This document shows positions 1 to 64,000 of a stretch of DNA of 64,000 nucleotides, piece by piece (positions within the stretch are counted from its first letter, which is position 1; every line of letters begins with the position of its first letter). The position numbers were made by a program, and so were the translations under genes. The stretch comes from Halalkalicoccus jeotgali B3 (GTDB lineage: Archaea > Halobacteriota > Halobacteria > Halobacteriales > Halalkalicoccaceae). The DNA lies in assembly GCF_000196895.1 (NCBI RefSeq), contig NC_014297.1:2401770-2465769 (forward strand), read 5' to 3'. The notes beneath the pieces were generated by a model that searched no databases, had not been told where the DNA came from, and saw only the letters and a program-made list of their open reading frames with translations.

Positions 1-137
1 GCGGCGAGCGTCTCGCGATCGAGACCGCGCCCGTCGGACCGGTGGTGGTGTTCGATGATGCGCAGTAGCTCCGAGGACGTGAGGGTCCCGCCGTACTGTC
101 GCGCCTCCGCGAGCGCCTGCTGGTTCGGTTCGGCCAT
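1..137 (-). CDS. N-terminal fragment of an unidentified protein (cut by window edge)
   Basis: An ATG on the minus strand at 137 opens a frame of 45 codons that continues past the window start without a stop. The visible residues begin MAEPNQQALAEARQYGGTL and go on to a His-rich stretch (EHHHRS). Codons end mostly in C or G, as in neighbouring genes. Too little is visible to name a family. It runs in the same direction as aspS, whose start lies 1.5 kb upstream, but about 180 bases separate it from the aspS stop, so it probably has its own promoter. Confidence 0.55.
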   Translation of the reverse strand, partial: MAEPNQQALAEARQYGGTLTSSELLRIIEHHHRSDGRGLDRETLA

Positions 138-319
138 CGCTCGTCTATCGGGGCGAACGGCGAATAAAACCATTGCTGGCGATATGCGAGGTGCCACGGA
201 AGGACGCCTCGTTCCCGCCGGCATCCCCACGCTATCACCGCCTTCGCCCGACGAACGCGATCGCTGACGGTCCGTAGAAACGGCACGGGATCGAAGCTCC
301 CGCGAGCACCCGAGGGACC

Positions 320-1618
320 TTACGGCGAAAGCCGTTGGCGGTCCCTCGGAAACAGAACCGCCTCGCGGATGTTGCCCAGGTCGAGCATCGTCATCACGAG
401 CCGCTCGACGCCGTAGGCCCAGCCGGCGTGCGGCGGCATCCCGTACTTGAACATCTTCGTGTAGTACTCGAACTGTGCGGGGTCGAGCCCCTGCTGTTCG
501 AACCCCTCCACGAGGTGGTCGTAGCGGTGTTCGCGCTGCCCGCCCGAGACCAGTTCCATGCGCGGATGCATCAGGTCGAAGCCCTTCGAGAGCTCGCCGC
601 CCTCGTGGTCCTGGATGTAGAAGGGCTTGATCTCGCTTGGCCAGTCAGTGACGAAGTAGTGCCCGCCGACGTCGTCGCCGAGGGCCTTCTCGCCCTCCGT
701 GGGCAGGTCGTCGCCCCAGACGAGTTGCTCGTCGAGCTCGCCGGTGGCGTTGATGCGCTCGATTGCCTCCTCGTAGGTCAGGCGCGGGAACCCCTCGGCG
801 GGCACCTCGAAGTCGTCGTAGCCGAGCGTCTCCAACTGGGCCTCGCAGTTCTCCGCGACGCCCTCGTACGCGGCCAGGAGGGTGCGCTCGCAGGCGTCCA
901 TCGCCTCCTCGTGGTCGATGAATGCGCTCTCGAAGTCGATCATCGTCGCCTCGTTCAGGTGCCGGGGCGTGTTGTGCTCCTCGGCCCGAAATATGGGACC
1001 GATCTCGAAGACCCGTTCGAGCCCGGAACCGACCATCAGCTGTTTGAACAGCTGCGGGCTCTGGTTCATGAAGGCCTCCTGTCCGAAGTAGGTGATCGGG
1101 AACAGCTCCGTGCCGCCTTCCGTTCCTGTGGCGACGATCTTCGGCGTGTTGATCTCCGTACAGCCGATCTCTCGGAAGCTCTCCCTGACTGCTCGGAGGA
1201 CCTCCGCGCGGATCTCGAAGATGGCTTTGGTTTCCTCTTTTCGCAGATCCAGCGTCCGGTTGTCGAGTCGCGTCGAGAGTTCGGCATCGACCTTGCCCGA
1301 GGGATCGAGCGGGAGTTCGGGTTCGGCCGACGCGATCACGTCGAGTTCCTCGGGCGTGATCTCGACGCCCGTGGGCGCGCGTGGCTCCTCCTCGACCGCG
1401 CCGGTCACCGATATCACGCTCTCGCGCGCGAGGTCGAGTCCCGTCTCGACGATCTCGTCGTCCATCTCGTCTTTCTCGAACTTGATCTGGATCTTCCCGG
1501 ATTTGTCCCGAAGGATGAGAAACGCGATGCCACCCAGATCGCGGACCTCGTGGACCCAGCCCGCGACCGTGGCGGTCTCGCCGGGTTCGGCCTCGGCGGT
1601 GTAGGTTCGGTTTTCCAT
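320..1618 (-). CDS. aspS: Aspartyl-tRNA synthetase, archaeal type
   Basis: Class II aminoacyl-tRNA synthetase of 432 residues, the usual archaeal length and without the bacterial GAD insertion. An N-terminal OB-fold anticodon-binding domain (about residues 1-105, [21 protein letters not shown]) precedes the class II core. Visible core features are the [15 protein letters not shown] segment, the motif 2 region [21 protein letters not shown], and a C-terminal motif 3 region ending [28 protein letters not shown]. Established knowledge: haloarchaeal AspRS is generally non-discriminating and charges both tRNA-Asp and tRNA-Asn, the latter being repaired by GatCAB. A gatB gene at about 9.1-10.6 kb fits this, but that assignment for this protein is inference. 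The ATG at 1618 is preceded by about 70 bases free of other genes. Confidence 0.96.
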
Positions 1619-1689
1619 ACGGAGCGTTGAGCAAAGCGGGACTTAAGCCCGGCCATTTCGCTCATCCGGTCGGTCGACGGGGAGCCGAT

Positions 1690-2115
1690 TCAGACGTCCC
1701 ACGTCCAGCGCGCGTCGAGTACGTACCGGTAGACCCCGCTTATGAGGATGGCGATGATGTTCGCGATCAGGTACGCGATCCCAGACCACGTGACGATCCC
1801 GTAGAGGACGCCGAGTTGGATCGGGATCGCAGACCCCCGCACCAGGTTGGTCTTGATCAGACCGTGGAGGTACTCGCCCCAGCCCGTGTTCTTGACCGCC
1901 CGGAACGTCCAGAAGTTGTTGAGCGCGTACTGGAAGACGATCGTGATCTCGATGGCGATCGCCGCCGCGAGCAGGTAGTGGATGCCGGCGTACTCGACGA
2001 ACCCGCCCAGTAGCAGCGTCTGGAGGCCCGCGGCCACCGCACCGACGATGGCGAAACGCCGGATTCGAACCGCAAAGCGTCCACCGACTGCCTGTCTGAG
2101 CAGTGCCCGAACCAT
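1690..2115 (-). CDS. GtrA-like family membrane protein
   Basis: Small polytopic membrane protein of 141 residues with four hydrophobic segments (about 22-42, 47-69, 89-109 and 112-132). The first half has the GtrA pattern RRFAIVGAVAAGLQ, and the middle has FQYALNNFWTFR, a hallmark of the family (F-x-x-N-x-x-W-F). Known members help move lipid-linked sugars across the membrane or sit beside glycosyltransferases. The gene begins 3 bases after the stop of the upstream sulfatase-family gene on the same strand, so the two are very likely cotranscribed. That points to a shared role in cell-surface glycan or lipid modification, which is inference. Confidence 0.85.
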   Translation of the reverse strand: MVRALLRQAVGGRFAVRIRRFAIVGAVAAGLQTLLLGGFVEYAGIHYLLAAAIAIEITIVFQYALNNFWTFRAVKNTGWGEYLHGLIKTNLVRGSAIPIQLGVLYGIVTWSGIAYLIANIIAILISGVYRYVLDARWTWDV

Positions 2116-2118
2116 TCG

Positions 2119-3540
2119 TTATCGATAACCAAGCGCCTCCAGTCGCTTCTCGACGGCCTCGTCTGCCGAGACCTGCGCCGTCTCGTCGCGTTCGAGCGAC
2201 CGCGCGTGATCCCGAACCAGCGGTCGGAGCCGTTCGATGGCTGCCGCCCCCTCGGCGTCGGGCTCGGTCGCCAGGTCCCGTTGCTGTCTCGGATCCGAGG
2301 GGCGGTGATAGAGCTCCGCGGTTTCGGTGTTCGTGTTCTCGATGTAGGTCCACTCGTCGGTCCGGGCGCTCACGAGGAGATCCCCGTCGTCGAGGTCGCG
2401 CGGGATCGGCTGTTGGGTAATCTCCTCGCCGCGGACCGTCACCGAGAGCACCGGCTCCTCGGCGGGGCGATCGCCGCTGCGAACAGACTCCACGAGCGAG
2501 TCGCCCGCCCACGTCGCCGGCGACGGGACCCCGAGGAGCTCACAGACCGTCGGCGGGACCGCATCGAGCCCGACTGCTCCCTCGATCCGCCGGGCGTCGG
2601 AATCGGGCGCGTCGACGAGCAGCGGCACGTGCAGCAGTTCGTCGTATAGTTTGGGGTAGTGTGCGAGGTGGCCGTGGTCTTGGAACTCCTCGCCGTGATC
2701 CCCGGCGACGACGACCGCCGTCTCCTCGCGGGCACCGCTTTCCGACAGCGCCTCGAGGACGCGCCCGATGCTCGCGTCGACCTGACGCACCGTCGCCTGA
2801 TAGAGCGTCCGCAGGTCCGCGAGGGTTCGCTCGCCGACGTCCCTGCCGAGCCCCGCCCGGGCGTGGGCCAGCAGCATCTGCGGGGTACCGAGCGGCGCCG
2901 AGGAGACCTCCCGGAAGTGCCGCGGTGCGGGCGCGTAGGGCGTGTGGGGGTCCATGTAGTGGATCCAGAGGAAAAACGGCTCCTCGCGGCCCTCGATGAA
3001 CGACGTCGCGTGCTTCTCGACGTCGAGCATCCGCGAGGCGTCCATAAAGGGGCGGTCGTCGTCCCCGCCGCGGGCCCGCGAGAGGAGGCGACGAACCGGC
3101 GAGCTCGCGAGCTGGAGCCACGCCTCGACGGTCGGATGGGCCGCGAGGTATCGCCCGTAGAGCGACCCGGCGTCGGCGACGAACGACTCGAACTCCCCGA
3201 ACCCGTCGTCGTACCCCCAGTGGTCGGTGAGAAAGCCGTTCGCGGCGTTGAACCCGCCCGTCTCGAAGCCGGCGTCGGCGAGGACCTCGGCGAGCGTCTC
3301 GCTTTCGGTGACGCCGATAGCCCCTGAGTCTGCGAAAACCGGACGGGAGGCCAACAGCCCCGGAAACGAAAACGGCGTCCAGTTACCGGTCGCGAAGGCG
3401 TGCTCGAAGACTGTCCCGCGCTCGGCGAGGCGCTCGAGGGATGGCGTCCGGTACTCGTCGCTGTACGGTCCGATCGCGTCCGCACGCAGCGAATCGACCG
3501 TGATCAGAACCACGTTACTGCAGTCAGTGTCTGTTGTCAT
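2119..3540 (-). CDS. Sulfatase / alkaline phosphatase superfamily enzyme
   Basis: 473-residue protein of the sulfatase fold. The N-terminus gives the metal-binding Asp of LITVDSLRADAIG (Asp16) and the middle gives further conserved motifs, WIHYMDPHTPY and VVVAGDHGEEFQDHGHLAHYP. Where true sulfatases carry the formylglycine motif C-x-P-S-R, this protein has NWTPFSFPGLLASR (about 53-66), with Thr55 in the place of the nucleophile and no Arg. That resembles phosphoglycerol- or phosphoethanolamine-transferase relatives more than a formylglycine sulfatase. The start at 3540 is chosen over an in-frame ATG at 3621 because the extra 27 residues are Pro/Ser/Arg-rich and the family begins at about this point. 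No signal peptide is seen. It lies immediately upstream of a GtrA-like gene. Confidence 0.85.
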   Translation of the reverse strand: MTTDTDCSNVVLITVDSLRADAIGPYSDEYRTPSLERLAERGTVFEHAFATGNWTPFSFPGLLASRPVFADSGAIGVTESETLAEVLADAGFETGGFNAANGFLTDHWGYDDGFGEFESFVADAGSLYGRYLAAHPTVEAWLQLASSPVRRLLSRARGGDDDRPFMDASRMLDVEKHATSFIEGREEPFFLWIHYMDPHTPYAPAPRHFREVSSAPLGTPQMLLAHARAGLGRDVGERTLADLRTLYQATVRQVDASIGRVLEALSESGAREETAVVVAGDHGEEFQDHGHLAHYPKLYDELLHVPLLVDAPDSDARRIEGAVGLDAVPPTVCELLGVPSPATWAGDSLVESVRSGDRPAEEPVLSVTVRGEEITQQPIPRDLDDGDLLVSARTDEWTYIENTNTETAELYHRPSDPRQQRDLATEPDAEGAAAIERLRPLVRDHARSLERDETAQVSADEAVEKRLEALGYR

Positions 3541-3690
3541 GCCAGAGGACGGCCGGTTTCGACGCTGGGCGGATGTGACCCCGATTCCGCCCGGTGGCGA
3601 CGACGAGACGTCGTCCGGCATACGTCGAACACACCGACCCGATACGGCGCTATAAACGGGGCGACCTACTCAACGTTGCGATACTCTTTC

Positions 3691-4413
3691 CTATCGGTGG
3701 TTCGTCGCTTTGGCCCGCGCGTCCTGGGCGCCCTCGACGGTCTCCTCGACCGCCTCGCAGCCCGCCTCGTGGAGCAAGTCCCCGACGACGATCACGTCGG
3801 CGTACTGAGCCATCGTATTGGCTGACTCGTAGTCGCCGATGCCACCGCCATAAAAGAGGGTCGCCTCCTCTAGGGCCTCGCTTGCGGCCCGCACCTTCTC
3901 CGGATCCCCGAAGGTGCCCGAGTACTCGATGTAGACGATGGGCTGGCCGAGCATCTTCTCCGCGACTTCAGCGTATGCAGCCACGTCCTCCGCGGTCTGC
4001 TGGCAGTCGGCTTGTGTTAGTTCTGCAACGCTCGCCTCGGGGTTGAGAACGATGTAGGCCTCGGTGAACGTCCGATCCCAGTCGATGTCATCGATCTTGA
4101 CCCACTCCTTGTGGAACCCGATCGCCCACGAGATATCGCCCGCGTTGAGGACGACCGGCACGAGATAGCCGTCGAGCGCCTTGTCGTCGACGACTACCGC
4201 GGGGTTCGACGGCTCCTGATACAGCGGCACGTCGTACTTCGCGCAGGCGTCGATCACCTCTTGCATCTTCTCTTCGGTCATATCGAGGGTGCCACCGATC
4301 TCGATGGCGTCGGTTCCGGTTCGACAGACGTCCTCGAAGCTGTCGCCCGGAGCCAGGTCCTTGTCGGGATCGACCTTGACGATGTGATCCCAATCGGTCC
4401 ACGATTCGCTCAT
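3691..4413 (-). CDS. Geranylgeranylglyceryl phosphate synthase
   Basis: TIM-barrel prenyltransferase of 240 residues in the PcrB/GGGPS family. It joins geranylgeranyl diphosphate to sn-glycerol-1-phosphate, the first committed ether bond of archaeal membrane lipids. Visible family features are HIVKVDPDK near the N-terminus, [44 protein letters not shown] and the phosphate-binding [10 protein letters not shown] near the C-terminus. The enzyme is cytoplasmic and acts at the membrane face. It is monocistronic as far as can be seen: about 70 bases separate it from the sulfatase-family gene downstream and about 110 from the divergent DUF2237 gene. Confidence 0.95.
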
Positions 4414-4521
4414 ACCGACTCAATTCTAAGGACGTGCTAAAACCCCTTCGGTGGGTTCGGAAGGGAAGCGATAGCGGCCCCGAGTAGCCACAGTTTTCCT
4501 CCCGCACTCGAACCCACACCC

Positions 4522-4920
4522 ATGAGCGACGAGTCCGACCGCAACGTCTACGGCACCGAACTCCGTCCCTGTAGCGTCGACCCCGAGACAGGCTTCCTAC
4601 GGGACGGCCACTGCCGACACCTCCGGCGGGATCCGGGCCGCCACGAGGTCTGTGCGGTACTGACCGAGGCGTTCCTGACCTTCAGCAAAGCGCAGGGAAA
4701 CGACCTGACGACGCCCCAGCCCGAGTTCGGCTTTCCCGGGCTCGAACCGGGCGATCGCTGGTGTCTCTGTCTGCCCCGCTGGATCGAGGCCCGCGAAGCG
4801 GGGCACGCACCCCCGATCGTGCTCGAGGCGACCCACGAGCGTGTTCTCGACGAGATCGATCCCGACACGCTCCGGGAGTACGAGCTCGACCCGCGGGCCG
4901 AGGAAACGGGAGACGAGTAG
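4522..4920 (+). CDS. DUF2237 family protein
   Basis: A 132-residue protein that matches the DUF2237 family along most of its length: NVYGTELRPCSVDPETGF, HEVCAVLTEAFLTFSKAQGN, EFGFPGLEPGDRWCLCLPRW and APPIVLEATHERVL. The family has several conserved Cys residues and no established function; members are found in bacteria, archaea and eukaryotes. The start codon is preceded by a short AT-poor spacer. It stops 9 bases before the convergent topA stop. The Cys pattern (C-V-D, V-C-A, W-C-L-C) would suit a metal or redox role, but nothing in the neighbourhood supports a specific pathway. Confidence 0.9.
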   Translation: MSDESDRNVYGTELRPCSVDPETGFLRDGHCRHLRRDPGRHEVCAVLTEAFLTFSKAQGNDLTTPQPEFGFPGLEPGDRWCLCLPRWIEAREAGHAPPIVLEATHERVLDEIDPDTLREYELDPRAEETGDE

Positions 4921-4929
4921 GGACGTCCC

Positions 4930-7491
4930 TCAGCCCGCTTTCGCCTGCCACTTGCGAACCCGATCGGCGCTGATACCCTCGACCTCGTTTGCGACGGTCT
5001 CGGCCTCGGCGTCCTGGAGGTCGCTGACGCTCTCGACACCCGCGGCGGCGAGCTTCTCGGCCGTTTTCGCGCCGACGCCCTCGATCGATTCGAGGTCGGT
5101 CCCCGAGTCGTTCTCTCGCTCCTGGTACTCCCGGTAGTTACAGATCGGACAGCCCAGTTCCCAGGGTTCGTCGCCCGAGTGGACGAGCAGCTCGGGCAGG
5201 CCGTGTTCCTCACAGCGCTCGTCGGTGATCTCGATGTCGCCGCGTCGCGGAAGCGGCAGCGAGTAGTCACAGTCGGGGTACCGAGTACAGCCCACGAGCC
5301 GCGAGCCGTTCCGGAGCTGTTTGATCGCGAGCTCGCCGCCGTCGGCCTCGACGGGTTGGCCGTCCTCGGCGGTTGCGGCGGGGTCCTCGCCGTCACGCGA
5401 GGAGGGCGGGATCGACCCCTCCCCACATTCGGGACAGGCCCCGATCACTCGATCCTCCTCCTCGTCGGCCTCGTCAGCCTTACACTGCGGACAGCCGTGG
5501 ACGAACGTCCCTCGGCCGGCGAGCATCTTCACGTGCCGTAGGTCGTGCTCCTCGCAGGTCGCCTCGAGGATGAGCGGCTTGCCCGTATTGGGCAGCGGAA
5601 GCGTGTACTCGCAGTCCGGATAGCCGTCACAGCCCACGAAGTACGACCCGCGGCGGGACCGCCGAACCAAAAGATCGTGACCCGATTCGGGGCACGGTCC
5701 CAGGGTCTTATCCGCTTTGAGCGATTTCTGGAGGTGGTCGCCGATCTCCTCGCGCGATTCCATCAGGTCGTCGAACACCCGTTCGAGCATCTCGCGGGAC
5801 TCGCCGGCCACTTCGTCCAGGTCCTTCTCGCCCGCGGCGATCGCCTGCATGTCGTCTTCCAACTGGGCGGTCATCGCCTCGCTTACCACGCGGTCTGCGT
5901 ACTCCTCGCCGGCCTCGACGACCGCCGTCGCCAGCTTGGTGGGCCGCGGCGAGTCGTTCTCGATGTACCCCCGGTCGTAGAGCTTCTCGATCGTGTTGTG
6001 ACGCGTACTTTTCGTTCCGATTCCCATCTCCTCCATCGTCTCGATGAGGCGCGACTGCCCGTATCGACGGGGCGGCTGGGTTTCCTTGTCCTCGATTCGT
6101 ATCTCGGTCAACGCGAGGGACTCGCCCTCCTCGACGTCGGGGACGACGTTCTCGTTCGTGCTGAAATAGGGGTAGACGGCGTGGTAACCCGGTTCGACGA
6201 GGCGTTTGCCGTTCGCCTTCAGGCGGTGCTCGCCCACTTCGAGGACGACCTTGAGGTGCTCCCAGCGCGCCGAATCGGCGACGGTCGCGAAAAAGCGCCG
6301 GACGACCAGTTCGTAGACCTCCCACTCCGCATCCGACAGTTCGCCCTTCGTCGGCAGTTCCTCCGTGGGATGGATCGGGGGGTGGTCGGTCGTCTCCTCG
6401 TCACCCTCCGTGGGGGTAATTTCCTCGCGTTCGAGCAGGGTTTCTGCGTCCTCGCCGAAGGTCCGGTTCCCGGTGAACGCATCGAGTAGCTCGCGGGGAT
6501 CGAGGTCCTCGGGATACACCGTGTTGTCGGTCCGGGGATAGGTGATGTAGCCCGCCGTATAGAGGTCCTCGGCGATGCTCATCGCGCGTTTGGCGGAATA
6601 ACCGATCGAACTCGCCGCACGGATGAACTGGGTGGTGTTGAACGGTGCGGGCGGCGCGTCGGTTCGCGTTCGCCGCGAGACCGACTCGACGCGGGCCTCG
6701 CTCGCTTCCCGAAGGGTCTCGTAGACAGCCTCCGCACGCTGCCCGTCCCAGACGCGTTCGGCCTCGTTGCCGTCCTCATCGCGGTAGAAGTACTGGGCGT
6801 CGAAGCTCTCCTCCCCTTTCACGAGGTTCGCGAAGATCTCCCAGTAGGCCTCGGGGTCGAACGCCTCGATCTCGCGTTCGCGATCCACGATCAGCTTGAG
6901 GGTGGGCGTCTGGACCCTTCCTACTGAAATGAAGTCGTCGCCCAGTTGCCGGGCCGAAAGCGAGAGGAACCTGGTGAGGGCCGCCCCCCAGACCAGATCG
7001 ATGATCTGGCGGGCCTCGCCCGCCGCCGCCAGGTCGAAGTCGATCTCGTCGGGGTCGTCGAAGGCGCTGTGTACCTCACCGTCGGTGATCGACGAAAAGC
7101 GCACCCGGTCGATCTCCGCCCCGTCGTTGACGTCGCGGACGATCTCGTAGGCCTCCTTCCCGATGAGTTCGCCCTCGCGGTCGTAGTCGGTCGCGATCGT
7201 TACCCGGTTTGCGTCCCGAGCCAGCAGGCGAACGGTGCGGACGATGTTCTCCTGTGTGGGGGTCTTCTCGACGGCCGCGCCGATCAGTTCGACGGGCTCG
7301 ACGTCACGCCAGTCCGAGTACTCCGAGGGGAAGTCGACGGCGACGACGTGGCCCGACAGGCCGATACAGCGTTTCCCGCCCCAGCGATAGACGTTGACGC
7401 CGTTTTGGCGTTCGACCTCCGCGGACTCGCCACTGAGGATGGCGGCGATCCGGCGGGCGGCGTTGTCCTTCTCGGTGATGATCAGATCCAC
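4930..7491 (-). CDS. topA: DNA topoisomerase I (type IA)
   Basis: Type IA topoisomerase of 853 residues that relaxes negative supercoils through a covalent 5'-phosphotyrosine. The N-terminal TOPRIM domain opens with LIITEKDNAARRIAAIL and contains DYDREGE. The active-site tyrosine lies in GYITYPRTDNTVYPE (about Tyr318). After the gate domains come at least three C4-type zinc ribbons (GPCPESGHDLL, HGCPQCKADE, GACPECGEGS and later Cys pairs). A C-terminal helix-hairpin-helix region follows (ESIEGVGAKTAEKLAAAG), as in other archaeal TopA with extra DNA-binding elements. The ATG at 7491 begins the TOPRIM strand directly. The upstream gene at 7601 is divergent, leaving about 110 bases for two promoters. 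Confidence 0.96.
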   Translation of the reverse strand: MDLIITEKDNAARRIAAILSGESAEVERQNGVNVYRWGGKRCIGLSGHVVAVDFPSEYSDWRDVEPVELIGAAVEKTPTQENIVRTVRLLARDANRVTIATDYDREGELIGKEAYEIVRDVNDGAEIDRVRFSSITDGEVHSAFDDPDEIDFDLAAAGEARQIIDLVWGAALTRFLSLSARQLGDDFISVGRVQTPTLKLIVDREREIEAFDPEAYWEIFANLVKGEESFDAQYFYRDEDGNEAERVWDGQRAEAVYETLREASEARVESVSRRTRTDAPPAPFNTTQFIRAASSIGYSAKRAMSIAEDLYTAGYITYPRTDNTVYPEDLDPRELLDAFTGNRTFGEDAETLLEREEITPTEGDEETTDHPPIHPTEELPTKGELSDAEWEVYELVVRRFFATVADSARWEHLKVVLEVGEHRLKANGKRLVEPGYHAVYPYFSTNENVVPDVEEGESLALTEIRIEDKETQPPRRYGQSRLIETMEEMGIGTKSTRHNTIEKLYDRGYIENDSPRPTKLATAVVEAGEEYADRVVSEAMTAQLEDDMQAIAAGEKDLDEVAGESREMLERVFDDLMESREEIGDHLQKSLKADKTLGPCPESGHDLLVRRSRRGSYFVGCDGYPDCEYTLPLPNTGKPLILEATCEEHDLRHVKMLAGRGTFVHGCPQCKADEADEEEDRVIGACPECGEGSIPPSSRDGEDPAATAEDGQPVEADGGELAIKQLRNGSRLVGCTRYPDCDYSLPLPRRGDIEITDERCEEHGLPELLVHSGDEPWELGCPICNYREYQERENDSGTDLESIEGVGAKTAEKLAAAGVESVSDLQDAEAETVANEVEGISADRVRKWQAKAG

Positions 7492-7600
7492 GGATTACCG
7501 GCGCTACGTCGAGGCGGAGCCTAAACGTTTCGCGCGCCGTCAGGACACCCCGACGTCGGGATCGGAACGTTGTTCTCGGACCGACGAGTACGTCTGTGGG

Positions 7601-8380
7601 ATGCGTGGGGGGTACGAGGTACTCGTAGAGATCGTCAGGGAGGTCCGCCGCCAGAACCTCCCGTTTCTGGCCGGGAGCCTCGCGTTTTACGCCTTCGTCT
7701 CGCTGTTGCCGCTGTTGTTGCTCGTCCTCGTCGCGGCCTCGCTGCTGGCCGGCGAGACCGTCGCGCGCTACCTGCTCGCGCTGACCCGGCTGTACCTCAG
7801 CCCGACCGGTCAGGACCTGCTTGCTGGAGCGATCACGGAGGCGACGGGCTGGGTCGGGAGTTCGATCGTCGGCCTGCTCGTGTTGCTGTGGGCGGCCTTC
7901 CGGATGTTCCTCGCCATCGACACCGCCTTCGCACAGCTCTACGAAACCCCCCGAACGAAGACCTCCCTCGGCCAGCGGGTGCGCGACGGGCTGATCGCCT
8001 CCTCTGCGATCGTCCTGGTGTTGGTCGCGGCCGTGGCCACCGCCGGGGTCTTTACGCTCCTGCCGGATTTCAGCTACTCCGGGGCCGTCGACTCGCTGTT
8101 GCTCGTCTGCGGGTTGCTGGTCGCGTTCCTCCCGTTGTACTACGTCTTTCCGAACGTCGAGGTCACCCTCGTGGAGGTGTTGCCGGGGGCGTTGTTCGCG
8201 GCCGTCGGCTGGGCGCTCCTCCAGTGGTTGTTTCAGTTCTACGCCTCGGTGGCGACGCTTGCGGCGGTCTTCGGTGTGATCGGAGGTGCACTGTTGTTCC
8301 TGTTGTGGCTGTATTTCGGCGCGTTGATCATCCTCTTTGGCGTCGTCGTCAACGTCGTTCTGGCGGGACGGACCGGTTAG
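7601..8380 (+). CDS. YihY/BrkB family inner membrane protein
   Basis: 259-residue integral membrane protein with six hydrophobic segments, matching the YihY/virulence factor BrkB family: QNLPFLAGSLAFYAFVSLLP near the N-terminus, WAAFRMFLAIDTAFAQLYE in the middle, and FGVIGGALLFLLWLYFGALI near the end. Its precise role is unknown; related proteins have been mis-annotated as RNase BN. The start at 7601 (MRGGYEVLVEIV) is preferred over in-frame starts up to 7394, because the upstream extension overlaps topA and is Arg/Ser-rich. Its stop overlaps the stop of the convergent amphi-Trp gene by a few bases. Confidence 0.88.
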   Translation: MRGGYEVLVEIVREVRRQNLPFLAGSLAFYAFVSLLPLLLLVLVAASLLAGETVARYLLALTRLYLSPTGQDLLAGAITEATGWVGSSIVGLLVLLWAAFRMFLAIDTAFAQLYETPRTKTSLGQRVRDGLIASSAIVLVLVAAVATAGVFTLLPDFSYSGAVDSLLLVCGLLVAFLPLYYVFPNVEVTLVEVLPGALFAAVGWALLQWLFQFYASVATLAAVFGVIGGALLFLLWLYFGALIILFGVVVNVVLAGRTG

Positions 8381-8625
8381 TCCGCCTTCTCGACGGCCCA
8401 GTCCAGCGTCACCGTGATCGTCTGGCGCTCGCCACCGAGCATCGGGGACCGTTCCTCGGTCGTGATGTCGTACTCGAGGACCGAGGCCGGGTTAAGTTCG
8501 ACGGTCTTGTTCCCGACCGAGATGTCCGAGGGTCCCTCCCCCCGGATCTCGCGGGCCAGCGCCTGCAGGTTGTCCGCGACCTCGTCGCGCGAGAGGTCCT
8601 CCTCGTAGGAAGTCTTGTCTGACAT
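8377..8625 (-). CDS. Amphi-Trp domain protein
   Basis: Small acidic protein of 82 residues with the amphi-Trp pattern: a helix with RDEVADNLQALAREIRGEG, then a beta region TVELNPASVLEYDITTEE and a final ITVTLDWAVE, where the single Trp ends an amphipathic strand. The family is common in haloarchaea and also occurs in bacteria; its function is not established. The start at 8625 is chosen because the upstream 20 residues (to 8685) are out of character for the family. It converges on the BrkB gene with a 4-base overlap of stop codons. Confidence 0.82.
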   Translation of the reverse strand: MSDKTSYEEDLSRDEVADNLQALAREIRGEGPSDISVGNKTVELNPASVLEYDITTEERSPMLGGERQTITVTLDWAVEKAD

Positions 8626-8773
8626 ACGACTCCGAATTGGATCGCAAGCGACATAGTGGTTTACCCGGCTGCGGGTGCCTGCCACCGCGAGAGCGCTCGA
8701 AGTCGACCGTCCGAATCGCGCCGGTAAACCAGAACGGGAGTGGAACTCGATCCCGACCCTGTAGAACGGACGA

Positions 8774-9040
8774 TTACACGTAATTCCGCTCGATGGAAGC
8801 GACGAGGCCGCACACGCGGCGCGCTGGGGCCTCGAACTCGACCGGCAGTTCGACGCGACCGCCGACGTCGTCCACGTCGTCGAGTGAAGGGATCCCAGCC
8901 ACGAGAACGGCCGCCGAGTCGGCGGGATCGACCGGATCGAAACGTATTACCGCCCCGCGATCGGTACATGAATCGATGACAACCGACGGCACCACCACGA
9001 CGCAACTGGAGATCGTAGAACCGATGGGCGAAGCCTGCAT
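8774..9040 (-). CDS. Possible small hypothetical protein in a contested region
   Basis: The stretch 8626-9100 holds no recognised gene. The best minus-strand frame runs from an ATG at 9040 to a stop at 8774 and encodes 88 residues ending FEAPARRVCGLVASIERNYV. Its codons end mostly in C or G and the middle (RFDPVDPADSAAVLVAGIP) is acidic like a haloarchaeal protein. On the opposite strand a 36-codon frame at 8976-9086 (MTTDGTTTTQLEIVEPMGEA...) also looks codon-like and has an AT-rich stretch about 25-30 bases upstream. At most one of the two is likely to be real. I recognise neither. Confidence 0.3.
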   Translation of the reverse strand: MQASPIGSTISSCVVVVPSVVIDSCTDRGAVIRFDPVDPADSAAVLVAGIPSLDDVDDVGGRVELPVEFEAPARRVCGLVASIERNYV

Positions 9041-9100
9041 GATGGGTGTGCAGTTCGCTTTCGACGTCGCGACCGCGCTCTTTTGAACCCCGTTCGAGGC

Positions 9101-10588
9101 CTACCCGTCGAGACGCTCGCGTAGCAGTCGGTTGACCTGTCCGGGGTCGGCGCTACCGCCCGTTTTCCCCATCACTTGCCCGACGAGGAAGTTGATCGCG
9201 CCGTCGTCGCCCGATTCGAGGTCGGCGACCGCCTCGGGGTTCTCCTCGATCGCCTCCGTGACGGCGGCGGCGACCGCGTCGTCGTCGGTTTTTCCGAGGT
9301 CGCGCTTCTGAACGACGGCGTCGGGGTCGGTTCCCGAATCGAGCATCTCCCGGAGAACGATCTCGCGGGCGTTCTTCGCGGTGATCTCCCCTCCGGAAAC
9401 CAGTTCGACGAGCCGGCGCACCTCGTCCAGTCGGTCCTCGACGTCGGTGACCGCCATGTCGCGGTAGTTAAGTTCTCCCAACAGGTCGTCCGCCACCCAC
9501 GTCGCCGCCAGATCGGGCTCGAAGTCCCTCGCCAGGTCCTCGTAGAAGTCCGCGACCTGTTTCGTCGAGGTGAGTTTCGAGGCCGCCTCCTCGCCCAGCC
9601 CGTACTCCTCTCGAAAGCGCTCGCGCCGGGCGTCGGGCAGTTCGGGGATGTCGATCTTCGACGTCCAGTCCGCCACTCTGAGAACGGGCAGGTCGTACTC
9701 CGGGAAGTACCGGTAGTCCTTCTCCTCTTCTTTCGACCGCATCGAGACGGTGATGCCCCGGGACTCGTCCCAGTGGCGCGTCTCCTGTTCGATCTCGCGC
9801 CCTCTGCGAACGGCGTTTTTCTGTCTCGTCACCTCGTAAGCCAGCGCTTTCTCCGCGCCCTTGTGACTGGAGATGTTCTTGACCTCGGTCCGGTTGGCTG
9901 CCGCGAGCGTCTCCGCGTCGATGAAGCCGTCCTCCTCGACGTCCTCGCCGTCCACCAGCGAGATGTTGGCGTCGACTCGCAGCGAGCCGTCGCGCTGGCT
10001 GTCGAAGATCCCCAGATACTCGAGGACCTCCTCGAGTTTGGCGAGAAAGGCCCGCGTCTCCTTGGGGCTCCGAAAGTCGGGCCGGGTGACGATCTCCATC
10101 AGCGGGATCCCTGCGCGGTTGTAGTTGACGAGGGTGTGGTCGGCGGTTTCGATGTTTCCCCCTTCGTGCTGGAGGCTGCCCGGGTCCTCCTCGAGGTGGG
10201 CGCGCTCGATTCCGATCTCCCGGCGCTCGCCCTCGACGCCGATCTCCAAACGTCCGTCTTGGCAGAGCGGGGCGTCGTACTGGGTGATCTGGAAGTTCTT
10301 CGGCAGGTCGGGATAGTAGTAGTTCTTCCGGTGGAATCGAGTCTGCTGGGGGATCTCGGCGTCGATGGCCTTGCCGAGTTTCACCGCTGACTCGACGGCG
10401 GCCTCGTTGAGAACGGGGAGTGCTCCCGGCAGCCCGAGACAGGTCGGACAGGTGTGGGTGTTGGGTTCGGCGCCGCCTAGGTCGGTCGAACAGCCACAGA
10501 ACACCTTCGTCTCGGTTTCGAGTTGGACGTGGACCTCGAGTCCGATCACGACCGCGAGATCGCGCTCGTGGGTCGCCTGCGCAGTCAT
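9101..10588 (-). CDS. gatB: Aspartyl/glutamyl-tRNA amidotransferase subunit B
   Basis: GatB of the heterotrimeric GatCAB transamidase, 495 residues. It phosphorylates and amidates misacylated Asp-tRNA-Asn (and Glu-tRNA-Gln where relevant) using ammonia from GatA. The N-terminus has the family pattern VVIGLEVHVQLETETKVFCG. The structural zinc site is Cys31, Cys33, Cys47 and Cys50 (CGCS and CPTCLGLPG). The catalytic cradle includes YYPDLPKNFQITQYD and GIPLMEIVTRPD. The C-terminal YqeY-like tail domain runs from about residue 350 to the end, with FLVGQVMGKTGGSADPGQVN at its close. No gatA or gatC is adjacent. Together with the archaeal AspRS at the start of the window it supports the indirect Asn-tRNA route. 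Confidence 0.96.
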   Translation of the reverse strand: MTAQATHERDLAVVIGLEVHVQLETETKVFCGCSTDLGGAEPNTHTCPTCLGLPGALPVLNEAAVESAVKLGKAIDAEIPQQTRFHRKNYYYPDLPKNFQITQYDAPLCQDGRLEIGVEGERREIGIERAHLEEDPGSLQHEGGNIETADHTLVNYNRAGIPLMEIVTRPDFRSPKETRAFLAKLEEVLEYLGIFDSQRDGSLRVDANISLVDGEDVEEDGFIDAETLAAANRTEVKNISSHKGAEKALAYEVTRQKNAVRRGREIEQETRHWDESRGITVSMRSKEEEKDYRYFPEYDLPVLRVADWTSKIDIPELPDARRERFREEYGLGEEAASKLTSTKQVADFYEDLARDFEPDLAATWVADDLLGELNYRDMAVTDVEDRLDEVRRLVELVSGGEITAKNAREIVLREMLDSGTDPDAVVQKRDLGKTDDDAVAAAVTEAIEENPEAVADLESGDDGAINFLVGQVMGKTGGSADPGQVNRLLRERLDG

Positions 10589-10707
10589 TGGCCGGGCTTC
10601 GATCCGGACCGCATAAAGGCTACCGGGAGACCGATCCCGCCCGAGTAGTTAATTCACGGACACGTGTCTGACGCAGGTTTATGTCCGCCGAGCGAGGTAA
10701 CGTGTGT

Positions 10708-10932
10708 ATGCCCAACAGAGTCGAGGACCTCGAATCGCGGCTCCGCGAACTCGAAGCCACGGTGCGTGGACTCACCGAAGAGCTCGTCGAGACGAACGAA
10801 CGGCTCCGCGAACTCGAAGCCACCCACGAGGAAGACGCCGAGATAGAAACCCGCGAGGTCGGAGTCGAAACCGATAGGAGCGAGCGCGAGGAATCGGAAG
10901 ACGACACGGCCAACGACATCATCGTCGCGTAG
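10708..10932 (+). CDS. Small coiled-coil protein upstream of smc (DUF7518-like)
   Basis: A 74-residue, strongly acidic protein. Residues 4-43 form a heptad-like coiled coil (RVEDLESRLRELEATVRGL, then LRELEATHEED), followed by an acidic tail ending DDTANDIIVA. The phrase LRELEAT occurs twice, encoded by near-identical DNA (ctccgcgaactcgaagccac, about 10741 and 10804). The start at 10708 is chosen over an in-frame ATG at 10681 because the protein then begins MPNRVEDLE, which I recall as the haloarchaeal form. It ends 16 bases before smc on the same strand, so it is likely cotranscribed and may partner condensin. That role is inference from position only. Confidence 0.75.
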   Translation: MPNRVEDLESRLRELEATVRGLTEELVETNERLRELEATHEEDAEIETREVGVETDRSEREESEDDTANDIIVA

Positions 10933-10948
10933 TCCGCCGGTCCTTACC

Positions 10949-13900
10949 ATGCACATTCGAGCGCTCGTCCTCGAGAACTTCAAGAGCTTCGGCAGAAAGA
11001 CACGAATTCCGTTCTACGAGGACTTCACCACCGTCAGCGGCCCCAACGGCTCGGGCAAGTCGAACATCATCGACAGCGTGCTCTTTGCGCTCGGACTGGC
11101 CCGTGCCCGCGGGATCCGCGCCGAGAAGCTCACCGACCTGATCTACAACCCCGGTCACGACGGCACGGACTCCCAAGAAGGGCCCCGCGAGGCGAGCGTG
11201 GAGGTCGTCCTCGACAACACCGATGGCACGCTCGCGCGCGAGCAGGTCGTCAGCGCCGCCGGCAGCGAGGACATCGGCGACGTCGAGACGATCTCGGTTC
11301 GGCGGCGGGTAAAACGCACCGAGGACAACTACTACTCCTATTACTACCTCAACGACCGGTCGGTGAACCTCTCGGACATCCAGGACCTGCTCGCGCAGGC
11401 CGGCGTCACCCCCGAGGGCTACAACGTCGTCATGCAGGGCGACGTGACGGGGATCATCAACATGACCGCCGGACAGCGCCGCGAGATCATCGACGAGATC
11501 GCGGGCGTCGCGGAGTTCGACGCGAAAAAGGAGTCGGCCTTCGAGGAGCTCGAGACGGTCAAAGACCGGATCGAGGAGGCCGAACTCCGCATCGAGGAGA
11601 AAGAAGACCGCCTCGACCAGTTGAAAGACGAACGCGAAACCGCACTGGAGTACAAATCGCTCCGGGAGGAAAAAGAGGAGTTCGAGGGGTATCTGAAGGC
11701 CGCCGAGCTGGAGGAAAAGCGCGCGGAACTCGACGCCAAAGAGAGCCGGATCGAACAGAAGCGCGAGAAAGTAGAGGAGCTCCGCCGGGAGCTCGACGAG
11801 AAGCAGGGTGCCGTCACGCGCCTCGAAGAGGACTTAGAGGACTTAAACGCCGAGATCGAGCGCAAAGGCGAGGACGAACAGCTCGCGATCAAACGCGAGA
11901 TCGAGGGAATCAAAGGCGAGATCAGCCGGTTCGAGGACAGGATCGAAAACGCAGAAGAGGCCATCGACGAGGCCGAAAGCGACCGACGGGAGGCGTTCGT
12001 CGGGGTCGACAGGAAAGAGGAGACGATCGCCGACCTCGATACGGAGATCCGCGAGACGAAGTTGGAGAAGGCCTCCGTGAAGGCCGACATCCAGGAGAAG
12101 GAGGCCGAGCGGGAGGAGATCGAAGCAGCAATCGAGGACGTCGACACGGAGTTCGACGAGCTGAAGGCCGATCTGCGGGAGAAAAAGGCCGCTCTCGAGG
12201 CGGCGCGCGACGAGCGAAACGAACACCAGCGCGAGCAGGACCGCCTGCTCGACGAGGCCCGCCGGCGCTCGAACGCGATCGGCGAGAAGGAGAACGAACG
12301 CGAGGAGACGCTCGAAGCGGTGCCCGAAATCGAGTCCGAGATCGACGATCTGGAGGACGAGCGCGAACGGGCCGTGAAGAACCGCGAGCAGATCGACGCG
12401 GTGGTCGAGGACCTCAAGGAGGAGAAGCGAGAGTTTCAGGGAAAGCTCGACGGGATCGAGGACGACCTTCAAGCCAAACAGCAGGAGTACGCGGAGCTCG
12501 AGGCCAAGGCCGGCGAGAGCGGCGACAGCTCGTATGGCCGGGCGGTCTCGACGATCCTCAATGCGGGCATGGACGGCGTCCACGGCACCGTCGGCCAATT
12601 AGGAGGCGTCGACTCGCGGTACGCCACCGCCTGCGAGACCGCGGCGGGCGGCCGGCTCGCGAACGTCGTGGTCGACGACGACGGGGTCGGCCAGCGCTGT
12701 ATCGAACACCTGAAATCGCGCAACGCGGGCCGGGCGACGTTCCTCCCGATGACGGAGATGCGAAACCGCTCGCTCTCCTCGCCGCCGCGTGCGGAGGGCG
12801 TGGTCGACTTCGCGTACAACCTCGTCGATTTCGATACTGCGTACGCGGGGATCTTCTCGTACGTGCTCGGCGATACGCTCGTCGTCGAGGACATCGACAC
12901 CGCACGGGACCTGATGGGCAAGTACCGGCTCGTGACGCTCGACGGGGAGCTGGTCGAGAAAAGCGGCGCGATGACCGGCGGGAGCCGCTCGGGCTCGCGC
13001 TACTCGTTTTCGAAATCGGGCAAAGGACAGTTAGAACGGGTCGCCGAGGCGATCACTGACTTACAGGACCGGCGCGAGTCGGTGCGCTCGGAGCTCCGAG
13101 GGGCCGAAGAGCGCCTCGAGAGCGCCCGCGATCGGAAAACCGAGGCCACGGAGCAGGTCCGTGAGATCGAAAGCACGATCGAGAAGAAACGCGAGGCGAT
13201 CGAGGAGCGCGAAGCGAAGGCCGAGCGGTTGGTCGAGGAAGTCGAGGAACTGGAGGACGCCCGCGGGGACGTCGACGAGCGTATGGGCGAGATCGAGGAA
13301 AAGATCACGGAGGCAACCGGAGAGATCGAGGAGCTCGAAGGCGACATCGAGGAGCTCGAGGGCGAGCTCGCCGACTCGGAGATTCCCGAACTGACCGCCC
13401 AGCTCGACGGGATCGACGACGCGATCGACGAACTGGAGGACGCCCTCGACGAGCACGACGGACGCCTCAACGAACTCCAGCTCGAAAAACAGTACGCGGA
13501 CAACGCCATCTCGGATCTGGACGAGCAGGCCTCGAACGCAGAGGAGCGTATCGAGAAGCAGGAGAGACGTATCGAGGAGTTCGAGACCGAGATCGAAAAG
13601 CAAGAGGAGCGCCTCGAGGGGAAGCGCGAGGCCGTTGAGGAACTCGAAGCCGAACTGACCGAAAAGAAGGAGGAGCGCCGCGAACTTCGCGGAACGCTCG
13701 GCGAGGCGGCCGACGAGCGCGACGTGGCCAAGGAGAAGGTCGGCACGACCGAGAGTCGTCTCGAAGGGCTGGAGGCCAGCGCCCGCGGGCTCGAAACCGA
13801 CATCGCCGACCTAGAGGGGGAGGTCGGCGAGTACGACCCCGAGGAGATCCCCGATCACGACACCGTCGAGTCGCGGATCGCGGAGCTCGGTAGCGAAATG

Positions 13901-14536
13901 GAGGCCCTCGAACCCGTCAACATGCTCGCGATCGACGAGTACGACCGGGTCGAAGGGGAGCTCGACACCCTCACCGACCGCAAGGACGTGCTCGTCGAGG
14001 AGCGCGAGGGGATCACGGAGCGCATCGACTCGTACGAACAGCAAAAGCGCGACACGTTCATGGACGCCTACCGGGCGATCGACGAGCAGTTCCAGGAGAT
14101 CTTCTCGCGCTTGTCGGCCGGCACCGGGGAGCTCCACCTCGAAGACGAGGACGACCCCTTCGACGGTGGCTTAACGATGAAGGCCCAGCCCGCCGATAAG
14201 CCCATCCAGCGCCTCGACGCGATGAGTGGGGGCGAGAAGTCCCTGACGGCGCTGGCCTTTATCTTCGCCATCCAGCGGTACAACCCCGCGCCCTTTTACG
14301 CGCTCGACGAGGTCGACGCCTTCCTCGACGCGGCGAACGCCGATCGGGTCGGAGAGCTAGTCGACGAACTCGCGAGCGACGCCCAGTTCGTCGTCGTCTC
14401 GCACCGCTCGGCGATGCTCGAACGCTCCGAGCGCGCCATCGGCGTCACCATGCAGGGCAACAACGTCAGCAGCGTCACCGGGATCGACCTCGCGGGAACG
14501 ACCGAGGACGAGGAGGCAGCGACCGCCGATGACTGA
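10949..14536 (+). CDS. smc: Chromosome segregation ATPase SMC
   Basis: Full-length SMC of 1195 residues that organises and compacts the chromosome as a ring-shaped ATPase dimer. The Walker A motif GPNGSGKS is at residues 31-38. The N-terminal head is followed by a long coiled coil (about 170-515), the hinge (about 525-680, with the Gly-rich GAMTGGSRSGSRYSF at its end), and the returning coiled coil (about 690-1040). The C-terminal head has the ABC signature MSGGEKSLTALAFIFA (about 1091) and Walker B FYALDEVDAFLD. It overlaps scpA by 8 bases (14529-14536), which implies translational coupling, and follows a small coiled-coil gene at 16 bases. Confidence 0.97.
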   Translation: MHIRALVLENFKSFGRKTRIPFYEDFTTVSGPNGSGKSNIIDSVLFALGLARARGIRAEKLTDLIYNPGHDGTDSQEGPREASVEVVLDNTDGTLAREQVVSAAGSEDIGDVETISVRRRVKRTEDNYYSYYYLNDRSVNLSDIQDLLAQAGVTPEGYNVVMQGDVTGIINMTAGQRREIIDEIAGVAEFDAKKESAFEELETVKDRIEEAELRIEEKEDRLDQLKDERETALEYKSLREEKEEFEGYLKAAELEEKRAELDAKESRIEQKREKVEELRRELDEKQGAVTRLEEDLEDLNAEIERKGEDEQLAIKREIEGIKGEISRFEDRIENAEEAIDEAESDRREAFVGVDRKEETIADLDTEIRETKLEKASVKADIQEKEAEREEIEAAIEDVDTEFDELKADLREKKAALEAARDERNEHQREQDRLLDEARRRSNAIGEKENEREETLEAVPEIESEIDDLEDERERAVKNREQIDAVVEDLKEEKREFQGKLDGIEDDLQAKQQEYAELEAKAGESGDSSYGRAVSTILNAGMDGVHGTVGQLGGVDSRYATACETAAGGRLANVVVDDDGVGQRCIEHLKSRNAGRATFLPMTEMRNRSLSSPPRAEGVVDFAYNLVDFDTAYAGIFSYVLGDTLVVEDIDTARDLMGKYRLVTLDGELVEKSGAMTGGSRSGSRYSFSKSGKGQLERVAEAITDLQDRRESVRSELRGAEERLESARDRKTEATEQVREIESTIEKKREAIEEREAKAERLVEEVEELEDARGDVDERMGEIEEKITEATGEIEELEGDIEELEGELADSEIPELTAQLDGIDDAIDELEDALDEHDGRLNELQLEKQYADNAISDLDEQASNAEERIEKQERRIEEFETEIEKQEERLEGKREAVEELEAELTEKKEERRELRGTLGEAADERDVAKEKVGTTESRLEGLEASARGLETDIADLEGEVGEYDPEEIPDHDTVESRIAELGSEMEALEPVNMLAIDEYDRVEGELDTLTDRKDVLVEEREGITERIDSYEQQKRDTFMDAYRAIDEQFQEIFSRLSAGTGELHLEDEDDPFDGGLTMKAQPADKPIQRLDAMSGGEKSLTALAFIFAIQRYNPAPFYALDEVDAFLDAANADRVGELVDELASDAQFVVVSHRSAMLERSERAIGVTMQGNNVSSVTGIDLAGTTEDEEAATADD

Positions 14537-15335
14537 GCCCACGATGCCGGAACCCGACGCGGAGAGCGAACCCGTCGAGTTGCTGGTCCAACTCGCCGAG
14601 GAAGGCGAGATCGAGCCGTGGGACATCGATATCGTCGAGGTGACCGACGCGTTCCTCGCGAAACTCGACGCGGCGGACCTGCGCACCTCGGGCCGGGCGC
14701 TCTTCTATGCGAGTGTCCTGTTGCGGATGAAAAGCGACGAGCTGCTCTCCGAGGACGACGAGGAGGAGTTCGACGACTGGGAGGCCGAGATGCACATGGG
14801 AGAGGACGAGCCGTTTCCCGAGGACCCCATCGGGAACCTCGAACGCGAGATGGAGCGCCGCCTCGATCGTAAACACGCCCGTGGTTCGCCCGAGACGCTC
14901 GACGAACTGGTAAGAGAACTGCGCGAGGCCGAGCGCGACTCGTGGTGGAAAGAATCGCGCGAGTACGATACCTCGGGTTCGCCAAAGGGCTTTCAACGGG
15001 GCACCCAGACGCTCGATTACCACGCGGCCGACGAGTTCCGCGCCGAGGAGGAACCGACCGCCGAGGAGGTGACCGGGACCGCCCACGGCGAGGACATCGA
15101 GGACACCATCACGCAGGTCTACGCCGCACTCGACGAGCAGTACAGCGCCGGGCGCGAGGAGGTGCTCTTCGGCGAGATCCGTTCGGCCGGCGGCACGCGC
15201 GTCGAGACGTTCCTCGCATTGCTCTTTCTGGCCCATCGCGGGCAGGTTTCGCTCCATCAGGACGACCTCTTTGGCGACCTCTGGGTGCGAAATCCCGCGG
15301 CGACGACCGAGGGAGCCGAAGCGATCGCCGATTGA
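14529..15335 (+). CDS. scpA: Segregation and condensation protein A (kleisin)
   Basis: Kleisin subunit of the SMC complex, 268 residues. The N-terminal domain carries the ScpA pattern PVELLVQLAEEGEIEPWDID. It is followed by a helix (DAADLRTSGRALFYASVLLR in outline) that binds the SMC neck. The middle is an acidic linker, and the C-terminal winged helix (about 200-265, EVLFGEIRSAGGTRVETFLA) contacts the SMC cap. The ATG lies inside the last codons of smc (8-base overlap). No scpB follows: the next frames are a 32-codon open frame and DoxX. Haloarchaeal genomes often separate or lack a recognisable scpB. Confidence 0.93.
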   Translation: MTEPTMPEPDAESEPVELLVQLAEEGEIEPWDIDIVEVTDAFLAKLDAADLRTSGRALFYASVLLRMKSDELLSEDDEEEFDDWEAEMHMGEDEPFPEDPIGNLEREMERRLDRKHARGSPETLDELVRELREAERDSWWKESREYDTSGSPKGFQRGTQTLDYHAADEFRAEEEPTAEEVTGTAHGEDIEDTITQVYAALDEQYSAGREEVLFGEIRSAGGTRVETFLALLFLAHRGQVSLHQDDLFGDLWVRNPAATTEGAEAIAD

Positions 15336-15395
15336 CTGAGGATCGTGTTATCAGTTAGCATTACCCTTATGTGGCACGACGTGGTATGATAGAGT

Positions 15396-15494
15396 ATGTC
15401 ACCCACAAGAATCCGCGAGCGGCTGACCGAAACCGAAGGCCGGGTCGATCCGGAAGAGTTCGTCTCGGCGCTCGATTACGTCCGCGGAAAGTGA
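15396..15494 (+). CDS. Possible 32-residue peptide
   Basis: An ATG at 15396 opens a short frame that reads MSPTRIRERLTETEGRVDPE and then a segment ending SALDYVRGK before TGA. Codon use matches neighbouring genes and the composition is helical and charged, so it could be a real microprotein or the remnant of a longer gene. An AT-rich stretch (ttaccctta) lies about 30 bases upstream and might be a TATA box. I recognise no family. It sits between scpA and the DoxX gene, a 255-base interval otherwise empty. Confidence 0.35.
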   Translation: MSPTRIRERLTETEGRVDPEEFVSALDYVRGK

Positions 15495-15590
15495 TCTGTC
15501 GATTTCCGACGTTCCAAGTATCCGTCCGGTCAGAAACCTCTCAAAAACGGTTATTATCCGAGACTTCCATACTAGCAACGGGTAATTCAC

Positions 15591-16079
15591 ATGTACCAAC
15601 ACGTTCGAAACGGAGAGGGACGGGGCTGGAGTCCGGTGTTTGTGCGGGTCGCACTCGGGCTCGTTTTTCTGGTCGCCGGGGTCGGCAAGGTCTTCGCAGT
15701 CGGCCCGAAGGCGACGGGGATCGCCGGTTTCGCAGGGTTCCTCGCGAGCCTCGGCGTTCCGATGCCCACGCTGTTTGCGTGGCTCGTCGGACTTCTCGAG
15801 TTGACGGGCGGGGCACTGTTGCTGCTGGGCCTATTCACGCGCTACGCCGCGGTGTTGCTGGCGATCGACATGCTCGTCGCGACCCTGCTCGTCCACCTGC
15901 CCAGCGGCTTCGCCGTCGGCAACGGAGGCTACGAGTACACACTGGTGTTGGCGCTCGTTTCGATCTCGCTGGTCTTCAGCGGCCCCGGGCGTCTCGCGCT
16001 GGAGTACGCCGTCTTCGACCGCGAGTTCCTGCCCGGCAACAGCCGTCGCTCCGACTCGGCCGAGGAAGTTCGAGCCTGA
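15591..16079 (+). CDS. DoxX family membrane protein
   Basis: A 162-residue integral membrane protein with four hydrophobic segments. The DoxX pattern is visible: RVALGLVFLVAGVGKVF at about 20-36, FAWLVGLLELTGGALLLLGL at about 63-82, and RYAAVLLAIDMLVATLLVH after it. Members include subunits of thiosulfate:quinone oxidoreductase and many uncharacterised membrane proteins; nothing here assigns the substrate. It is preceded by an AT-rich stretch (ggttattatcc, about 40 bases upstream) that could be its promoter. It stands alone and converges on the methylthioadenosine phosphorylase gene. Confidence 0.85.
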   Translation: MYQHVRNGEGRGWSPVFVRVALGLVFLVAGVGKVFAVGPKATGIAGFAGFLASLGVPMPTLFAWLVGLLELTGGALLLLGLFTRYAAVLLAIDMLVATLLVHLPSGFAVGNGGYEYTLVLALVSISLVFSGPGRLALEYAVFDREFLPGNSRRSDSAEEVRA

Positions 16080-16085
16080 GCGGGT

Positions 16086-16940
16086 TCAGAGATACTCGCC
16101 GACCAGCGGCTCGACCCGCTCGCGGGTCTTCTCGGGGATCGCATCGGTGGGCGTGTTGATCGTCCCTTCGAGGGAGGTATGGGCCGCACACTCGTGGTCC
16201 TCCGGGAGCGTGCGGATCGCCTCCTCGACGACGGCTTTGATCGCTTTTTGGTTCTGTTCTGCGTTTTCGAGGACCTCCTGGAGGGTGACTTCGCTGTCCT
16301 CTTTCCAGACGTCGTAGTCGGTGACGCCGGCGACGGTAGCGTAGGCCATCTCGGCCTCACGGGCGAGTTTCGCCTCGGGAATCGCGGTCATACCAACCAG
16401 ATCCCAGCCCTGGCTCCGATAGAACTCGCTTTCGGCCTTCGTGGAGTACTGTGGACCCTCGATGCAGACGTAGGTCCCGCCCTTCGAGACGTCGGCGTCG
16501 ATCGTGCTCCGGGCGGCCTCGGTGAGATGATCGACGAGTTCGGGGCTGTAGGGGTAGGTGAAGGGCTGGTGGACCACGATCCCCTCGCCGTAGAAGGTCA
16601 TCTCGCGGTGGCGGGTGCGGTCGACGATCTGGTCGGGGATCACGAGCGTCCCCGGTTCGAGTTCCTCTTTGAGCGAGCCGACGGCGTTCGAGGCGACGAT
16701 ATGGGAGACACCGACGGATTTGAGCGCGTAAATGTTCGCCCGGTAGGGGAGGTTCGTCGGCGAGCGCCCGTGGTCCTCGCCGTGGCGTGGCAGGAAGGCG
16801 ATTTCTGTACCCGTCTCTCCGAACTCGCCGATGGTGACGGGAGCGCTCGGGTCGCCGTAGGGCGTTTCGACGTGTTCCTCGTGGGTGTGTTCGAGCGGTA
16901 GTGCCTCGTAGATGCCGCTGCCGCCGATGAAGCCGATCAT
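16086..16940 (-). CDS. mtnP: S-methyl-5'-thioadenosine phosphorylase
   Basis: Purine nucleoside phosphorylase/MTAP family, 284 residues. It splits methylthioadenosine to adenine and methylthioribose-1-phosphate during polyamine and methionine recycling. The phosphate-binding GGSGIYEA is at the N-terminus, then FLPRHGEDH, NLPYRANIYALKSVGV, GPQYSTKAESEFYRS (substrate binding) and GMTAIPEAKLAREAEM (the purine-recognition loop). The family also includes enzymes acting on inosine or guanosine, and some archaeal members accept several nucleosides; the exact substrate cannot be settled by eye. It is adjacent to and divergent from the deaminase fusion gene. Confidence 0.92.
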   Translation of the reverse strand: MIGFIGGSGIYEALPLEHTHEEHVETPYGDPSAPVTIGEFGETGTEIAFLPRHGEDHGRSPTNLPYRANIYALKSVGVSHIVASNAVGSLKEELEPGTLVIPDQIVDRTRHREMTFYGEGIVVHQPFTYPYSPELVDHLTEAARSTIDADVSKGGTYVCIEGPQYSTKAESEFYRSQGWDLVGMTAIPEAKLAREAEMAYATVAGVTDYDVWKEDSEVTLQEVLENAEQNQKAIKAVVEEAIRTLPEDHECAAHTSLEGTINTPTDAIPEKTRERVEPLVGEYL

Positions 16941-17016
16941 ACCCCGTTTTCCTCGGAGCGGCTACAAAACCGTGCTGGATCGGAACGATCAATCCGCCTA
17001 CGGTAGTCCATAGCGT

Positions 17017-17859
17017 ATGGCTACTGACGGAATCGACATGGACGGGCGAGTGCTTCGGGCGGTCTCGAACGACGGGGATGGGACAGTAAGCGACGCGACG
17101 ACGTTCCGGTTCGAGCAGGAGAGGGACCTGATTCAGGCCCGTTACGAAGGCGGAGAGATAAGACGGGGGTTCCTCGTCGGCCGGAGCGACGGCGAGACCC
17201 TCGACTTCCGGTATACGCATCTGACGGTTGAGGGTGAGACCGCGACCGGTCGCTCGGTCGATGTGGTCGACCGCCTCCCCGATGGGCGGGTTCGCCTCCA
17301 CGAGGAGTGGTCATGGGACTCGAAGGAGGGCTCGGGAACGAGCGTACTTGAAGAGATCGACGGGGAGGACGGTGATCCTACCGACCACAAACCACACCCT
17401 ATGCCGCAACCATCCTCCCGCATGAACGAGGAGCGATTCATGCGCCGAGCGATCGAACTCGCCCGCGAGGCTGCAGAGCGCGGCGACAATCCCTTCGGTT
17501 CCGTTCTCGTCCACGACGGCGAGATCGTGATGGAGGACTCCAATAGAGTCGCCACCGAGGACGACATCCGCAGACACCCCGAGTTGACCCTCGCCCGACT
17601 CGCCGTGCGCGAGCTCGATCCCGAGATCAGAAGCGAGACGACGATGTACACGAGCACCGAGCCCTGTCCGATGTGTGCCGGCGGAATGGTTTATGCGGGG
17701 TTCGATCGGGTGGTGTACGCGACCTCCGGGCCGGAGATCGCCGCGTTCACCGGCCACGACCCGGGTGTTCGAGCGGCGGAAATCCTCGATGGAGTGACCG
17801 AGGTCGAGGGGCCATTCTGTCACGAGGCGGCCCTCGCGCTCCACGAGTCGGTGTGGTGA
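17017..17859 (+). CDS. Two-domain fusion: small N-acetylglutamate-synthase-like domain plus nucleoside deaminase
   Basis: 280 residues with two unrelated parts. Residues 8-112 resemble the stand-alone family of about 110 residues often annotated as N-acetylglutamate synthase-like (MDGRVLRAVSNDGDGTVS, FRYTHLTVEGETATGRSVD, LPDGRVRLHEEWSWDS). Residues 135-280 are a zinc nucleoside/guanine deaminase of the CDA fold, with HPE (about 188-190) and PCPMCAGGMVYAGFDRVVYA. The zinc His is followed by Pro where most relatives have Ala; the catalytic Glu is kept. The linker (about 113-134, GDPTDHKPHPMPQPSSR) is encoded by DNA that looks like an intergenic spacer with its own ATG codons (17401 and 17422). 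A one-base insertion upstream of it would place a TGA in frame near 17372. Either a natural fusion by stop loss or a sequencing indel fits. Confidence 0.8.
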   Translation: MATDGIDMDGRVLRAVSNDGDGTVSDATTFRFEQERDLIQARYEGGEIRRGFLVGRSDGETLDFRYTHLTVEGETATGRSVDVVDRLPDGRVRLHEEWSWDSKEGSGTSVLEEIDGEDGDPTDHKPHPMPQPSSRMNEERFMRRAIELAREAAERGDNPFGSVLVHDGEIVMEDSNRVATEDDIRRHPELTLARLAVRELDPEIRSETTMYTSTEPCPMCAGGMVYAGFDRVVYATSGPEIAAFTGHDPGVRAAEILDGVTEVEGPFCHEAALALHESVW

Positions 17860-17914
17860 GCGCTGACACCCGTCAAGAAAGCTCATATAGTTCGGGCTGT
17901 TTCGGTTCGAAGTA

Positions 17915-19339
17915 GTGTCCACGGCCCACGAGAGTTCGCTCACCGAGGGCGGGTTGGTCCGCCCGATGGTCCGCCTCGCGTGGCCGATGGTCGTCATCCA
18001 ACTGCTGCAGGTCGCGTACAACGTCGCCGACACGGCGTTTCTGGGCGCGGTCTCGGAGGACGCCGTCGGCGCGCTGAGCCTCGCCTTCCCGCTGATCTTC
18101 TTTCTGATCTCGGTCGGTGGCGGGTTCACCGCCGCCGGCGCGATCCTCGTCGCCCAGTATACGGGGGCCGAAAGCGGCCGGAACGCCGACGTGATCGCGG
18201 GCCAGACCCTCGCGTTTGTCACCCTGCTTGCCTGCGTGCTGGCCGTTCTCGGTCACTTCTCGACCGACTGGCTACTCTCGCTGTTCCCCGCGGGCGCCGG
18301 CACCCAAGAGCGGATCGTCCCGCTTGCGGCCGATTATATGAGGATATACTTCCTCGGGCTGCCCTTCCTGTTCGGGTTTTTCATCTTCGTCTCGATCATG
18401 CGCGGGTACGGCAACACCCGCACGCCAATGCGCGTGATGATCGTCAGCGTCGTGATCAACGTCGCGCTCGACCCCCTGTTGATCTTCGGGCTCGGACCGT
18501 TCCCCAGACTGGGAATCGAGGGGGCGGCCATCGCCACCATCACTGCTCGGGCGATCGCAACCGGGCTGGGGCTGTACGTCCTCTTCTATACGAACGCCGG
18601 GCCGGACATCCAGCCTCACGATCTCGTTCCACGGTTCGACCACGTCCGCGACATCGTCAGACTGGGAACCCCGAGCGCGATCGAACAGTCCTCCTCCTCG
18701 CTCGCGTTCGTCGTCCTGACGGGGATGGTCGTCGCCTTCCCGCCCGAGATCGTCGCCGCCTATGGACTCGGAAACCGGCTGATCTCGCTGGTCTTCCTGC
18801 CGGCGATGGGGCTCTCCCAAGCGCTCGATACGGTCGTCGGCCAGAACCTCGGGGCCGACCGGCCCGACCGTGCCGCCCGCGCCTCGAAACTCGCGATGGG
18901 GCTGGTTTCGATAGTGATGGCCGGTCTCACCCTCGTTGCCTACCTCTTTCCCGAACCGATCGTGGGCGTGTTCCTCACCGCGGATACGCCCGGCGCGGCC
19001 GAAACCATCGCTTACGGCGTCGAGTACCTGCAGATCGCGGCGCTCATGTTCGTCTTCTTGGGCGTATTGCAGGTTCTCCTTGGGACCTTCAGGGGCGCGG
19101 GCAACACGAAGACCGCAATGGTCTTCTCGCTGATCACGCTCTGGGCGGTCCGCGTCCCGCTGACGTACTCTCTGGTCTTTGTCGCCGGCTGGGCCGAGAC
19201 GGGGATCTGGGTCGCGGTCGTGATGGGCGATGTGGTAGGTTGTCTCGTAGCGCTGGCGTGGTGGACGCGGGGAACGTGGAAGGAGAGCTACGTCGAGATC
19301 GAGCGCGAGCGCGCTCACGTCGGGGCGAGCGAGGACTGA
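17915..19339 (+). CDS. MATE family efflux transporter
   Basis: 474-residue membrane protein with about twelve hydrophobic segments in two related halves. The N-terminal half has MVRLAWPMVVIQLLQVAYNV and DTAFLGAVSEDAVGA. The second half has RLGTPSAIEQSSSSLAFVVL and GLSQALDTVVGQNLGADRPD. Members export drugs or metabolites in exchange for Na+ or H+; in a haloarchaeon Na+ is plausible, but the ion and substrate cannot be read here. The start is the GTG at 17915, chosen because no ATG precedes the first membrane helix. About 55 bases separate it from the deaminase stop. Confidence 0.92.
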   Translation: MSTAHESSLTEGGLVRPMVRLAWPMVVIQLLQVAYNVADTAFLGAVSEDAVGALSLAFPLIFFLISVGGGFTAAGAILVAQYTGAESGRNADVIAGQTLAFVTLLACVLAVLGHFSTDWLLSLFPAGAGTQERIVPLAADYMRIYFLGLPFLFGFFIFVSIMRGYGNTRTPMRVMIVSVVINVALDPLLIFGLGPFPRLGIEGAAIATITARAIATGLGLYVLFYTNAGPDIQPHDLVPRFDHVRDIVRLGTPSAIEQSSSSLAFVVLTGMVVAFPPEIVAAYGLGNRLISLVFLPAMGLSQALDTVVGQNLGADRPDRAARASKLAMGLVSIVMAGLTLVAYLFPEPIVGVFLTADTPGAAETIAYGVEYLQIAALMFVFLGVLQVLLGTFRGAGNTKTAMVFSLITLWAVRVPLTYSLVFVAGWAETGIWVAVVMGDVVGCLVALAWWTRGTWKESYVEIERERAHVGASED

Positions 19340-19340
19340 G

Positions 19341-20036
19341 TCAGTCCGCGAGTCGCCACTCGTTTGCGCCGCTGCGCTCGATAACCTCGCGGCGTTCCAT
19401 CTCGACGAGCACCTCGTCGAGGCGGTTGGGCTGGGCGATCTCCATCTCCATGCGTTCGAGATCGTGGAACTCCGAGAGGTAATGGCGGACCGCGTCGGGC
19501 GAAAACGTTTCCTCCTCGGCTCTCTCCATGACCCCCGAGATCAGGTCGATCATGTCCTCGATGAAGTTCCACGGGTAGACGATCCAAGCCCACTCCTCCA
19601 GGCGTTCGCCGATGAAATCGGGTTCGAACTCGCTGGTCTGGAGGAGTTGGAGGGTCGCGGTGCGGACCTCGCTTGCACCCCGTTCGGTCACGTACTCGTG
19701 GGCGCGCTCGATCGACCCGCCCGTATCCGCGATGTCGTCGATGATCAGGACGTCCTTGTCCTGTACCGAGCCCTCGGGCATCGGATAGCGGATCTGGGGC
19801 TCGCCGCTCTTCTGGGCCGTCCCCACGTAATGTTCCATTTTCAGGCTCGTCAGATCGTCGAGGCCGAGGAAATCGCAGATACAGCGCCCGGCGAACCAGC
19901 CCCCACGCGCCAGCGCGACGATCACGTCGGGTTCGAACGAAGAGCGTTTGACGTCTGTGCTCACCGCCCGGCAGAGTCCGTAAATGTACTCCCAGTTGGT
20001 GACCGTACAGTTGAACTCCTCGGGGAGATCGGACAT
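19341..20036 (-). CDS. Phosphoribosyltransferase with C-terminal winged-helix-like extension
   Basis: 231 residues. The type I phosphoribosyltransferase fold is shown by DVIVALARGGWFAGRCICDF and by the PRPP-binding loop DVLIIDDIADTGGSIE (about 93-108). A tail of about 75 residues after TFSPDAVRHYL looks like a small winged helix (RLDEVLVEMERREVIERSG). The family is widespread in haloarchaea and is annotated as xanthine/guanine- or general phosphoribosyltransferase; the base it uses is not known to me. The gene converges on the MATE transporter, with one base between stop codons. The start is the first Met of a well-behaved frame. Confidence 0.88.
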   Translation of the reverse strand: MSDLPEEFNCTVTNWEYIYGLCRAVSTDVKRSSFEPDVIVALARGGWFAGRCICDFLGLDDLTSLKMEHYVGTAQKSGEPQIRYPMPEGSVQDKDVLIIDDIADTGGSIERAHEYVTERGASEVRTATLQLLQTSEFEPDFIGERLEEWAWIVYPWNFIEDMIDLISGVMERAEEETFSPDAVRHYLSEFHDLERMEMEIAQPNRLDEVLVEMERREVIERSGANEWRLAD

Positions 20037-20152
20037 GCTATGGTGCTATCCAGACGCGCTCCCGGTTTAAGTCGTCTGGCTTCTCACGAACGCCCGATCC
20101 GTGCGGGGAAGTGGCCGGTAAAGATTTGACCCGGGTTCGACAAACGGTCGGT

Positions 20153-21163
20153 ATGGCGCTGTACGCGATCGACGATCTGGACGACGCGTGGGCGGCGACC
20201 CGCGAGTTCTTGACGCCGCTGTCAGTCAGGCGGGTCGCCGTCCTCGCCGTCGTCGTCTTCTTCGTCGGCGGAACCGGGATGAACCCCCTTGGCGGCAGTA
20301 GCGGAACCGGAACGGCCCCGGAGGCGGGACCCGGACCGGGAGCGAGCCTCGATGCGATCCAGGAGTTCGTCGCCCAGAACGCGCTCGCGATCGGCCTCAT
20401 CGGCGGCACGTTGCTCGCGGTGGTTCTCGGGTTCGTGTTCGTCGGCGCGCTCATGGAGTTCGTCTTCGTCCAGTCGCTTCGCACTGACGAGGTCCGCTTT
20501 TGGGACTACGCGCGTCGATACCTCGGCAACGGACTGCGGCTGTTTGGCTTCCGGCTCGGATTGGCGTTGCTGACCGTCCTTCCGGTTCTGGCCTTTCTCG
20601 GGGTCGGGCTGACGGCGATCGGGGCAGGATCGCTCACCCAGACCGGCGGGGCGGCGCTCGTGCTCATCGGACTGCTCGCGGTCGTCGTGTTCGTACTCGT
20701 CTCGCTGGTCGACTCGTTTACCACCGCGTTCGTCGTCCCCGTTATGCTCGTTCGCGATTCGGGCGTGCTCGACGCCTGGCGGGCGTTCTGGCCCACTCTT
20801 ACGGGCCAGTGGAAGCAGTACCTCGCGTACGCGGTCGCTGCGTTCGTCCTCAACGTCGCCCTCGGCATCGTGCTGTTCGTCGCCGTCGCGGCCGCGGCGC
20901 TCGTCCTCCTGATCCCGCTGGGTGTCGTCGTCGCGGGCACCGCGTTGCTCGCCCCCACTGTCGTTGCCCCCGTCGCGATCGCCCTCGGGGTACTGTTCGT
21001 CCTCGGGATCGTCGCGGTGGCGCTGGTCGTACAGGTCCCGATCCGGACGTACATGCGATATTACGCGCTGTTGATCCTCGGGGATACCGACGGGACGCTG
21101 GATCCGATCCCGGCGATCAGAGCGCGCGTCCGCGGGGACGGACGGGACCCCGAAACGATATAG
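20153..21163 (+). CDS. Haloarchaeal multi-spanning membrane protein (DUF7544-like)
   Basis: 336 residues with six or more hydrophobic segments. It begins MALYAIDDLDDAWAATREFL, followed by VRRVAVLAVVVFFVGG and a Gly/Ser/Pro-rich loop (GGSSGTGTAPEAGPGPGAS), then long hydrophobic helices. The opening and the loop followed by membrane spans match a haloarchaeal family that I recall as DUF7544, of unknown function. The start at 20153 is preferred over an in-frame start at 20111 because of this conserved opening. The second half (SLVDSFTTAFVVPVMLVRDS, then DAWRAFWPTLTGQWKQYLAY) is like the repeated segment of YciC-type membrane proteins, so a membrane scaffold role is possible. Confidence 0.75.
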   Translation: MALYAIDDLDDAWAATREFLTPLSVRRVAVLAVVVFFVGGTGMNPLGGSSGTGTAPEAGPGPGASLDAIQEFVAQNALAIGLIGGTLLAVVLGFVFVGALMEFVFVQSLRTDEVRFWDYARRYLGNGLRLFGFRLGLALLTVLPVLAFLGVGLTAIGAGSLTQTGGAALVLIGLLAVVVFVLVSLVDSFTTAFVVPVMLVRDSGVLDAWRAFWPTLTGQWKQYLAYAVAAFVLNVALGIVLFVAVAAAALVLLIPLGVVVAGTALLAPTVVAPVAIALGVLFVLGIVAVALVVQVPIRTYMRYYALLILGDTDGTLDPIPAIRARVRGDGRDPETI

Positions 21164-21185
21164 CGCCACCGACCCGACACCGGCC

Positions 21186-22088
21186 ATGGAACGACGGGTT
21201 CACCTGATCGATGCCTTCACCGGCGACCCTCTCGCCGGCAACGCCGCCGGCGTGGTACCCGATGCGGGGGAGTTGAGCGACGAGCAGCGCCAGGCGATCG
21301 CACGCGAACTCGCCGTCAGCGAGACGGCCTTCCTGAGCGACTCCGAGCGCGCCGACCGCCGGATCCGGTATTTCACGCCGACCACCGAGGTCGACCTCTG
21401 TGGGCACGCGACGATCGCGAGTCACGCCCACCTCTTCGAGGCGGGGACGCTCGACGCCGGGACGCACACCCTCGAAACCAACGTCGGCGTTCTCGATATC
21501 GAGGTCCGCTCTGACGGGACCGTCTGGATGGAACAGGACGACCCGCGGATCGAGCGGGTCGATCCCGACTACGAGACGGTCGCCGAGTCGCTCTCGATCG
21601 ATCGTGCGGCGCTCGAAGACGTCGGTGCGGACCTCCCGCTTGCGGTTTCCTCGACGGGGTTTCCCGTCCTCGTCGTCCCGGTGAACTTCCTCGAACACCT
21701 CGGAAACGCCGACCCCGACGACGGGGCGGTCGCCGAGCTCTGTGAGTCCGTCGGCGCGATGGGGATCTATGCATTCACGTTCGATACGCTTACGCCGGCG
21801 GCGACGCTTCACGGCCGGATGTTCGCACCGCGTGCGGGGATCGCCGAGGACCCCGTCACCGGGACCGCAAGCGGCGCGGCCGGGGCCTACCTCCGCGAGT
21901 TCGATGCGTTCGGTCCCTCCGAATTCCCCGAGGAGATGCACTTCGAGCAGGGCCACTTCGTGGACCGCCCGGGTGAGGTCCGGGTGCGGGTCGGCGGAAC
22001 GGTCCGCGTCGGCGGGCGCGCCGTCAAAGCGCTCTCGGGGACGCTTTCGGTGCCCGATCGCGGGACCGACGGGATCGTCGAGGCGTAG
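21186..22088 (+). CDS. PhzF family isomerase/epimerase-like protein
   Basis: 300-residue protein of the PhzF/diaminopimelate-epimerase fold. Conserved points are DAFTGDPLAGNAAGV at the N-terminus, the catalytic Glu in ELAVSETAFL (about 46), RYFTPTTEVDLCGHATIAS, and EDPVTGTASGAAGAYL in the second half. Known members catalyse proton shifts on small carboxylates, such as trans-2,3-dihydro-3-hydroxyanthranilate isomerisation in phenazine synthesis, but most are uncharacterised and no phenazine genes are present here. It begins 22 bases after the DUF7544-like gene and may be cotranscribed with it. Confidence 0.92.
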   Translation: MERRVHLIDAFTGDPLAGNAAGVVPDAGELSDEQRQAIARELAVSETAFLSDSERADRRIRYFTPTTEVDLCGHATIASHAHLFEAGTLDAGTHTLETNVGVLDIEVRSDGTVWMEQDDPRIERVDPDYETVAESLSIDRAALEDVGADLPLAVSSTGFPVLVVPVNFLEHLGNADPDDGAVAELCESVGAMGIYAFTFDTLTPAATLHGRMFAPRAGIAEDPVTGTASGAAGAYLREFDAFGPSEFPEEMHFEQGHFVDRPGEVRVRVGGTVRVGGRAVKALSGTLSVPDRGTDGIVEA

Positions 22089-22123
22089 CGATCCGTCTTC
22101 ACTCGAATTCGGGTAGTTGATTC

Positions 22124-22137
22124 CACGAACATTCGTG
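22124..22137. promoter_or_regulatory. Dyad upstream of ppsA (candidate operator)
   Basis: CACGAACATTCGTG is a perfect inverted repeat with 6-base arms and a 2-base spacer, centred 53 bases before the ppsA ATG. A T-rich stretch (ttctttactc) that could be the TATA region lies 13 bases further on. A dyad just upstream of a core promoter is the usual place for an activator in archaea. Confidence 0.4.
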
Positions 22138-22183
22138 CGGGTCGCAACCTTCTTTACTCGCCTCGGTGTCGATCCGACCATCA

Positions 22184-24499
22184 ATGGCAGTACGCTGGCT
22201 CGCGGAGATCGGCGCGGACGACATCGAAACCGTCGGTGGGAAGGGCGCCTCCCTCGGCGAGTTGACCGGTGCGGGCCTGCCAGTCCCGCCCGCGTTTATC
22301 GTCACCGCCGGGACCTACCGCGAGTTCATCGACGACGCCGGTATCGCGGACGAACTCCACGAGGCCGTCGACGTCGACGTCGAGGACTCGAAGGCGCTGG
22401 CCGCCGCCCAGAAACGCGCCGGAGAGCTCATCCTCGAGACGCCGTTTCCCGACGAGTTGCGCGAGGAGGTCCTCGCGGCCTACAGGGAGTTCGAAGACGA
22501 CCCCTTCGTCGCGGTGCGCTCCTCGGCGACCGCCGAGGACCTGCCCGACGCCTCGTTTGCCGGCCAGCAGGAGACGTTTCTGAACGTCACCGAGGCGGAC
22601 CTCTTAGAGCGCGTCAAGGAGTGTTGGGCCTCGCTGTTCACCCAGCGGGCGATCTACTACCGCAAACAGCAGGGCTTCGACAGCGAGGACGTCAACATCG
22701 CGGTCGTCGTCCAGCGGATGGTCGACGCCGAGAAGTCGGGCGTGATGTTCACGAGCCACCCCTCGACGGGCGACCCCCGGATCATCCTCGAGGCCGCGTG
22801 GGGACTCGGCGAGGCGGTCGTCTCGGGGTCGGTCTCGCCCGACAACTACGTCGTCGACCGCGAGAGCGGCACGATCGAGGAGGAGACCATCGCCACGAAG
22901 AAACTCCAGTGTGTCCGCGACGAGGAGACTGGCGAGACGATCGAGGAGGAAGTGCCCGAAGGAAAGCGAAACGAGCGGGTGCTCAGCGATGAGGAGATCG
23001 CCGAACTGATCGAACTGGGCGAGCGCGTCGAGGACCACTACGATACCCCCCAAGACGTCGAGTGGGCCATCGTTGGAGGGGAGGTGTTCATGCTCCAGTC
23101 GAGGCCGATCACGACGATCAGCGACGACGCCGGCGAGGAGGTCGAATCCGAGCTGATGAAAGGGATCGCCGACGGCGACGGGGGGACGATGGAGTACGAC
23201 GAACGCGAGGAGAGCGACGGGGACGGCGAGGAGCTCGTCCACGGACTGGGCTCTAGCCCCGGACGGGCGAGCGGCGCGGCCCGCATCGTCACCAAGCTCG
23301 ACCAGCTCGATAAGGTAAAAGAGGGCGACATCATCGTCACCGAGATGACGACGCCCGATATGGTGCCCGCGATGAAACGCGCCTCGGGGATCGTCACCGA
23401 CGAAGGCGGGATGACCTCCCACGCCGCGATCGTTTCGAGGGAACTGGGCGTGCCCGCCGTCGTCGGAACGACCAACGCGACGAAAGTGATCGAGGACGGC
23501 CAGCAGATCACCATCGACGGCGAACGGGGCAGCGTCGAGGCCGGTCGAGTCGACACCGGCGAACCCGAGCGCGAACCGATCGAGGAGGCCCGCCCCGAGA
23601 CACCGGTGAAACCGATGACCGCGACCGAGGTCAAAGTCAACGTCTCGATCCCCGAGGCCGCAGAACGGGCCGCCGCCACCGGTGCGGACGGCGTGGGCCT
23701 GTTGCGGATAGAGCACATGATCCTCTCGCTGGGCAAAACCCCCCAGAAGTTCGTCGCCGAGAACGGCGAGAAGGCCTACGTCGACGAGATCGTAAGCGGG
23801 ATCAGGGGCGTGGCCGACGAGTTCTATCCCCGGCCGGTTCGGGTCCGGACGCTCGACGCCCCGACCGACGAGTTCCGCCAGCTCGAGGGCGGCGAGGACG
23901 AACCCCACGAGCACAACCCGATGCTTGGCTATCGCGGGATCCGACGCAGTTTGGATCGGCCCGACGTCTTCGAGTACGAGCTGCGGGCGTTCAAACGCCT
24001 CTACGAGATGGGCTACGACAACGTCGAGATCATGTTCCCGCTCGTGAACGACGCCGAGGACGTCCTTGCGGCCCGCCGACTGATGCGGGAGGTGGGAATC
24101 GACACCGAGCGCCGGTCGTGGGGCGTGATGGTCGAGACGCCCGCGAGCGCGCTCTCGATCGAAGGGATGGCCGAAGCCGGCATCGACTTCGCCTCGTTTG
24201 GCACGAACGACCTCACCCAGTACACCCTCGCTGTGGATCGCAACAACGAGCACGTCGCGGACCGCTTCGACGAGCTCCATCCCGCAGTGTTAGAGCTGAT
24301 CGCAAGCACCATCGAGACCTGCCGGGAACACGACGTAAATACGAGCATCTGCGGGCAGGCCGGCTCGAAGCCGAAGATGGTCCAGCACCTCGTCAACACG
24401 GGCGTGAGCTCGATCAGCGCGAACATCGACGCCGTACGTGACGTCCAACACGAGGCAAAGCGCGTCGAGCAGAAGCTGGTGTTGGACTCGATCCGCTGA
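22184..24499 (+). CDS. ppsA: Phosphoenolpyruvate synthase
   Basis: 771-residue PEP synthase that makes phosphoenolpyruvate from pyruvate and ATP for gluconeogenesis. The N-terminal nucleotide-binding domain has VGGKGASLGEL and AVRSSATAEDLPDASFAGQQ. The swivelling phosphohistidine domain carries the catalytic His in DEGGMTSHAAIVSREL (about residue 411). The C-terminal barrel binds PEP, with TNDLTQYTLAVDR and ICGQAGSKPKMV near the end. The start at 22184 (MAVRWLAEIG) is preferred over 22166 because the usual N-terminus begins with this hydrophobic strand. A dyad-symmetric sequence lies about 50 bases upstream. The opposing enzyme, pyruvate kinase, is 5 kb away. Confidence 0.95.
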   Translation: MAVRWLAEIGADDIETVGGKGASLGELTGAGLPVPPAFIVTAGTYREFIDDAGIADELHEAVDVDVEDSKALAAAQKRAGELILETPFPDELREEVLAAYREFEDDPFVAVRSSATAEDLPDASFAGQQETFLNVTEADLLERVKECWASLFTQRAIYYRKQQGFDSEDVNIAVVVQRMVDAEKSGVMFTSHPSTGDPRIILEAAWGLGEAVVSGSVSPDNYVVDRESGTIEEETIATKKLQCVRDEETGETIEEEVPEGKRNERVLSDEEIAELIELGERVEDHYDTPQDVEWAIVGGEVFMLQSRPITTISDDAGEEVESELMKGIADGDGGTMEYDEREESDGDGEELVHGLGSSPGRASGAARIVTKLDQLDKVKEGDIIVTEMTTPDMVPAMKRASGIVTDEGGMTSHAAIVSRELGVPAVVGTTNATKVIEDGQQITIDGERGSVEAGRVDTGEPEREPIEEARPETPVKPMTATEVKVNVSIPEAAERAAATGADGVGLLRIEHMILSLGKTPQKFVAENGEKAYVDEIVSGIRGVADEFYPRPVRVRTLDAPTDEFRQLEGGEDEPHEHNPMLGYRGIRRSLDRPDVFEYELRAFKRLYEMGYDNVEIMFPLVNDAEDVLAARRLMREVGIDTERRSWGVMVETPASALSIEGMAEAGIDFASFGTNDLTQYTLAVDRNNEHVADRFDELHPAVLELIASTIETCREHDVNTSICGQAGSKPKMVQHLVNTGVSSISANIDAVRDVQHEAKRVEQKLVLDSIR

Positions 24500-24541
24500 C
24501 GAGAACGGAACCCATAAACGCCCCGCTTGGCCAGAGAGGGT

Positions 24542-25621
24542 ATGCAGCGGGCAGAGAGGGGAACTCCACAGTCGTTCGACCGGGTGCTCTCCTCGATGTG
24601 TACTGAGCCCCATCCCGCGGCCCGCCGGGCCGCCGAACGCTTTCTCGCGACGAACCCGGGCGACCCGGCGAGCTACCCCGCGGTCGCCGACCTCGAAACG
24701 CAAGCGATCGAGTACCTCGGCGAGATCGCCGGACTCGAAACCCCCGACGGGTACGTCGCGAGCGGGGGGACCGAGGCCAACATTCAGGCGGTGCGTGCGG
24801 CGCGGAACCTCGCGCGCGACGGGACCAGCGCCGACGGCGAATCGGTGAACGTCGTCGCCCCCGAGAGTGCCCACTTCAGCTTCCACAAGGCCGCAGGACT
24901 TCTCGACGTGGAGTTGCGCCTCGTTCCTACCGAGGACGGGAAGGCGGACCTCACGGCGGTCGAGGCTGCCGTCGACGAGGGGACGGCGCTCGTGGTCGGG
25001 ATCGCGGGCACTACCGAGTACGGCCGGGTCGATCCGATCGGCGAACTGGCCGAGCTCGCCCGCTCCGTGGGCGCCCGAACCCACATCGACGCGGCGTGGG
25101 GTGGCTTTTTGCTCCCCTTTAGCGACCACGAGTGGACCTTCGCGGACGCCCCGATCGACTCGATGACGATCGACCCCCACAAGGTCGGCCGGGCGGCGAT
25201 CCCCGCCGGCGGGTTTCTCGTCCGGGACCGGGCGCTGCTGGACGCGCTCGCGGTCGAGACGCCGTACCTCGAGTCCGCGAGTCAGGCGAGCCTGACGGGC
25301 ACGCGAAGCGGCGCAGGTGTCGCGAGCACGGTCGCCGCCTGCGAGGCGCTGTGGCCGGCGGGCTACCGGGAGAACTACGAGCGCGCCCGGGCGAACGCCG
25401 AGTGGCTGGCCGGCGAGCTTTCCGAGCGCGGCTTTCCGGTCGTCGAACCCGAACTCCCGATCGTCGCCGCCGACCTCCCGCAGGACCTCTTCGAGACGCT
25501 CCGGGAGGCCGGCTGGCGGATCTCCCGGACCGGCCGGGGGGAGCTTCGAGTGGTCTGTATGCCCCACGTCACCCGGGGGACGCTGGGGCGTTTTCTCGCC
25601 GACCTCGACAGTTACCGGTAA
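24542..25621 (+). CDS. mfnA: L-aspartate/L-tyrosine decarboxylase, MfnA type
   Basis: PLP-dependent group II decarboxylase of 359 residues. The PLP lysine is in [19 protein letters not shown] (about Lys218). Other features are [18 protein letters not shown] near residue 80 and [10 protein letters not shown] with the cofactor-contacting Asp-x-Ala. In archaea without bacterial PanD, this family supplies beta-alanine from aspartate for coenzyme A. The methanogen enzyme also makes tyramine for methanofuran, so aspartate is the likelier substrate in a haloarchaeon. The start at 24542 ([10 protein letters not shown]) is chosen over 24527. It follows ppsA by about 40 bases. Confidence 0.9.
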
Positions 25622-25646
25622 GCCATTGGCGTCCGAAGGGCCGGGC

Positions 25647-26033
25647 GTGTACGACATCATCGTCGGCGTAGACACGGACGTAGAGCGCGCGCGGACGCAG
25701 GCGGAGGCGGTCGCGGCGCTGCCGGGACGCGGGGAGATCAACGCGATCCTCGTCCACGTCTTCGACAACGAGGACGGCGACATCGAGTCGGTCGAGGCCG
25801 TCTCGGAGGCCCGGTCGATCCTCGAGGAGGCGGACGTCGGGGTCACGACCGAGGGGATCGGCGGGGAGACGGCGATGGCGCTTCTCGACACCGCAGAACG
25901 GTACGACGCCGACTGCATCTGCGTCGCCGGTCGGAAGCGAAGTCCCGCGGGCAAGGCCATCTTCGGCAGCGTCACCCAGGACGTGATCATGGGCACCCAA
26001 CGCCCCACGCTGGTCTGTAGTCGCGAGGAGTGA
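25647..26033 (+). CDS. Universal stress protein, UspA family
   Basis: 128-residue single-domain UspA protein. It starts with the beta strand YDIIVGVDTDVERARTQAEA. The C-terminal ATP-loop pattern G-x2-G-x9-G-S is replaced by a looser form, CVAGRKRSPAGKAIFGSVTQ, in the family position, followed by RPTLVC. A GTG at 25647 is the best start because the protein then begins at the family's first strand; a TTG seven codons upstream is the alternative. It sits 26 bases after the mfnA stop and may be expressed with it. Confidence 0.85.
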   Translation: MYDIIVGVDTDVERARTQAEAVAALPGRGEINAILVHVFDNEDGDIESVEAVSEARSILEEADVGVTTEGIGGETAMALLDTAERYDADCICVAGRKRSPAGKAIFGSVTQDVIMGTQRPTLVCSREE

Positions 26034-26105
26034 CGCCGGCCGGTCGTCGGCAGTCGAAGGGGGAAAACCGGCGGGTTTAGGGGCCGCGGCGAGCCAGAAG
26101 GAGAC

Positions 26106-28184
26106 ATGAGCCACGACGAGTACCCGACGGACCATCCTGCGGTGGTAACGTGCGGGTTGCCCTACGCCAACGGCGACCTGCACATCGGCCACCTGCGGAC
26201 GTACGTCAGCGGGGACACCCTCGCGCGCTCGCTGCGACGACTGGGCCAGCAGACGGCGTTCGTCTCCGGGTCGGACATGCACGGCACTCCTGTGGCGGTG
26301 AACGCCGAGCGGGAGGGAATCACTCCAGAGGAGTTCGCCCTCGAATACCACGAGGAGTACGCCGAGACGTTCCCCGAGTTCGGCGTCGAGTTCGACAACT
26401 ACGGCCACACCCACGACGAGACGAACACCGAACTCACCCGGGAGTTCGTCCGCGAGTGGATCGACAACGGGCACGTCTACGAGAAGGAGATCCAGGTCGC
26501 GTGGGACCCCGAAGTGGATCAGCCCCTCCCCGATCGATACGTCGAGGGGACCTGTCCCTACTGCGGCGAGAAGGCCCGCGGCGACGAGTGCGACGAGGGC
26601 TGTCAACGCCACCTCGAACCCGGCGAGATCGAAGACCCCACCAGCACCCTGACCGGCAACCCGGCCGAGTACCGCACCCGCGAACACGAGTTCCTCCGGC
26701 TCTCGGACTTTCAGGAGTACCTGAAGGGCTTTCTCGGTCGCTTGGAAGGCACCGATAACGCCAAGAACCAGCCAAAGGAGTGGGTCGAGGGCGAGCTTCA
26801 GGACCTCTGTATCACCCGTGACATGGACTGGGGGATCGAGTACCCCGAGGAGGGCAAGGAGGACCTCGTGCTGTACGTCTGGGTCGACGCGCCCATCGAG
26901 TACGTCGCCAGTACGAAACAGTACACCGAGCGAGTGGGTGAGGAGGTCTTCGACTGGGCCGAACCGTGGAAGGAGGGCGACGGGGAGTTGATCCACGTCA
27001 TCGGACGGGACATCATCCAGCACCACACCGTCTTCTGGCCCTCGATGCTCCGGGGAGCGGACTACAACGAGCCCCGGGCGGTGATGGCGAGTGGCTTCGT
27101 CAACCTGGACGGAAAGGCGTTCTCGACCTCGCGAAACCGTGCGATCTGGGCCGACGACTACCTCGCCGAGGGATTCGACCCCGATCTGCTCAGGTACTAC
27201 CTCGTGACCACCGGCGGGTTCCAGCAGGACGTCGACTTCTCCTGGGAGCGTTTCCAGGAGCGGGTCAACGGCGAGCTCGTGGGCAACTTCGGGAACTTCG
27301 TCTACCGGTCGCTGCTCTTCGCCCACCGGAACTTCGAGGGCACGCCCTCGGCCGACGTCAGCGAGGAGGTGCGTACGGAGATCAACGCCGCGATGGAGGC
27401 CTTCCGACGGGACCTCAACGAGTACTCGCTGCGGGAGGCCAGTCAGGCTGGGATCCGGCTCTCGCGCTTTGGCAACGAGTACATCCAGCGCAACGAGCCC
27501 TGGAAGCTCGTCGACGAGGACCCCGAGGAGGCTGCACGGGTGATCCGCGACTGCGTCCAGTTGGCGAAGGCCGCCGCCGTCCTCCTCGAACCGATCCTTC
27601 CACACGCCGCAGAACGCCTCTGGGCACAGTTCGGCGAGGCAGAGTCGGTCCACGACACTCGACTCGAGGACTCTCTCGAGGCCCCACCCACGGAGTTCGG
27701 CGAACCCGAGGCGCTGTTCGAGAAGGTCGAGGACGAGCGCGTCACGGAGCTCAACGAGAAGCTCCAAGAACGCGTCGCCGCCGCGAGCGCGGCCGCGAGT
27801 TCGGAGGACGAGGACACCGGTGGCGAGACGGATGAGGACACGAGCGGCCTCGAATCGCTCGCCGAGGAGCGAATCGGCTTCGAGGAGTTCCAAGAGCTCG
27901 ATATCCGCGTCGGCGAAATCGAACTCGCCGAGGGGATCGAGGGGGCGGACGACCTTGCCCGCCTCGAAGTGGATATCGGCGTCGAAACCCGACAGATCGT
28001 CGCCGGCATCAAGCGCCTACACGATCTAGAGGAACTGCCCGGAACGCGGGTCGTGATCCTGGCCAATCTGGAGCCCGCCGAGCTGTTCGGCGTCGAGAGC
28101 AACGGCATGGTACTCGCAGCGGGCGAGGACGCGGACCTGCTGACGACACTTGGCGACAGCGATCCGGGGACGAAGGTCAGGTGA
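26106..28184 (+). CDS. metG: Methionyl-tRNA synthetase with C-terminal tRNA-binding domain
   Basis: Class I synthetase of 692 residues. The HIGH motif is at residues 26-29 (NGDLHIGHLRTYVSGD). The zinc knuckle is near residue 150 (CPYCGEKARGDECDEGCQRH). The KMSKS loop appears as KAFSTSRNRAIWA (about 338-350), a normal haloarchaeal variant. The anticodon-binding helical domain follows. After an acidic linker (SSEDEDTGGETDEDTSG) comes an EMAP/Trbp111-type OB-fold tRNA-binding domain (about 592-692; FQELDIRVGEIELAEGIEGA). It initiates translation by charging initiator and elongator tRNA-Met. Confidence 0.96.
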   Translation: MSHDEYPTDHPAVVTCGLPYANGDLHIGHLRTYVSGDTLARSLRRLGQQTAFVSGSDMHGTPVAVNAEREGITPEEFALEYHEEYAETFPEFGVEFDNYGHTHDETNTELTREFVREWIDNGHVYEKEIQVAWDPEVDQPLPDRYVEGTCPYCGEKARGDECDEGCQRHLEPGEIEDPTSTLTGNPAEYRTREHEFLRLSDFQEYLKGFLGRLEGTDNAKNQPKEWVEGELQDLCITRDMDWGIEYPEEGKEDLVLYVWVDAPIEYVASTKQYTERVGEEVFDWAEPWKEGDGELIHVIGRDIIQHHTVFWPSMLRGADYNEPRAVMASGFVNLDGKAFSTSRNRAIWADDYLAEGFDPDLLRYYLVTTGGFQQDVDFSWERFQERVNGELVGNFGNFVYRSLLFAHRNFEGTPSADVSEEVRTEINAAMEAFRRDLNEYSLREASQAGIRLSRFGNEYIQRNEPWKLVDEDPEEAARVIRDCVQLAKAAAVLLEPILPHAAERLWAQFGEAESVHDTRLEDSLEAPPTEFGEPEALFEKVEDERVTELNEKLQERVAAASAAASSEDEDTGGETDEDTSGLESLAEERIGFEEFQELDIRVGEIELAEGIEGADDLARLEVDIGVETRQIVAGIKRLHDLEELPGTRVVILANLEPAELFGVESNGMVLAAGEDADLLTTLGDSDPGTKVR

Positions 28185-28213
28185 TCGTGGGTCCGGTCGA
28201 GTCGTTCGCGTAG

Positions 28214-28218
28214 TTTTT
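28214..28218 (+). terminator. T-tract after metG (possible terminator)
   Basis: A run of five T (tagtttttgc) about 30 bases after the metG stop. Archaeal RNA polymerase often terminates at T runs without needing a hairpin. The run is short, so this is weak. Confidence 0.3.
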
Positions 28219-28385
28219 GCTGGTCGACCATCGTAACGGCGATTCTATCGTAACGTTAGGGGAAGCACACAGCCGTTCGCATACCAGATCGTCCGTTTTC
28301 CGAGTTAACCAGACAAATGAAACGATCTCGAAGTAGCCATTGATGTCTTTAGCGTATGTCAAACTCAGGGTGGTAAATACAGAGG

Positions 28386-28395
28386 CTGTATACAG
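28386..28395. repeat. 10-bp palindrome between convergent metG and EamA gene
   Basis: CTGTATACAG reads the same on both strands. It lies in the 286-base interval between the metG stop and the EamA-family stop. The interval is AT-richer than its surroundings, and I see no gene in it. Confidence 0.35.
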
Positions 28396-28470
28396 TATGG
28401 CGAGGCGGGGTGGGCAGCCGTGACGAGGTGAACAGTTATTGGCCGGATAGGTATAGCGTGAGCGGCTCGT

Positions 28471-28896
28471 TTATTGCGCTACGAGGACGACAGCGACACC
28501 CGCGAGCAGGAGTCCTGCAATTCTCGTCGTGGTGATTTCGTCTCCGAGCGCGGCCATCCCGATGAACGCTGCGACGACGAAATACATGGCACCGAGAGTC
28601 GAAACGACTGTCGTTGAGCCACGTGAGAGACCGACGTACATCGAGACGAAGCCGATTCCGGCGAACAATCCAGCCACGCCAGCGAGCGCCCCGCCTCGTG
28701 GCGTGACAACCAGCGAGGCACCTGATACGATAACGAACCCGACTGCAAGGAAAGTTGCGACGAGATACGAGACCGCAGCAGCCGTCCTCGGGTCCATGGA
28801 TTCTGAGGCAGCGTTCCCCACGACGATCCAGATCCCCCACGAAACCATCGTCAGCGATCCGAATACCACAGCCGAATTTACCTCAGGGACTCCCAT
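28471..28896 (-). CDS. Single-domain EamA family transporter
   Basis: A 141-residue membrane protein with about five hydrophobic segments and one EamA/DMT domain; full-size members have two. Key runs are SLTMVSWGIWIVVGNAA near the start, TAAAVSYLVATFLAVGFVIV, and near the C-terminus LGAMYFVVAAFIGMAALGDEITT with a last hydrophobic helix. Half-size members are thought to work as dimers. The start at 28896 (MGVPEVNSAVV) is preferred over 28944 because the extra 16 residues are polar and unlike the family. Base composition and codon choice are AT-richer than neighbouring genes, which suggests transfer from outside. Substrate unknown. Confidence 0.8.
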   Translation of the reverse strand: MGVPEVNSAVVFGSLTMVSWGIWIVVGNAASESMDPRTAAAVSYLVATFLAVGFVIVSGASLVVTPRGGALAGVAGLFAGIGFVSMYVGLSRGSTTVVSTLGAMYFVVAAFIGMAALGDEITTTRIAGLLLAGVAVVLVAQ

Positions 28897-29339
28897 CGGT
28901 GCGTACGTTCTTCCTATAACGGTAAAAGACTCCGTTTGTAGCAATTCCGATCAAAGCAGAGGGAACAACTGCCAGTGACCGACTTGCGCTATGTATCATA
29001 CACGGCGCTTGAACACCATCTGCTACTGGTGAGAGTGCCGGCAGCCAGTTCGCATATCTACTACCGGCCAGTTCACCGGATTACGGTCGCAATCGACCCA
29101 TGCAACATCCTCCGTCCTATAATGATAGCCCTCACACACGACGCTTAGCGATCGGCGACGAATTCGATGAAGCCAGCCCCGGGACGTTCTGGAACACTCG
29201 GTTTCCACGTCGACGAACCCGACATACGTGGTCTAGTCCGGAGTGCGTGATCACGCCCGAAAGGCGTTCGGCCAACGAGGACTCACTCGCTGGCGAGCTA
29301 ACCGTTGGGCTTTTTGCCGGCTTGTCGTCTACTGCCCCT
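28897..29339. other. Low-GC interval without a recognised gene
   Basis: About 440 bases between the EamA start and pyk. GC is visibly lower than the surroundings. A minus-strand frame of 61 codons (29023-29208) and an 80-codon in-frame upstream extension of pyk are present, but neither resembles a known protein and both have poor codon use. The interval contains a 12-bp perfect palindrome at 29245-29256. It must hold the promoters of both divergent genes. Confidence 0.5.
29245..29256. promoter_or_regulatory. 12-bp perfect palindrome upstream of pyk (candidate operator)
   Basis: GCGTGATCACGC is self-complementary over all 12 bases and is centred about 90 bases before the pyk start. It lies in the only intergenic region that could regulate pyk. 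No other copy was noticed by eye in the window. Confidence 0.35.
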
Positions 29340-31124
29340 ATGAGAAACGCGAAGATCGTCTGTACGCTGGGGCCGGCCTCGGACGACCGGCGCACGATCC
29401 GCGAGCTGGCCGACGCGGGGATGTCGGTCGCGCGCTTGAACGCGAGCCACGGGACCGTCGAGGACCGCGCGGAGCTGATCGATCTCGTGAGGGAGATCGA
29501 CGAGACCACCGACGACCCACTGGCGGTCATGCTCGACACGCAGGGTCCGGAGATCCGCACCGCACCCCTCGAGGAGCCGACCGAACTCGAAACCGGCTCC
29601 CGCGTGCGCTTCGTCGAGGGCGAGGACGCCACCCCCCAGCAAGTGGGTCTCTCGAACCCGATCACCGGGGTCGAGCCGGGTGACCGGGTGTTGCTCGACG
29701 ACGGCCGGATCGAGACGACCGTCGAGGAACTCGAGGGCGATACCGTCATTGCACGCGTCGAGAGCGGCGGGCCGCTCCCGGGTCGCAAGGGGGTCAACGT
29801 GCCGGGCGTGGAGCTCGATCTGGAGGTCGTCACCGAAAAGGACCGCCGGGACCTGCAACTCGCCGCCGAAAAGGAGGTTGATTTCGTCGCCGCCTCGTTC
29901 GTCCGGGACGCAGAAGACGTCTACGAGGTCGGCGCGACCCTCGAAGAGTTCGGCGACCCGCTCCCTATCGTCTCGAAGATCGAGCGCGCCGGGGCCGTCG
30001 AGAACCTCCAGGGGATCGTCGAGGCCTCCTACGGCGTGATGGTCGCCCGGGGCGACCTGGGGGTCGAGTGCCCGATGGAGGACGTCCCGATGATCCAGAA
30101 ACGCATCATCCGGGCGTGTCGGGACGCGGGCGCGCCCGTCATCACGGCCACGGAGATGCTCGACTCGATGGTCCACTCCCGGCGTCCCACCCGCGCGGAG
30201 GCCTCAGACGTGGCAAACGCCGTGCTCGACGGCACCGACGCGGTGATGCTTTCGGGCGAGACCGCCATCGGGGACCACCCCGTCCGCGTGGTCGAGACGA
30301 TGGGCAGCATCGTCCGGCAGGTCGAGCGAAGCACCGAGTACGACGAACTACGCGAGAGCCGCGTCCCCGCCCCCAGCGACTCCCGGACCGAGGCGCTTGC
30401 CCGTGCGGCGCGCTATCTCGCCCGGGACCTCGACGCGAGCGCCGTCGTCGCGGCCAGCGAGTCGGGCTACACCGCCCGGAAGATGGCCAAATACCGGCCG
30501 GGCGTACCCGTCATCGCCTCGACGCCCACCGAGCGAGTCCGTCGACAGCTCGCGCTGTCGTGGGGTGTCAGCGCTCAGTACGCGCCCTTCACCGACGAGG
30601 GACCGAACGCCGTCATCGACAACGCCGTCAACGCGGCGCTCGATTCGGGCGTCGCAGACAGCGGCGACACAGTGGTGGTGCTCTCGGGGATGATGAGCGA
30701 GATCGAGGGCGCGGGCACGACGAACATGCTGAAGGTCCACGTCGCCGCGGAAACCCTCGAAACGGGTACGGGCGTCGTCTCCGGGCGGACCAGCGGGCCC
30801 GTCGTCCACACCGAAGACGGCGACCTCGCGGGCGTCGAGCCGGGAGCGATCCTCAGCCTCCCCGCGGGGTTCGACGGGGAGTTCACGGGCGAGCTTTCGA
30901 GGGTCGGGGCGATCGTCGATGCGCGCTCCGGGATGACGGGCTACCCCGCGATGATCGCGCGCGAACTGGGCATTCCGATGGTCAGCGGGGCGGACCTGAC
31001 GGAGGTCCCCGACGGGACGACGGTGACCGTCGACGCCGAGCGGGGCGTGATCTACGAGGGCGAACTCGCGAGCCCGACCGAACGCCGCGAGATCGACGCC
31101 CCTGACTGGGCGGGAGGGCGGTGA
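29340..31124 (+). CDS. pyk: Pyruvate kinase with C-terminal PEP-utilizer-like domain
   Basis: 594-residue pyruvate kinase that makes pyruvate and ATP from PEP. The start MRNAKIVCTLGPASDDRR is the normal N-terminus; the in-frame upstream 80 codons are not family-like. The barrel has MLDTQGPEIRT and the active-site run IVSKIERAGAVENLQGI. The family signature region VMVARGDLGVECPMEDVPM follows, then TATEMLDSMVHSRRPTRAEA. After the C domain (about 350-470) comes an extra domain (about 480-580) that looks like the mobile phosphohistidine domain of PEP synthase. Its histidine motif reads GMTGYPAMIAREL, with Tyr where the transferase has His, so it cannot carry phosphate. Similar extra domains are known in other pyruvate kinases. 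Confidence 0.94.
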   Translation: MRNAKIVCTLGPASDDRRTIRELADAGMSVARLNASHGTVEDRAELIDLVREIDETTDDPLAVMLDTQGPEIRTAPLEEPTELETGSRVRFVEGEDATPQQVGLSNPITGVEPGDRVLLDDGRIETTVEELEGDTVIARVESGGPLPGRKGVNVPGVELDLEVVTEKDRRDLQLAAEKEVDFVAASFVRDAEDVYEVGATLEEFGDPLPIVSKIERAGAVENLQGIVEASYGVMVARGDLGVECPMEDVPMIQKRIIRACRDAGAPVITATEMLDSMVHSRRPTRAEASDVANAVLDGTDAVMLSGETAIGDHPVRVVETMGSIVRQVERSTEYDELRESRVPAPSDSRTEALARAARYLARDLDASAVVAASESGYTARKMAKYRPGVPVIASTPTERVRRQLALSWGVSAQYAPFTDEGPNAVIDNAVNAALDSGVADSGDTVVVLSGMMSEIEGAGTTNMLKVHVAAETLETGTGVVSGRTSGPVVHTEDGDLAGVEPGAILSLPAGFDGEFTGELSRVGAIVDARSGMTGYPAMIARELGIPMVSGADLTEVPDGTTVTVDAERGVIYEGELASPTERREIDAPDWAGGR

Positions 31125-31125
31125 G

Positions 31126-31311
31126 ATGGCGAGCGACGACGGCGATCGGGAGTGGCAGTACGCCGTCGACGAGGTCGGCGAGGACGCCGACCCGGAAGAC
31201 GACCGGCGCCGGATCGAACCCGAGTCGGTAACCCCCGAGAACGCGCTGTTCGTACTCGTCGGCGTGCTCCTCGCGATCGGTGCGCTCGCCTACGGGCTTG
31301 GACTTATCTGA
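31126..31311 (+). CDS. Small C-tail-anchored protein (DUF7312-like)
   Basis: A 61-residue protein. An acidic cytoplasmic part (EWQYAVDEVGEDADPEDDR) is followed by TPENALFVLVGVLLAIGALA, one membrane span near the C-terminus. This layout matches a haloarchaeal family that I recall as DUF7312, of unknown function. The start codon is one base after the pyk stop, so cotranslation with pyk is likely. Whether it acts with pyruvate kinase is unknown. Confidence 0.75.
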   Translation: MASDDGDREWQYAVDEVGEDADPEDDRRRIEPESVTPENALFVLVGVLLAIGALAYGLGLI

Positions 31312-31349
31312 CCCGGAACCATTAATCGGGTCCCGTACTAAGACCGAGT

Positions 31350-31907
31350 ATGGTCGAGATCCTCGGGCAGTCGTTGCCGCTCGTCCTCCTGGTCGCCGGC
31401 GTGTTGCTGGCGGTCGCGGAGGCGCTCGCGCCGGGGGCTCATCTGATCGTCCTCGGGGTCGCGCTGGTCGTCGCGGGGCTCGTCGGACTGGCACTCGGAC
31501 CCTTCATCGGGGGCAGCGCCCTCGCAATCGCGCTGGCGGCGACGGTCCTCCTCGTGGGTGGCGTCTCCCTGTTCGCCTACCGCGAACTCGACATCTACGG
31601 CGGGAAGGGAGCCGGGCAGACCAGCGATTCGGACTCGCTCAGGGGACGGACGGGTCGGGTCACCGAACGGGTCACACCGAGCGACGGTGAAGTCAAACTC
31701 ACCGGCGGGTTCAATCCGTACTACACCGCCCGGTCGATCGACGGCACCATCGAGGTGGGCGAGGAGGTGTTCGTCATCGACCCCGGCGGTGGGAACGTCC
31801 TCACGGTCGAATCGATGGGCGTCGTCGAGGACGAGATCGACCGCGAACTCGACCTCGGGCGGGTGACCGACGACGAACGTGAACCCGAATACGACCTCGA
31901 CGGGTAG
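31350..31907 (+). CDS. NfeD family membrane protein
   Basis: 185 residues. Three hydrophobic spans lie in the first 75 residues (LPLVLLVAGVLLAVAEALA, LIVLGVALVVAGLVGLALG, and LAIALAATVLLVGGVSLF), followed by a soluble OB-fold domain of NfeD type (about 100-160; GRTGRVTERVTPSDGEVKL). NfeD proteins are usually encoded beside SPFH proteins, and here the slipin gene begins 58 bases later on the same strand. They are thought to work together in membrane-domain organisation or protein quality control. Confidence 0.88.
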   Translation: MVEILGQSLPLVLLVAGVLLAVAEALAPGAHLIVLGVALVVAGLVGLALGPFIGGSALAIALAATVLLVGGVSLFAYRELDIYGGKGAGQTSDSDSLRGRTGRVTERVTPSDGEVKLTGGFNPYYTARSIDGTIEVGEEVFVIDPGGGNVLTVESMGVVEDEIDRELDLGRVTDDEREPEYDLDG

Positions 31908-31917
31908 CGAACCTGTA

Positions 31918-31948
31918 TTGGTATCTAGGGGAATCCTTTTGGTACCTA
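31918..31948 (+). promoter_or_regulatory. Tandem 10-bp direct repeats upstream of the slipin gene
   Basis: TTGGTATCTA (31918-31927) and TTGGTACCTA (31939-31948) differ at one base and start 21 bases apart, two helical turns. The stretch between them (aatcctttt) sits about 30 bases before the slipin ATG, where a TATA box would be expected. Flanking repeats on one face of the helix would suit a regulator. Confidence 0.45.
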
Positions 31949-31965
31949 CATCCTAACATCCACAC

Positions 31966-33123
31966 ATGTTCCCCGCGGTACCGCTGCAGGCGACGCTGAC
32001 GCTGACGTTCGTCGCGTTGTTGTTGTTGTTCTTGGCCATCGTCACCGTCTGGCAGATGGTCGAGATCGTCGACGCGACCGAGAAACGCGCCCTGACGGTC
32101 TTCGGTGAGTACCGGAAGCTGCTCGAACCGGGCATCCACTTCATCCCCCCGTTCGTCAGCGCGACCCATCGCTTCGATATGCGAACCCAGACGCTCGATG
32201 TACCCCGACAGGAGGCCATCACGCGGGACAACTCGCCCGTGACCGCCGACGCCGTCGTCTACATCAAGGTAATGGACGCCAAGAAGGCGTTTCTGGAGGT
32301 CGACGACTACAAGCGGGCGGTCTCGAACCTCGCCCAGACGACCCTTCGAGCGGTGCTCGGCGACATGGAACTCGACGACACGCTCAGCAAGCGCGAGGAG
32401 ATCAACGCCAAAATTCGAAAGGAACTCGACGAACCCACCGACGAGTGGGGGATCCGGGTGGAGTCGGTCGAAGTCCGGGAGGTGAACCCGAGCCAGGACG
32501 TCCAGCGTGCGATGGAACAACAGACCTCCGCCGAGCGCAAACGCCGCGCGATGATCCTCGAAGCACAGGGTGAACGCCGCAGCGCCGTCGAGAAGGCCGA
32601 GGGTGACAAGCAGTCGAACATCATCCGCGCACAGGGTGAAAAACAGAGCCAGATCCTCGAAGCACAGGGTGATGCGGTCTCGACGGTGCTGCGAGCGAAG
32701 TCCGCCGAGTCGATGGGCGAGCGGGCGGTCATCGAACGCGGGATGGAGACCTTGGAGTCGATCGGCCAGGGCGAGTCGACGACGTTCGTCCTCCCCCAGG
32801 AGCTGACCTCGCTGATGGGCCGGTACGGCAAACACCTCACCGGTAGCGACGTGAAACTCGACGAGGGCCAACTCGACAGCCTGGAGTTCGACGAGGAGAC
32901 CCGACAGATGCTCGGGCTCGACAACATCGACGAGCTGATCGGCCAGATCGACGAGGAGGCCGACCTCGACGTCGAGGAGATGGAGCAGGAGGCCCAGGCG
33001 ATCAAGGAGGGCGAGGACGTCGACAGCATCCAGGACCCCGACGAGGTGATCAGTGGGATGAGCGACGAGTTCGAGGACGACTCCGACGAGCGCGACCTCG
33101 AAACGGAGACGGAGACGAACTGA
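31966..33123 (+). CDS. Slipin/stomatin-like SPFH (Band 7) protein
   Basis: 385-residue SPFH protein. One N-terminal membrane anchor (about 8-30, LTLTFVALLLLFLAIVTVW) precedes the SPFH domain. Visible runs are ALTVFGEYRKLLEPGIHFI, DAVVYIKVMDAKKAFLEVDD and EWGIRVESVEVREVNPSQDV. A coiled coil then follows with clear 11-residue repeats (about 193-245; each repeat is of the form ILEAQGERRSA). The C-terminal 100 residues are very acidic and probably disordered. It forms large membrane assemblies and is paired with the NfeD gene upstream. The ATG at 31966 immediately precedes the hydrophobic anchor. Confidence 0.93.
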   Translation: MFPAVPLQATLTLTFVALLLLFLAIVTVWQMVEIVDATEKRALTVFGEYRKLLEPGIHFIPPFVSATHRFDMRTQTLDVPRQEAITRDNSPVTADAVVYIKVMDAKKAFLEVDDYKRAVSNLAQTTLRAVLGDMELDDTLSKREEINAKIRKELDEPTDEWGIRVESVEVREVNPSQDVQRAMEQQTSAERKRRAMILEAQGERRSAVEKAEGDKQSNIIRAQGEKQSQILEAQGDAVSTVLRAKSAESMGERAVIERGMETLESIGQGESTTFVLPQELTSLMGRYGKHLTGSDVKLDEGQLDSLEFDEETRQMLGLDNIDELIGQIDEEADLDVEEMEQEAQAIKEGEDVDSIQDPDEVISGMSDEFEDDSDERDLETETETN

Positions 33124-33140
33124 CTGCAACGGGCCGAAGC

Positions 33141-33150
33141 TGTTATATCT
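33141..33150 (+). promoter_or_regulatory. TATA-like element for the winged-helix gene
   Basis: tgttatatct is centred about 28 bases before the ATG at 33174, the spacing expected for a leaderless haloarchaeal transcript. It lies in an AT-rich dip after the slipin stop. Confidence 0.45.
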
Positions 33151-33173
33151 CGGCTCTGCTATGTACCGATAGC

Positions 33174-33785
33174 ATGGTAGAGCCGGGGCCCGAATCGGTC
33201 GATCGGGACAAACGGACGACGTTGCGGCGGTTTGCGGCGCTTGGAGCCGCGAGCCCGCTGGCGGCGTTCGTCGGGTCGAACTCCGGGAGCGACGCCCGCT
33301 CTGCGATCGCGGGCTACGTCTCCTCGACCCCCGGTGCGCACTTCTCGAAGATCCGTGACGACCTCTCGCTGGGGACGGGCGAAACCCAACACCACCTCCG
33401 GCGACTGGTCGATGCGGGTGCGATCGAGAGCCACATGGACGGAGAATACAGGAGGTACTTTCCGGAGGGACGGTTCTCCGCGTTCGAGCGCCGGGCGCTT
33501 GGCTACCTCCGTCGGGAGACACCACGCGGGATGGTGCTCGCGCTGCTCGCGAACCCGGCGACGACCGGCAGCGCGATCGCAGAGCGCCTCGACGTCTCGA
33601 CGGCGACAGTGAGTAACACGGCCGCGGACTTAGAGGAGGCGGGGCTTCTCACCCGGTCGAACGGGTACGCGGTCGAGCGTCCCGAGACGCTCATCTCGCT
33701 TCTGGTTCGGTACGCCGACTCGTTCGACGAGCGCACCGTCTCGTTTGCGGATCGGGCCGACGAACTGGTCAGCTACGACCCGTAA
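33174..33785 (+). CDS. Winged-helix transcription regulator with two helix-turn-helix domains
   Basis: 203 residues. The first winged helix spans about residues 45-105 (FSKIRDDLSLGTGETQHHLR, then DAGAIESHMDGEYRRYF). The second spans about 115-170 (GSAIAERLDVSTATVSNTAA). Both show the usual recognition-helix pattern. The tandem arrangement is common in haloarchaeal regulators that I cannot place precisely. Its last 13 bases overlap the 3' end of the convergent phosphoesterase gene. No ligand domain is visible beyond the C-terminal 35 residues. Confidence 0.8.
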   Translation: MVEPGPESVDRDKRTTLRRFAALGAASPLAAFVGSNSGSDARSAIAGYVSSTPGAHFSKIRDDLSLGTGETQHHLRRLVDAGAIESHMDGEYRRYFPEGRFSAFERRALGYLRRETPRGMVLALLANPATTGSAIAERLDVSTATVSNTAADLEEAGLLTRSNGYAVERPETLISLLVRYADSFDERTVSFADRADELVSYDP

Positions 33786-34774
33786 ACCGACACCGGACGG
33801 GAACGCTCGTCCGTGATCGGGGCGGATTCGATGGTGTCTGCGATGATTCCCGAGACGGTTCGTCTGAACCGATCGTCCTGGAGTGCCTCGTAGGCCGCAC
33901 GCTGCTGAGTGGGGGTCGCGTGGGGGACCATCCGGATCGTGGTGCCGTTTTCGTCGATCTCGACGTGCAGGTGAGCCTGCGGATAGGCACACGCCGCCGG
34001 CGCGATCACCTGCCGCAGCGAGCCCCGTTCGATCACCGCCGGGACGTGGTGGTGCCCCGAGAGCACGAGCGGGACGCCCGCCGCGGCCAACCGATCGGCG
34101 ACGGCGGGGGAATCGTGCATGGTCGAGGTGTTCCACGGCTCGACGGTGGCGAGCGACCCCCTGACCAGCGGGAGGACGTTGTGGTGGGTAACGACGACCG
34201 GCACAGCGGCGTCGGAAGCCGCCGCGTCGAGCCAGTCGCGCTGGCGGGTGGAGATCGCCCCCCGATGGGAGTCGTGAAGGGAGCCGTCGGGAAGGGAGGT
34301 ACTGTCGAGGACGAGGAGGTCGACGCCGCCGACGCGCTCGACGGCCGGGAGCCCGCTCGGTGTGTACCGTTCGTAGAACGTCTCGACCGGGACGGACGAA
34401 TGGTCGTCGAACGATTTGGGCACGTCGTGATTGCCAGGCGTCGCGAGGAAGGGCGTTTCGAGTGCGGAGACGATCTCGCCGAACCGTTCGAGGTTCCAGG
34501 GCTCGCCGTCCTTCGTCAGATCTCCCGCAAAGACCACACAGTCGAGGTCGGCGTTATCGAGCCGTGAGATGGCGGTTTCGAGGCGTCGTTCGGTACAGTG
34601 AAGGAGCCTGTCGGTGCCCCGCTCGCGCGTCGAGACGTGGATGTCAGAGAGCACGCCGATCCGGGTCGGCTCGTCGGTTCGGGGCCGGGCGAACCGAGCG
34701 AGAACGATTCCCTCGGGGTCGAGGATCGGAGCTCCAGCGGGCGTCCCGGCAGGTGATAAACCGTCTCCCGTCAT
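33773..34774 (-). CDS. Calcineurin-like metallophosphoesterase
   Basis: 333 residues. Dimetal phosphoesterase motifs are IGVLSDIHVS (about 38), FAGDLTKDGEPWNLERF (about 80), TPGNHDVPKS (about 110), VVVTHHNVLP and VLSGHHHVPA. The fold resembles Icc/cAMP phosphodiesterase-like enzymes, but the substrate is unknown. The start at 34774 (MTGDGLSPAG) is chosen over 34837 because the upstream residues do not match the family's layout. No signal peptide is seen, so the enzyme is cytoplasmic. Confidence 0.88.
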   Translation of the reverse strand: MTGDGLSPAGTPAGAPILDPEGIVLARFARPRTDEPTRIGVLSDIHVSTRERGTDRLLHCTERRLETAISRLDNADLDCVVFAGDLTKDGEPWNLERFGEIVSALETPFLATPGNHDVPKSFDDHSSVPVETFYERYTPSGLPAVERVGGVDLLVLDSTSLPDGSLHDSHRGAISTRQRDWLDAAASDAAVPVVVTHHNVLPLVRGSLATVEPWNTSTMHDSPAVADRLAAAGVPLVLSGHHHVPAVIERGSLRQVIAPAACAYPQAHLHVEIDENGTTIRMVPHATPTQQRAAYEALQDDRFRRTVSGIIADTIESAPITDERSRPVSVYGS

Positions 34775-34892
34775 TGGGAACGATTTCCAGGCACGGGAGA
34801 AGAACGCTGCTATGAGGTGTCCGTCACACCCCGGCACCGACAGTACGGGTCGGGCTTCCTCCGGAGGTCTCAGTAGCCGATGGGATGGATCG

Positions 34893-35129
34893 TTACTGAC
34901 TGACCATCCACGTCGTCGAGGAGGAGTAGCCCCACTTCTCGACGCTGAGACCGAACTCGCCCGACTGGAGCGTGCTCATGTTCGTCCCGACCTCCTTCGC
35001 CGTGAGGTCGAGGTCCTCCGCGATGAGGCGGGACTTGAAGTACGTCTTCGTCTCGACATGCTCGCGGAGGTACGTGAGGATGCGCTGTTGGGTCTCGTTC
35101 AGGCTCCCGACGGTCGCGGTGGTGCTCAT
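34893..35129 (-). CDS. Small winged-helix protein (DUF7123-like)
   Basis: 78 residues. The core is a winged helix: LNETQQRILTYLREHVETKT, YFKSRLIAEDLDLTAKEVGT and a C-terminal wing EKWGYSSSTTWMVSQ. The family is haloarchaeal (I recall DUF7123) and often single-domain; a DNA-binding role is likely but unproven. The start at 35129 gives the usual length, whereas the open frame extends upstream to 35351 into unrelated sequence. A 21-bp repeat lies about 35-55 bases upstream of the ATG, where a promoter or operator would be. Confidence 0.85.
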   Translation of the reverse strand: MSTTATVGSLNETQQRILTYLREHVETKTYFKSRLIAEDLDLTAKEVGTNMSTLQSGEFGLSVEKWGYSSSTTWMVSQ

Positions 35130-35163
35130 GATACACCCTACGGACCTATCGACTTTAGCGGAT

Positions 35164-35184
35164 TTGGTACGGCTGATTAACCCG
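35164..35184. repeat. Copy 1 of a 21-bp direct repeat
   Basis: Plus-strand ttggtacggctgattaaccc with two differences from copy 2 at 35244-35264. It is 35-55 bases upstream of the DUF7123-like start on the minus strand and could be a promoter element or operator. Confidence 0.55.
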
Positions 35185-35243
35185 GTGTCGGCTTGCGTTT
35201 TCTCCCCGATCGCGCCGGCCCGGGCGGGGCCACCGCCGGTCGG

Positions 35244-35264
35244 TTGGTACGGCTGGTTAATCCC
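35244..35264. repeat. Copy 2 of a 21-bp direct repeat
   Basis: Plus-strand ttggtacggctggttaatcc, 80 bases from copy 1. It covers the last codons and TAA stop (plus-strand tta at 35257-35259) of the NTP phosphatase gene, so one copy is coding and the other is not. Confidence 0.55.
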
Positions 35265-35799
35265 GAAACAGATGGCCGGCCGCACAGGCGACCGCCTGTG
35301 CGAGGGCCGTCTCCCGGTCGAGACGGCCGCCGGTGAACACGCCGATAGCACCCTGTTCGCGGGCGATCCTGTCGGTCCCGAGGTGGTCGTCGAGGACGGG
35401 ACCGAGTTCCCGGCCCCCGATCATCTCCATCGAGATCGGATCGGGCAGGCGGACCGACGGTCCGGAGCCGATCTCGATGCGCTTGCCGTCGGTGACGGCC
35501 GCCCACATGATCAAGAACAGCCCCTCGACGCCGCCGAAGCGATCGTCTTCGGGTGCGTTCGCCGAGCGCTCCCCGTCCGAGAGGTCGGCAACGCCACCCT
35601 CCAAACCGACGGCGAAGGCCACGTCGGGCCCGAACGACCGCTGGGCTCGGTTTCTCGCGCCGACGATCGTCTCCGTGCGCCCGACGGGCTGTTCGCTGAC
35701 TCCGGACTCGACGCGACGGCTCTCGACTCGTGCGGACTCGAACACCCGCTCGACGGCCCCCCGCTTGACCGGATTCTCGCTTCCGACGGCAACGTCCAT
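35257..35799 (-). CDS. Inosine/xanthosine triphosphatase (DUF84/YjjX family)
   Basis: 180-residue house-cleaning NTPase that hydrolyses non-canonical nucleotides such as ITP and XTP to the monophosphates. It starts MDVAVGSENPVKRGAVERVF, the family's nucleotide-binding N-terminus. It then shows TIVGARNRAQ, AVGLEGGVAD, the acidic metal-binding region EGLFLIMWAAVTDGKR, and ARE-QGAIGVFTGGRLDRETA near the end. The stop codon lies inside a 21-bp sequence that is repeated 80 bases downstream. It is divergent from tfb, with 231 bases between the two starts. Confidence 0.9.
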   Translation of the reverse strand: MDVAVGSENPVKRGAVERVFESARVESRRVESGVSEQPVGRTETIVGARNRAQRSFGPDVAFAVGLEGGVADLSDGERSANAPEDDRFGGVEGLFLIMWAAVTDGKRIEIGSGPSVRLPDPISMEMIGGRELGPVLDDHLGTDRIAREQGAIGVFTGGRLDRETALAQAVACAAGHLFRD

Positions 35800-35893
35800 G
35801 CCCCACCCTCGGGCGCAAACGGGTTGCGTGTTCCGTTCCGCTCCCGACCGACGGGACTAATTAAATCATTCGTTACAGACCCCTCAATCCGCC

Positions 35894-35912
35894 GTATAAC
35901 CCGGTGTTATAC
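35894..35912. promoter_or_regulatory. Dyad with TATA-like arms in the tfb upstream region
   Basis: GTATAACCCGGTGTTATAC is a perfect inverted repeat: 7-base arms around a 5-base spacer. Each arm resembles an archaeal TATA box, one on each strand, midway between divergent genes (35799 minus and 36031 plus). Confidence 0.45.
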
Positions 35913-35942
35913 CGGTCCGGATTTCGATACCAAAACACCTAA

Positions 35943-35959
35943 GTAAGTTTCGGACTTAC
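35943..35959. promoter_or_regulatory. Second dyad in the tfb upstream region
   Basis: GTAAGTTTCGGACTTAC is a perfect inverted repeat with 6-base arms and a 5-base spacer, centred 48 bases from the first dyad and about 80 bases before the tfb ATG. Confidence 0.4.
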
Positions 35960-36030
35960 CACATCTCAACCAGACGATCCGGGATTTTTCAGGTATCCCT
36001 GCCCGGCCAGCGCCCGCCCTCTCACAACCA

Positions 36031-36993
36031 ATGAGCGAGAACATCAGAGAACGAACGCGCGAGACCGAGGACGAACAGGAGCGAGAACGCGAGGACTACA
36101 GCTGTCCGGAGTGTAGCGGTCAGCTGATCAGCGACGACGAGCACGGCGAAACCGTCTGTGCGGACTGTGGGCTGGTCGTCGCCGAGGACTCGGTCGACCG
36201 CGGGCCCGAGTGGCGCGCGTTCGATTCGCGCGAGAAGGACCAGAAATCGCGCGTGGGGGCCCCGACGACCAATACCATGCACGATAAGGGCCTCTCGACG
36301 AACATCGACTGGCGCAACAAGGACGCCTACGGCAACTCGCTGGGCAGCCGCCAGCGCCAGAAGATGCAACGGCTTCGCAAGTGGAACGAGCGCTTCCGGA
36401 CCCGCGACAGCAAGGAACGAAACCTCAAGCAGGCACTCGGCGAGATCGACCGGATGGCGAGCGCGCTCGGTCTGCCCGACAACGTCCGGGAGACCGCGAG
36501 CGTGATCTACCGCCGGGCGCTCAACGAGGACCTCCTGCCCGGCCGGTCGATTGAGGGCGTCGCCACCGCGAGCGTCTACGCCGCCGCCCGGCAGGCCGGC
36601 GTTCCCCGGAGCCTCGACGAGATCAGCGAGGTCTCCCGGGTCGAGAAGAGCGAGGTCGCACGCACCTACCGGTACGTGGTTCGGGAACTCGGACTGGAGG
36701 TCCAGCCCGCAGACCCCGAGAGCTACGTTCCCCGGTTCGCCTCGGGGCTCGAACTGTCGGACGAGGCCGAACACCGCGCCCGCCAACTGCTTCGCAACGC
36801 CAAGGAGAAGGGCGTCCACTCGGGCAAGTCGCCCGTCGGCCTCGCGGCCGCGGCGGTCTACGCCGCGGCCCTGTTGACCAACGAGAAGACCACGCAGGCC
36901 GCCGTCAGCGAGGTCGCGGACATCTCCGAGGTCACGATCCGAAACCGGTATCACGAGCTGCTGGAAGCAGAGGAGAGCGTCGGTATCGCCTGA
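36031..36993 (+). CDS. tfb: Transcription initiation factor IIB (TFB)
   Basis: 320-residue TFB that bridges TBP-bound promoter DNA and RNA polymerase. The N-terminal zinc ribbon is C-x2-C-x17-C-x2-C (SCPECSGQL ... VCADCGLV, about 29-53). The B-reader follows (GPEWRAFDSREK). Two cyclin-fold repeats make up the core, with RSIEGVATASVYAAARQAG and, in the second repeat, KSPVGLAAAAVYAAALLTN. The C-terminal helix-turn-helix (AAVSEVADISEVTIRNRYHE) reads the BRE. Haloarchaea usually have several TFBs; which paralogue this is cannot be told by eye. Confidence 0.96.
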   Translation: MSENIRERTRETEDEQEREREDYSCPECSGQLISDDEHGETVCADCGLVVAEDSVDRGPEWRAFDSREKDQKSRVGAPTTNTMHDKGLSTNIDWRNKDAYGNSLGSRQRQKMQRLRKWNERFRTRDSKERNLKQALGEIDRMASALGLPDNVRETASVIYRRALNEDLLPGRSIEGVATASVYAAARQAGVPRSLDEISEVSRVEKSEVARTYRYVVRELGLEVQPADPESYVPRFASGLELSDEAEHRARQLLRNAKEKGVHSGKSPVGLAAAAVYAAALLTNEKTTQAAVSEVADISEVTIRNRYHELLEAEESVGIA

Positions 36994-37055
36994 GCCGGTC
37001 GACCGGCGTAGCCGCGAAGCAACAGTATAACGACCGATCGGTTCCTGGAGGGAGT

Positions 37056-37739
37056 ATGAGCCTCGAGTTCGATTCCTTTACGCTCGCCGCCGCGACGGCC
37101 GATCTGAGCGAGGAGCCACGTGCACGCGAGCACGCCGATTGCGTCGAGTTCCGCATGGACCTCGCGACGGAGTCGCTGACCGCGCTGGCCTCCTATACGG
37201 GCGAGCTCCCGATCGTCGCGACCAACCGCACCGACCGGGAGGGCGGGGCGGGCGGCGAGGAGAGCGACGAGCGCCGTCTCGACGATCTAGCTCGTGCCGC
37301 CGAGTTCGATAGCGTGGGCGCGATCGACATCGAACTCGCCGCGCTCGAATCGGGTGCGGCCGAGACGACCGCGGCCCACGCGCGCGATCACGGGGCGAGC
37401 GTGATCGCCTCGGCCCACGACTTCGAGGGGATCCCCGACACCGACGGGATGCGCGAACTCCTCGATCGGGCGACCGAGCACGGCGAGGTCGGCAAACTCG
37501 CAGTCAGCGCTACCGATCCGGGTGACGTCCTCGCGTTACTCTCGGTCACCGACGAACTGGCGGGCGAGGGCAAACGCGTGGCGACGATGGCGATGGGCGA
37601 GGCGGGCCGACACTCGCGGGCGGTCGCGCCGATCTACGGTTCGCGCATCGGCTACGCGCCGGTCGACCCCGCGAACGCGACCGCACCGGGACAGTACGAT
37701 CTGGCGACGCTCCGGGAGTTGGTCGAGCGGTTGCGGTAA
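37056..37739 (+). CDS. aroD: 3-dehydroquinate dehydratase, type I
   Basis: 227-residue class I enzyme of the shikimate pathway. The Schiff-base lysine is in VGKLAVSATDPGDV (about residue 146). The general-base His is in ASVIASAHDFEGIP (about 117). The N-terminal strand has CVEFRMDLA with the conserved Glu and Arg, and the C-terminal loop has YAPVDPANATAPGQYD. In archaea the shikimate pathway starts with aroA'/aroB'-type genes, which are not in the window. Carbonic anhydrase follows 37 bases later on the same strand. Confidence 0.93.
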   Translation: MSLEFDSFTLAAATADLSEEPRAREHADCVEFRMDLATESLTALASYTGELPIVATNRTDREGGAGGEESDERRLDDLARAAEFDSVGAIDIELAALESGAAETTAAHARDHGASVIASAHDFEGIPDTDGMRELLDRATEHGEVGKLAVSATDPGDVLALLSVTDELAGEGKRVATMAMGEAGRHSRAVAPIYGSRIGYAPVDPANATAPGQYDLATLRELVERLR

Positions 37740-37776
37740 CGCCAGCACTTTTGTCCTCGTCCCCGTAGGCGGTCCC

Positions 37777-38472
37777 ATGTCAGGTGTCTCGCTCGACGCG
37801 CTGCTCGAACGGAACGACGCACACGCCGACTCGCTCCCCGAAGACCACTTCGACGCCGTCCAAGACGGCCAGCGACCCGCGGTCGTCTCGGTGTGTTGTT
37901 CGGACTCGCGCGTCTCCCAGGAGGGGATGTGGGACGCGACGGAGCCGGGGTGGATCTTCACCCCGAGCAACATCGGCAATCAGGTCCGCGAGCGCCACGA
38001 CGGCGATCTCGTGGTCGACGGCTCGGTCCTGTACCCGATCGCCCACACGGAGACGGGGACGGCGGCCGTCGTCGGCCACACCGGCTGTGGGGCGATCACG
38101 GCGGCCTATCGAGCCGTCCGGGGCGAAGCTGGCGAGGAACCCCCCGGGATCGAACACCGGATCGAACTGCTCGTTCCGATCGTCGAGGAGGCCCTCGAGA
38201 AGGGCGTCGTCGCCCCCGATGCCGAGGAGTCGACGGCGATCAACCGGCTCGTCGAGTACAACGTCCGCCGGCAGGTCGAGTTCCTCCGTGAGGCCCCAGA
38301 GGTACCTGACGAGCAGCGCGTCTACGGGTTCGTCTACGACTTCCAGCGTGTCTACGGATCGACTCCGGGGAGAACCTACCTCGTGAGCGCCGACGGCGAG
38401 ACCGACCCCGATCGCCTACGCGAGCTAGTTGGGGAGGACGCCTACGACCACGTCCGGAGCCTGCTCGCGTAG
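37777..38472 (+). CDS. Beta-class carbonic anhydrase
   Basis: 231-residue zinc enzyme that interconverts CO2 and bicarbonate. The metal ligands are Cys41 in CSDSRVS (with the Asp43-Arg45 dyad), His101 and Cys104 in VVGHTGCGAI. The last third contains RVYGFVYDFQRVYG, typical of the family's tail. The start at 37777 (MSGVSLDALLERNDAHADS) is chosen over upstream in-frame codons, which overlap aroD. It may share a transcript with aroD. Confidence 0.93.
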   Translation: MSGVSLDALLERNDAHADSLPEDHFDAVQDGQRPAVVSVCCSDSRVSQEGMWDATEPGWIFTPSNIGNQVRERHDGDLVVDGSVLYPIAHTETGTAAVVGHTGCGAITAAYRAVRGEAGEEPPGIEHRIELLVPIVEEALEKGVVAPDAEESTAINRLVEYNVRRQVEFLREAPEVPDEQRVYGFVYDFQRVYGSTPGRTYLVSADGETDPDRLRELVGEDAYDHVRSLLA

Positions 38473-38477
38473 GCCGC

Positions 38478-39224
38478 CTAGCGGTCCATCGACGCGGGGA
38501 CGGTGGGGACGACCGGCATCCGCGAGGTGATCAGATACGAGGACTTGCGGGCTGCGCCCTTCGCGTACTGGACGGTGCTTTTGCGGATCGGCGTCCGTCT
38601 GCCCTGGATGCGGGTCGCGCCCTCCGAGAGGGCGTCGATCACGGTTTCGCGCGGGACGTCCGCGATCGTCGACGCCCCGTCGGTCTCGATGGTGATCTCG
38701 GTGTAGGCCCGCCCGACGTTCGGCAGGTAGTGGGCGTCGCTCGCACCGAGTTTCGGGTACGCGTGGCGTTCGGCGAACGCCCGCGCCCGACGGTTTCGAT
38801 AGCCGGTAAACAGCATCGAGTTGTACACCTCGATGGCGTCACAGTCCTCGATCCGGCGCTTTCGCACGCCGTGGCGCGAGCGCTGGAAGGGGTGTGGAAC
38901 CGCCGCGACGCCGCCCAACTCCCGGACCTCCTCGACGGTGTCCTCGAAGGGGTTACCGGCGTCGGGGAGCTCCTCGACCCCGATGGCCAGCAGGTGGCCG
39001 TGGGCGGTCGAAACTTCGACCCCCGGGATGCCGATCAGCCCATACCGAGGGGCGAGTTCGGCGGCCCGGATCGAGTGTTCGATCTCGTCGTGGTCGGTGA
39101 TCACCACGCCGTCGAGCCCGATGTCCGCAGCGTGTTCGAGGATGAGTTCGACCGGCTCGTGGCCGTCGTACGAGCCCTCGGAGTGGACGTGGGGATCGAC
39201 GGAGATGGTAATGGAAGTGGACAT
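38478..39224 (-). CDS. PHP domain metallohydrolase
   Basis: 248-residue PHP-fold protein. Metal-binding motifs run in the expected order: DPHVHSEGSYDG (His12/His14 region), GVVITDHDEIEHS, GIPGVEVSTAHGHLL, AAVPHPFQRSRHG and a C-terminal GASDAHYLPNVG. It resembles the RNase P p30-like/polymerase-associated PHP phosphoesterases; the substrate is not known to me. The C-terminal 45 residues (RRTPIRKSTVQYAKGAARKS) are basic, unusual for this proteome, and could bind nucleic acid or membrane. It converges on the carbonic anhydrase gene with 5 bases between stops. Confidence 0.88.
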   Translation of the reverse strand: MSTSITISVDPHVHSEGSYDGHEPVELILEHAADIGLDGVVITDHDEIEHSIRAAELAPRYGLIGIPGVEVSTAHGHLLAIGVEELPDAGNPFEDTVEEVRELGGVAAVPHPFQRSRHGVRKRRIEDCDAIEVYNSMLFTGYRNRRARAFAERHAYPKLGASDAHYLPNVGRAYTEITIETDGASTIADVPRETVIDALSEGATRIQGRRTPIRKSTVQYAKGAARKSSYLITSRMPVVPTVPASMDR

Positions 39225-39353
39225 CAGTGTTCACCGCGGGATCAGGACGCCCCGAAGAGCGCGATTACCTATCAATATGTCGGAAACAAAGTTAAATCCT
39301 TCTGTCGGGTGTGCGTGTGATAGTCACCCGGGGATGGCGCCCGGACGGGCCAC

Positions 39354-40307
39354 TCAGAGGTAGTTCTGCCGGCGAAAGTAGTCGGCGAGGACGAGCGTGA
39401 GGCCGGCCATTCCGAGCATGACGGCGAAGTACCCGCCCGTCCAGCCGAGTTCGGGCATCGTCTCGAAGTTCATCCCGTAGACACCGACGACGAACGTCAG
39501 CGGGAGGACGATCGTCGCGACGACCGTGAGGCGTTTCATCACCTCGTTTGTCGACTGGGAGATCGTGTTCAGGTAGATGTCCCGGGCCCCGCCGACCAGA
39601 TCGCGGTAGGTCTCGGTGAGTTCGACGAGATGGACGAGCCGATCCGAGACGTCCCGGAAGTACTTTTCTGTCTCGGGGCGGACGTGGTCCGGATCGCCGC
39701 GCGCGAGCGCGCCGACGGCCTCGCGGGTCGGCCACACGAGCTTTCGAAACACCAGTAGCTCGCGCCGGAGGCTGTTGAGTCGTTCGAGCGTCTCGATGTC
39801 GGTCGAGGTCATGACGCTCTCCTCGACGATCTCTATTCGCGACTCGAGCGAATCGAGGGTTTCGAGGTACTCGTCGGTGACCCCGTCGACGATCCGGGAG
39901 GCGACGAAGTCCGACCCGCGAGCGAGCACCCGTCCGTCGGACTCAACGGTGCGCCACGCCCGGTCACAGGCGTCGGTCGTGGTAAACGAGAACGTCACCA
40001 GCCAGTCGTCCCCGATACAGATCCCGAGCGGGTCGACGGCCAGTTCCTCCCCGAAGGATGTCTCTCCGGCGGCGAGTTCGGCGATCTTCAACAGGACGAA
40101 CGTGTACTCGGGGTACTCCTCGGTCTTCGGTCGGGCCACCCCCGAGAGGTCCTCGACGGCCAGCGGGTGGATCCCGAAGGTCTCTGCGACCCGGTCGAGG
40201 TCCGCGGGGGTGGCGTCGGTCACGCGCACCCAGACCGCCCGCTCGGCCTCGCGGGCGGCGGCGAGCGATTCGGGTCGGGAGCCGTCGGCTGCGAGCGACC
40301 GAATCAT
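39354..40307 (-). CDS. CorA-type magnesium/divalent cation transporter
   Basis: 317-residue CorA protein. The large N-terminal cytoplasmic domain (about 1-250) includes AVWVRVTDATPADLDRVAET and the helical stalk. The two C-terminal spans are VVATIVLPLTFVVGVYGMNF and YFAVMLGMAGLTLVLADYF. The selectivity motif YGMNF follows the first span. The start at 40307 (MIRSLAADGS) overlaps the stop of a small membrane-protein gene by 4 bases (ATGA), so the two are translationally coupled; the frame's extension to 40556 is the shadow of that gene. Confidence 0.93.
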   Translation of the reverse strand: MIRSLAADGSRPESLAAAREAERAVWVRVTDATPADLDRVAETFGIHPLAVEDLSGVARPKTEEYPEYTFVLLKIAELAAGETSFGEELAVDPLGICIGDDWLVTFSFTTTDACDRAWRTVESDGRVLARGSDFVASRIVDGVTDEYLETLDSLESRIEIVEESVMTSTDIETLERLNSLRRELLVFRKLVWPTREAVGALARGDPDHVRPETEKYFRDVSDRLVHLVELTETYRDLVGGARDIYLNTISQSTNEVMKRLTVVATIVLPLTFVVGVYGMNFETMPELGWTGGYFAVMLGMAGLTLVLADYFRRQNYL

Positions 40308-40459
40308 GTCTTTCCCGATCCGATCGCCGCGAGCGCGATCCCGATCATGACGAGCGTCACTGAGAGCGACCGGCCCGGATACGCCACCGCGATCCCGAGG
40401 AGATACCCGGCCAGCCCGCCGGTCGTCAGGCCCAAACCCAGACCCAGCGTCCGATTCAT
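40304..40459 (-). CDS. Small membrane protein upstream of corA
   Basis: A 51-residue protein not recognised from any named family. It begins MNRTLGLGLGLTTGGLAGYL (an ATG two codons upstream, at 40465, is an alternative start) and has two hydrophobic segments (LGLGLGLTTGGLAGYLLGIA and SVTLVMIGIALAAIGSGK). Its TGA overlaps the corA ATG in the sequence ATGA, implying translational coupling. A role as a small companion of CorA is inference from that overlap. Confidence 0.6.
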   Translation of the reverse strand: MNRTLGLGLGLTTGGLAGYLLGIAVAYPGRSLSVTLVMIGIALAAIGSGKT

Positions 40460-40491
40460 GGACATCCATCGCCGGCCGGGTCCAAAAGCGT

Positions 40492-41049
40492 TCAGAGGCC
40501 GATCGTCCCCTCCAGAAACACGGCGACGATGACGAGCCGACCGACGCTACCGCCAAAGGCCGCGACCGAAAACCGCAGGTAGTCGTCTTCGAGGACCGAA
40601 AATGCGTAGACGGAGGCGGTGTCGGGAAAGAAGGGTATCGAAAGCACGAGCGCCATCCCCAGATAGCCGTAGCGTTTGGCCATCCGGATCGAGGCCTTCC
40701 GGGACCACTCGTGGAGTCGGAACCGGGAGCTCTCGATCGCCTCCTGGACGGGGTCGGACTCGCGGATCGAGACGCTGATCCAGAGGACGAGAACGCTCCC
40801 GGCGGCCTTTCCGAGGCCGCTGACGATCATGATGAGCGCGAGGCGGCCGGATTCCGAGAGACCGAGCCGAAGGGGCGCAAAGAGGACGAGTTCGCTCGGC
40901 AGCGGCACGACGGCAAATCCGAGGACGAACGAGTACGCAAAGACGATCGCCAGCCCGGGCCAACCGGTCGCGATCGCGATGAGCGCCTCCGCAAAGGCGA
41001 TCACCCGATCGAGGGAGAAACCGGAGACGAGAACGAGAGACCAGTCCAT
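40492..41049 (-). CDS. VTT/DedA-like membrane protein
   Basis: 185-residue membrane protein with four to five hydrophobic segments. LAIVFAYSFVLGFAVVPLPS with PSELVLFAP, then GLGKAAGSVLVLWIS, resemble the VTT (SNARE-associated, DedA/YqaA) domain, where the Pro-Ser-Glu and Gly-rich re-entrant segments are typical. DedA-like proteins move or flip membrane lipids or act in small-molecule export. It lies upstream of the small membrane protein and corA, 26-32 bases apart, and may form one operon with them. Confidence 0.75.
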   Translation of the reverse strand: MDWSLVLVSGFSLDRVIAFAEALIAIATGWPGLAIVFAYSFVLGFAVVPLPSELVLFAPLRLGLSESGRLALIMIVSGLGKAAGSVLVLWISVSIRESDPVQEAIESSRFRLHEWSRKASIRMAKRYGYLGMALVLSIPFFPDTASVYAFSVLEDDYLRFSVAAFGGSVGRLVIVAVFLEGTIGL

Positions 41050-41139
41050 ACGTGTGTCCTACTCGGGGGAAGGTATCTAAATACCCCGCCGCAAGGACTA
41101 AATCGCCCAGCCCGCGAAGTCACAACCCAACGACCCCGT

Positions 41140-41871
41140 ATGAGTCACACGCTCGTCACCGTTGCGCTCCCGAGCCTGAACGAACAACGACGGATCGGTG
41201 ACTGTCTGGATTCGATTGCGACCTCCATCGAGCACGCACCCGAGGAGTACGCTTTCGAGGTGCTCGTCCTCGATTCGTACAGCGACGACGACACCGTCGA
41301 GATCGCCCAAGCTCACCCCGTCGTCGACCTCGTGGACTTCGTCGAACGGGGGATCCTGACCGCGCGCCACCGCGGATTCGAACTCGCCGACGGCGAGGTC
41401 TGTGTCGCCGTCGACGCCGACAGCCTCTACCCGCCGGAGTTTCTGACCGAACTGCTCGCGCCCTTCGATCCGGGCGTTTCGCTGACTTATGGCCCCGTCG
41501 AGGGGGAAAAACAGGCCAACGTCGACGCCTCGATCCGGCTCGGGCTCCAGTACGGACTGCCACTCGTGGGTCTGGACTGGGTCAGCGGGTCGAACCGCGC
41601 GATCCGGACGGAGGACTACTTCGCGGCGGGCGGGTATCGCCTCTCGGCCGACGGCAACGCCCTGTTTCGCGTGATGGTCGAAGAACAGCTCCTCTTTCCC
41701 CGGCGGCTCGACGGGCGGTTGGTCTTCGCTCGCGAGGCCGTCTCCTCGCAGAGTGCGCGCACCCTGGAGCAACTGTTCTTCCTCGAGGAGAAAGAAGGCG
41801 GCGTGAACTGGAACGTGATCAGTCCCTACGAGTCGATCAGCCGGTATCGCGAGAAGCTCCGGCGCGACTAG
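41140..41871 (+). CDS. Family 2 glycosyltransferase
   Basis: 243-residue GT-A glycosyltransferase. It starts SHTLVTVALPSLNEQRRIGD with the nucleotide-sugar loop FEVLVLDSYSDDDTVEIAQ and the DxD-like CVAVDADSLYPP. The acceptor region includes GLDWVSGSNRAIRTEDYFAA and EEQLLFPRRLDG, and the frame ends YESISRYREKLRRD. No membrane span is visible, so it acts at the cytoplasmic face. The start at 41140 is chosen because the upstream in-frame stretch overlaps the VTT gene on the other strand. It converges on dut with a 4-base overlap. Confidence 0.88.
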   Translation: MSHTLVTVALPSLNEQRRIGDCLDSIATSIEHAPEEYAFEVLVLDSYSDDDTVEIAQAHPVVDLVDFVERGILTARHRGFELADGEVCVAVDADSLYPPEFLTELLAPFDPGVSLTYGPVEGEKQANVDASIRLGLQYGLPLVGLDWVSGSNRAIRTEDYFAAGGYRLSADGNALFRVMVEEQLLFPRRLDGRLVFAREAVSSQSARTLEQLFFLEEKEGGVNWNVISPYESISRYREKLRRD

Positions 41872-42362
41872 TCGCGTGGCGTCTGGAGGTTCTCGCGCTG
41901 GTAGGACCCCTCGTAGGTGCCTTCGTGGTCGGCCTCGGCGAACACGAGCTGGGCGATTCGCGCGCCCCGTTCGAGTTCGATGTCGTGATGGACTTCCAGA
42001 AGGCCCTCGCCACGGCCCTCGTAGCCGGCGTCCCACACCGCCGTATCGAGCATACAGCCGTTTCGCATGAGCGACGAGCGCGGGTAGACGAAGCCGACGT
42101 GGCCCTCGGGGATCTCGATGACCTCGTCGTAGCGCACGACGTAGCCGCCGGGTTCGAGGTAGTACGTCTCGGGGACTTTGCGCTCGAGTTCGGCGCTCGC
42201 GACCCGCTGGCGCTTGCCGATCTCGGTGTCGTTTCGCGTGATCCGGCCGGGTTCGAGCGGTTCGAAGATCGCATCGAGCGTGAGGTCGACGCCGTTTGGC
42301 TGGATCTGTGCGTGCGTCGTCGGCGTGACGTGTTCGCCGACGAAGGCTCCGTCGCGGTACAT
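41868..42362 (-). CDS. dut: dUTPase of the archaeal DCD-like family
   Basis: 164-residue trimeric nucleotidohydrolase that turns dUTP into dUMP. The trimer core includes IQPNGVDLTLDAIF and PGGYVVRYDEVIEIPEGHVG. The active-site loop is YPRSSLMRNGCMLDTAVWD, with Ser and the nucleotide-gripping Arg, followed by GYEGRGEGLLEVHH. The family is shared by dCTP deaminases and bifunctional enzymes, but the GCML-DTAVWDAGYEG run favours dUTPase. The C-terminal 20 residues close over the substrate in relatives. It overlaps the glycosyltransferase stop codon. Confidence 0.88.
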   Translation of the reverse strand: MYRDGAFVGEHVTPTTHAQIQPNGVDLTLDAIFEPLEPGRITRNDTEIGKRQRVASAELERKVPETYYLEPGGYVVRYDEVIEIPEGHVGFVYPRSSLMRNGCMLDTAVWDAGYEGRGEGLLEVHHDIELERGARIAQLVFAEADHEGTYEGSYQRENLQTPRD

Positions 42363-42475
42363 GGCGGGGCTACCTCGCCCCCGGATAAACCCCTGACGAA
42401 CCGGTGGCGTTCGCGCAATAATTGCCCCGCCGCCGGTCGATTTACAACGATTATCGGGTACACAAACACGCGGGA

Positions 42476-42482
42476 TTTATAT
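42476..42482 (+). promoter_or_regulatory. TATA box for the aconitase gene
   Basis: gatttatatcc contains TTTATAT centred about 30 bases before the ATG at 42509, a good match to the haloarchaeal TATA element and to a leaderless or very short-leader transcript. Confidence 0.6.
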
Positions 42483-42508
42483 CCGTGGACGGCCGACCTC
42501 CGGGTGAT

Positions 42509-44488
42509 ATGGGACAGACGCTAACGGAGAAGATCCTCGAGGACCATCTCCTCGACGGCGAGCTCGAAACCGGCGAGGAGATCGGGATCGAGATCGACCA
42601 GGTTCTCACCCAGGACACGACGGGGACGATGGTCTGGCTGCAGTTCGAGGCGCTCGATCTGGACGAGGTCCAGACGGAGATCGCCGCCCAGTACTGTGAT
42701 CACCAGACATATCAGTTCGACTTCAAGAACACCGACGACCACCGCTTCCTGCGCTCGGCTGCGGGCACGTTCGGCGCGCACTTCTCGCGACCCGGCAACG
42801 GGATCTGTCACAACGTCCACAAGGAGAACTACGCCGCACCCGGCAAGACGCTGCTTGGCAGTGACAGCCACACCCCGACGCCCGGCGGGCTCGGCGAACT
42901 CGCGATCGGTGCCGGTGGCCTCGACATCGCCGTCGCAATGGGCGGCGGCCCGTACTACATCGAGATGCCCGAGATCGTCAACGTCCGCCTCGAGGGAGAA
43001 CTCCCCGAGTGGGCGACCGCGAAGGACGTCATCCTCGAGATGCTGCGCCGGCTCTCGGTGAAGGGCGGCGTCGGAAAGGTGCTCGAGTACACCGGCCCGG
43101 GCGTCGAGACGCTTTCTGCCCCCGAGCGCACGACGATCACGAACATGGGCACGGAGCTCGGGGCGACCTCCTCGATCTTCCCGACCGACGAGCGCACCGA
43201 GGAGTACCTCGAGGCGCTCGGCCGCGGCGACGAATACGTCGAGGTCGGCCCCGACGAGGACGCCGAATACGACGACGAGATCACGGTCGATCTCTCGGAG
43301 CTCGAACCGCTCATCGCCCAGCCGTCGATGCCCGACAACATCGTTCCTGTCCGCGAGGTCGCGGGCACCGACGTCGATCAGGTCATCATCGGCTCCTGTA
43401 CGAACGGCGGCTACGAGGACGTCCTGCCCACGGCGAAGATGCTCGAAGGCCGCGAGGTCGATAAGAAGACGGACATGATCGTCGCGCCCGCCTCGAAGCA
43501 AGCCTCGGAAATGCTCGCCCGCGAAGGCTGGACGGCCGAGCTGATGGCCGCCGGCGTCAACTTCTCGGAGTCGACCTGTGGCCCGTGTATCGGCATCGGT
43601 CACGTCCCCGGCAGCGATTCGGTCTCGGTGCGGACGTTCAACCGCAACTTCGAGGGTCGCTCGGGTATCGAGGACGACTCGGTCTACCTCTGTTCGCCCG
43701 AGGTCGCCACCGCGGCGGCCATCAAAGGCGAGCTCATCGATCCGCGCGATCTGGCCGACGAGCTGGGAGATCTGGAGGACCCCGGCTTCGAGATGCCCGA
43801 TCAGTACACGGGTTCGAAGGCCGACCTCATCCCGCCGGAGGAGGCCGTCGACGACGATCTGATCAAGGGCCCGAACATCGCGGACGTTCCCCTCAAGGAG
43901 CCCCTCGATGCGGAGATCGGCGGCGAGGCCTTGCTCAAGATGGAGGACAACATCACGACAGACCACATCGTGCCCGCCTCCAGCGACATCCTGATGTACC
44001 GCTCGAACATCCCGAAGATCTCGGAGTTCACCCTGAGCCGGGTCGACGACACGTTCCCCGAGCGCGCACAGGCCGCAGACGGCGGCGTGCTCGTCGCCGG
44101 CGAGAACTACGGACAGGGCTCTTCGAGAGAACACGCCGCGCTCTGTCCGATGTACCTCGGTATCGAGGCCGTCTTCGCCGAGAGCTTCGCCCGGATCCAC
44201 AAGGCGAACCTCTTCAACTTCGGGATCGTCCCCTACACGATCGACGAGGAGACCTACGAGAAGATCGAGCAGGGCGACGACATCGAGGTCGTCGACGACG
44301 TCCAGGACGGTATCGCCTCCGGCAAAAACGAGTTCACCATCCGCGTGAACGACGACTGGGAGGCGACCGCCCGTCTGGACGCCTCCGAGCGCGAGCGCGA
44401 GATCGTCACCGCCGGCGGCAAGCTTCCCTACACGAAACAGCAGGCAGAAGAGGGCGATCTGGGCGGCGCGAGCCCGGCTGACGACTGA
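42509..44488 (+). CDS. acn: Aconitate hydratase
   Basis: 659-residue aconitase that interconverts citrate and isocitrate in the TCA cycle. The three cluster cysteines are in IIGSCTNGGYEDV (about 305) and STCGPCIGIGH (about 365-375). The start shows MGQTLTEKILEDHL and the domain 1 run DSHTPTPGGLGELAIGAGGL. The swivel domain has GVLVAGENYGQGSSREHAAL with the catalytic Ser, then AESFARIHKANLFNFGIVP. The start at 42509 is preferred over 42422 because the extra 29 residues cover the promoter, including a TATA box at 42476. It is a single-gene transcript as far as can be seen. Confidence 0.96.
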   Translation: MGQTLTEKILEDHLLDGELETGEEIGIEIDQVLTQDTTGTMVWLQFEALDLDEVQTEIAAQYCDHQTYQFDFKNTDDHRFLRSAAGTFGAHFSRPGNGICHNVHKENYAAPGKTLLGSDSHTPTPGGLGELAIGAGGLDIAVAMGGGPYYIEMPEIVNVRLEGELPEWATAKDVILEMLRRLSVKGGVGKVLEYTGPGVETLSAPERTTITNMGTELGATSSIFPTDERTEEYLEALGRGDEYVEVGPDEDAEYDDEITVDLSELEPLIAQPSMPDNIVPVREVAGTDVDQVIIGSCTNGGYEDVLPTAKMLEGREVDKKTDMIVAPASKQASEMLAREGWTAELMAAGVNFSESTCGPCIGIGHVPGSDSVSVRTFNRNFEGRSGIEDDSVYLCSPEVATAAAIKGELIDPRDLADELGDLEDPGFEMPDQYTGSKADLIPPEEAVDDDLIKGPNIADVPLKEPLDAEIGGEALLKMEDNITTDHIVPASSDILMYRSNIPKISEFTLSRVDDTFPERAQAADGGVLVAGENYGQGSSREHAALCPMYLGIEAVFAESFARIHKANLFNFGIVPYTIDEETYEKIEQGDDIEVVDDVQDGIASGKNEFTIRVNDDWEATARLDASEREREIVTAGGKLPYTKQQAEEGDLGGASPADD

Positions 44489-44499
44489 GCGCACCCGGC

Positions 44500-44515
44500 C
44501 GTTTTCCAGTTTTTT
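44500..44515 (+). terminator. T-rich terminator after acn
   Basis: ccgttttccagttttttat lies 10-27 bases after the acn stop and ends in T6 (44510-44515). T-tracts of this kind end archaeal transcripts. The last two T bases are also part of the stop codon of the convergent nucleoside hydrolase gene. Confidence 0.45.
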
Positions 44516-45491
44516 ATCGCGACGCGTAGTGTGGGTCCCCGTGGCGGAACACATCGAGCAGCATGCGCTCGAAGCCTTCGCCGTCGGCGGATTCGATCAC
44601 ACGCGTCCGCGGCTCGCCGTCGGTGACGCCGAGTTCGTCGACGAGGCTGTAGCCCCGCGTCGGCCCCTCGCGGTCGTCGACTTCCATGTAGTACGTCTCG
44701 GCGCGCTCGACGAGGTCGGGTTCGAGCAGCGCCGCGAGCGTCAGCGAGTCGGGCTGGGTGGTCACGTCCGCGCCGAGCGAGTCGTGCTCGGATTGGGCGT
44801 TGAACTCCCTGACGGCCCCCGTGATCGTCAGGAAGAACTCCGCCAGCGGGGTGTCGACCGTCTCAATCTCGGCGAAGACCTCGGCGTCGAACAGCGAATC
44901 GCGGAGGGTCAGGCCCCAGTCGACCAGCGTGGTCTCGAAGGCGTCGACGACGATCCGGGCGGCGTCGGGGTCGACCCAGAAGTTGTACTCCGCGGCGGGC
45001 GTGATGTTGCCGAGCGTGTTGACCGCCCCACCCATGATCCACACCTCGTCGAGGAGTTCGGGGAGCTCGGGTTCGCGCTGGTAGGCGAGCGCGACGTTCG
45101 TCAGCGGGGCGATGCACGCGAGGGTGACCTCCCCCGGATTCTCCCGTGCCGTCCGGACGATCACGTCGACCGCGTGTTCGTCGGCCGACGGAATGCCGGT
45201 GTCGGGAAACAACTCGCCGCCCAGCCCGCCCTCACCGTGGACGTACTCGGCGGATTTGTACCCTTTGAGCAGGGGCGAGCGTGCGCCCTCGTAGACGGGG
45301 ACATCGGCCGCGCCGACCAGATCGAGGGTGTACTTCGCGTTCTCGACCTGGGAGTCGAACGGGACGTTGCCGGCGGGGATCGTCAGACCTTCGAGGGTGA
45401 CGCGATCGGAGAGCGCGGCGAGGACGATCGCCTGCGTGTCGTCGCCCGCGGTGTCGGTATCGATCAGCAGTCGCCGGGGTTCGGGACTCAT
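44514..45491 (-). CDS. Inosine/uridine-preferring nucleoside hydrolase
   Basis: 325-residue nucleoside N-ribohydrolase that splits ribonucleosides into base and ribose. The calcium-binding Asp cluster is at the N-terminus (LLIDTDTAGDDTQAIVLAAL; the usual DxDxGxDD appears as DTDTAGDD). Other conserved stretches are EVTLACIAPLTNVALAY, EVWIMGGAV and a C-terminal DSLTLAALLEPDLVER. It lies 134 bases downstream of the nucleoside ABC importer operon on the same strand, so it probably processes what that importer brings in. Confidence 0.92.
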   Translation of the reverse strand: MSPEPRRLLIDTDTAGDDTQAIVLAALSDRVTLEGLTIPAGNVPFDSQVENAKYTLDLVGAADVPVYEGARSPLLKGYKSAEYVHGEGGLGGELFPDTGIPSADEHAVDVIVRTARENPGEVTLACIAPLTNVALAYQREPELPELLDEVWIMGGAVNTLGNITPAAEYNFWVDPDAARIVVDAFETTLVDWGLTLRDSLFDAEVFAEIETVDTPLAEFFLTITGAVREFNAQSEHDSLGADVTTQPDSLTLAALLEPDLVERAETYYMEVDDREGPTRGYSLVDELGVTDGEPRTRVIESADGEGFERMLLDVFRHGDPHYASR

Positions 45492-45625
45492 GTCGATCGA
45501 TCCTCCGTCGGATAGAAAAACGCTACCGGTACCGGATCCGGCGTGAGCCGGTCGCCTCGGGTTCGGTCGGATAGGGTCACGTCCCGACCGGAGTCAGGCG
45601 ACGACCGCCGATCGGAAGAGGAGCG

Positions 45626-46681
45626 CTACTCGTCGGACTCGTAGTGCTCGCCGGCCTCGGCGGGCATCCGGGTCCGCCCGACGAGGGTGAGAACGACGAG
45701 GACGGCCACGTAGGGGATGATCCCGACCAGCGTCGAGGAGACGTCGTAGCCGGCGATCTGCTGGAGCTCGATCTGGAGCGCATCGAGGCCGGCAAACAGG
45801 AACGACGCGAGGAAGGCGTTGACCGGGTTGTAGTTACCGATCAGGAAGGCCGTCAACCCGATCCAGCCCCGCCCGTCGACCATCGTATCGCCGCTACCGA
45901 CGAACTGGCCGGTGTTCAGTGCGAGCCCGGCCCCGCCGATGCCACAGTAGATCCCCGAGAGCAACACGCCCGCATAGCGCACGTGGCGCACGCTGATGCC
46001 CGCGGTGTCGAGCGATTTCGGGTCCTCGCCGCTTGCCTCGATCCACATCCCGAAGGGCGTGCGGTTGAGGAGATACCACGAGAACGGAACCGCAAGCACG
46101 AGCAACAGGACCGGTGGGGTCACCGTAAAGAGCGAGCCGACGTTTGGCAGCGCCGAGAGGACCGGGATCTCGATCGCCGAGAACGTACCGACGCTCGGGC
46201 TGTTGGTCCGGTTCCAGATGACGATGCTCGCGAAGGGCGCGAGCCCGAGGGCGATCAGCCAGACCGCGAGCCCGGCGATGATCTGGTCGGCCTTGAATTC
46301 GATGCAGACGATCGCGAACAGCAACGCGACGAACGTACTCGCGAGTACCGCAAGCAAGAATGCGACCCAGATGTTCGGCCCGATCGGTGTCGCCGACAGG
46401 CCCCAGAGGCTCGCGACGGCGCCGAACGCGCCGATGATGAGCAGGCCTTCGAGGCCGATGTTGATAACGCCCGATTTCTCCGCGAAGATACCACCCATCG
46501 CCGCGAAGGCGATCGGGACCGTCAGCCGGAGCGCAGAGGCGAGATACGACGCGCTGAGGACGCCGGTGACGTCACTGAGGAGCTGTCGACCGCCGTCGAC
46601 GGCGAACCCGAGCGCCAGCAGGCCAAAGAGGACCACGCCGATGGTAAGACCCTGTCTGCGGGAGACCGTCGGCGCGTTCAT
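45626..46681 (-). CDS. ABC transporter permease (nucleoside importer, YufQ-like)
   Basis: 351-residue inner-membrane permease of the branched-chain/ribose type (BPD_transp_2), with about nine hydrophobic segments. Conserved runs are AMGGIFAEKSGVINIGLEGL and ASGEDPKSLDTAGISVRHVR, in the place of the EAA-like loop that contacts the ATPase, then GGAGLALNTGQFVGSGDTMV. It overlaps the other permease by 4 bases. In known relatives such as YufOPQ/NupOPQ this pair moves guanosine or other nucleosides. Confidence 0.9.
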   Translation of the reverse strand: MNAPTVSRRQGLTIGVVLFGLLALGFAVDGGRQLLSDVTGVLSASYLASALRLTVPIAFAAMGGIFAEKSGVINIGLEGLLIIGAFGAVASLWGLSATPIGPNIWVAFLLAVLASTFVALLFAIVCIEFKADQIIAGLAVWLIALGLAPFASIVIWNRTNSPSVGTFSAIEIPVLSALPNVGSLFTVTPPVLLLVLAVPFSWYLLNRTPFGMWIEASGEDPKSLDTAGISVRHVRYAGVLLSGIYCGIGGAGLALNTGQFVGSGDTMVDGRGWIGLTAFLIGNYNPVNAFLASFLFAGLDALQIELQQIAGYDVSSTLVGIIPYVAVLVVLTLVGRTRMPAEAGEHYESDE

Positions 46682-47847
46682 TCCGCCTCACCCCCACCGT
46701 AGCCGGCACGTTTCCCGAGCATACGGAAGAACTCCGGCATGGCGATAAAGAGGATGATCAGCCCTCTGAGCACCTCGACGAGTTCGTTCGGGACACCAAG
46801 CGAGAGGTCGACCGCGACGCTGCCGGTTTTCATCCCGCCGAAGAGCAGGGCCGCGGGGATCACGCCAAGTGGGTTGTTGCCCGCGAGGATCGAGACCGCG
46901 ATGCCGTCGAACCCGAGCGCCGGGATGCCGGCCTGCCAGCGGTACTGGATCATCGTCACGTAGATCGCGCCCGCGACCCCACCGAGCGCACCCGAAAGCG
47001 TCATGCTGGTGACGATGTTGCGTTTCGCGTTCACGCCGCCGTACTCGGCGGCGGTCTCTTGGATTCCGCTCGTGCGAAGCTCGTAGCCGAGCACCGTCCG
47101 AGTGTAGAGCAGGTAGATCCCGACGGCGATGAGTAGCGCGCCGAGCAGGGCGTAGATCGAAAAGCGCGCGCCCGAGATCGTCGCCGGGAGACGCGCGAGT
47201 TCGGGGATCGAGTGGGTCTGAACCGAGTCGGTTTCGAGGTTGCCGACGTGGTTCTGGACGGCCCAGAAGGCGATGCCCGTGGCGACGAAGTTCAGCATGA
47301 TCGTGGTGATCACCTCGTGGGCGTCGGCGTACGCCTTCATCACGCCCGGAATCATCCCCCAGAACCCGCCGACGAGCGCACCGACGACGATCCCGACGGG
47401 GATCACGACGAGCGCGCCGACGATAGTGGCGGGGACGACGTCGCCGAGCGCGATGACGGTCAGCGCGGCCGCAAGCGCTCCGAGCACCATCTGTCCCTGC
47501 GTCCCGATGTTGAACAGCCCTGCGCGGAAGGCAACGGCGACCGACAGCCCGGTAAAGAGAAGCAGCGTCGTCTCCTGGAGGGTGCGCCCGAGTGCCGTCA
47601 GCGACCCGAACGCACCGTTGATCATCGTCCCGTACATCTCGACGGGGTTGTAACAACCGTAGCCGACACCGGGGATGTAGATGAACGGGTCGGAACAGTC
47701 CGCGACGAAGCCCGAGACGAACACCAGAACCGTGCCGACGAGCACGGCAAAAACCAGTGCGGTGAGGCTGGCGAGGATCCGCTGAACGGCAGAGGCGTTG
47801 ACGAGCCAGTCGAGCGAGGCGTCGGTCCGTTCGCGCCAATCGCTCAC
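46678..47847 (-). CDS. ABC transporter permease (nucleoside importer, YufP-like)
   Basis: 389-residue partner permease with ten or so hydrophobic segments. The region FRAGLFNIGTQGQMVLGALA is the signature of this branch, and the cytoplasmic loop RTSGIQETAAEYGGVNAKRN follows in the expected place. Ends overlap with the ATPase gene upstream (4 bases) and the second permease downstream (4 bases), which implies one operon with coupled translation. Two periplasm-facing Cys (SGFVADCSDPFIYIPGVGYG) lie in the first extracellular loop. Confidence 0.9.
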   Translation of the reverse strand: MSDWRERTDASLDWLVNASAVQRILASLTALVFAVLVGTVLVFVSGFVADCSDPFIYIPGVGYGCYNPVEMYGTMINGAFGSLTALGRTLQETTLLLFTGLSVAVAFRAGLFNIGTQGQMVLGALAAALTVIALGDVVPATIVGALVVIPVGIVVGALVGGFWGMIPGVMKAYADAHEVITTIMLNFVATGIAFWAVQNHVGNLETDSVQTHSIPELARLPATISGARFSIYALLGALLIAVGIYLLYTRTVLGYELRTSGIQETAAEYGGVNAKRNIVTSMTLSGALGGVAGAIYVTMIQYRWQAGIPALGFDGIAVSILAGNNPLGVIPAALLFGGMKTGSVAVDLSLGVPNELVEVLRGLIILFIAMPEFFRMLGKRAGYGGGEAE

Positions 47848-49436
47848 ACGACCTCCCTCCGTTCGGTTCGTTCCCCCTCGGTATCGAGTCCGGTCGGGCG
47901 CTCGCCGGCCATCAGGAGACCGAGGTCCTCTTCAGTGACTGCATCGGAGTCGACGACCGCCATCACTTCGCCGTCGTGCATCACCGCGAGGCGGTCTGCG
48001 AGCCGTCGGACCTCATCGAGCTTCGAGGAGACGAGCAAGAGTGCCTTCCCGTCGGCTCTGAGGTCGAGCAGGCGGTTGTGGATGAACTCGATGCTCCCGA
48101 TGTCGACGCCGCGAGTCGGCTGGGAGGCTACGACCAGCGAGGGATCGCGCTCGAACTCCCGGCCGACGATGAACTTCTGTTGGTTCCCGCCGGACAGCGA
48201 GTGTGCAAGAGCGCTCGTGTCGGGCGGGCGGACGTCGTACTCGCTGATCACGTTGTCGACGTACTCCTCGGTTTTTCCCCAGTCGATCCGCCAGCCATCG
48301 GAGAACCTAGGGAGCCGTTGACAGCCCAACAGCCCGTTTCGCCGGAGGTCGTACTCCATGACGAGGCTTCGCTTCTGGCGGTCCTCTGAGACGTAGGCCA
48401 TCCCCGCCCCGATCCGATCGCGGCGCGGGCTGTCGGTAATCTCCCGGCCGTCGAACGTGAGCGATCCCGACTCGGCTGGGCGCAGCCCGGTGATCGCCTC
48501 GACGAGTTCCGTCTGCCCGTTGCCGTCGACGCCGGCGATACCGAAGACCTCGCCGGCGTGGACGGTAAAGCCCGCGCCGTCGACAGCCGTAACCCCGCGG
48601 TCGTCCTCGACGACGAGGTCAGCGAGTTCGAGCACCGGTTGTCCGCGCTCTGCGGGTGGTTTGTCTATCTCGAGGATCACGTCCCGGCCGACCATCATAC
48701 TCGCCAACTCCTCGCGTGTCGCGGTTTCGGCGGGGATCGTTCCGACCAGCTCGCCGTCTCGAAGGACGCTGATCTCGTCTGCGGCCTCCAGTGCCTCCCC
48801 GAGCTTGTGCGTGATGAAGACGATCGTCTTCCCTTCGGCGATCAGTTCGTCGAGAACGTCGAACAGCGCGTCGATCTCCTGGGGGGCGAGCACTGCCGTC
48901 GGCTCGTCGAGGATCAACACGTCCGCGCCACGGTAGAGCGTTTTGAGGATCTCGACGCGCTGTTGTTCGCCGACGCTGATCTCCTCGATGTGCTCGGTCG
49001 GGTCGACGTCGAAGCCGTACCGGTCGGCGAGGGTCCGCGTCTCCTCGATCGCGCGGTCGGTGTCGGTCGCCAGCCCACCCCACTTTTTCGGCTCGTCACC
49101 GAGGACGACGTTCTCGGCGACGGTCATCGTATCGACGAGCATGAAGTGCTGGTGGATCATGCCGATGCCGGCGGCCATCGCCTCGCTCGGCCCGTCGAAC
49201 TCGTGGGCCTCGCCGTCGATCCATACCGTACCTTCGGTGGGTTCGTACAGCCCGTAGAGGACGTTCATCAGCGTCGTCTTGCCGGCCCCGTTCTCCCCGA
49301 TCAACGCGTGGATCGTCCCGCGTTCGACACGGAAATTGACGTCGTCGTTGGCGACCACGCCCGGAAAGCGCTTGGTGATGCCATCGAGGTGGACTGCAGG
49401 CGTCTCGCCCGGCGGTGTCTCGGGTTCAGAGCCCAT
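47844..49436 (-). CDS. ABC transporter ATPase, double ABC domain (nucleoside importer, YufO-like)
   Basis: 530-residue ATPase with two ABC domains in one chain. The first has Walker A GENGAGKT (48-55), the signature ISVGEQQRVEILKT and Walker B VLILDEPTAVL. The second has a weaker Walker A (GVDGNGQTELVEA), the signature SLSGGNQQKFIVGREFERDP and a degraded Walker B, SLVVASQPTRGVD, as usual in this family. The start at 49436 (MGSEPETPPGE) is chosen because upstream residues overlap the BMP gene's 3' end. It overlaps the BMP gene by 11 bases and the YufP-like gene by 4. Confidence 0.93.
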   Translation of the reverse strand: MGSEPETPPGETPAVHLDGITKRFPGVVANDDVNFRVERGTIHALIGENGAGKTTLMNVLYGLYEPTEGTVWIDGEAHEFDGPSEAMAAGIGMIHQHFMLVDTMTVAENVVLGDEPKKWGGLATDTDRAIEETRTLADRYGFDVDPTEHIEEISVGEQQRVEILKTLYRGADVLILDEPTAVLAPQEIDALFDVLDELIAEGKTIVFITHKLGEALEAADEISVLRDGELVGTIPAETATREELASMMVGRDVILEIDKPPAERGQPVLELADLVVEDDRGVTAVDGAGFTVHAGEVFGIAGVDGNGQTELVEAITGLRPAESGSLTFDGREITDSPRRDRIGAGMAYVSEDRQKRSLVMEYDLRRNGLLGCQRLPRFSDGWRIDWGKTEEYVDNVISEYDVRPPDTSALAHSLSGGNQQKFIVGREFERDPSLVVASQPTRGVDIGSIEFIHNRLLDLRADGKALLLVSSKLDEVRRLADRLAVMHDGEVMAVVDSDAVTEEDLGLLMAGERPTGLDTEGERTERREVV

Positions 49437-50505
49437 CGCGCGTAGTAGGCACGTCGATCTCGCCGTCGATGATCGCTTGCCGGGACTCCGCGAGTGCGTC
49501 GGTGATCTCCGTGGGCAGTTCACCCTCGAAGTCCTGGCCGATAACCGCACCGACGCCCTCCTCTTCGAGCCCGAGGTCGTTGACCTGTCCGCCCTCGAAG
49601 GAGTCCTCGACGATCGATTGGATCGACTCGAAGACGGCGGTGTCGACGCGTTTGATCATGCTCGCGACGATCACGTCACTGAACGCCTCGGCGCTCACCG
49701 ACTGGTCGTCGTCGACGCCGATGGCGAAACGACCGCTCGACTGAGCGGCTTCGAAGACGCCACCACCGGTCCCGCCGGCGGCGTGATAGACGATATCCGC
49801 GCCGTCGTTGTACATCCCGCTTGCGATCTCCTGGCCCGTCGTCGGGTCGGTCCAACTCCCGGCGTACGCCGAGGGCGTCTGGATCGCCTCGTCGGCGTAC
49901 TGTGCGCCGGCGACGTAGCCCGCCTCGAAGCGCTCGATCAGCGAGGTCTCCTCGCCACCGACGAAGCCGACGATCGATTCGGTTGGATTGGTCTCGCCCC
50001 CACCGTGGGCGTACTCCGTCCCGGTCAACAGCCCCGCGAGGTGACCGACCTGGAACGATCCCTCCTGTTCGCGAAAGACGTAGCTCGCGACGTTCTCGGC
50101 CTCGACGACCGCGTCGACGAGGACGAACTGCGTGTCGGAAAACTCCGTGGCGTTGTTCTGGAGGTCGGCCTCGTGGTCGAACCCGATACAGACCACGACG
50201 TCGATGGCGTCGTTGCCGGCGAACTGCCGTTGCATGTCGTTCATGTCCGCTGGCGAACCGGGTTCTGCACTCTGGTACTCGATGCCAAGCTCCTCTTGGG
50301 CCCGCTCGATCCCCTGGTTGGCCATGTCGTTGAACGACTCGTCGCCGAGCCCGCCCGTCGAGTAGACGATCCCAACGGTGACGTCCGAATCGCCAGCCCC
50401 CCCATCGCCGCCCCCGCCGCCGTTGCCCTCATCGTTGATGAGACAGCCGGCAGTCAGTACCGGAACTCCAGCCGCTGTGGACGTGAGAAACGTTCTGCGT
50501 CGCAT
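49426..50505 (-). CDS. BMP family nucleoside-binding lipoprotein
   Basis: 359-residue substrate-binding lipoprotein. The signal has twin arginines (MRRRTFLTSTAAGVPVLTAG), a lipobox LTAGC and then an Asn/Gly-rich tether (GNGGGGGDGGAGDS). The BMP domain shows IVYSTGGLGDESFNDMANQG, VVVCIGFDHEADL and IVYHAAGGTGGGVFEAAQ. Relatives bind purine nucleosides outside the cell for the permeases that follow in the same operon. A TATA-like stretch lies about 28 bases upstream of the ATG, suggesting a leaderless or short-leader transcript for the four-gene operon. Confidence 0.92.
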   Translation of the reverse strand: MRRRTFLTSTAAGVPVLTAGCLINDEGNGGGGGDGGAGDSDVTVGIVYSTGGLGDESFNDMANQGIERAQEELGIEYQSAEPGSPADMNDMQRQFAGNDAIDVVVCIGFDHEADLQNNATEFSDTQFVLVDAVVEAENVASYVFREQEGSFQVGHLAGLLTGTEYAHGGGETNPTESIVGFVGGEETSLIERFEAGYVAGAQYADEAIQTPSAYAGSWTDPTTGQEIASGMYNDGADIVYHAAGGTGGGVFEAAQSSGRFAIGVDDDQSVSAEAFSDVIVASMIKRVDTAVFESIQSIVEDSFEGGQVNDLGLEEEGVGAVIGQDFEGELPTEITDALAESRQAIIDGEIDVPTTRDGL

Positions 50506-50529
50506 TGTGTGTGAGAGGCAACTCCCGGG

Positions 50530-50537
50530 GTTTATAG
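50530..50537 (-). promoter_or_regulatory. TATA-like element for the BMP importer operon
   Basis: Minus-strand CTATAAAC, centred about 28 bases from the ATG of the BMP gene. The interval between this gene and the divergent rimI is only 63 bases, so both promoters must lie here. Confidence 0.5.
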
Positions 50538-50568
50538 CTTTGGAGACTGGATTCGTCCAGTTTTCGGC

Positions 50569-51084
50569 ATGAAGACGACAGACCCAGTGGTTATACTCTC
50601 CGAAACCGTATCGACGGTCGTGACTGCGGTGACACCCACGTCCGTTCGGACGGCCACGCGAGCGGACCTGCTCGCGATCTACCATATCGAGAAGGCGTCG
50701 TTCCCACAGCCGTGGCCGTTCTCGGCGTTCGAGAGGTTTCTCGGCGAGCCCGGTTTCCTCGTCGCCTGGGACGACGAGGGGGGTGTCGTCGGCTACGTCG
50801 TCGCCGACAGCGTCCCGAACGGCGGCCGGGCGATCGGGCACGTCAAGGACATCGCGGTGGCTCCCGACCACCGCGGCGAGGGGATCGGCCGACAGTTGCT
50901 CTCACAGGCGCTATCAATCCTCGGCGACAACGGCGTCGGCTGGGTCAAACTCGAAGTTCGCGACGGTAACGAACCGGCGCTCTCGCTCTACCGGGAGTTC
51001 GGGTTCGAACTCCGCCGGCGGATCCCGCGGTACTACGCCGACGGCGAGACCGCCCTCGTGATGGTGCGGCCGATCGAGGCGTAA
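50569..51084 (+). CDS. rimI: Ribosomal-protein-alanine acetyltransferase RimI-type
   Basis: 171-residue GNAT acetyltransferase. The acetyl-CoA loop is VAPDHRGEGIGRQLL (about 101-115), and the C-terminal region has VKLEVRDGNEPALSLYREFG, with YYADGETALVMV closing the fold. It resembles RimI/ArdA1-type N-alpha-acetyltransferases, which in archaea act broadly on protein N-termini. The core begins around residue 27 (VRTATRADLLAIYHIEKASF); an ATG at 50569 gives a 26-residue leader, and an internal GTG (residue 26) is a possible alternative start. Confidence 0.88.
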   Translation: MKTTDPVVILSETVSTVVTAVTPTSVRTATRADLLAIYHIEKASFPQPWPFSAFERFLGEPGFLVAWDDEGGVVGYVVADSVPNGGRAIGHVKDIAVAPDHRGEGIGRQLLSQALSILGDNGVGWVKLEVRDGNEPALSLYREFGFELRRRIPRYYADGETALVMVRPIEA

Positions 51085-51115
51085 GGTCGTTAGGCGTTGC
51101 GTTCGTACGGAGCCT

Positions 51116-51475
51116 ATGGGCTATGCCTGTCCGATCTGTGAGATCCCCCAGCAGGACGAGAAGCATCTGGCGAACCACCTCGCCTTCGCCGCCATGCTCG
51201 GGCGCGAGGACCACGAGGGGTGGCTCGACGAACACGTCCCCGACTGGGAGGGGATGGGCCCCGAGAGCCTCGGCGAACGGGTCGCGACGTTCGCACCCGA
51301 GGAGGAGTTCGAGACGACCTTCGAGGACACCACGACGGGACACGGCGGTTCGGGTCGGCTCGAGGACGCGGTCCCGCGCCAGCACGGCCGCCAAGCGATG
51401 GGCGGGGAGGCAAGCGACGTCCTCGCGGAGGCACAAGCGATGACCCGCGAGATGTACGAATCCGAGGAGGAATAA
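51116..51475 (+). CDS. DUF5810 family protein
   Basis: 119 residues. It opens with a C-x2-C motif (MGYACPICEIPQQDEKHLAN), followed by HLAFAAMLGREDHEGWLDEH, the pattern I recall for haloarchaeal DUF5810. A zinc-finger-like role for the Cys pair and the following His residues is plausible but unproven. The next gene, 22 bases later, belongs to DUF5809; the two recur together in haloarchaea, so a joint function is likely. Start at the first ATG. Confidence 0.82.
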   Translation: MGYACPICEIPQQDEKHLANHLAFAAMLGREDHEGWLDEHVPDWEGMGPESLGERVATFAPEEEFETTFEDTTTGHGGSGRLEDAVPRQHGRQAMGGEASDVLAEAQAMTREMYESEEE

Positions 51476-51497
51476 GGCCCGCCGGGAAACCAAGGGT

Positions 51498-51923
51498 ATG
51501 AGCGAAACCGACGGCTGGCTGGCGCCCGAAGAGCCCGAGGAGGCCCGTACGCTCTACGAGTCGGTCGGTCCGAGCGCACAGGTCGTGACCCGCGAGGTCG
51601 CTAAAGCGATGGGGTTCGACCGCGAGGAGTACCGCGAACGCGTCACCGGCGAGGTCGTCGAAACAGCCCGCGACGCGCTCTTTGCCTCGTTGCTCGAAGT
51701 ACACGACGGCTCGCGCGAGGACTTCGAGGGGTGGCGCGAGGGCTTTTCGGGCGAGGTGTCGGTGATGGGTAGCGAGAACGTCGACCGGGTGGTGTGGCAC
51801 GCCTTCGACGGCGAGGGGGTCGCGGCGACCTATCAGAACGAACCCGAGGCGGCGCGAGGGACGCTGCGTAGACAGGCGTTTGGCAGGCTCTACCGGCCGC
51901 TGTTCGACGGGGACGGCCGGTAA
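51498..51923 (+). CDS. DUF5809 family protein
   Basis: 141 residues without membrane spans. Its signature runs are LAPEEPEEARTLYESVGPSA, QVVTREVAKAMGFDREEYRE, ETARDALFASLLEVHDGSRE and VWHAFDGEGVAATYQNE. The family is haloarchaeal and of unknown function. It lies between the DUF5810 gene and a NUDIX hydrolase gene on the same strand (38 bases before the latter). No catalytic motif is obvious, so it may be a binding or regulatory partner of DUF5810. Confidence 0.82.
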   Translation: MSETDGWLAPEEPEEARTLYESVGPSAQVVTREVAKAMGFDREEYRERVTGEVVETARDALFASLLEVHDGSREDFEGWREGFSGEVSVMGSENVDRVVWHAFDGEGVAATYQNEPEAARGTLRRQAFGRLYRPLFDGDGR

Positions 51924-51961
51924 CCGGGACGCTTTATCGGACGGGGGTCCAGGGAGGGATC

Positions 51962-52492
51962 ATGAACGACGACTGGACGGTGCTCGAATCGGTCGCGGAG
52001 TACGAAACCGGCTGGTACACCGGCGGGTACGACCTCGTCGAACAGCCCGACGGCACGACCAAGAAGTACTACTGGGCCGAGCTCCCGCCCGCGACCGTGG
52101 TGGTGGCCTCGACCGGCGAGGAGGTCGTCTTCGTCGAGCAGTACCGCCCCGCCATCGGCCAAACCCACCTCGAACTGCCCGCGGGGATCGTTGAGGACGG
52201 CGAGTCCTTCGGCGAGGCCGGCGCGCGCGAACTGCGAGAGGAGACGGGCTTTGCGGCCGCGGGCGTCTCGGTCCTCCAGCGGATGTGGGTCGCGACGGGC
52301 GCATTGCGCCACGAGCGGGGGGTCGTCTTCGCCGAAGGGCTCACCCCCGTCGAGCGGGAACTCGACGACAACGAGTTCATCTCGGTGCGGTCGGTGCCGA
52401 TCGAGAGGGCGCTCGAACGCGCCCGCGAGGAGCCGACCAACGACGCGACCCTTGAGGGGCTGTTGCTCGCCCGCGAGGAGGGGCTGCTCTAG
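51962..52492 (+). CDS. NUDIX hydrolase (ADP-ribose pyrophosphatase-like)
   Basis: 176-residue NUDIX enzyme. The box is complete: GIVEDGESFGEAGARELREETGF (about 74-96), with the three catalytic Glu. The upstream strand VVVASTGEEVVFVEQYRPAI and the His-rich turn QTHLELPAG match ADP-sugar pyrophosphatases. It would cleave ADP-ribose or related sugars to AMP and sugar phosphate. Contrast with the NUDIX-like domain of the gene at 56936, whose box is degraded. It starts with the first ATG, 38 bases after DUF5809. Confidence 0.9.
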   Translation: MNDDWTVLESVAEYETGWYTGGYDLVEQPDGTTKKYYWAELPPATVVVASTGEEVVFVEQYRPAIGQTHLELPAGIVEDGESFGEAGARELREETGFAAAGVSVLQRMWVATGALRHERGVVFAEGLTPVERELDDNEFISVRSVPIERALERAREEPTNDATLEGLLLAREEGLL

Positions 52493-52524
52493 GGATTTAT
52501 CCGCGACGGGTCGCTACCGACCCC

Positions 52525-52890
52525 ATGAGCGATCGAGACGACGAGATCAGTCCCGAAGAGCTCGACACGCTGCTAGAGGCCGACGAAGAGGTACGGATCG
52601 TCGACATCCGTTCGCCGGCCGCTTTCGACCGGGGAGCGATTCCCGGTAGCGAGAACGTCCCGTTTCGGACGCTCCCCCAAGAGATCGAACGGTTCGCGGG
52701 CGACGAGCGGGTCGTCACCGTCTGTCCGCACGGCAAGGCGAGCCTGCAGGCGGTCCGGATCATCGACTCCTACGAGGGAGCCACCGGAACGGTCCGGAGC
52801 CTCGCGGGCGGGCTGGAGGCGTGGAGCCGGGAGTACGAACTGGAGGACGGGAAGGAACGTGAGAAAACCGGGGCCGACGCGCCCTTTTAG
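52525..52890 (+). CDS. Rhodanese-like domain protein
   Basis: 121-residue single rhodanese domain. The N-terminus is acidic (EISPEELDTLLEADEEVRIV), then DIRSPAAFDRGAIPGSENV. The active-site loop is VVTVCPHGKAS, with the Cys at about residue 72. It can transfer sulfane sulfur or act in sulfur trafficking or arsenic/phosphatase-like roles. It follows the NUDIX gene by 32 bases and converges on the aIF1 gene with 19 bases between stops. Confidence 0.9.
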   Translation: MSDRDDEISPEELDTLLEADEEVRIVDIRSPAAFDRGAIPGSENVPFRTLPQEIERFAGDERVVTVCPHGKASLQAVRIIDSYEGATGTVRSLAGGLEAWSREYELEDGKEREKTGADAPF

Positions 52891-52909
52891 GCGCTATCAG
52901 AGGGATCGA

Positions 52910-53227
<318 letters not shown>

Positions 53228-53264
53228 CTATTAAACGTTGTCGGGGGCGACGAACGGACCCGGA

Positions 53265-53447
53265 TCATTCCGGCGGCTGCACGCCGTCGGCGGGGTCGGA
53301 CCACACCTTACAGGCGGGACAGACGACCCCCTCGTCGCGCCACCACCGGTCCGTCGGCTCGCCACAGCACTCGCAGACGACGCCCTCGGGCGACCAGCCG
53401 TAGACCGATCCGAGCGGATCGGCCGCCGTTTCGGGGGACTCGTTCAC
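53265..53447 (-). CDS. Small zinc-ribbon protein (DUF7573-like)
   Basis: 60-residue protein from a GTG at 53447. It shows the pattern YGWSPEGVVCECCGEPTDRW and then a second Cys pair, DEGVVCPACKVWSD, so four Cys (C-x2-C twice) can bind one zinc. This matches a haloarchaeal family that I recall as DUF7573, of unknown function. The open frame continues upstream to 53747, but that part is not family-like and is the shadow of a membrane-protein gene on the other strand. Confidence 0.7.
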   Translation of the reverse strand: MNESPETAADPLGSVYGWSPEGVVCECCGEPTDRWWRDEGVVCPACKVWSDPADGVQPPE

Positions 53448-53498
53448 GCCGATACGATAGAACAGCACACACAAGTACCACCCGAAACTACGGTCGGT

Positions 53499-53708
53499 AT
53501 GGTCACTCCGATCCAGGACGCGATCGATCTCGTGGGGTACTTCAGCGACGTCGCGCTTGGCGATCCGATCAACGTCGTCCTCATGCTGTTCGGCTTCCTG
53601 TTCGTCGTCGTTCCCTCGGTGGCGTTCGGCGTGCTCGCCGCCGGCGGGATCCTCGATTCTATCCTTCCCGATACGCTCGGTCGATCGCCGCCCCAGCAAG
53701 GGAGATAG
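53499..53708 (+). CDS. Small membrane protein, unknown family
   Basis: 69 residues with one strong hydrophobic span (VVLMLFGFLFVVVPSVAFGV) and a second, weaker one (LAAGGILDSILP). I do not recognise the family. The ATG at 53499 is chosen because the upstream in-frame part covers the divergent zinc-ribbon gene. It overlaps the last 50 bases of the convergent F420-dependent reductase gene, so one of the two 3' ends may be inaccurately placed. Confidence 0.55.
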   Translation: MVTPIQDAIDLVGYFSDVALGDPINVVLMLFGFLFVVVPSVAFGVLAAGGILDSILPDTLGRSPPQQGR

Positions 53709-54720
53709 CCGCCTCGATGTCGGGGCCCAGCGGCGATCCGACGACAAAACCGTCGGTGTACGCCGATATCTCGCGCACCCGCCGCTCGACTGTCCCGGGC
53801 GTGCCCGCGATACAGAACGCGTCGATCATTTCCTCGGAGACGAGCGAGAACGCCTCGGAGAACGCCCCTGCGCCGATGTGTTCGCCGATCTCGCCCGCCA
53901 GTTCCCCGTCGAGGTCGTGGCGCTCCAGAACCGGCGGGGCCGCCCCGGCAGCGATGAAGGCGACCGGGGGCCGGGCCGCCTCGCGCGCCGCGTCGCCGTC
54001 CTCGGCGACGCTGAGGCTCGCGAAGGCCGCGAAATCGAACGGGCCCCGCGATTCGGGCCGCTCTGCGAGTCCTTGCTCAACGCGCTCTGCCGCCCACGCG
54101 AAGTCGTCGGGATGGGCGGCGTTCAGAAGGACGCCGTCGGCGTGTTTCGCGCTCATACGTATCATATGGGGGCCCTGTGCGCCGACGTAGACCGGGATCG
54201 ATCCGACCTCGTAGTTCAGCCCCGCGTCGATCGCGGTGAAGGTCCCCTCGTGGTTGACCCGTTCGCCCGCCCAGAGGTCCTGTGCCACTTTGAACGATTC
54301 GAGCACGCGCCGGAGCGGTCGGTCCCGTTCGTAGCCGAGATTAGACAGCGTCGAGGCGTCGCCCGCGCCGATCCCGAAGACCGCCCGCCCGTCGCTCAGT
54401 TCGTCGAGCGTCGCCACCCGCGAGGCCAGGGCCACGGGGTGGGTCTCGTAGGGGTTCGCGACGCCGGGACCCACCCGGAGGGAGTCGGTTCGGCGAGCGA
54501 TCTCCGAAAGGGCGGCGAACGGGTCGCGGTTGTTGTAGTGACAGCTCACGAAGGCGGTGTCGAAACCGGCCTCCTCGGCGAGCGCACCACAGGCGCCGAT
54601 CCGCGCGGCCGGGTGTTCAGGTGTGAGTTCGATCCCCACCACGTTCCGGTTCGCACTCGTGGGACCTCCCCCGGAGTGTTCCTCCGGTGTCGTTTCGTTC
54701 GCTCGCTTACGCTCGGTCAT
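53659..54720 (-). CDS. F420-dependent methylenetetrahydromethanopterin reductase-like protein
   Basis: 353-residue luciferase-like (LLM) flavin/F420 enzyme. Family points are GACGALAEEAGFDTAFVSCH at the N-terminus, then RVGPGVANPYETHPVALAS and SDGRAVFGIGAGDASTLSNL. Haloarchaeal genomes call such genes mer after the methanogen enzyme. Whether it reduces methylene-tetrahydrofolate-type carriers here is not established. It overlaps the cofE gene (F420 biosynthesis) by 14 bases, strong evidence that coenzyme F420 is its cofactor. Confidence 0.85.
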   Translation of the reverse strand: MTERKRANETTPEEHSGGGPTSANRNVVGIELTPEHPAARIGACGALAEEAGFDTAFVSCHYNNRDPFAALSEIARRTDSLRVGPGVANPYETHPVALASRVATLDELSDGRAVFGIGAGDASTLSNLGYERDRPLRRVLESFKVAQDLWAGERVNHEGTFTAIDAGLNYEVGSIPVYVGAQGPHMIRMSAKHADGVLLNAAHPDDFAWAAERVEQGLAERPESRGPFDFAAFASLSVAEDGDAAREAARPPVAFIAAGAAPPVLERHDLDGELAGEIGEHIGAGAFSEAFSLVSEEMIDAFCIAGTPGTVERRVREISAYTDGFVVGSPLGPDIEAAISLAGAAIDRAYREG

Positions 54721-55462
54721 ACGACCACCCCCGGAGCGCCTGACGGACGTAATCGCTCTCTATCTCGCGAAAGTGCTCGTCGCTTCCATCCATCTCCCCG
54801 AACTCGAAGTCCTCGACGACGACAGCGGGCACGCCACCGGCCCCCTCGCCGGCGACGAGGTTCGCCGCCGCGGCGAGTTCGTCGATCACGTTCTCCACTG
54901 TGACCCCGAGCTCCCGGCCATCCCTGTCGTTCTCGCCGCGCCAATCGCGGCTCGCGGGGGTTCCCGCCCAGCCGATGGCGACCCCGCGCTGGCCATGGCG
55001 AAACGGTCGCCCGCAGGTGTCGGTGACGATCACGGGGACCGAGAGGGCCTCCGAGAGGCGAGCGGCGCTCTCGGAGGGCCGTTCGGGCAGGAGGAGTATC
55101 TCGCCGTCGCCCGTGTTCGAGCGGTCGATCCCGGCGTTGACACAGACGTGGCCGAAGCGCGTCTCGGTGAGCAAGAACGGGGCCTCCGTGATGAGTTCGG
55201 TGCTCTCCTCCAACACTGCTTGTGCGAACCGGGGGTCTTTCTCCTCATCGGTGAGCTCCCCGAGTCGAGCGGCGATCTCGCGGGCGCGCGGGCCGGCCGG
55301 GAACTCGTCGAGGGAAGCGATCCGACCCTCGGCCTTCGAGACGACGGTGCTCGCGAGACAGAGGATCGAATCCGAGGATAGATCGACCCGCTCGGCAACG
55401 AGCGAGGCGAGGTCGTCGCCGGGACGGATCTCCGGGAGTCCGGGGACGGGCGTGAGTCGCAT
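54707..55462 (-). CDS. cofE: Coenzyme F420-0:L-glutamate ligase
   Basis: 251-residue CofE, which adds the gamma-linked glutamates to coenzyme F420. It begins MRLTPVPGLPEIRPGDDLAS, with the conserved VVSKAEGRI and GHVCVNAGIDRSNTGDGEIL in the expected places. The central metal/GTP region is VIVTDTCGRPFRHGQRGVAI, followed by GWAGTPASRDWRGENDRDGR and a C-terminal helical tail. It is transcribed with the LLM-type reductase, overlapping it by 14 bases. Confidence 0.93.
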   Translation of the reverse strand: MRLTPVPGLPEIRPGDDLASLVAERVDLSSDSILCLASTVVSKAEGRIASLDEFPAGPRAREIAARLGELTDEEKDPRFAQAVLEESTELITEAPFLLTETRFGHVCVNAGIDRSNTGDGEILLLPERPSESAARLSEALSVPVIVTDTCGRPFRHGQRGVAIGWAGTPASRDWRGENDRDGRELGVTVENVIDELAAAANLVAGEGAGGVPAVVVEDFEFGEMDGSDEHFREIESDYVRQALRGWSYDRA

Positions 55463-55544
55463 ACCGGGACTCAGCAGGGGCGGGTCAAAAGGTCGCCGAC
55501 ACCGGCGAGGTTGGGGAGGGCCGAAGCGGGGCAGAGGGAGCCGT

Positions 55545-56825
55545 TCAGACGTTGGCGAGTTCGGAGGCGGTGACGACTTGGAGGTCGCGCGATTCGATCT
55601 CGTCCAGCAGCGTCTCGAAGTCCGCCTCGGAGATGTCGTTCAGGTCGCTCGTGGTGTCGCCCACCCCGTGAACGAGGGTGACGACGGCCTGGTTGTACTC
55701 GGCCGCCAGATCGAGCAGATCGGAGACCTCGTCGAGGGCGTAGCCGTTGACCCGCGAGACCATGTGGCCGTCGGTCGGCGGGGCGATGTTGGGCTGGCCG
55801 CCGTGGATGTACGAGTGATCGAACACCTCACGGACGGCCTCGAGCGAGTCGGCGTCCATTCGGTTGTACGGCGCGAAGTAGTGGTTCGCGCCGTCCTCGT
55901 CGATCCGGTTGGCGATGTAGTCGCGTGCGTCCTCGAGATACCCCACCCGCTCGTCGTGGGACTCCATCTCCGGCAGCGCCGTGTGCGGATGGGAAGCGAT
56001 GTCCCAGCCGGCGCTTCGCATCTCGCGACACTGATCGACGGTCAGGCGGTCGGGCTGGTTGATCGAGTCGGGAATGACCGCCGCGACGCCGGGCCAACCG
56101 CGCTCTTCGAGCATCGGCATGGCGGTCGTATACTGGTTCTGGACCCCGTCGTCGAACGTGAGGACGACGTAGCCCTGATCGCCGCGCTCGGTCGCACGCA
56201 GGTCGTCGACCAGGAACCGAGTGGTGGGGTTGGTGTCGCTGTGGGGTTGGACGTAGATGCGAAGCTCGCGGACGTTCCCGAGGTTCGGTTCGCCGCGCTT
56301 GCCCGTCCAGCCGGCCTCCATGCGGAACCAGCCGGTGAACTCGCTGGGGATCGACCGGGCGCTCGTCAGCTGGTCGCTCCGACCGGGCGCGCGCGCCTCG
56401 AGGACGACGCGGGCGGGCGTGGGCGATTCGATCTTGATCGCGACCGAGAGATCCTTGCCCTCGACGTCGAGGCCGTCGGGAAACACGCGGTAGGCACCGA
56501 TCGACTCGGTCGTATCGGCCTCGACGAGCATCGACCCGTCGCCGACGAGCGCCTCGTCGCTCGCCTCGACGGTCGTGTGATCGTAGAGCGGGTTCCACTC
56601 GATCTCCTCGAAGTCGTCGATCGATTCGCCGTCGGCGATCGCGGGTGCCGTGACGTCCGCGTCGGGGGAGTCAGTCCCGTCGTCGCCGGTCGGGTCGTTC
56701 GTATCCCCGTCCGGGTCGTCGGTGTCGCCGTCGTCCTCGCGCGAACCGATACAGCCAGCGAGGGCGGCACTGCCCATACCCACGCCGACGGTCGTGAGGA
56801 ACGTTCTGCGGTGTTGCTTGGTCAT
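55545..56825 (-). CDS. Secreted polysaccharide deacetylase lipoprotein
   Basis: 426-residue lipoprotein. A twin-arginine signal (HRRTFLTTVGVGMGSAALAG) is followed by a lipobox Cys (AGC) and an acidic spacer of about 35 residues (DDPDGDTNDPTGDDGTDS). A beta-rich carbohydrate-binding-like region (about 70-210) precedes the NodB/CE4 domain. Its motifs are VVLTFDDGVQNQY (metal Asp pair), DIASHPHTALPEM (two His), and a C-terminal LVHGVGD. It may trim or N-deacetylate surface glycans. A clear TATA box (minus ATTTATA, 56857-56863) lies about 35 bases before the ATG. Confidence 0.88.
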   Translation of the reverse strand: MTKQHRRTFLTTVGVGMGSAALAGCIGSREDDGDTDDPDGDTNDPTGDDGTDSPDADVTAPAIADGESIDDFEEIEWNPLYDHTTVEASDEALVGDGSMLVEADTTESIGAYRVFPDGLDVEGKDLSVAIKIESPTPARVVLEARAPGRSDQLTSARSIPSEFTGWFRMEAGWTGKRGEPNLGNVRELRIYVQPHSDTNPTTRFLVDDLRATERGDQGYVVLTFDDGVQNQYTTAMPMLEERGWPGVAAVIPDSINQPDRLTVDQCREMRSAGWDIASHPHTALPEMESHDERVGYLEDARDYIANRIDEDGANHYFAPYNRMDADSLEAVREVFDHSYIHGGQPNIAPPTDGHMVSRVNGYALDEVSDLLDLAAEYNQAVVTLVHGVGDTTSDLNDISEADFETLLDEIESRDLQVVTASELANV

Positions 56826-56856
56826 GTTCTCAGCAGTATGATATGTTCCATAAGTG

Positions 56857-56863
56857 TATAAAT
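56857..56863 (-). promoter_or_regulatory. TATA box for the deacetylase gene
   Basis: Minus-strand ATTTATA centred 35 bases before the ATG at 56825, in an AT-rich interval. It predicts a leader of roughly 8-10 bases. The divergent NUDIX/eIF2B-like gene begins at 56936. Confidence 0.6.
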
Positions 56864-56935
56864 CTATATGTTTTCATCAAGATAGATAATCGGCCGGACG
56901 ATAGCTACAAACGCTCGCCCGGCAAAGCGCCGGGC

Positions 56936-58117
56936 ATGAGGACGGAGCGCGCGACGGTCGTCCTCCGCCATCGGGGGCGGGTCCTGCTCCGGCGATGGGC
57001 AGGAACGCCGGGCTGGGAACTCCCCTGGAGTGCGGTCGGGGACGATCCGGCCGCGGCGGCCTCGCGGGCGGTCGAGTCGACGGGAGTCGAAGGCCCGGTG
57101 ACGATCCGCGAGGGAGCGCCCGTCGAGATCGACGACCGGACGGTGTACCCGTTTCTGGTCGCGTGTGAGTCGCCCGAAACCGACGACGGCGAGTGGGTCC
57201 ACGCAACCGAGATCCGCCGCCGCGAGACGCCGGCCGGATCGTGGCGGGCCTACAGCGCCGTCGCCCCCACCGTCGAGAGCGTCCGTGGGGATCGCACCCA
57301 GGGGTCGGCGGCCGTCTCCGTGCGGGCGCTGGAGGTGCTTCGCGACCGAGCGGGCGAGGGGGCCGACTGGCCGGCGCTCGTCGAGCAGGCGAACGCCCTA
57401 CTCGAAGCGCGCCCGAGCATGGCCGCCGTCATGAACCGGATCAACCGGGCGATGGCCGAGGCCGCGGGGACGGCCGACGCCGTGGCGCTCGAACGGGCCA
57501 CCCGAGCGGGCATCGACCGGGCGCTCGCCGCCGACGGGCGGGCAGCCGAGAACGCCACAAAGCGCGTCGAGGGGACGGTCCTGACCCTTTCGCGATCGGG
57601 CACGGTCCGCGGGGCGTTCTCGGCGGGCGATCCCGATCGTGTGATCGTCCTCGAATCCCGCCCGGACCGGGAAGGGATCGACGTGGCCGAGGATCTCGCC
57701 GAAGACGCGGACGTGACCGTGACCCTCGACGCGGCAATCGCCCACGTCATGGCGGACGTCGACGCGGTGCTCGTGGGCGCCGATACCGTCCTCGCCGACG
57801 GAAGCGTCGTCAACAAGGTCGGCACCCGGACGGCGGCGGTCGTGGCTGCCCGCGAGGGCGTGCCGGTCTACGCCGTCGCGGCGGTCGATAAGATCAGCCC
57901 GGCGACCGAGCCAGTACTGGAATCGATCGACTCCGAGGCGATCACCGACCGCGAGGCCGTTGCCGTCGAGTGTCCGCTGTTCGACCGCACGCCGCCGGAC
58001 CTCATCACGGGTCTGATCACCGAGGAAGGACTGCTCAACGCGACCGCCATCGGCGAGCGGGCGGCCGACCACGAGCGCCGGGCGCGGTGGAAAGAGCCAA
58101 ACCCCTCCGAGGGGTAG
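56936..58117 (+). CDS. Degenerate-NUDIX / eIF2B-like fusion protein
   Basis: 393 residues in two domains. Residues 1-135 have the NUDIX layout (MRTERATVVLRHRGRVLLRR, then AVGDDPAAAASRAVESTGVE). The box reads SRAVESTGV where an active one has RExxEExG, so two of the three Glu are lost and hydrolysis is unlikely. Residues 140-393 are the eIF2B-alpha/MtnA/ribose-bisphosphate-isomerase fold: DAVLVGADTVLADGSVVNKV and GTRTAAVVAAREGVPVYAVA. Where isomerases carry T-H-C-N-S, this has TVLTLSRSGTV, with no catalytic Cys. That suggests a binding or regulatory protein rather than an isomerase. Similar fusions are recorded in haloarchaea as eIF2B-like. Confidence 0.78.
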   Translation: MRTERATVVLRHRGRVLLRRWAGTPGWELPWSAVGDDPAAAASRAVESTGVEGPVTIREGAPVEIDDRTVYPFLVACESPETDDGEWVHATEIRRRETPAGSWRAYSAVAPTVESVRGDRTQGSAAVSVRALEVLRDRAGEGADWPALVEQANALLEARPSMAAVMNRINRAMAEAAGTADAVALERATRAGIDRALAADGRAAENATKRVEGTVLTLSRSGTVRGAFSAGDPDRVIVLESRPDREGIDVAEDLAEDADVTVTLDAAIAHVMADVDAVLVGADTVLADGSVVNKVGTRTAAVVAAREGVPVYAVAAVDKISPATEPVLESIDSEAITDREAVAVECPLFDRTPPDLITGLITEEGLLNATAIGERAADHERRARWKEPNPSEG

Positions 58118-58248
58118 TGGTGCCGACGGCAGTGACGAGGGTTACCCCCACCGAGCCCCGTGTGACGAGGTGTTTTCCCGAGCCGTCATTCGACGCGACG
58201 CCAGGGCGTTCTCGGAAGATTCAACCCCCCGGTAGGTCAAGCCGTCCC

Positions 58249-59175
58249 ATGCACGTAGAACGACTCGGCATCCACGACTCGGTGAGCGCCGTCTTCCCGC
58301 CCGAACGACTGTGCGAGGCCCTCGCGGACCTGCATCCGGAGGTCGTCGTCGTGGACGACGCGGCGGCCATCTCGGCGTGTGATGCCGTTGTCACGTTCGC
58401 TCACGAGGAAGCCTTCCTCGATCTGGAGTGGATCCACTCGATCCAGGCGGGCTACGACCGCTTTCCCCTCCCGGAGCTCGAGGACCGCGGGATCGTCCTC
58501 ACCAACAGCACAGGGATCCACGGCGACAGCGTCGGCGAGACCGTACTCGGGTACATGCTCGGCGTCTCGCGTCGTCTCCAGCAGTACGCCCGCCAGCAGG
58601 AACGCCGCGAGTGGGACAAGCCCGACTGGGACGTCCCGTTCACTCTCGCGGGCGAATCGGTCTGCGTGGTCGGCCTCGGAACGCTCGGGCGGGGGATCGC
58701 CGACCGGGCCGACGCGATCGGCATGACGGTCACGGGGGTCAGACGCAGCGAGGAGCCCGTCGAGGGTGTCGATCGGGTCTACGCGAGCGAGGACCTCCAC
58801 GAGGCGATTTCGGGGGTGCGCTTCGTCGCGCTTGCGACCCCGCTCAACGAGCACACCCGGGGGTTGATCGGCGAGGCCGAACTGGCGGCGATGGACGAGG
58901 AGAGTTACCTAATCAACGTCGCCCGCGGCGGGGTCGTCGATCAGGACGCGCTCGTGGCGGCCCTCGAAGACGGGGAGATCCGGGGGGCGGCGCTCGACGT
59001 CTTCGAGACCGAACCCCTCCCCGAAGAGTCGCCGCTGTGGGGGTTCGAGGAGGTGACCGTCACGCCCCACGTCGCGGCCTTCACGCGCGAGTACTACGAG
59101 GGCGTCGCCGGGATCGTCCGAACGAACCTCGAGCGGATCGCGGCGGATGGAACCTTCGAAAACAGGGTCGTCTGA
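58249..59175 (+). CDS. D-2-hydroxyacid dehydrogenase, NAD-dependent
   Basis: 308-residue D-specific 2-hydroxyacid dehydrogenase. The Rossmann fingerprint is CVVGLGTLGRGIADRADAIG (about 142-161). Active-site residues are the Arg in NVARGGVVDQDALV, the Glu in ALDVFETEPLPEESPLW, and the His in TVTPHVAAFTREY. Substrate could be any 2-oxo acid. The start at 58249 (MHVERLGIHDSVSAVFPPE) is chosen over upstream in-frame codons, which overlap the previous gene. It stands 130 bases after the eIF2B-like gene. Confidence 0.92.
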   Translation: MHVERLGIHDSVSAVFPPERLCEALADLHPEVVVVDDAAAISACDAVVTFAHEEAFLDLEWIHSIQAGYDRFPLPELEDRGIVLTNSTGIHGDSVGETVLGYMLGVSRRLQQYARQQERREWDKPDWDVPFTLAGESVCVVGLGTLGRGIADRADAIGMTVTGVRRSEEPVEGVDRVYASEDLHEAISGVRFVALATPLNEHTRGLIGEAELAAMDEESYLINVARGGVVDQDALVAALEDGEIRGAALDVFETEPLPEESPLWGFEEVTVTPHVAAFTREYYEGVAGIVRTNLERIAADGTFENRVV

Positions 59176-59178
59176 ACG

Positions 59179-59484
59179 TCACCGGGCGGCGAGTCCCCAC
59201 GCCTCGTCGACGAGTCGCTTACTCGCGAGGATTTCTGCGTCCCCGAGCACCCGAATGAGGAAGGCCGCCTCGTCGCGTTCGACCTGCAGGTCGAGCGTCA
59301 GCACGTCGGCGCTGAACGTCGTCTCGGTCGGCTCCGGGTCCCCGCCCCGAGAGGTCACACCGTAGTCCTCGTAACCGATCCACGTCGAGGCCTCGATCGT
59401 GCCGTCCGCGTCGTAGACGTCGACATCGAGGCCGTCCTCGGTCTCGCTCTCTTCGACGTGGAGAGTGTAGGTTTTCAGTGCCAT
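59179..59484 (-). CDS. Conserved hypothetical protein, small and beta-rich
   Basis: 101 residues, acidic. It begins MALKTYTLHVEESETEDGLD and continues with DVYDADGTIEASTWIGYEDY and a C-terminal region DEAAFLIRVLGDAEILASKR. I do not recognise the family. The ATG at 59484 is the best start, because upstream residues lie across a gap between genes. It lies downstream of engB on the same strand, 53 bases away, and converges on the dehydrogenase gene with a 3-base gap. Confidence 0.65.
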   Translation of the reverse strand: MALKTYTLHVEESETEDGLDVDVYDADGTIEASTWIGYEDYGVTSRGGDPEPTETTFSADVLTLDLQVERDEAAFLIRVLGDAEILASKRLVDEAWGLAAR

Positions 59485-59536
59485 GCGAAACCCTGACCGC
59501 AGCGTTCCGAAGGGAGTTGAGCTTGCGTTCGCAAGC

Positions 59537-60157
59537 TTATCGAACGAATTGGAGGAGGTCGTCGCGGTGCTGTTCGCGCAGGTGCGTCTCGAGGGCCTCG
59601 CGTAGGGGGTCGATCTGCCCGCGTTTCGCCGAGATGGGGGCCACGACGTCGCGCCACTGCTGCCACGGCCCCGGCAAGCCGAGGCGATCACAGAGGGCGT
59701 CGAGGCGCTCGTCCCGGTCGTCGACCTTGTCCATCTTGTTGACCGCGACGACCGTCGGAATTTCGACCTCCCGGAGGAAGTGAAACATCTCGACGTCGTG
59801 GGGGACCTCCCCGCGCTCGCTGTGGCGGTCGATGATGTCGATGACGGCCTTGCCGTCGACGACGAGCACGCCGACGAGGATCTCCGCGCTGTGTTCCTCG
59901 ATGTACTGGACGATATCGGTCTTGATCGCCTCGCGAGTCCCCTCCTCGACGCCCTCCATGAACCCGAACCCCGGCAGATCAGTGAAGGTGAAGTCCGCGC
60001 CCGCCCAGTCGTAGTGGTTCGGCGAGCGGGTAACGCCGGGTTTCTTTCCCGTCGTGAACGTGTGGCCGGTGAACTCGCGCATCAGCGTCGATTTGCCGAC
60101 GTTCGACCGGCCGACGAACGCGATCTCGCTTCCTCGGTCGGGTCGCCCCTCGAACAT
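59537..60157 (-). CDS. engB: EngB/YsxC-like GTP-binding protein
   Basis: 206-residue TRAFAC GTPase. G1 is [12 protein letters not shown] (GRSNVGKS at 16-23). The G2 region follows ([15 protein letters not shown]). G3 is FTDLPGFGF, and G4 is VVAVNKMDK (Asn-Lys-Met-Asp). In bacteria EngB helps assemble the large ribosomal subunit; archaeal members probably act in ribosome biogenesis too, but this is less tested. It is divergent from the first DUF389 gene with 81 bases between starts. Confidence 0.9.
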
Positions 60158-60238
60158 GGTTCGTCTACCCGGCGGCGCGGTATATACTGTCGGCTCCCCT
60201 TCCGAGGGTTATTTGCGTCCGCCTGCTGAACCCGTGGT

Positions 60239-61567
60239 GTGCGTCTGGTACAGGTCACGATCCCGGCCGGCAAGCGAGAGACGGTGTTGGGGACGCTCGA
60301 CGACGAGGGGATCGACTACGTGGTGACCGACGAGACGAGCGGTCGGGAGTACACCGGCGTGGTCTACTTCCCGCTGCCCGACAACGCCGTCGAGCCGATC
60401 CTCGACGAGCTACAGGAGCTGGGCCTCGAAGAACAGTCCTACACCGTCGTCGTCGACGCCCAGACGGTCGTCTCCCGGCAGTTCGACGAGCTGGAGGAAC
60501 GCTACTCAACCGACGACACCGACGAGGAGCGCATCTCCAGACAGGAGCTGCACACCGAGGCCGAGAACATGACCCCGACGTTCCCGGTCTACGTGGCGAT
60601 GACGCTGATCAGCGCGATCGTCGCGACCGCCGGACTGTTGCTCGACTCGCCGGCGGTGGTTGTCGGTTCGATGGTGATCGCGCCCCTGATCGGCCCGGCG
60701 CTGGCCGCAAGCGTCGGCACCGTCACCGACGACGACGAGATGTTCTGGGGCGGGCTCAAATACCAGGCGTTCGGGCTCGGCCTCGCGATCGCGGGTGCGG
60801 CGGTGTTCGCGTGGCTGCTCAAGACGGCGAACATCGTTCCGCCGGGGATCGAACTCTCCTCGATCGGCGAGATCAGCGAGCGGTTCACCCCCGACCTGCT
60901 CCTGTTGGCCGTCGCGCTCGGAGCCGGTGTCGCGGGCGTGCTCGCGCTCTCGACGGGCATCTCGGTCGCGCTCGTGGGCGTGATGATCGCCGCGGCGCTG
61001 ATCCCGCCCGCCGCCGCCGCGGGCATCGCCATCGCGTGGGGGCTGGTCATGGAGACGGTCGGGGCGACCGTGCTCGTGTTGGTCAACGCCGTCTCGGTCA
61101 ACCTCGCGGGCGTGGCGACGCTGTGGTACACCGGCTATCGGCCCCGCAACTGGTTCGAGACCGACGACGCCCACCGCAAGATGCTTCGCAACGTCGCGGC
61201 CTTCGCGGCGGTCGTCCTCGTGCTCTCGGTCTTTCTGGGGGGCGTCACCTACTCGACCTACCAGACCTCCGTGGCCCAACAGGAGATCAGAAACAGCGCC
61301 CAAGAGACCCTCGAAGAGGCCCAGTACGAACAGTTCACGCTGTTGGAACTCCAGTCCTCGACCGGCCAGGGTGTCACCTATGATCAGGGATCGATCGTGG
61401 GGATCAACCAGGGAATCACGCAGGTGACGGTCACTGTCGGGTACGAGAACGACCCCGACCGGGCGGCGCTGGCGGACGTGCTCGCACAGCGGATCAACGA
61501 GACCGTCCAGCAGGACGTGACCGTCGAAGTCCGGTTCATCGAGGTCGAGCGCCGGCAAGTAGGATGA
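60239..61567 (+). CDS. TIGR00341 / DUF389 family membrane protein (copy 1)
   Basis: 442 residues. An N-terminal alpha-beta domain (about 1-90, MRLVQVTIPAGKRETVLGTL) precedes seven or so hydrophobic segments of the DUF389 domain (about 113-360). A conserved core has PAVVVGSMVIAPLIGPALAA and SVALVGVMIAAALIPPAAAA. The start codon is GTG at 60239. Function is unknown. A second copy with the same layout begins at 62810, with another membrane-protein gene in between. Confidence 0.9.
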   Translation: MRLVQVTIPAGKRETVLGTLDDEGIDYVVTDETSGREYTGVVYFPLPDNAVEPILDELQELGLEEQSYTVVVDAQTVVSRQFDELEERYSTDDTDEERISRQELHTEAENMTPTFPVYVAMTLISAIVATAGLLLDSPAVVVGSMVIAPLIGPALAASVGTVTDDDEMFWGGLKYQAFGLGLAIAGAAVFAWLLKTANIVPPGIELSSIGEISERFTPDLLLLAVALGAGVAGVLALSTGISVALVGVMIAAALIPPAAAAGIAIAWGLVMETVGATVLVLVNAVSVNLAGVATLWYTGYRPRNWFETDDAHRKMLRNVAAFAAVVLVLSVFLGGVTYSTYQTSVAQQEIRNSAQETLEEAQYEQFTLLELQSSTGQGVTYDQGSIVGINQGITQVTVTVGYENDPDRAALADVLAQRINETVQQDVTVEVRFIEVERRQVG

Positions 61568-61672
61568 CGCCCCCGGGTCGAACCACCCCACCGTGTTCCG
61601 ACCGCACCGGACGCGAAAATCCGTCGTCCGAGGGATCTCAATTCCTTTCCGCGCGGGTATTGTAGGTCGCTC

Positions 61673-62701
61673 ATGGACAGGCTGGCGTTGACCGACACGC
61701 TGCGGGGACGAACCGGCGAGAGCCGGATCGCACTCTGGCTGTTTCTCGACGCGAACCGGTGGCTGATCGGGGGGCTGCTCTCGGTTCTCACCTTCGCAGT
61801 GCTGGTCGCGTTCGGGGCGGCGGCGCCGCCACTGGGCGAGATGATGGGGAATGCGGATCCGGTCGAGACCGCCTTCCAGGCGCTGATCGGTTCGCTCATC
61901 ACCGGCGTCACGCTCGTCGTCTCGATCAACCAACTGGTTCTCTCCCAAGAGATCGGCCAACTGGGCGATCACCACCAGTGGATGGACGAGGCCATGGAGT
62001 TCCGACAGGAGGTCGAACTGCTGTTCGGCTCGATCGGCCCGCCCGATCCCGCACAGTTCCTTCAGGCGCTCGTCCAGACGAGCGCCGACCGGGCCGAGGC
62101 GCTCCGAGAGGCGGTCGCCGACAACGACGACGAGGAGCTTCGCGCCCGGACCGACCGGCTCGTCGGGAACGTCGTGGAGAACTCCGAGGAGATCTACGAG
62201 CAGCTAGAGACGGCGGAGTTCGGGGAGTTCAGCGTGCTTCGCTCGGGGTTGAACTACAACTACTCCTGGAAGATCTACGCGGTGCGACGACTCCGGGACG
62301 AACACGCCGACAGCCTCGAAGAGGAGGACTTCGAAGCGTTCGAGGACCTGGTCGAGATACTGACGCTGTTCGGCCCGGCGCTCGAACACTTCAAGTCACT
62401 GTACTTCCAGTGGGAGCTCGTCAACCTCACGCGGTCGATCCTCTACGCCGCGATCCCGGCGCTGATCGTGTCGCTCGGGACGGTGCTCTACCTGGATCCG
62501 GGATCGTTTCCGGGTGCGACGGGCGGCATCGACGACGTGGTCTGGGTCGTAAGCGCCAGCACGGCGCTCGGGCTCGTGCCCTTTTTCGTACTGGCCGCCT
62601 ACGTGGTTCGGATCGCGACCGTCTCGAAGCGGACCGGCGCGCTGGGGCCGTTCATCCTCCGAAGTTCGGAGCGAACGACCGCCATCGACTGGGAGCAGTG
62701 A
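61673..62701 (+). CDS. Uncharacterised four-span membrane protein
   Basis: 342 residues. Two hydrophobic segments lie near the N-terminus (WLIGGLLSVLTFAVLVAFGA and ALIGSLITGVTLVVSINQLV). A long acidic soluble region follows (about 95-240, with EELRARTDRLVGNVVENSEE) and is probably helical and cytoplasmic. Two more spans are near the end (ILYAAIPALIVSLGTVLYLD and TALGLVPFFVLAAYVVRIAT). I recognise no named family. It sits between two DUF389 genes on the same strand (105 and 108 bases either side), so a joint role is possible. Confidence 0.65.
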   Translation: MDRLALTDTLRGRTGESRIALWLFLDANRWLIGGLLSVLTFAVLVAFGAAAPPLGEMMGNADPVETAFQALIGSLITGVTLVVSINQLVLSQEIGQLGDHHQWMDEAMEFRQEVELLFGSIGPPDPAQFLQALVQTSADRAEALREAVADNDDEELRARTDRLVGNVVENSEEIYEQLETAEFGEFSVLRSGLNYNYSWKIYAVRRLRDEHADSLEEEDFEAFEDLVEILTLFGPALEHFKSLYFQWELVNLTRSILYAAIPALIVSLGTVLYLDPGSFPGATGGIDDVVWVVSASTALGLVPFFVLAAYVVRIATVSKRTGALGPFILRSSERTTAIDWEQ

Positions 62702-62809
62702 GCCGCCGGTTGCGTCGTTCACGGAGCCCGACTGGTCGGGCGGGCTCGCCGGCGAGACGGTTGCCGCTGCCGGGCACAACCTTTTTCTCCCGTCCGGAGT
62801 AGGGGCGGT

Positions 62810-64000
62810 GTGCGCCAGGTTCGGATTCTCGTCGACGAGGACGATCGTGAGACGATCGTGGACGTCCTCGAGGACAAGGACGTCGATTACGTCATCAGCG
62901 GCGAGAACGCTACGGGAGATTCCGTCCTGATCGAGTTCCCCCTGCCGACCGACGCGGTCGGGGACGTGCTCGGATCGCTCGACGAGGCGGGCTACGAGGA
63001 CACGTATACGGTGATCAGTCAGGTCGAGAGCGCCCGGACGCCCAACGCCGAGACGCTGATGGAGCGGTACGCCGGCGACTTCGACCCGCTCACGACACGG
63101 GAACTGCGCTCGAAAGCCAGCGACATGAGCAACGACACCAAGTCCTTCCTCGCGCTGATGTTGCTTTCGGCGTGGATCGCGACCGCGGGGCTGCTGAGCG
63201 ATTCGCCGGCGATCGTCGTCGGCGCGATGGTGATCGCCCCCATCGTCGGGCCCGCGCTCACCGCCAGCGTCGGCGGGGTGGTGGGCGATCGCGAGATGCT
63301 CGCGGCGAGCATCCGGCTGCAGGCGATGGGACTCGTGGCGGCGATCGCCGGGGCGACGGCGCTCGCGGCCGTCATCCGCTGGGGGATGTTCGCCCAACCG
63401 GACCTCGCGCTGGGCTCGATCGAGCTCATCGGGGTGCGGACGGCCCCGACCCTGTTGGCGTTGATCGCCGGGACGGCGGCGGGGGCGGCCGCCGCCTTCG
63501 GGCTCACGACGAAGGGACCGATGTCGCTGATCGGCGTGATGATCGCCGCCGCGCTGATCCCGACCGCCGCCGCGACCGGCATCGCCATCGCGTGGCGTGA
63601 CCCGGTGATCGCCGCGGGTACGGCCCTGTTGCTCGTGATCACCCTCGTAGCCATCAACCTCGCGGGCGCGGTCGTCCTGTTCGGACTCGGCTATCGCCCC
63701 GATCGCTCCCTCTTGGGCGGGTCGTGGAGATCGGCGAAGACCCTCCTCGCGATCGCCCTGCTCGTTTCCGTGATCGGCCTGACGGGCGTCGCGACCGCCG
63801 AGCAGATCAGCCACGAGCGAACGGTAAACCAGGTCGTCCACGCGGAACTCACAGAGCACGAGAACGTAACGGCCGTCGCCGTCCGCAACGAGTACGGCGA
63901 CCTCTCCGCGCTCACCGGCCCCGAAACGGTGACCGTCGTCGCGAGCTACACCGGCGGGGGCGACCCGCCGAGCGACCTCGCGGCCGACATCGAGGAGCGC
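62810..64000 (+). CDS. TIGR00341 / DUF389 family membrane protein (copy 2), 3' truncated
   Basis: At least 397 residues from the GTG at 62810; the frame is open at the window end. It has the same plan as the copy at 60239: an N-terminal domain (VRQVRILVDEDDRETIVDVL) and DUF389 spans with SPAIVVGAMVIAPIVGPALT and SLIGVMIAAALIPTAAATGI. The opening GTG-CGC and domain order parallel copy 1, so this is a tandem paralogue pair. Pairwise identity is clearly partial, so the duplication is not recent. Confidence 0.88.
   Translation, partial: MRQVRILVDEDDRETIVDVLEDKDVDYVISGENATGDSVLIEFPLPTDAVGDVLGSLDEAGYEDTYTVISQVESARTPNAETLMERYAGDFDPLTTRELRSKASDMSNDTKSFLALMLLSAWIATAGLLSDSPAIVVGAMVIAPIVGPALTASVGGVVGDREMLAASIRLQAMGLVAAIAGATALAAVIRWGMFAQPDLALGSIELIGVRTAPTLLALIAGTAAGAAAAFGLTTKGPMSLIGVMIAAALIPTAAATGIAIAWRDPVIAAGTALLLVITLVAINLAGAVVLFGLGYRPDRSLLGGSWRSAKTLLAIALLVSVIGLTGVATAEQISHERTVNQVVHAELTEHENVTAVAVRNEYGDLSALTGPETVTVVASYTGGGDPPSDLAADIEER

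Follow-up and report, generated by a model that had tools for sequence, protein, structure and literature searches.

A Cys-less, strictly conserved isomerase-fold pocket joined to an apparently decaying NUDIX domain in a haloarchaeal eIF2B-like fusion protein

The archaeal ribose-1,5-bisphosphate (R15P) isomerases (PH0208, TK0185, HVO_0966 type) and human eIF2Bα are among the nearest known counterparts of the protein considered here. In PH0208 of Pyrococcus horikoshii, replacement of the catalytic Cys135 by Ser gives an inactive mutant that holds its substrate in the crystal (PMC5789824). Human eIF2Bα, a subunit of a decameric exchange factor without a NUDIX domain, carries Ala in place of the catalytic Cys and has also lost the 1-phosphate ligands (PMC5789824), while keeping the sugar and 5/6-phosphate pocket and binding sugar phosphates in this ancestral catalytic site (PMC8187479). 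In haloarchaea, HVO_1934 of Haloferax volcanii, annotated as 'NUDIX family hydrolase/eIF-2B domain protein' and studied as aIF2Bsu, clusters together with HVO_2706 (PMC8576121) and has been deleted and tagged in earlier work (PMC3828320, PMC8576121). The fusion family is an ordinary one in haloarchaea and was annotated before this analysis.

The window, that is, the whole stretch of 64,000 nucleotides of Halalkalicoccus jeotgali B3 DNA that was analysed, encodes one such fusion, which looks orthologous to HVO_1934 by annotation, domain architecture and lineage (PMC8576121). Its features are the following:

56936..58117, + strand, CDS of 393 aa, an open reading frame for a NUDIX relic fused to an eIF2B fold (HVO_1934 type, named from shared architecture and lineage)
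56936..57280, + strand, N-terminal NUDIX-homology domain, residues 1-115 (61 bits with a profile of intact relatives)
57062..57088, + strand, degenerate NUDIX box SRAVESTGV, residues 43-51, with R44, E47 and S48 at the E-x-x-E-E positions
57281..58048, + strand, eIF2B/R15P-isomerase-fold domain, about residues 116-371 (PF01008; PH0208 chains in PDB)
57584..57601, + strand, TLSRSG, residues 217-222, with S219 at catalytic Cys135 and S221 at the 5-phosphate ligand Ser137
57653..57676, + strand, ESRPDREG, residues 240-247, with E246 in place of the 1-phosphate ligand Gln166
57776..57784, + strand, GAD, residues 281-283, where D283 is the second catalytic residue Asp204, kept
57812..57817, + strand, N293-K294, the sugar/phosphate ligands Asn214-Lys215, kept
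57890..57892, + strand, K319, the 5-phosphate ligand Lys240, kept

The ATG at 56936 is the likely start, since close relatives begin at the matching position; an in-frame ATG at 56843 was rejected for the same reason.

The assignment of the second domain to the eIF2B/isomerase fold, made in the initial annotation from the sequence alone, was confirmed by a match to Pfam IF-2B PF01008 (E 9.1e-48, 163.3 bits against a cut-off of 22.4, residues 121-368) and by PDB matches to PH0208 chains (E 5e-19 to 7e-18), the best of them to the chains with Ser at Cys135 (5yfs group). The NCBIfam model of the R15P isomerase, TIGR00511, gave 90.9 bits, below its cut-off of 314.1. Pocket residues were assigned the roles described for the PH0208 structure (PMC5789824), and 122 fusion members were extracted: the window protein, one named relative and 120 others that were the better-scoring matches of a class-wide search. 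TLSRSG does lie at the catalytic Cys site, as had been noted, with S219 aligned to Cys135 and Ser at this position in all 122 members. The substitution of Gln166 by Glu is equally universal (122/122), and Arg22 is replaced by His in 109 members and by Gln in the window protein. The initial annotation did not mention that Asp204 (D283) is retained together with the majority of the ligand residues: Ser137, Asn214 and Lys215 in 122/122 members each, Asp204 in 121 with a gap in the remaining one, Lys240 in 121 and Arg65 in 116. Outside these counts, twelve further members, some of them with weaker scores, served as a control; they carry the identical pattern from Arg65 onward, including Ser135, Ser137 and Glu166 in 12/12, the alignment at position 22 being ambiguous. 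The pattern does not change with the state of the NUDIX domain, intact or lost.

The same positions were compared across 20 loci (16 of R15P-isomerase type and 4 delta-like) and 16 sampled fusions. Every R15P-isomerase-type locus reads R-R-C-S-Q-D-N-K-K and every delta-like locus H-N-D-S-(L/I)-D-N-R-K, whereas past position 22 the sampled fusions read R-S-S-E-D-N-K-K. A tree of 41 sequences places the eIF2B domain of the fusion as sister to the HVO_2706-type paralogue (100% ultrafast bootstrap), with the haloarchaeal R15P isomerases next to the pair (support 81). This aIF2B-delta-like paralogue (L002/L164 in the H. jeotgali genome, named from annotation) is also Cys-less, but in it the Cys is replaced by Asp, Arg65 by Asn and Lys215 by Arg, and no NUDIX domain was seen; its class has a fixed pocket pattern of its own. 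With Asp at the Cys position, L002 was rejected as an R15P isomerase. Compared with the archaeal R15P isomerases, the fusion shares the fold, Arg65, Ser137, Asp204, Asn214, Lys215 and Lys240, and differs by Cys135 to Ser, Gln166 to Glu, Arg22 to His or Gln and the loss of most AMP-site residues. Because both the substitutions and the kept ligands are fixed across the family, the pocket is re-specified and strictly conserved rather than decayed. The earlier statement that both active sites are degraded therefore stands for the NUDIX box of the window protein, which has lost two Glu, and for the loss of Cys135, but not for the isomerase pocket as a whole. An AlphaFold model of the fusion, built from two sequences (the window protein and one relative), had a mean pLDDT of 47.9, too low for the model to be of use.

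By analogy with PH0208 C135S, the window protein is expected to be inactive as a canonical R15P isomerase: Cys135 is gone, while Asp204 and the sugar and 5-phosphate ligands are present as D283, N293, K294, S221 and K319. AMP and ribose-1,5-bisphosphate, both suggested earlier as ligands, are unlikely. The AMP-site residues of PH0208 are mostly gone, with Arg190, Lys194, Arg229 and Trp231 not conserved in the 122 members, Asn209 kept in 8, Arg124 in 61 and Asp290 in 47; Arg22 and Gln166 are both replaced; and the H. jeotgali genome, rated 98.58% complete, yielded neither an R15P isomerase nor Rubisco nor a true AMP phosphorylase. Its two IF-2B genes are the fusion and an HVO_2706-type gene, and the only match to AMP phosphorylase is weak, at 36 bits where the cut-off is 535. 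The R15P pathways known from other haloarchaea (PMC9700705) are thus not evident in this genome, given the absence of Rubisco and the weak AMP phosphorylase match.

At the N-terminus, no NUDIX match was obtained in the Pfam search of the window protein, and the Pfam NUDIX cut-off was passed by three of six relatives. A profile of 18 NUDIX-intact relatives, in contrast, scored this region at 61.0 bits, and the highest score among 1000 shuffles was 6.5 bits, which rules out chance similarity and identifies the region as a NUDIX relic. As the initial annotation had it, only one of the three metal-binding Glu of E-x-x-E-E is left in SRAVESTGV (E47), with R44 and S48 at the other two positions, so the NUDIX fold can be recognized but NUDIX hydrolysis by the protein is not to be expected. 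Its predicted inactivity both as a hydrolase and as a canonical isomerase is in line with the earlier claim, through the lost box Glu and the C135S precedent (PMC5789824).

This does not hold for the family. E-x-x-E-E is intact in 93 of the 122 members and absent in 29, and the NUDIX domain is intact in 9 of the 12 additional members. Two of the 29 were left out of the loss count, L098 as truncated and L153 as a conservative E to D change, leaving 27 members for which the label 'NUDIX hydrolase' is doubtful. Loss-only parsimony on a tree built from only the eIF2B domain placed 10 losses, or 8 without L098 and L153; they span five families, and one loss group is weakly supported (0.27). In the window's genus, REIDEE is kept in one member (L048) and lost in the window protein (L001) and four others (L044-L047), and these five cluster with a support of 0.986. 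By this count the box was lost about eight times independently, once in this genus. Among pairs 70-75% identical in the eIF2B domain, with L098, L153 and L103 left out, the 151 pairs with two intact NUDIX domains have a median NUDIX identity of 0.75, and the 14 pairs with two degraded ones a median of 0.53; the window protein and L044 share an identity of 0.73 in the eIF2B domain and 0.38 in the NUDIX domain. For the ten pairs formed by the window protein and the four others of its group, dN/dS comes to about 0.45-0.65 in the NUDIX domain and 0.28-0.43 in the eIF2B part, rough Nei-Gojobori values at high dS. The identity gap and these ratios indicate that the degraded NUDIX domains are under weaker constraint, yet not free.

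The loss is therefore best read from these comparisons as local decay under relaxed constraint and not as a design of the family, contrary to the earlier idea of two domains inactive by design. The ancestral N-terminal NUDIX domain was probably an active hydrolase, and a conserved NUDIX sensor in the window's lineage appears unlikely, because the box is intact in most members and under relaxed constraint where lost. The closest solved relatives of the intact NUDIX domains are NudI/MutT-type hydrolases, the nearest being 3n77 (E 2.1e-9), and 14 of 18 members matched the NudI model at E up to 0.001; the window box differs from these in being two Glu short. With such relatives, a coupling of ADP-ribose to ribose-5-phosphate through the NUDIX domain was dropped. 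Two further cases were observed: one genome (G076) has two fusion copies (L115 and L116), both with a degraded box, and in L090 (genome G007) the box region is mostly eroded and the eIF2B half retained.

We consider it an even chance that the fusion is a sugar-phosphate-binding pseudo-isomerase serving as a metabolic sensor or regulatory protein. The C-terminal domain, with Ser at the catalytic Cys and an altered 1-phosphate clamp, would no longer be the known isomerase, but its retained pocket would most likely bind a sugar (5-)phosphate; the bound metabolite would change the oligomer or partner state of the fusion; and the N-terminal NUDIX domain, presumably once a hydrolase, would have lost catalysis and be decaying in the window's lineage. 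The invariant pocket, the Ser135 form of PH0208 as closest PDB chain and the eIF2Bα precedent (PMC8187479) argue for this reading, and the latter analogy makes the ligand sensor of the initial annotation reasonable for the second domain, though not for the NUDIX half. Against it, single deletion of HVO_1934 gave no phenotype in 12 conditions, and the double deletion with HVO_2706 is viable and called indistinguishable in the text, although the Figure 6 legend of that paper nevertheless names conditions with differences for the double mutant (PMC3828320). In addition, Ser, Glu, Asp, Asn and Lys are so strictly conserved that an active enzyme would fit just as well.

The main alternative is indeed enzymatic activity of the C-terminal domain, on a new substrate or by a new chemistry, in which Ser219/Asp283 and Glu246 would carry out proton transfer on a sugar monophosphate. 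Fixed Ser135 and Glu166 with a kept Asp/Asn/Lys set show the strictness typical of catalysis, and the residues differ in a class-specific manner from both the R15P isomerase and the delta-like paralogue. To our knowledge, however, the isomerases known from this fold all rely on Cys. The C135S change abolishes PH0208 activity (PMC5789824), and in eIF2Bα the pocket is retained for binding alone (PMC8187479), so that this alternative, though a serious one, seems to us somewhat improbable.

A wider form of the pseudo-isomerase reading is a speculation that we regard as rather unlikely: haloarchaea would have turned the R15P-isomerase fold into a metabolite receptor, independently of eukaryotic eIF2B, through the Cys-to-Ser change seen in the substrate-holding mutant, with the receptor coupled to a NUDIX domain that made or cleared the ligand, with the hydrolase half later shed by decay in several lineages and the receptor half still selected. 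The metabolite pocket of eIF2Bα is itself thought to derive from sugar-phosphate isomerases, and a large family of archaea whose pocket is, in parallel, devoid of Cys and strictly conserved gives a simple system of one chain in which to test the passage from isomerase to receptor. No prior description of the repeated NUDIX-box decay or of the invariant Ser/Glu-modified pocket was found in the literature searched.

A role as an archaeal translation initiation factor 2B subunit is quite improbable. The C-terminal domain has the eIF2B fold, and the H. volcanii protein, studied as aIF2Bsu, was co-isolated with an RNA polymerase subunit bait, but in the same study HVO_1934 and HVO_2706 showed just one or two interactions, and a heteromeric complex found no support (PMC8576121), and the authors of the viable double deletion doubt the annotation (PMC3828320). 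The fusion is widespread in the class, and it also seems to be absent from many haloarchaea: a match at E <= 1e-3 was obtained in 291 of the 292 genomes of the class, many to single-domain paralogues alone, and the best match was at E <= 1e-30 in about 230 of them, counted by eye. When 245 genomes of the phylum were searched with a profile, all those among the matches listed that lie outside the order began at profile position 122 or later, in the eIF2B part only; a scan of viral contigs found no relatives. The eIF2B label says little on translation for this family. Least probable is the earlier proposal that two purposely inactive domains form a double sensor, for nucleotides (AMP, ADP-ribose) and for ribose-1,5-bisphosphate, since both catalytic motifs are gone from the window protein but the NUDIX box persists in most members and decays where lost, the AMP-site and 1-phosphate residues have changed, and the R15P isomerase, Rubisco and full AMP phosphorylase are missing from the genome.

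The genes around the fusion in the window include:

51962-52492, + strand, single-domain NUDIX protein with intact box RELREETGF, 4.4 kb from the fusion
52910-53203, - strand, SUI1-family gene (aIF1 translation initiation factor; Pfam E 1.8e-24), 3.7 kb from the fusion
53659..54720, - strand, luciferase-like (mer-like) reductase (Pfam PF00296), in 83/121 neighbourhoods
54707..55462, - strand, cofE, F420-0:gamma-glutamyl ligase (Pfam), in 91/121 neighbourhoods
55545-56825, - strand, polysaccharide deacetylase-type protein, between cofE and the fusion
58249..59175, + strand, D-2-hydroxyacid dehydrogenase (Pfam), downstream; start set by eye, with 58243 taken for the searches

The neighbourhoods of 121 relatives, reaching some 5 kb to either side, were surveyed with seven queries, and raw counts are given. 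The D-2-hydroxyacid dehydrogenase was present in 54 of them, 53 on the same strand downstream; a metallophosphoesterase was present in 62, an engB-like GTPase in 58 and DUF389 in 47, and 9 had none of the seven queries. On stop-to-stop open reading frames, cofE was divergent and within 600 bases of the fusion in 45/121, and the dehydrogenase lay downstream on the same strand within 600 bases in 35/121. The neighbourhood is one of conserved synteny without an obvious pathway. The polysaccharide deacetylase-type gene is probably a local insertion, as a match to it was found in only 6 of the 121 relatives' neighbourhoods.
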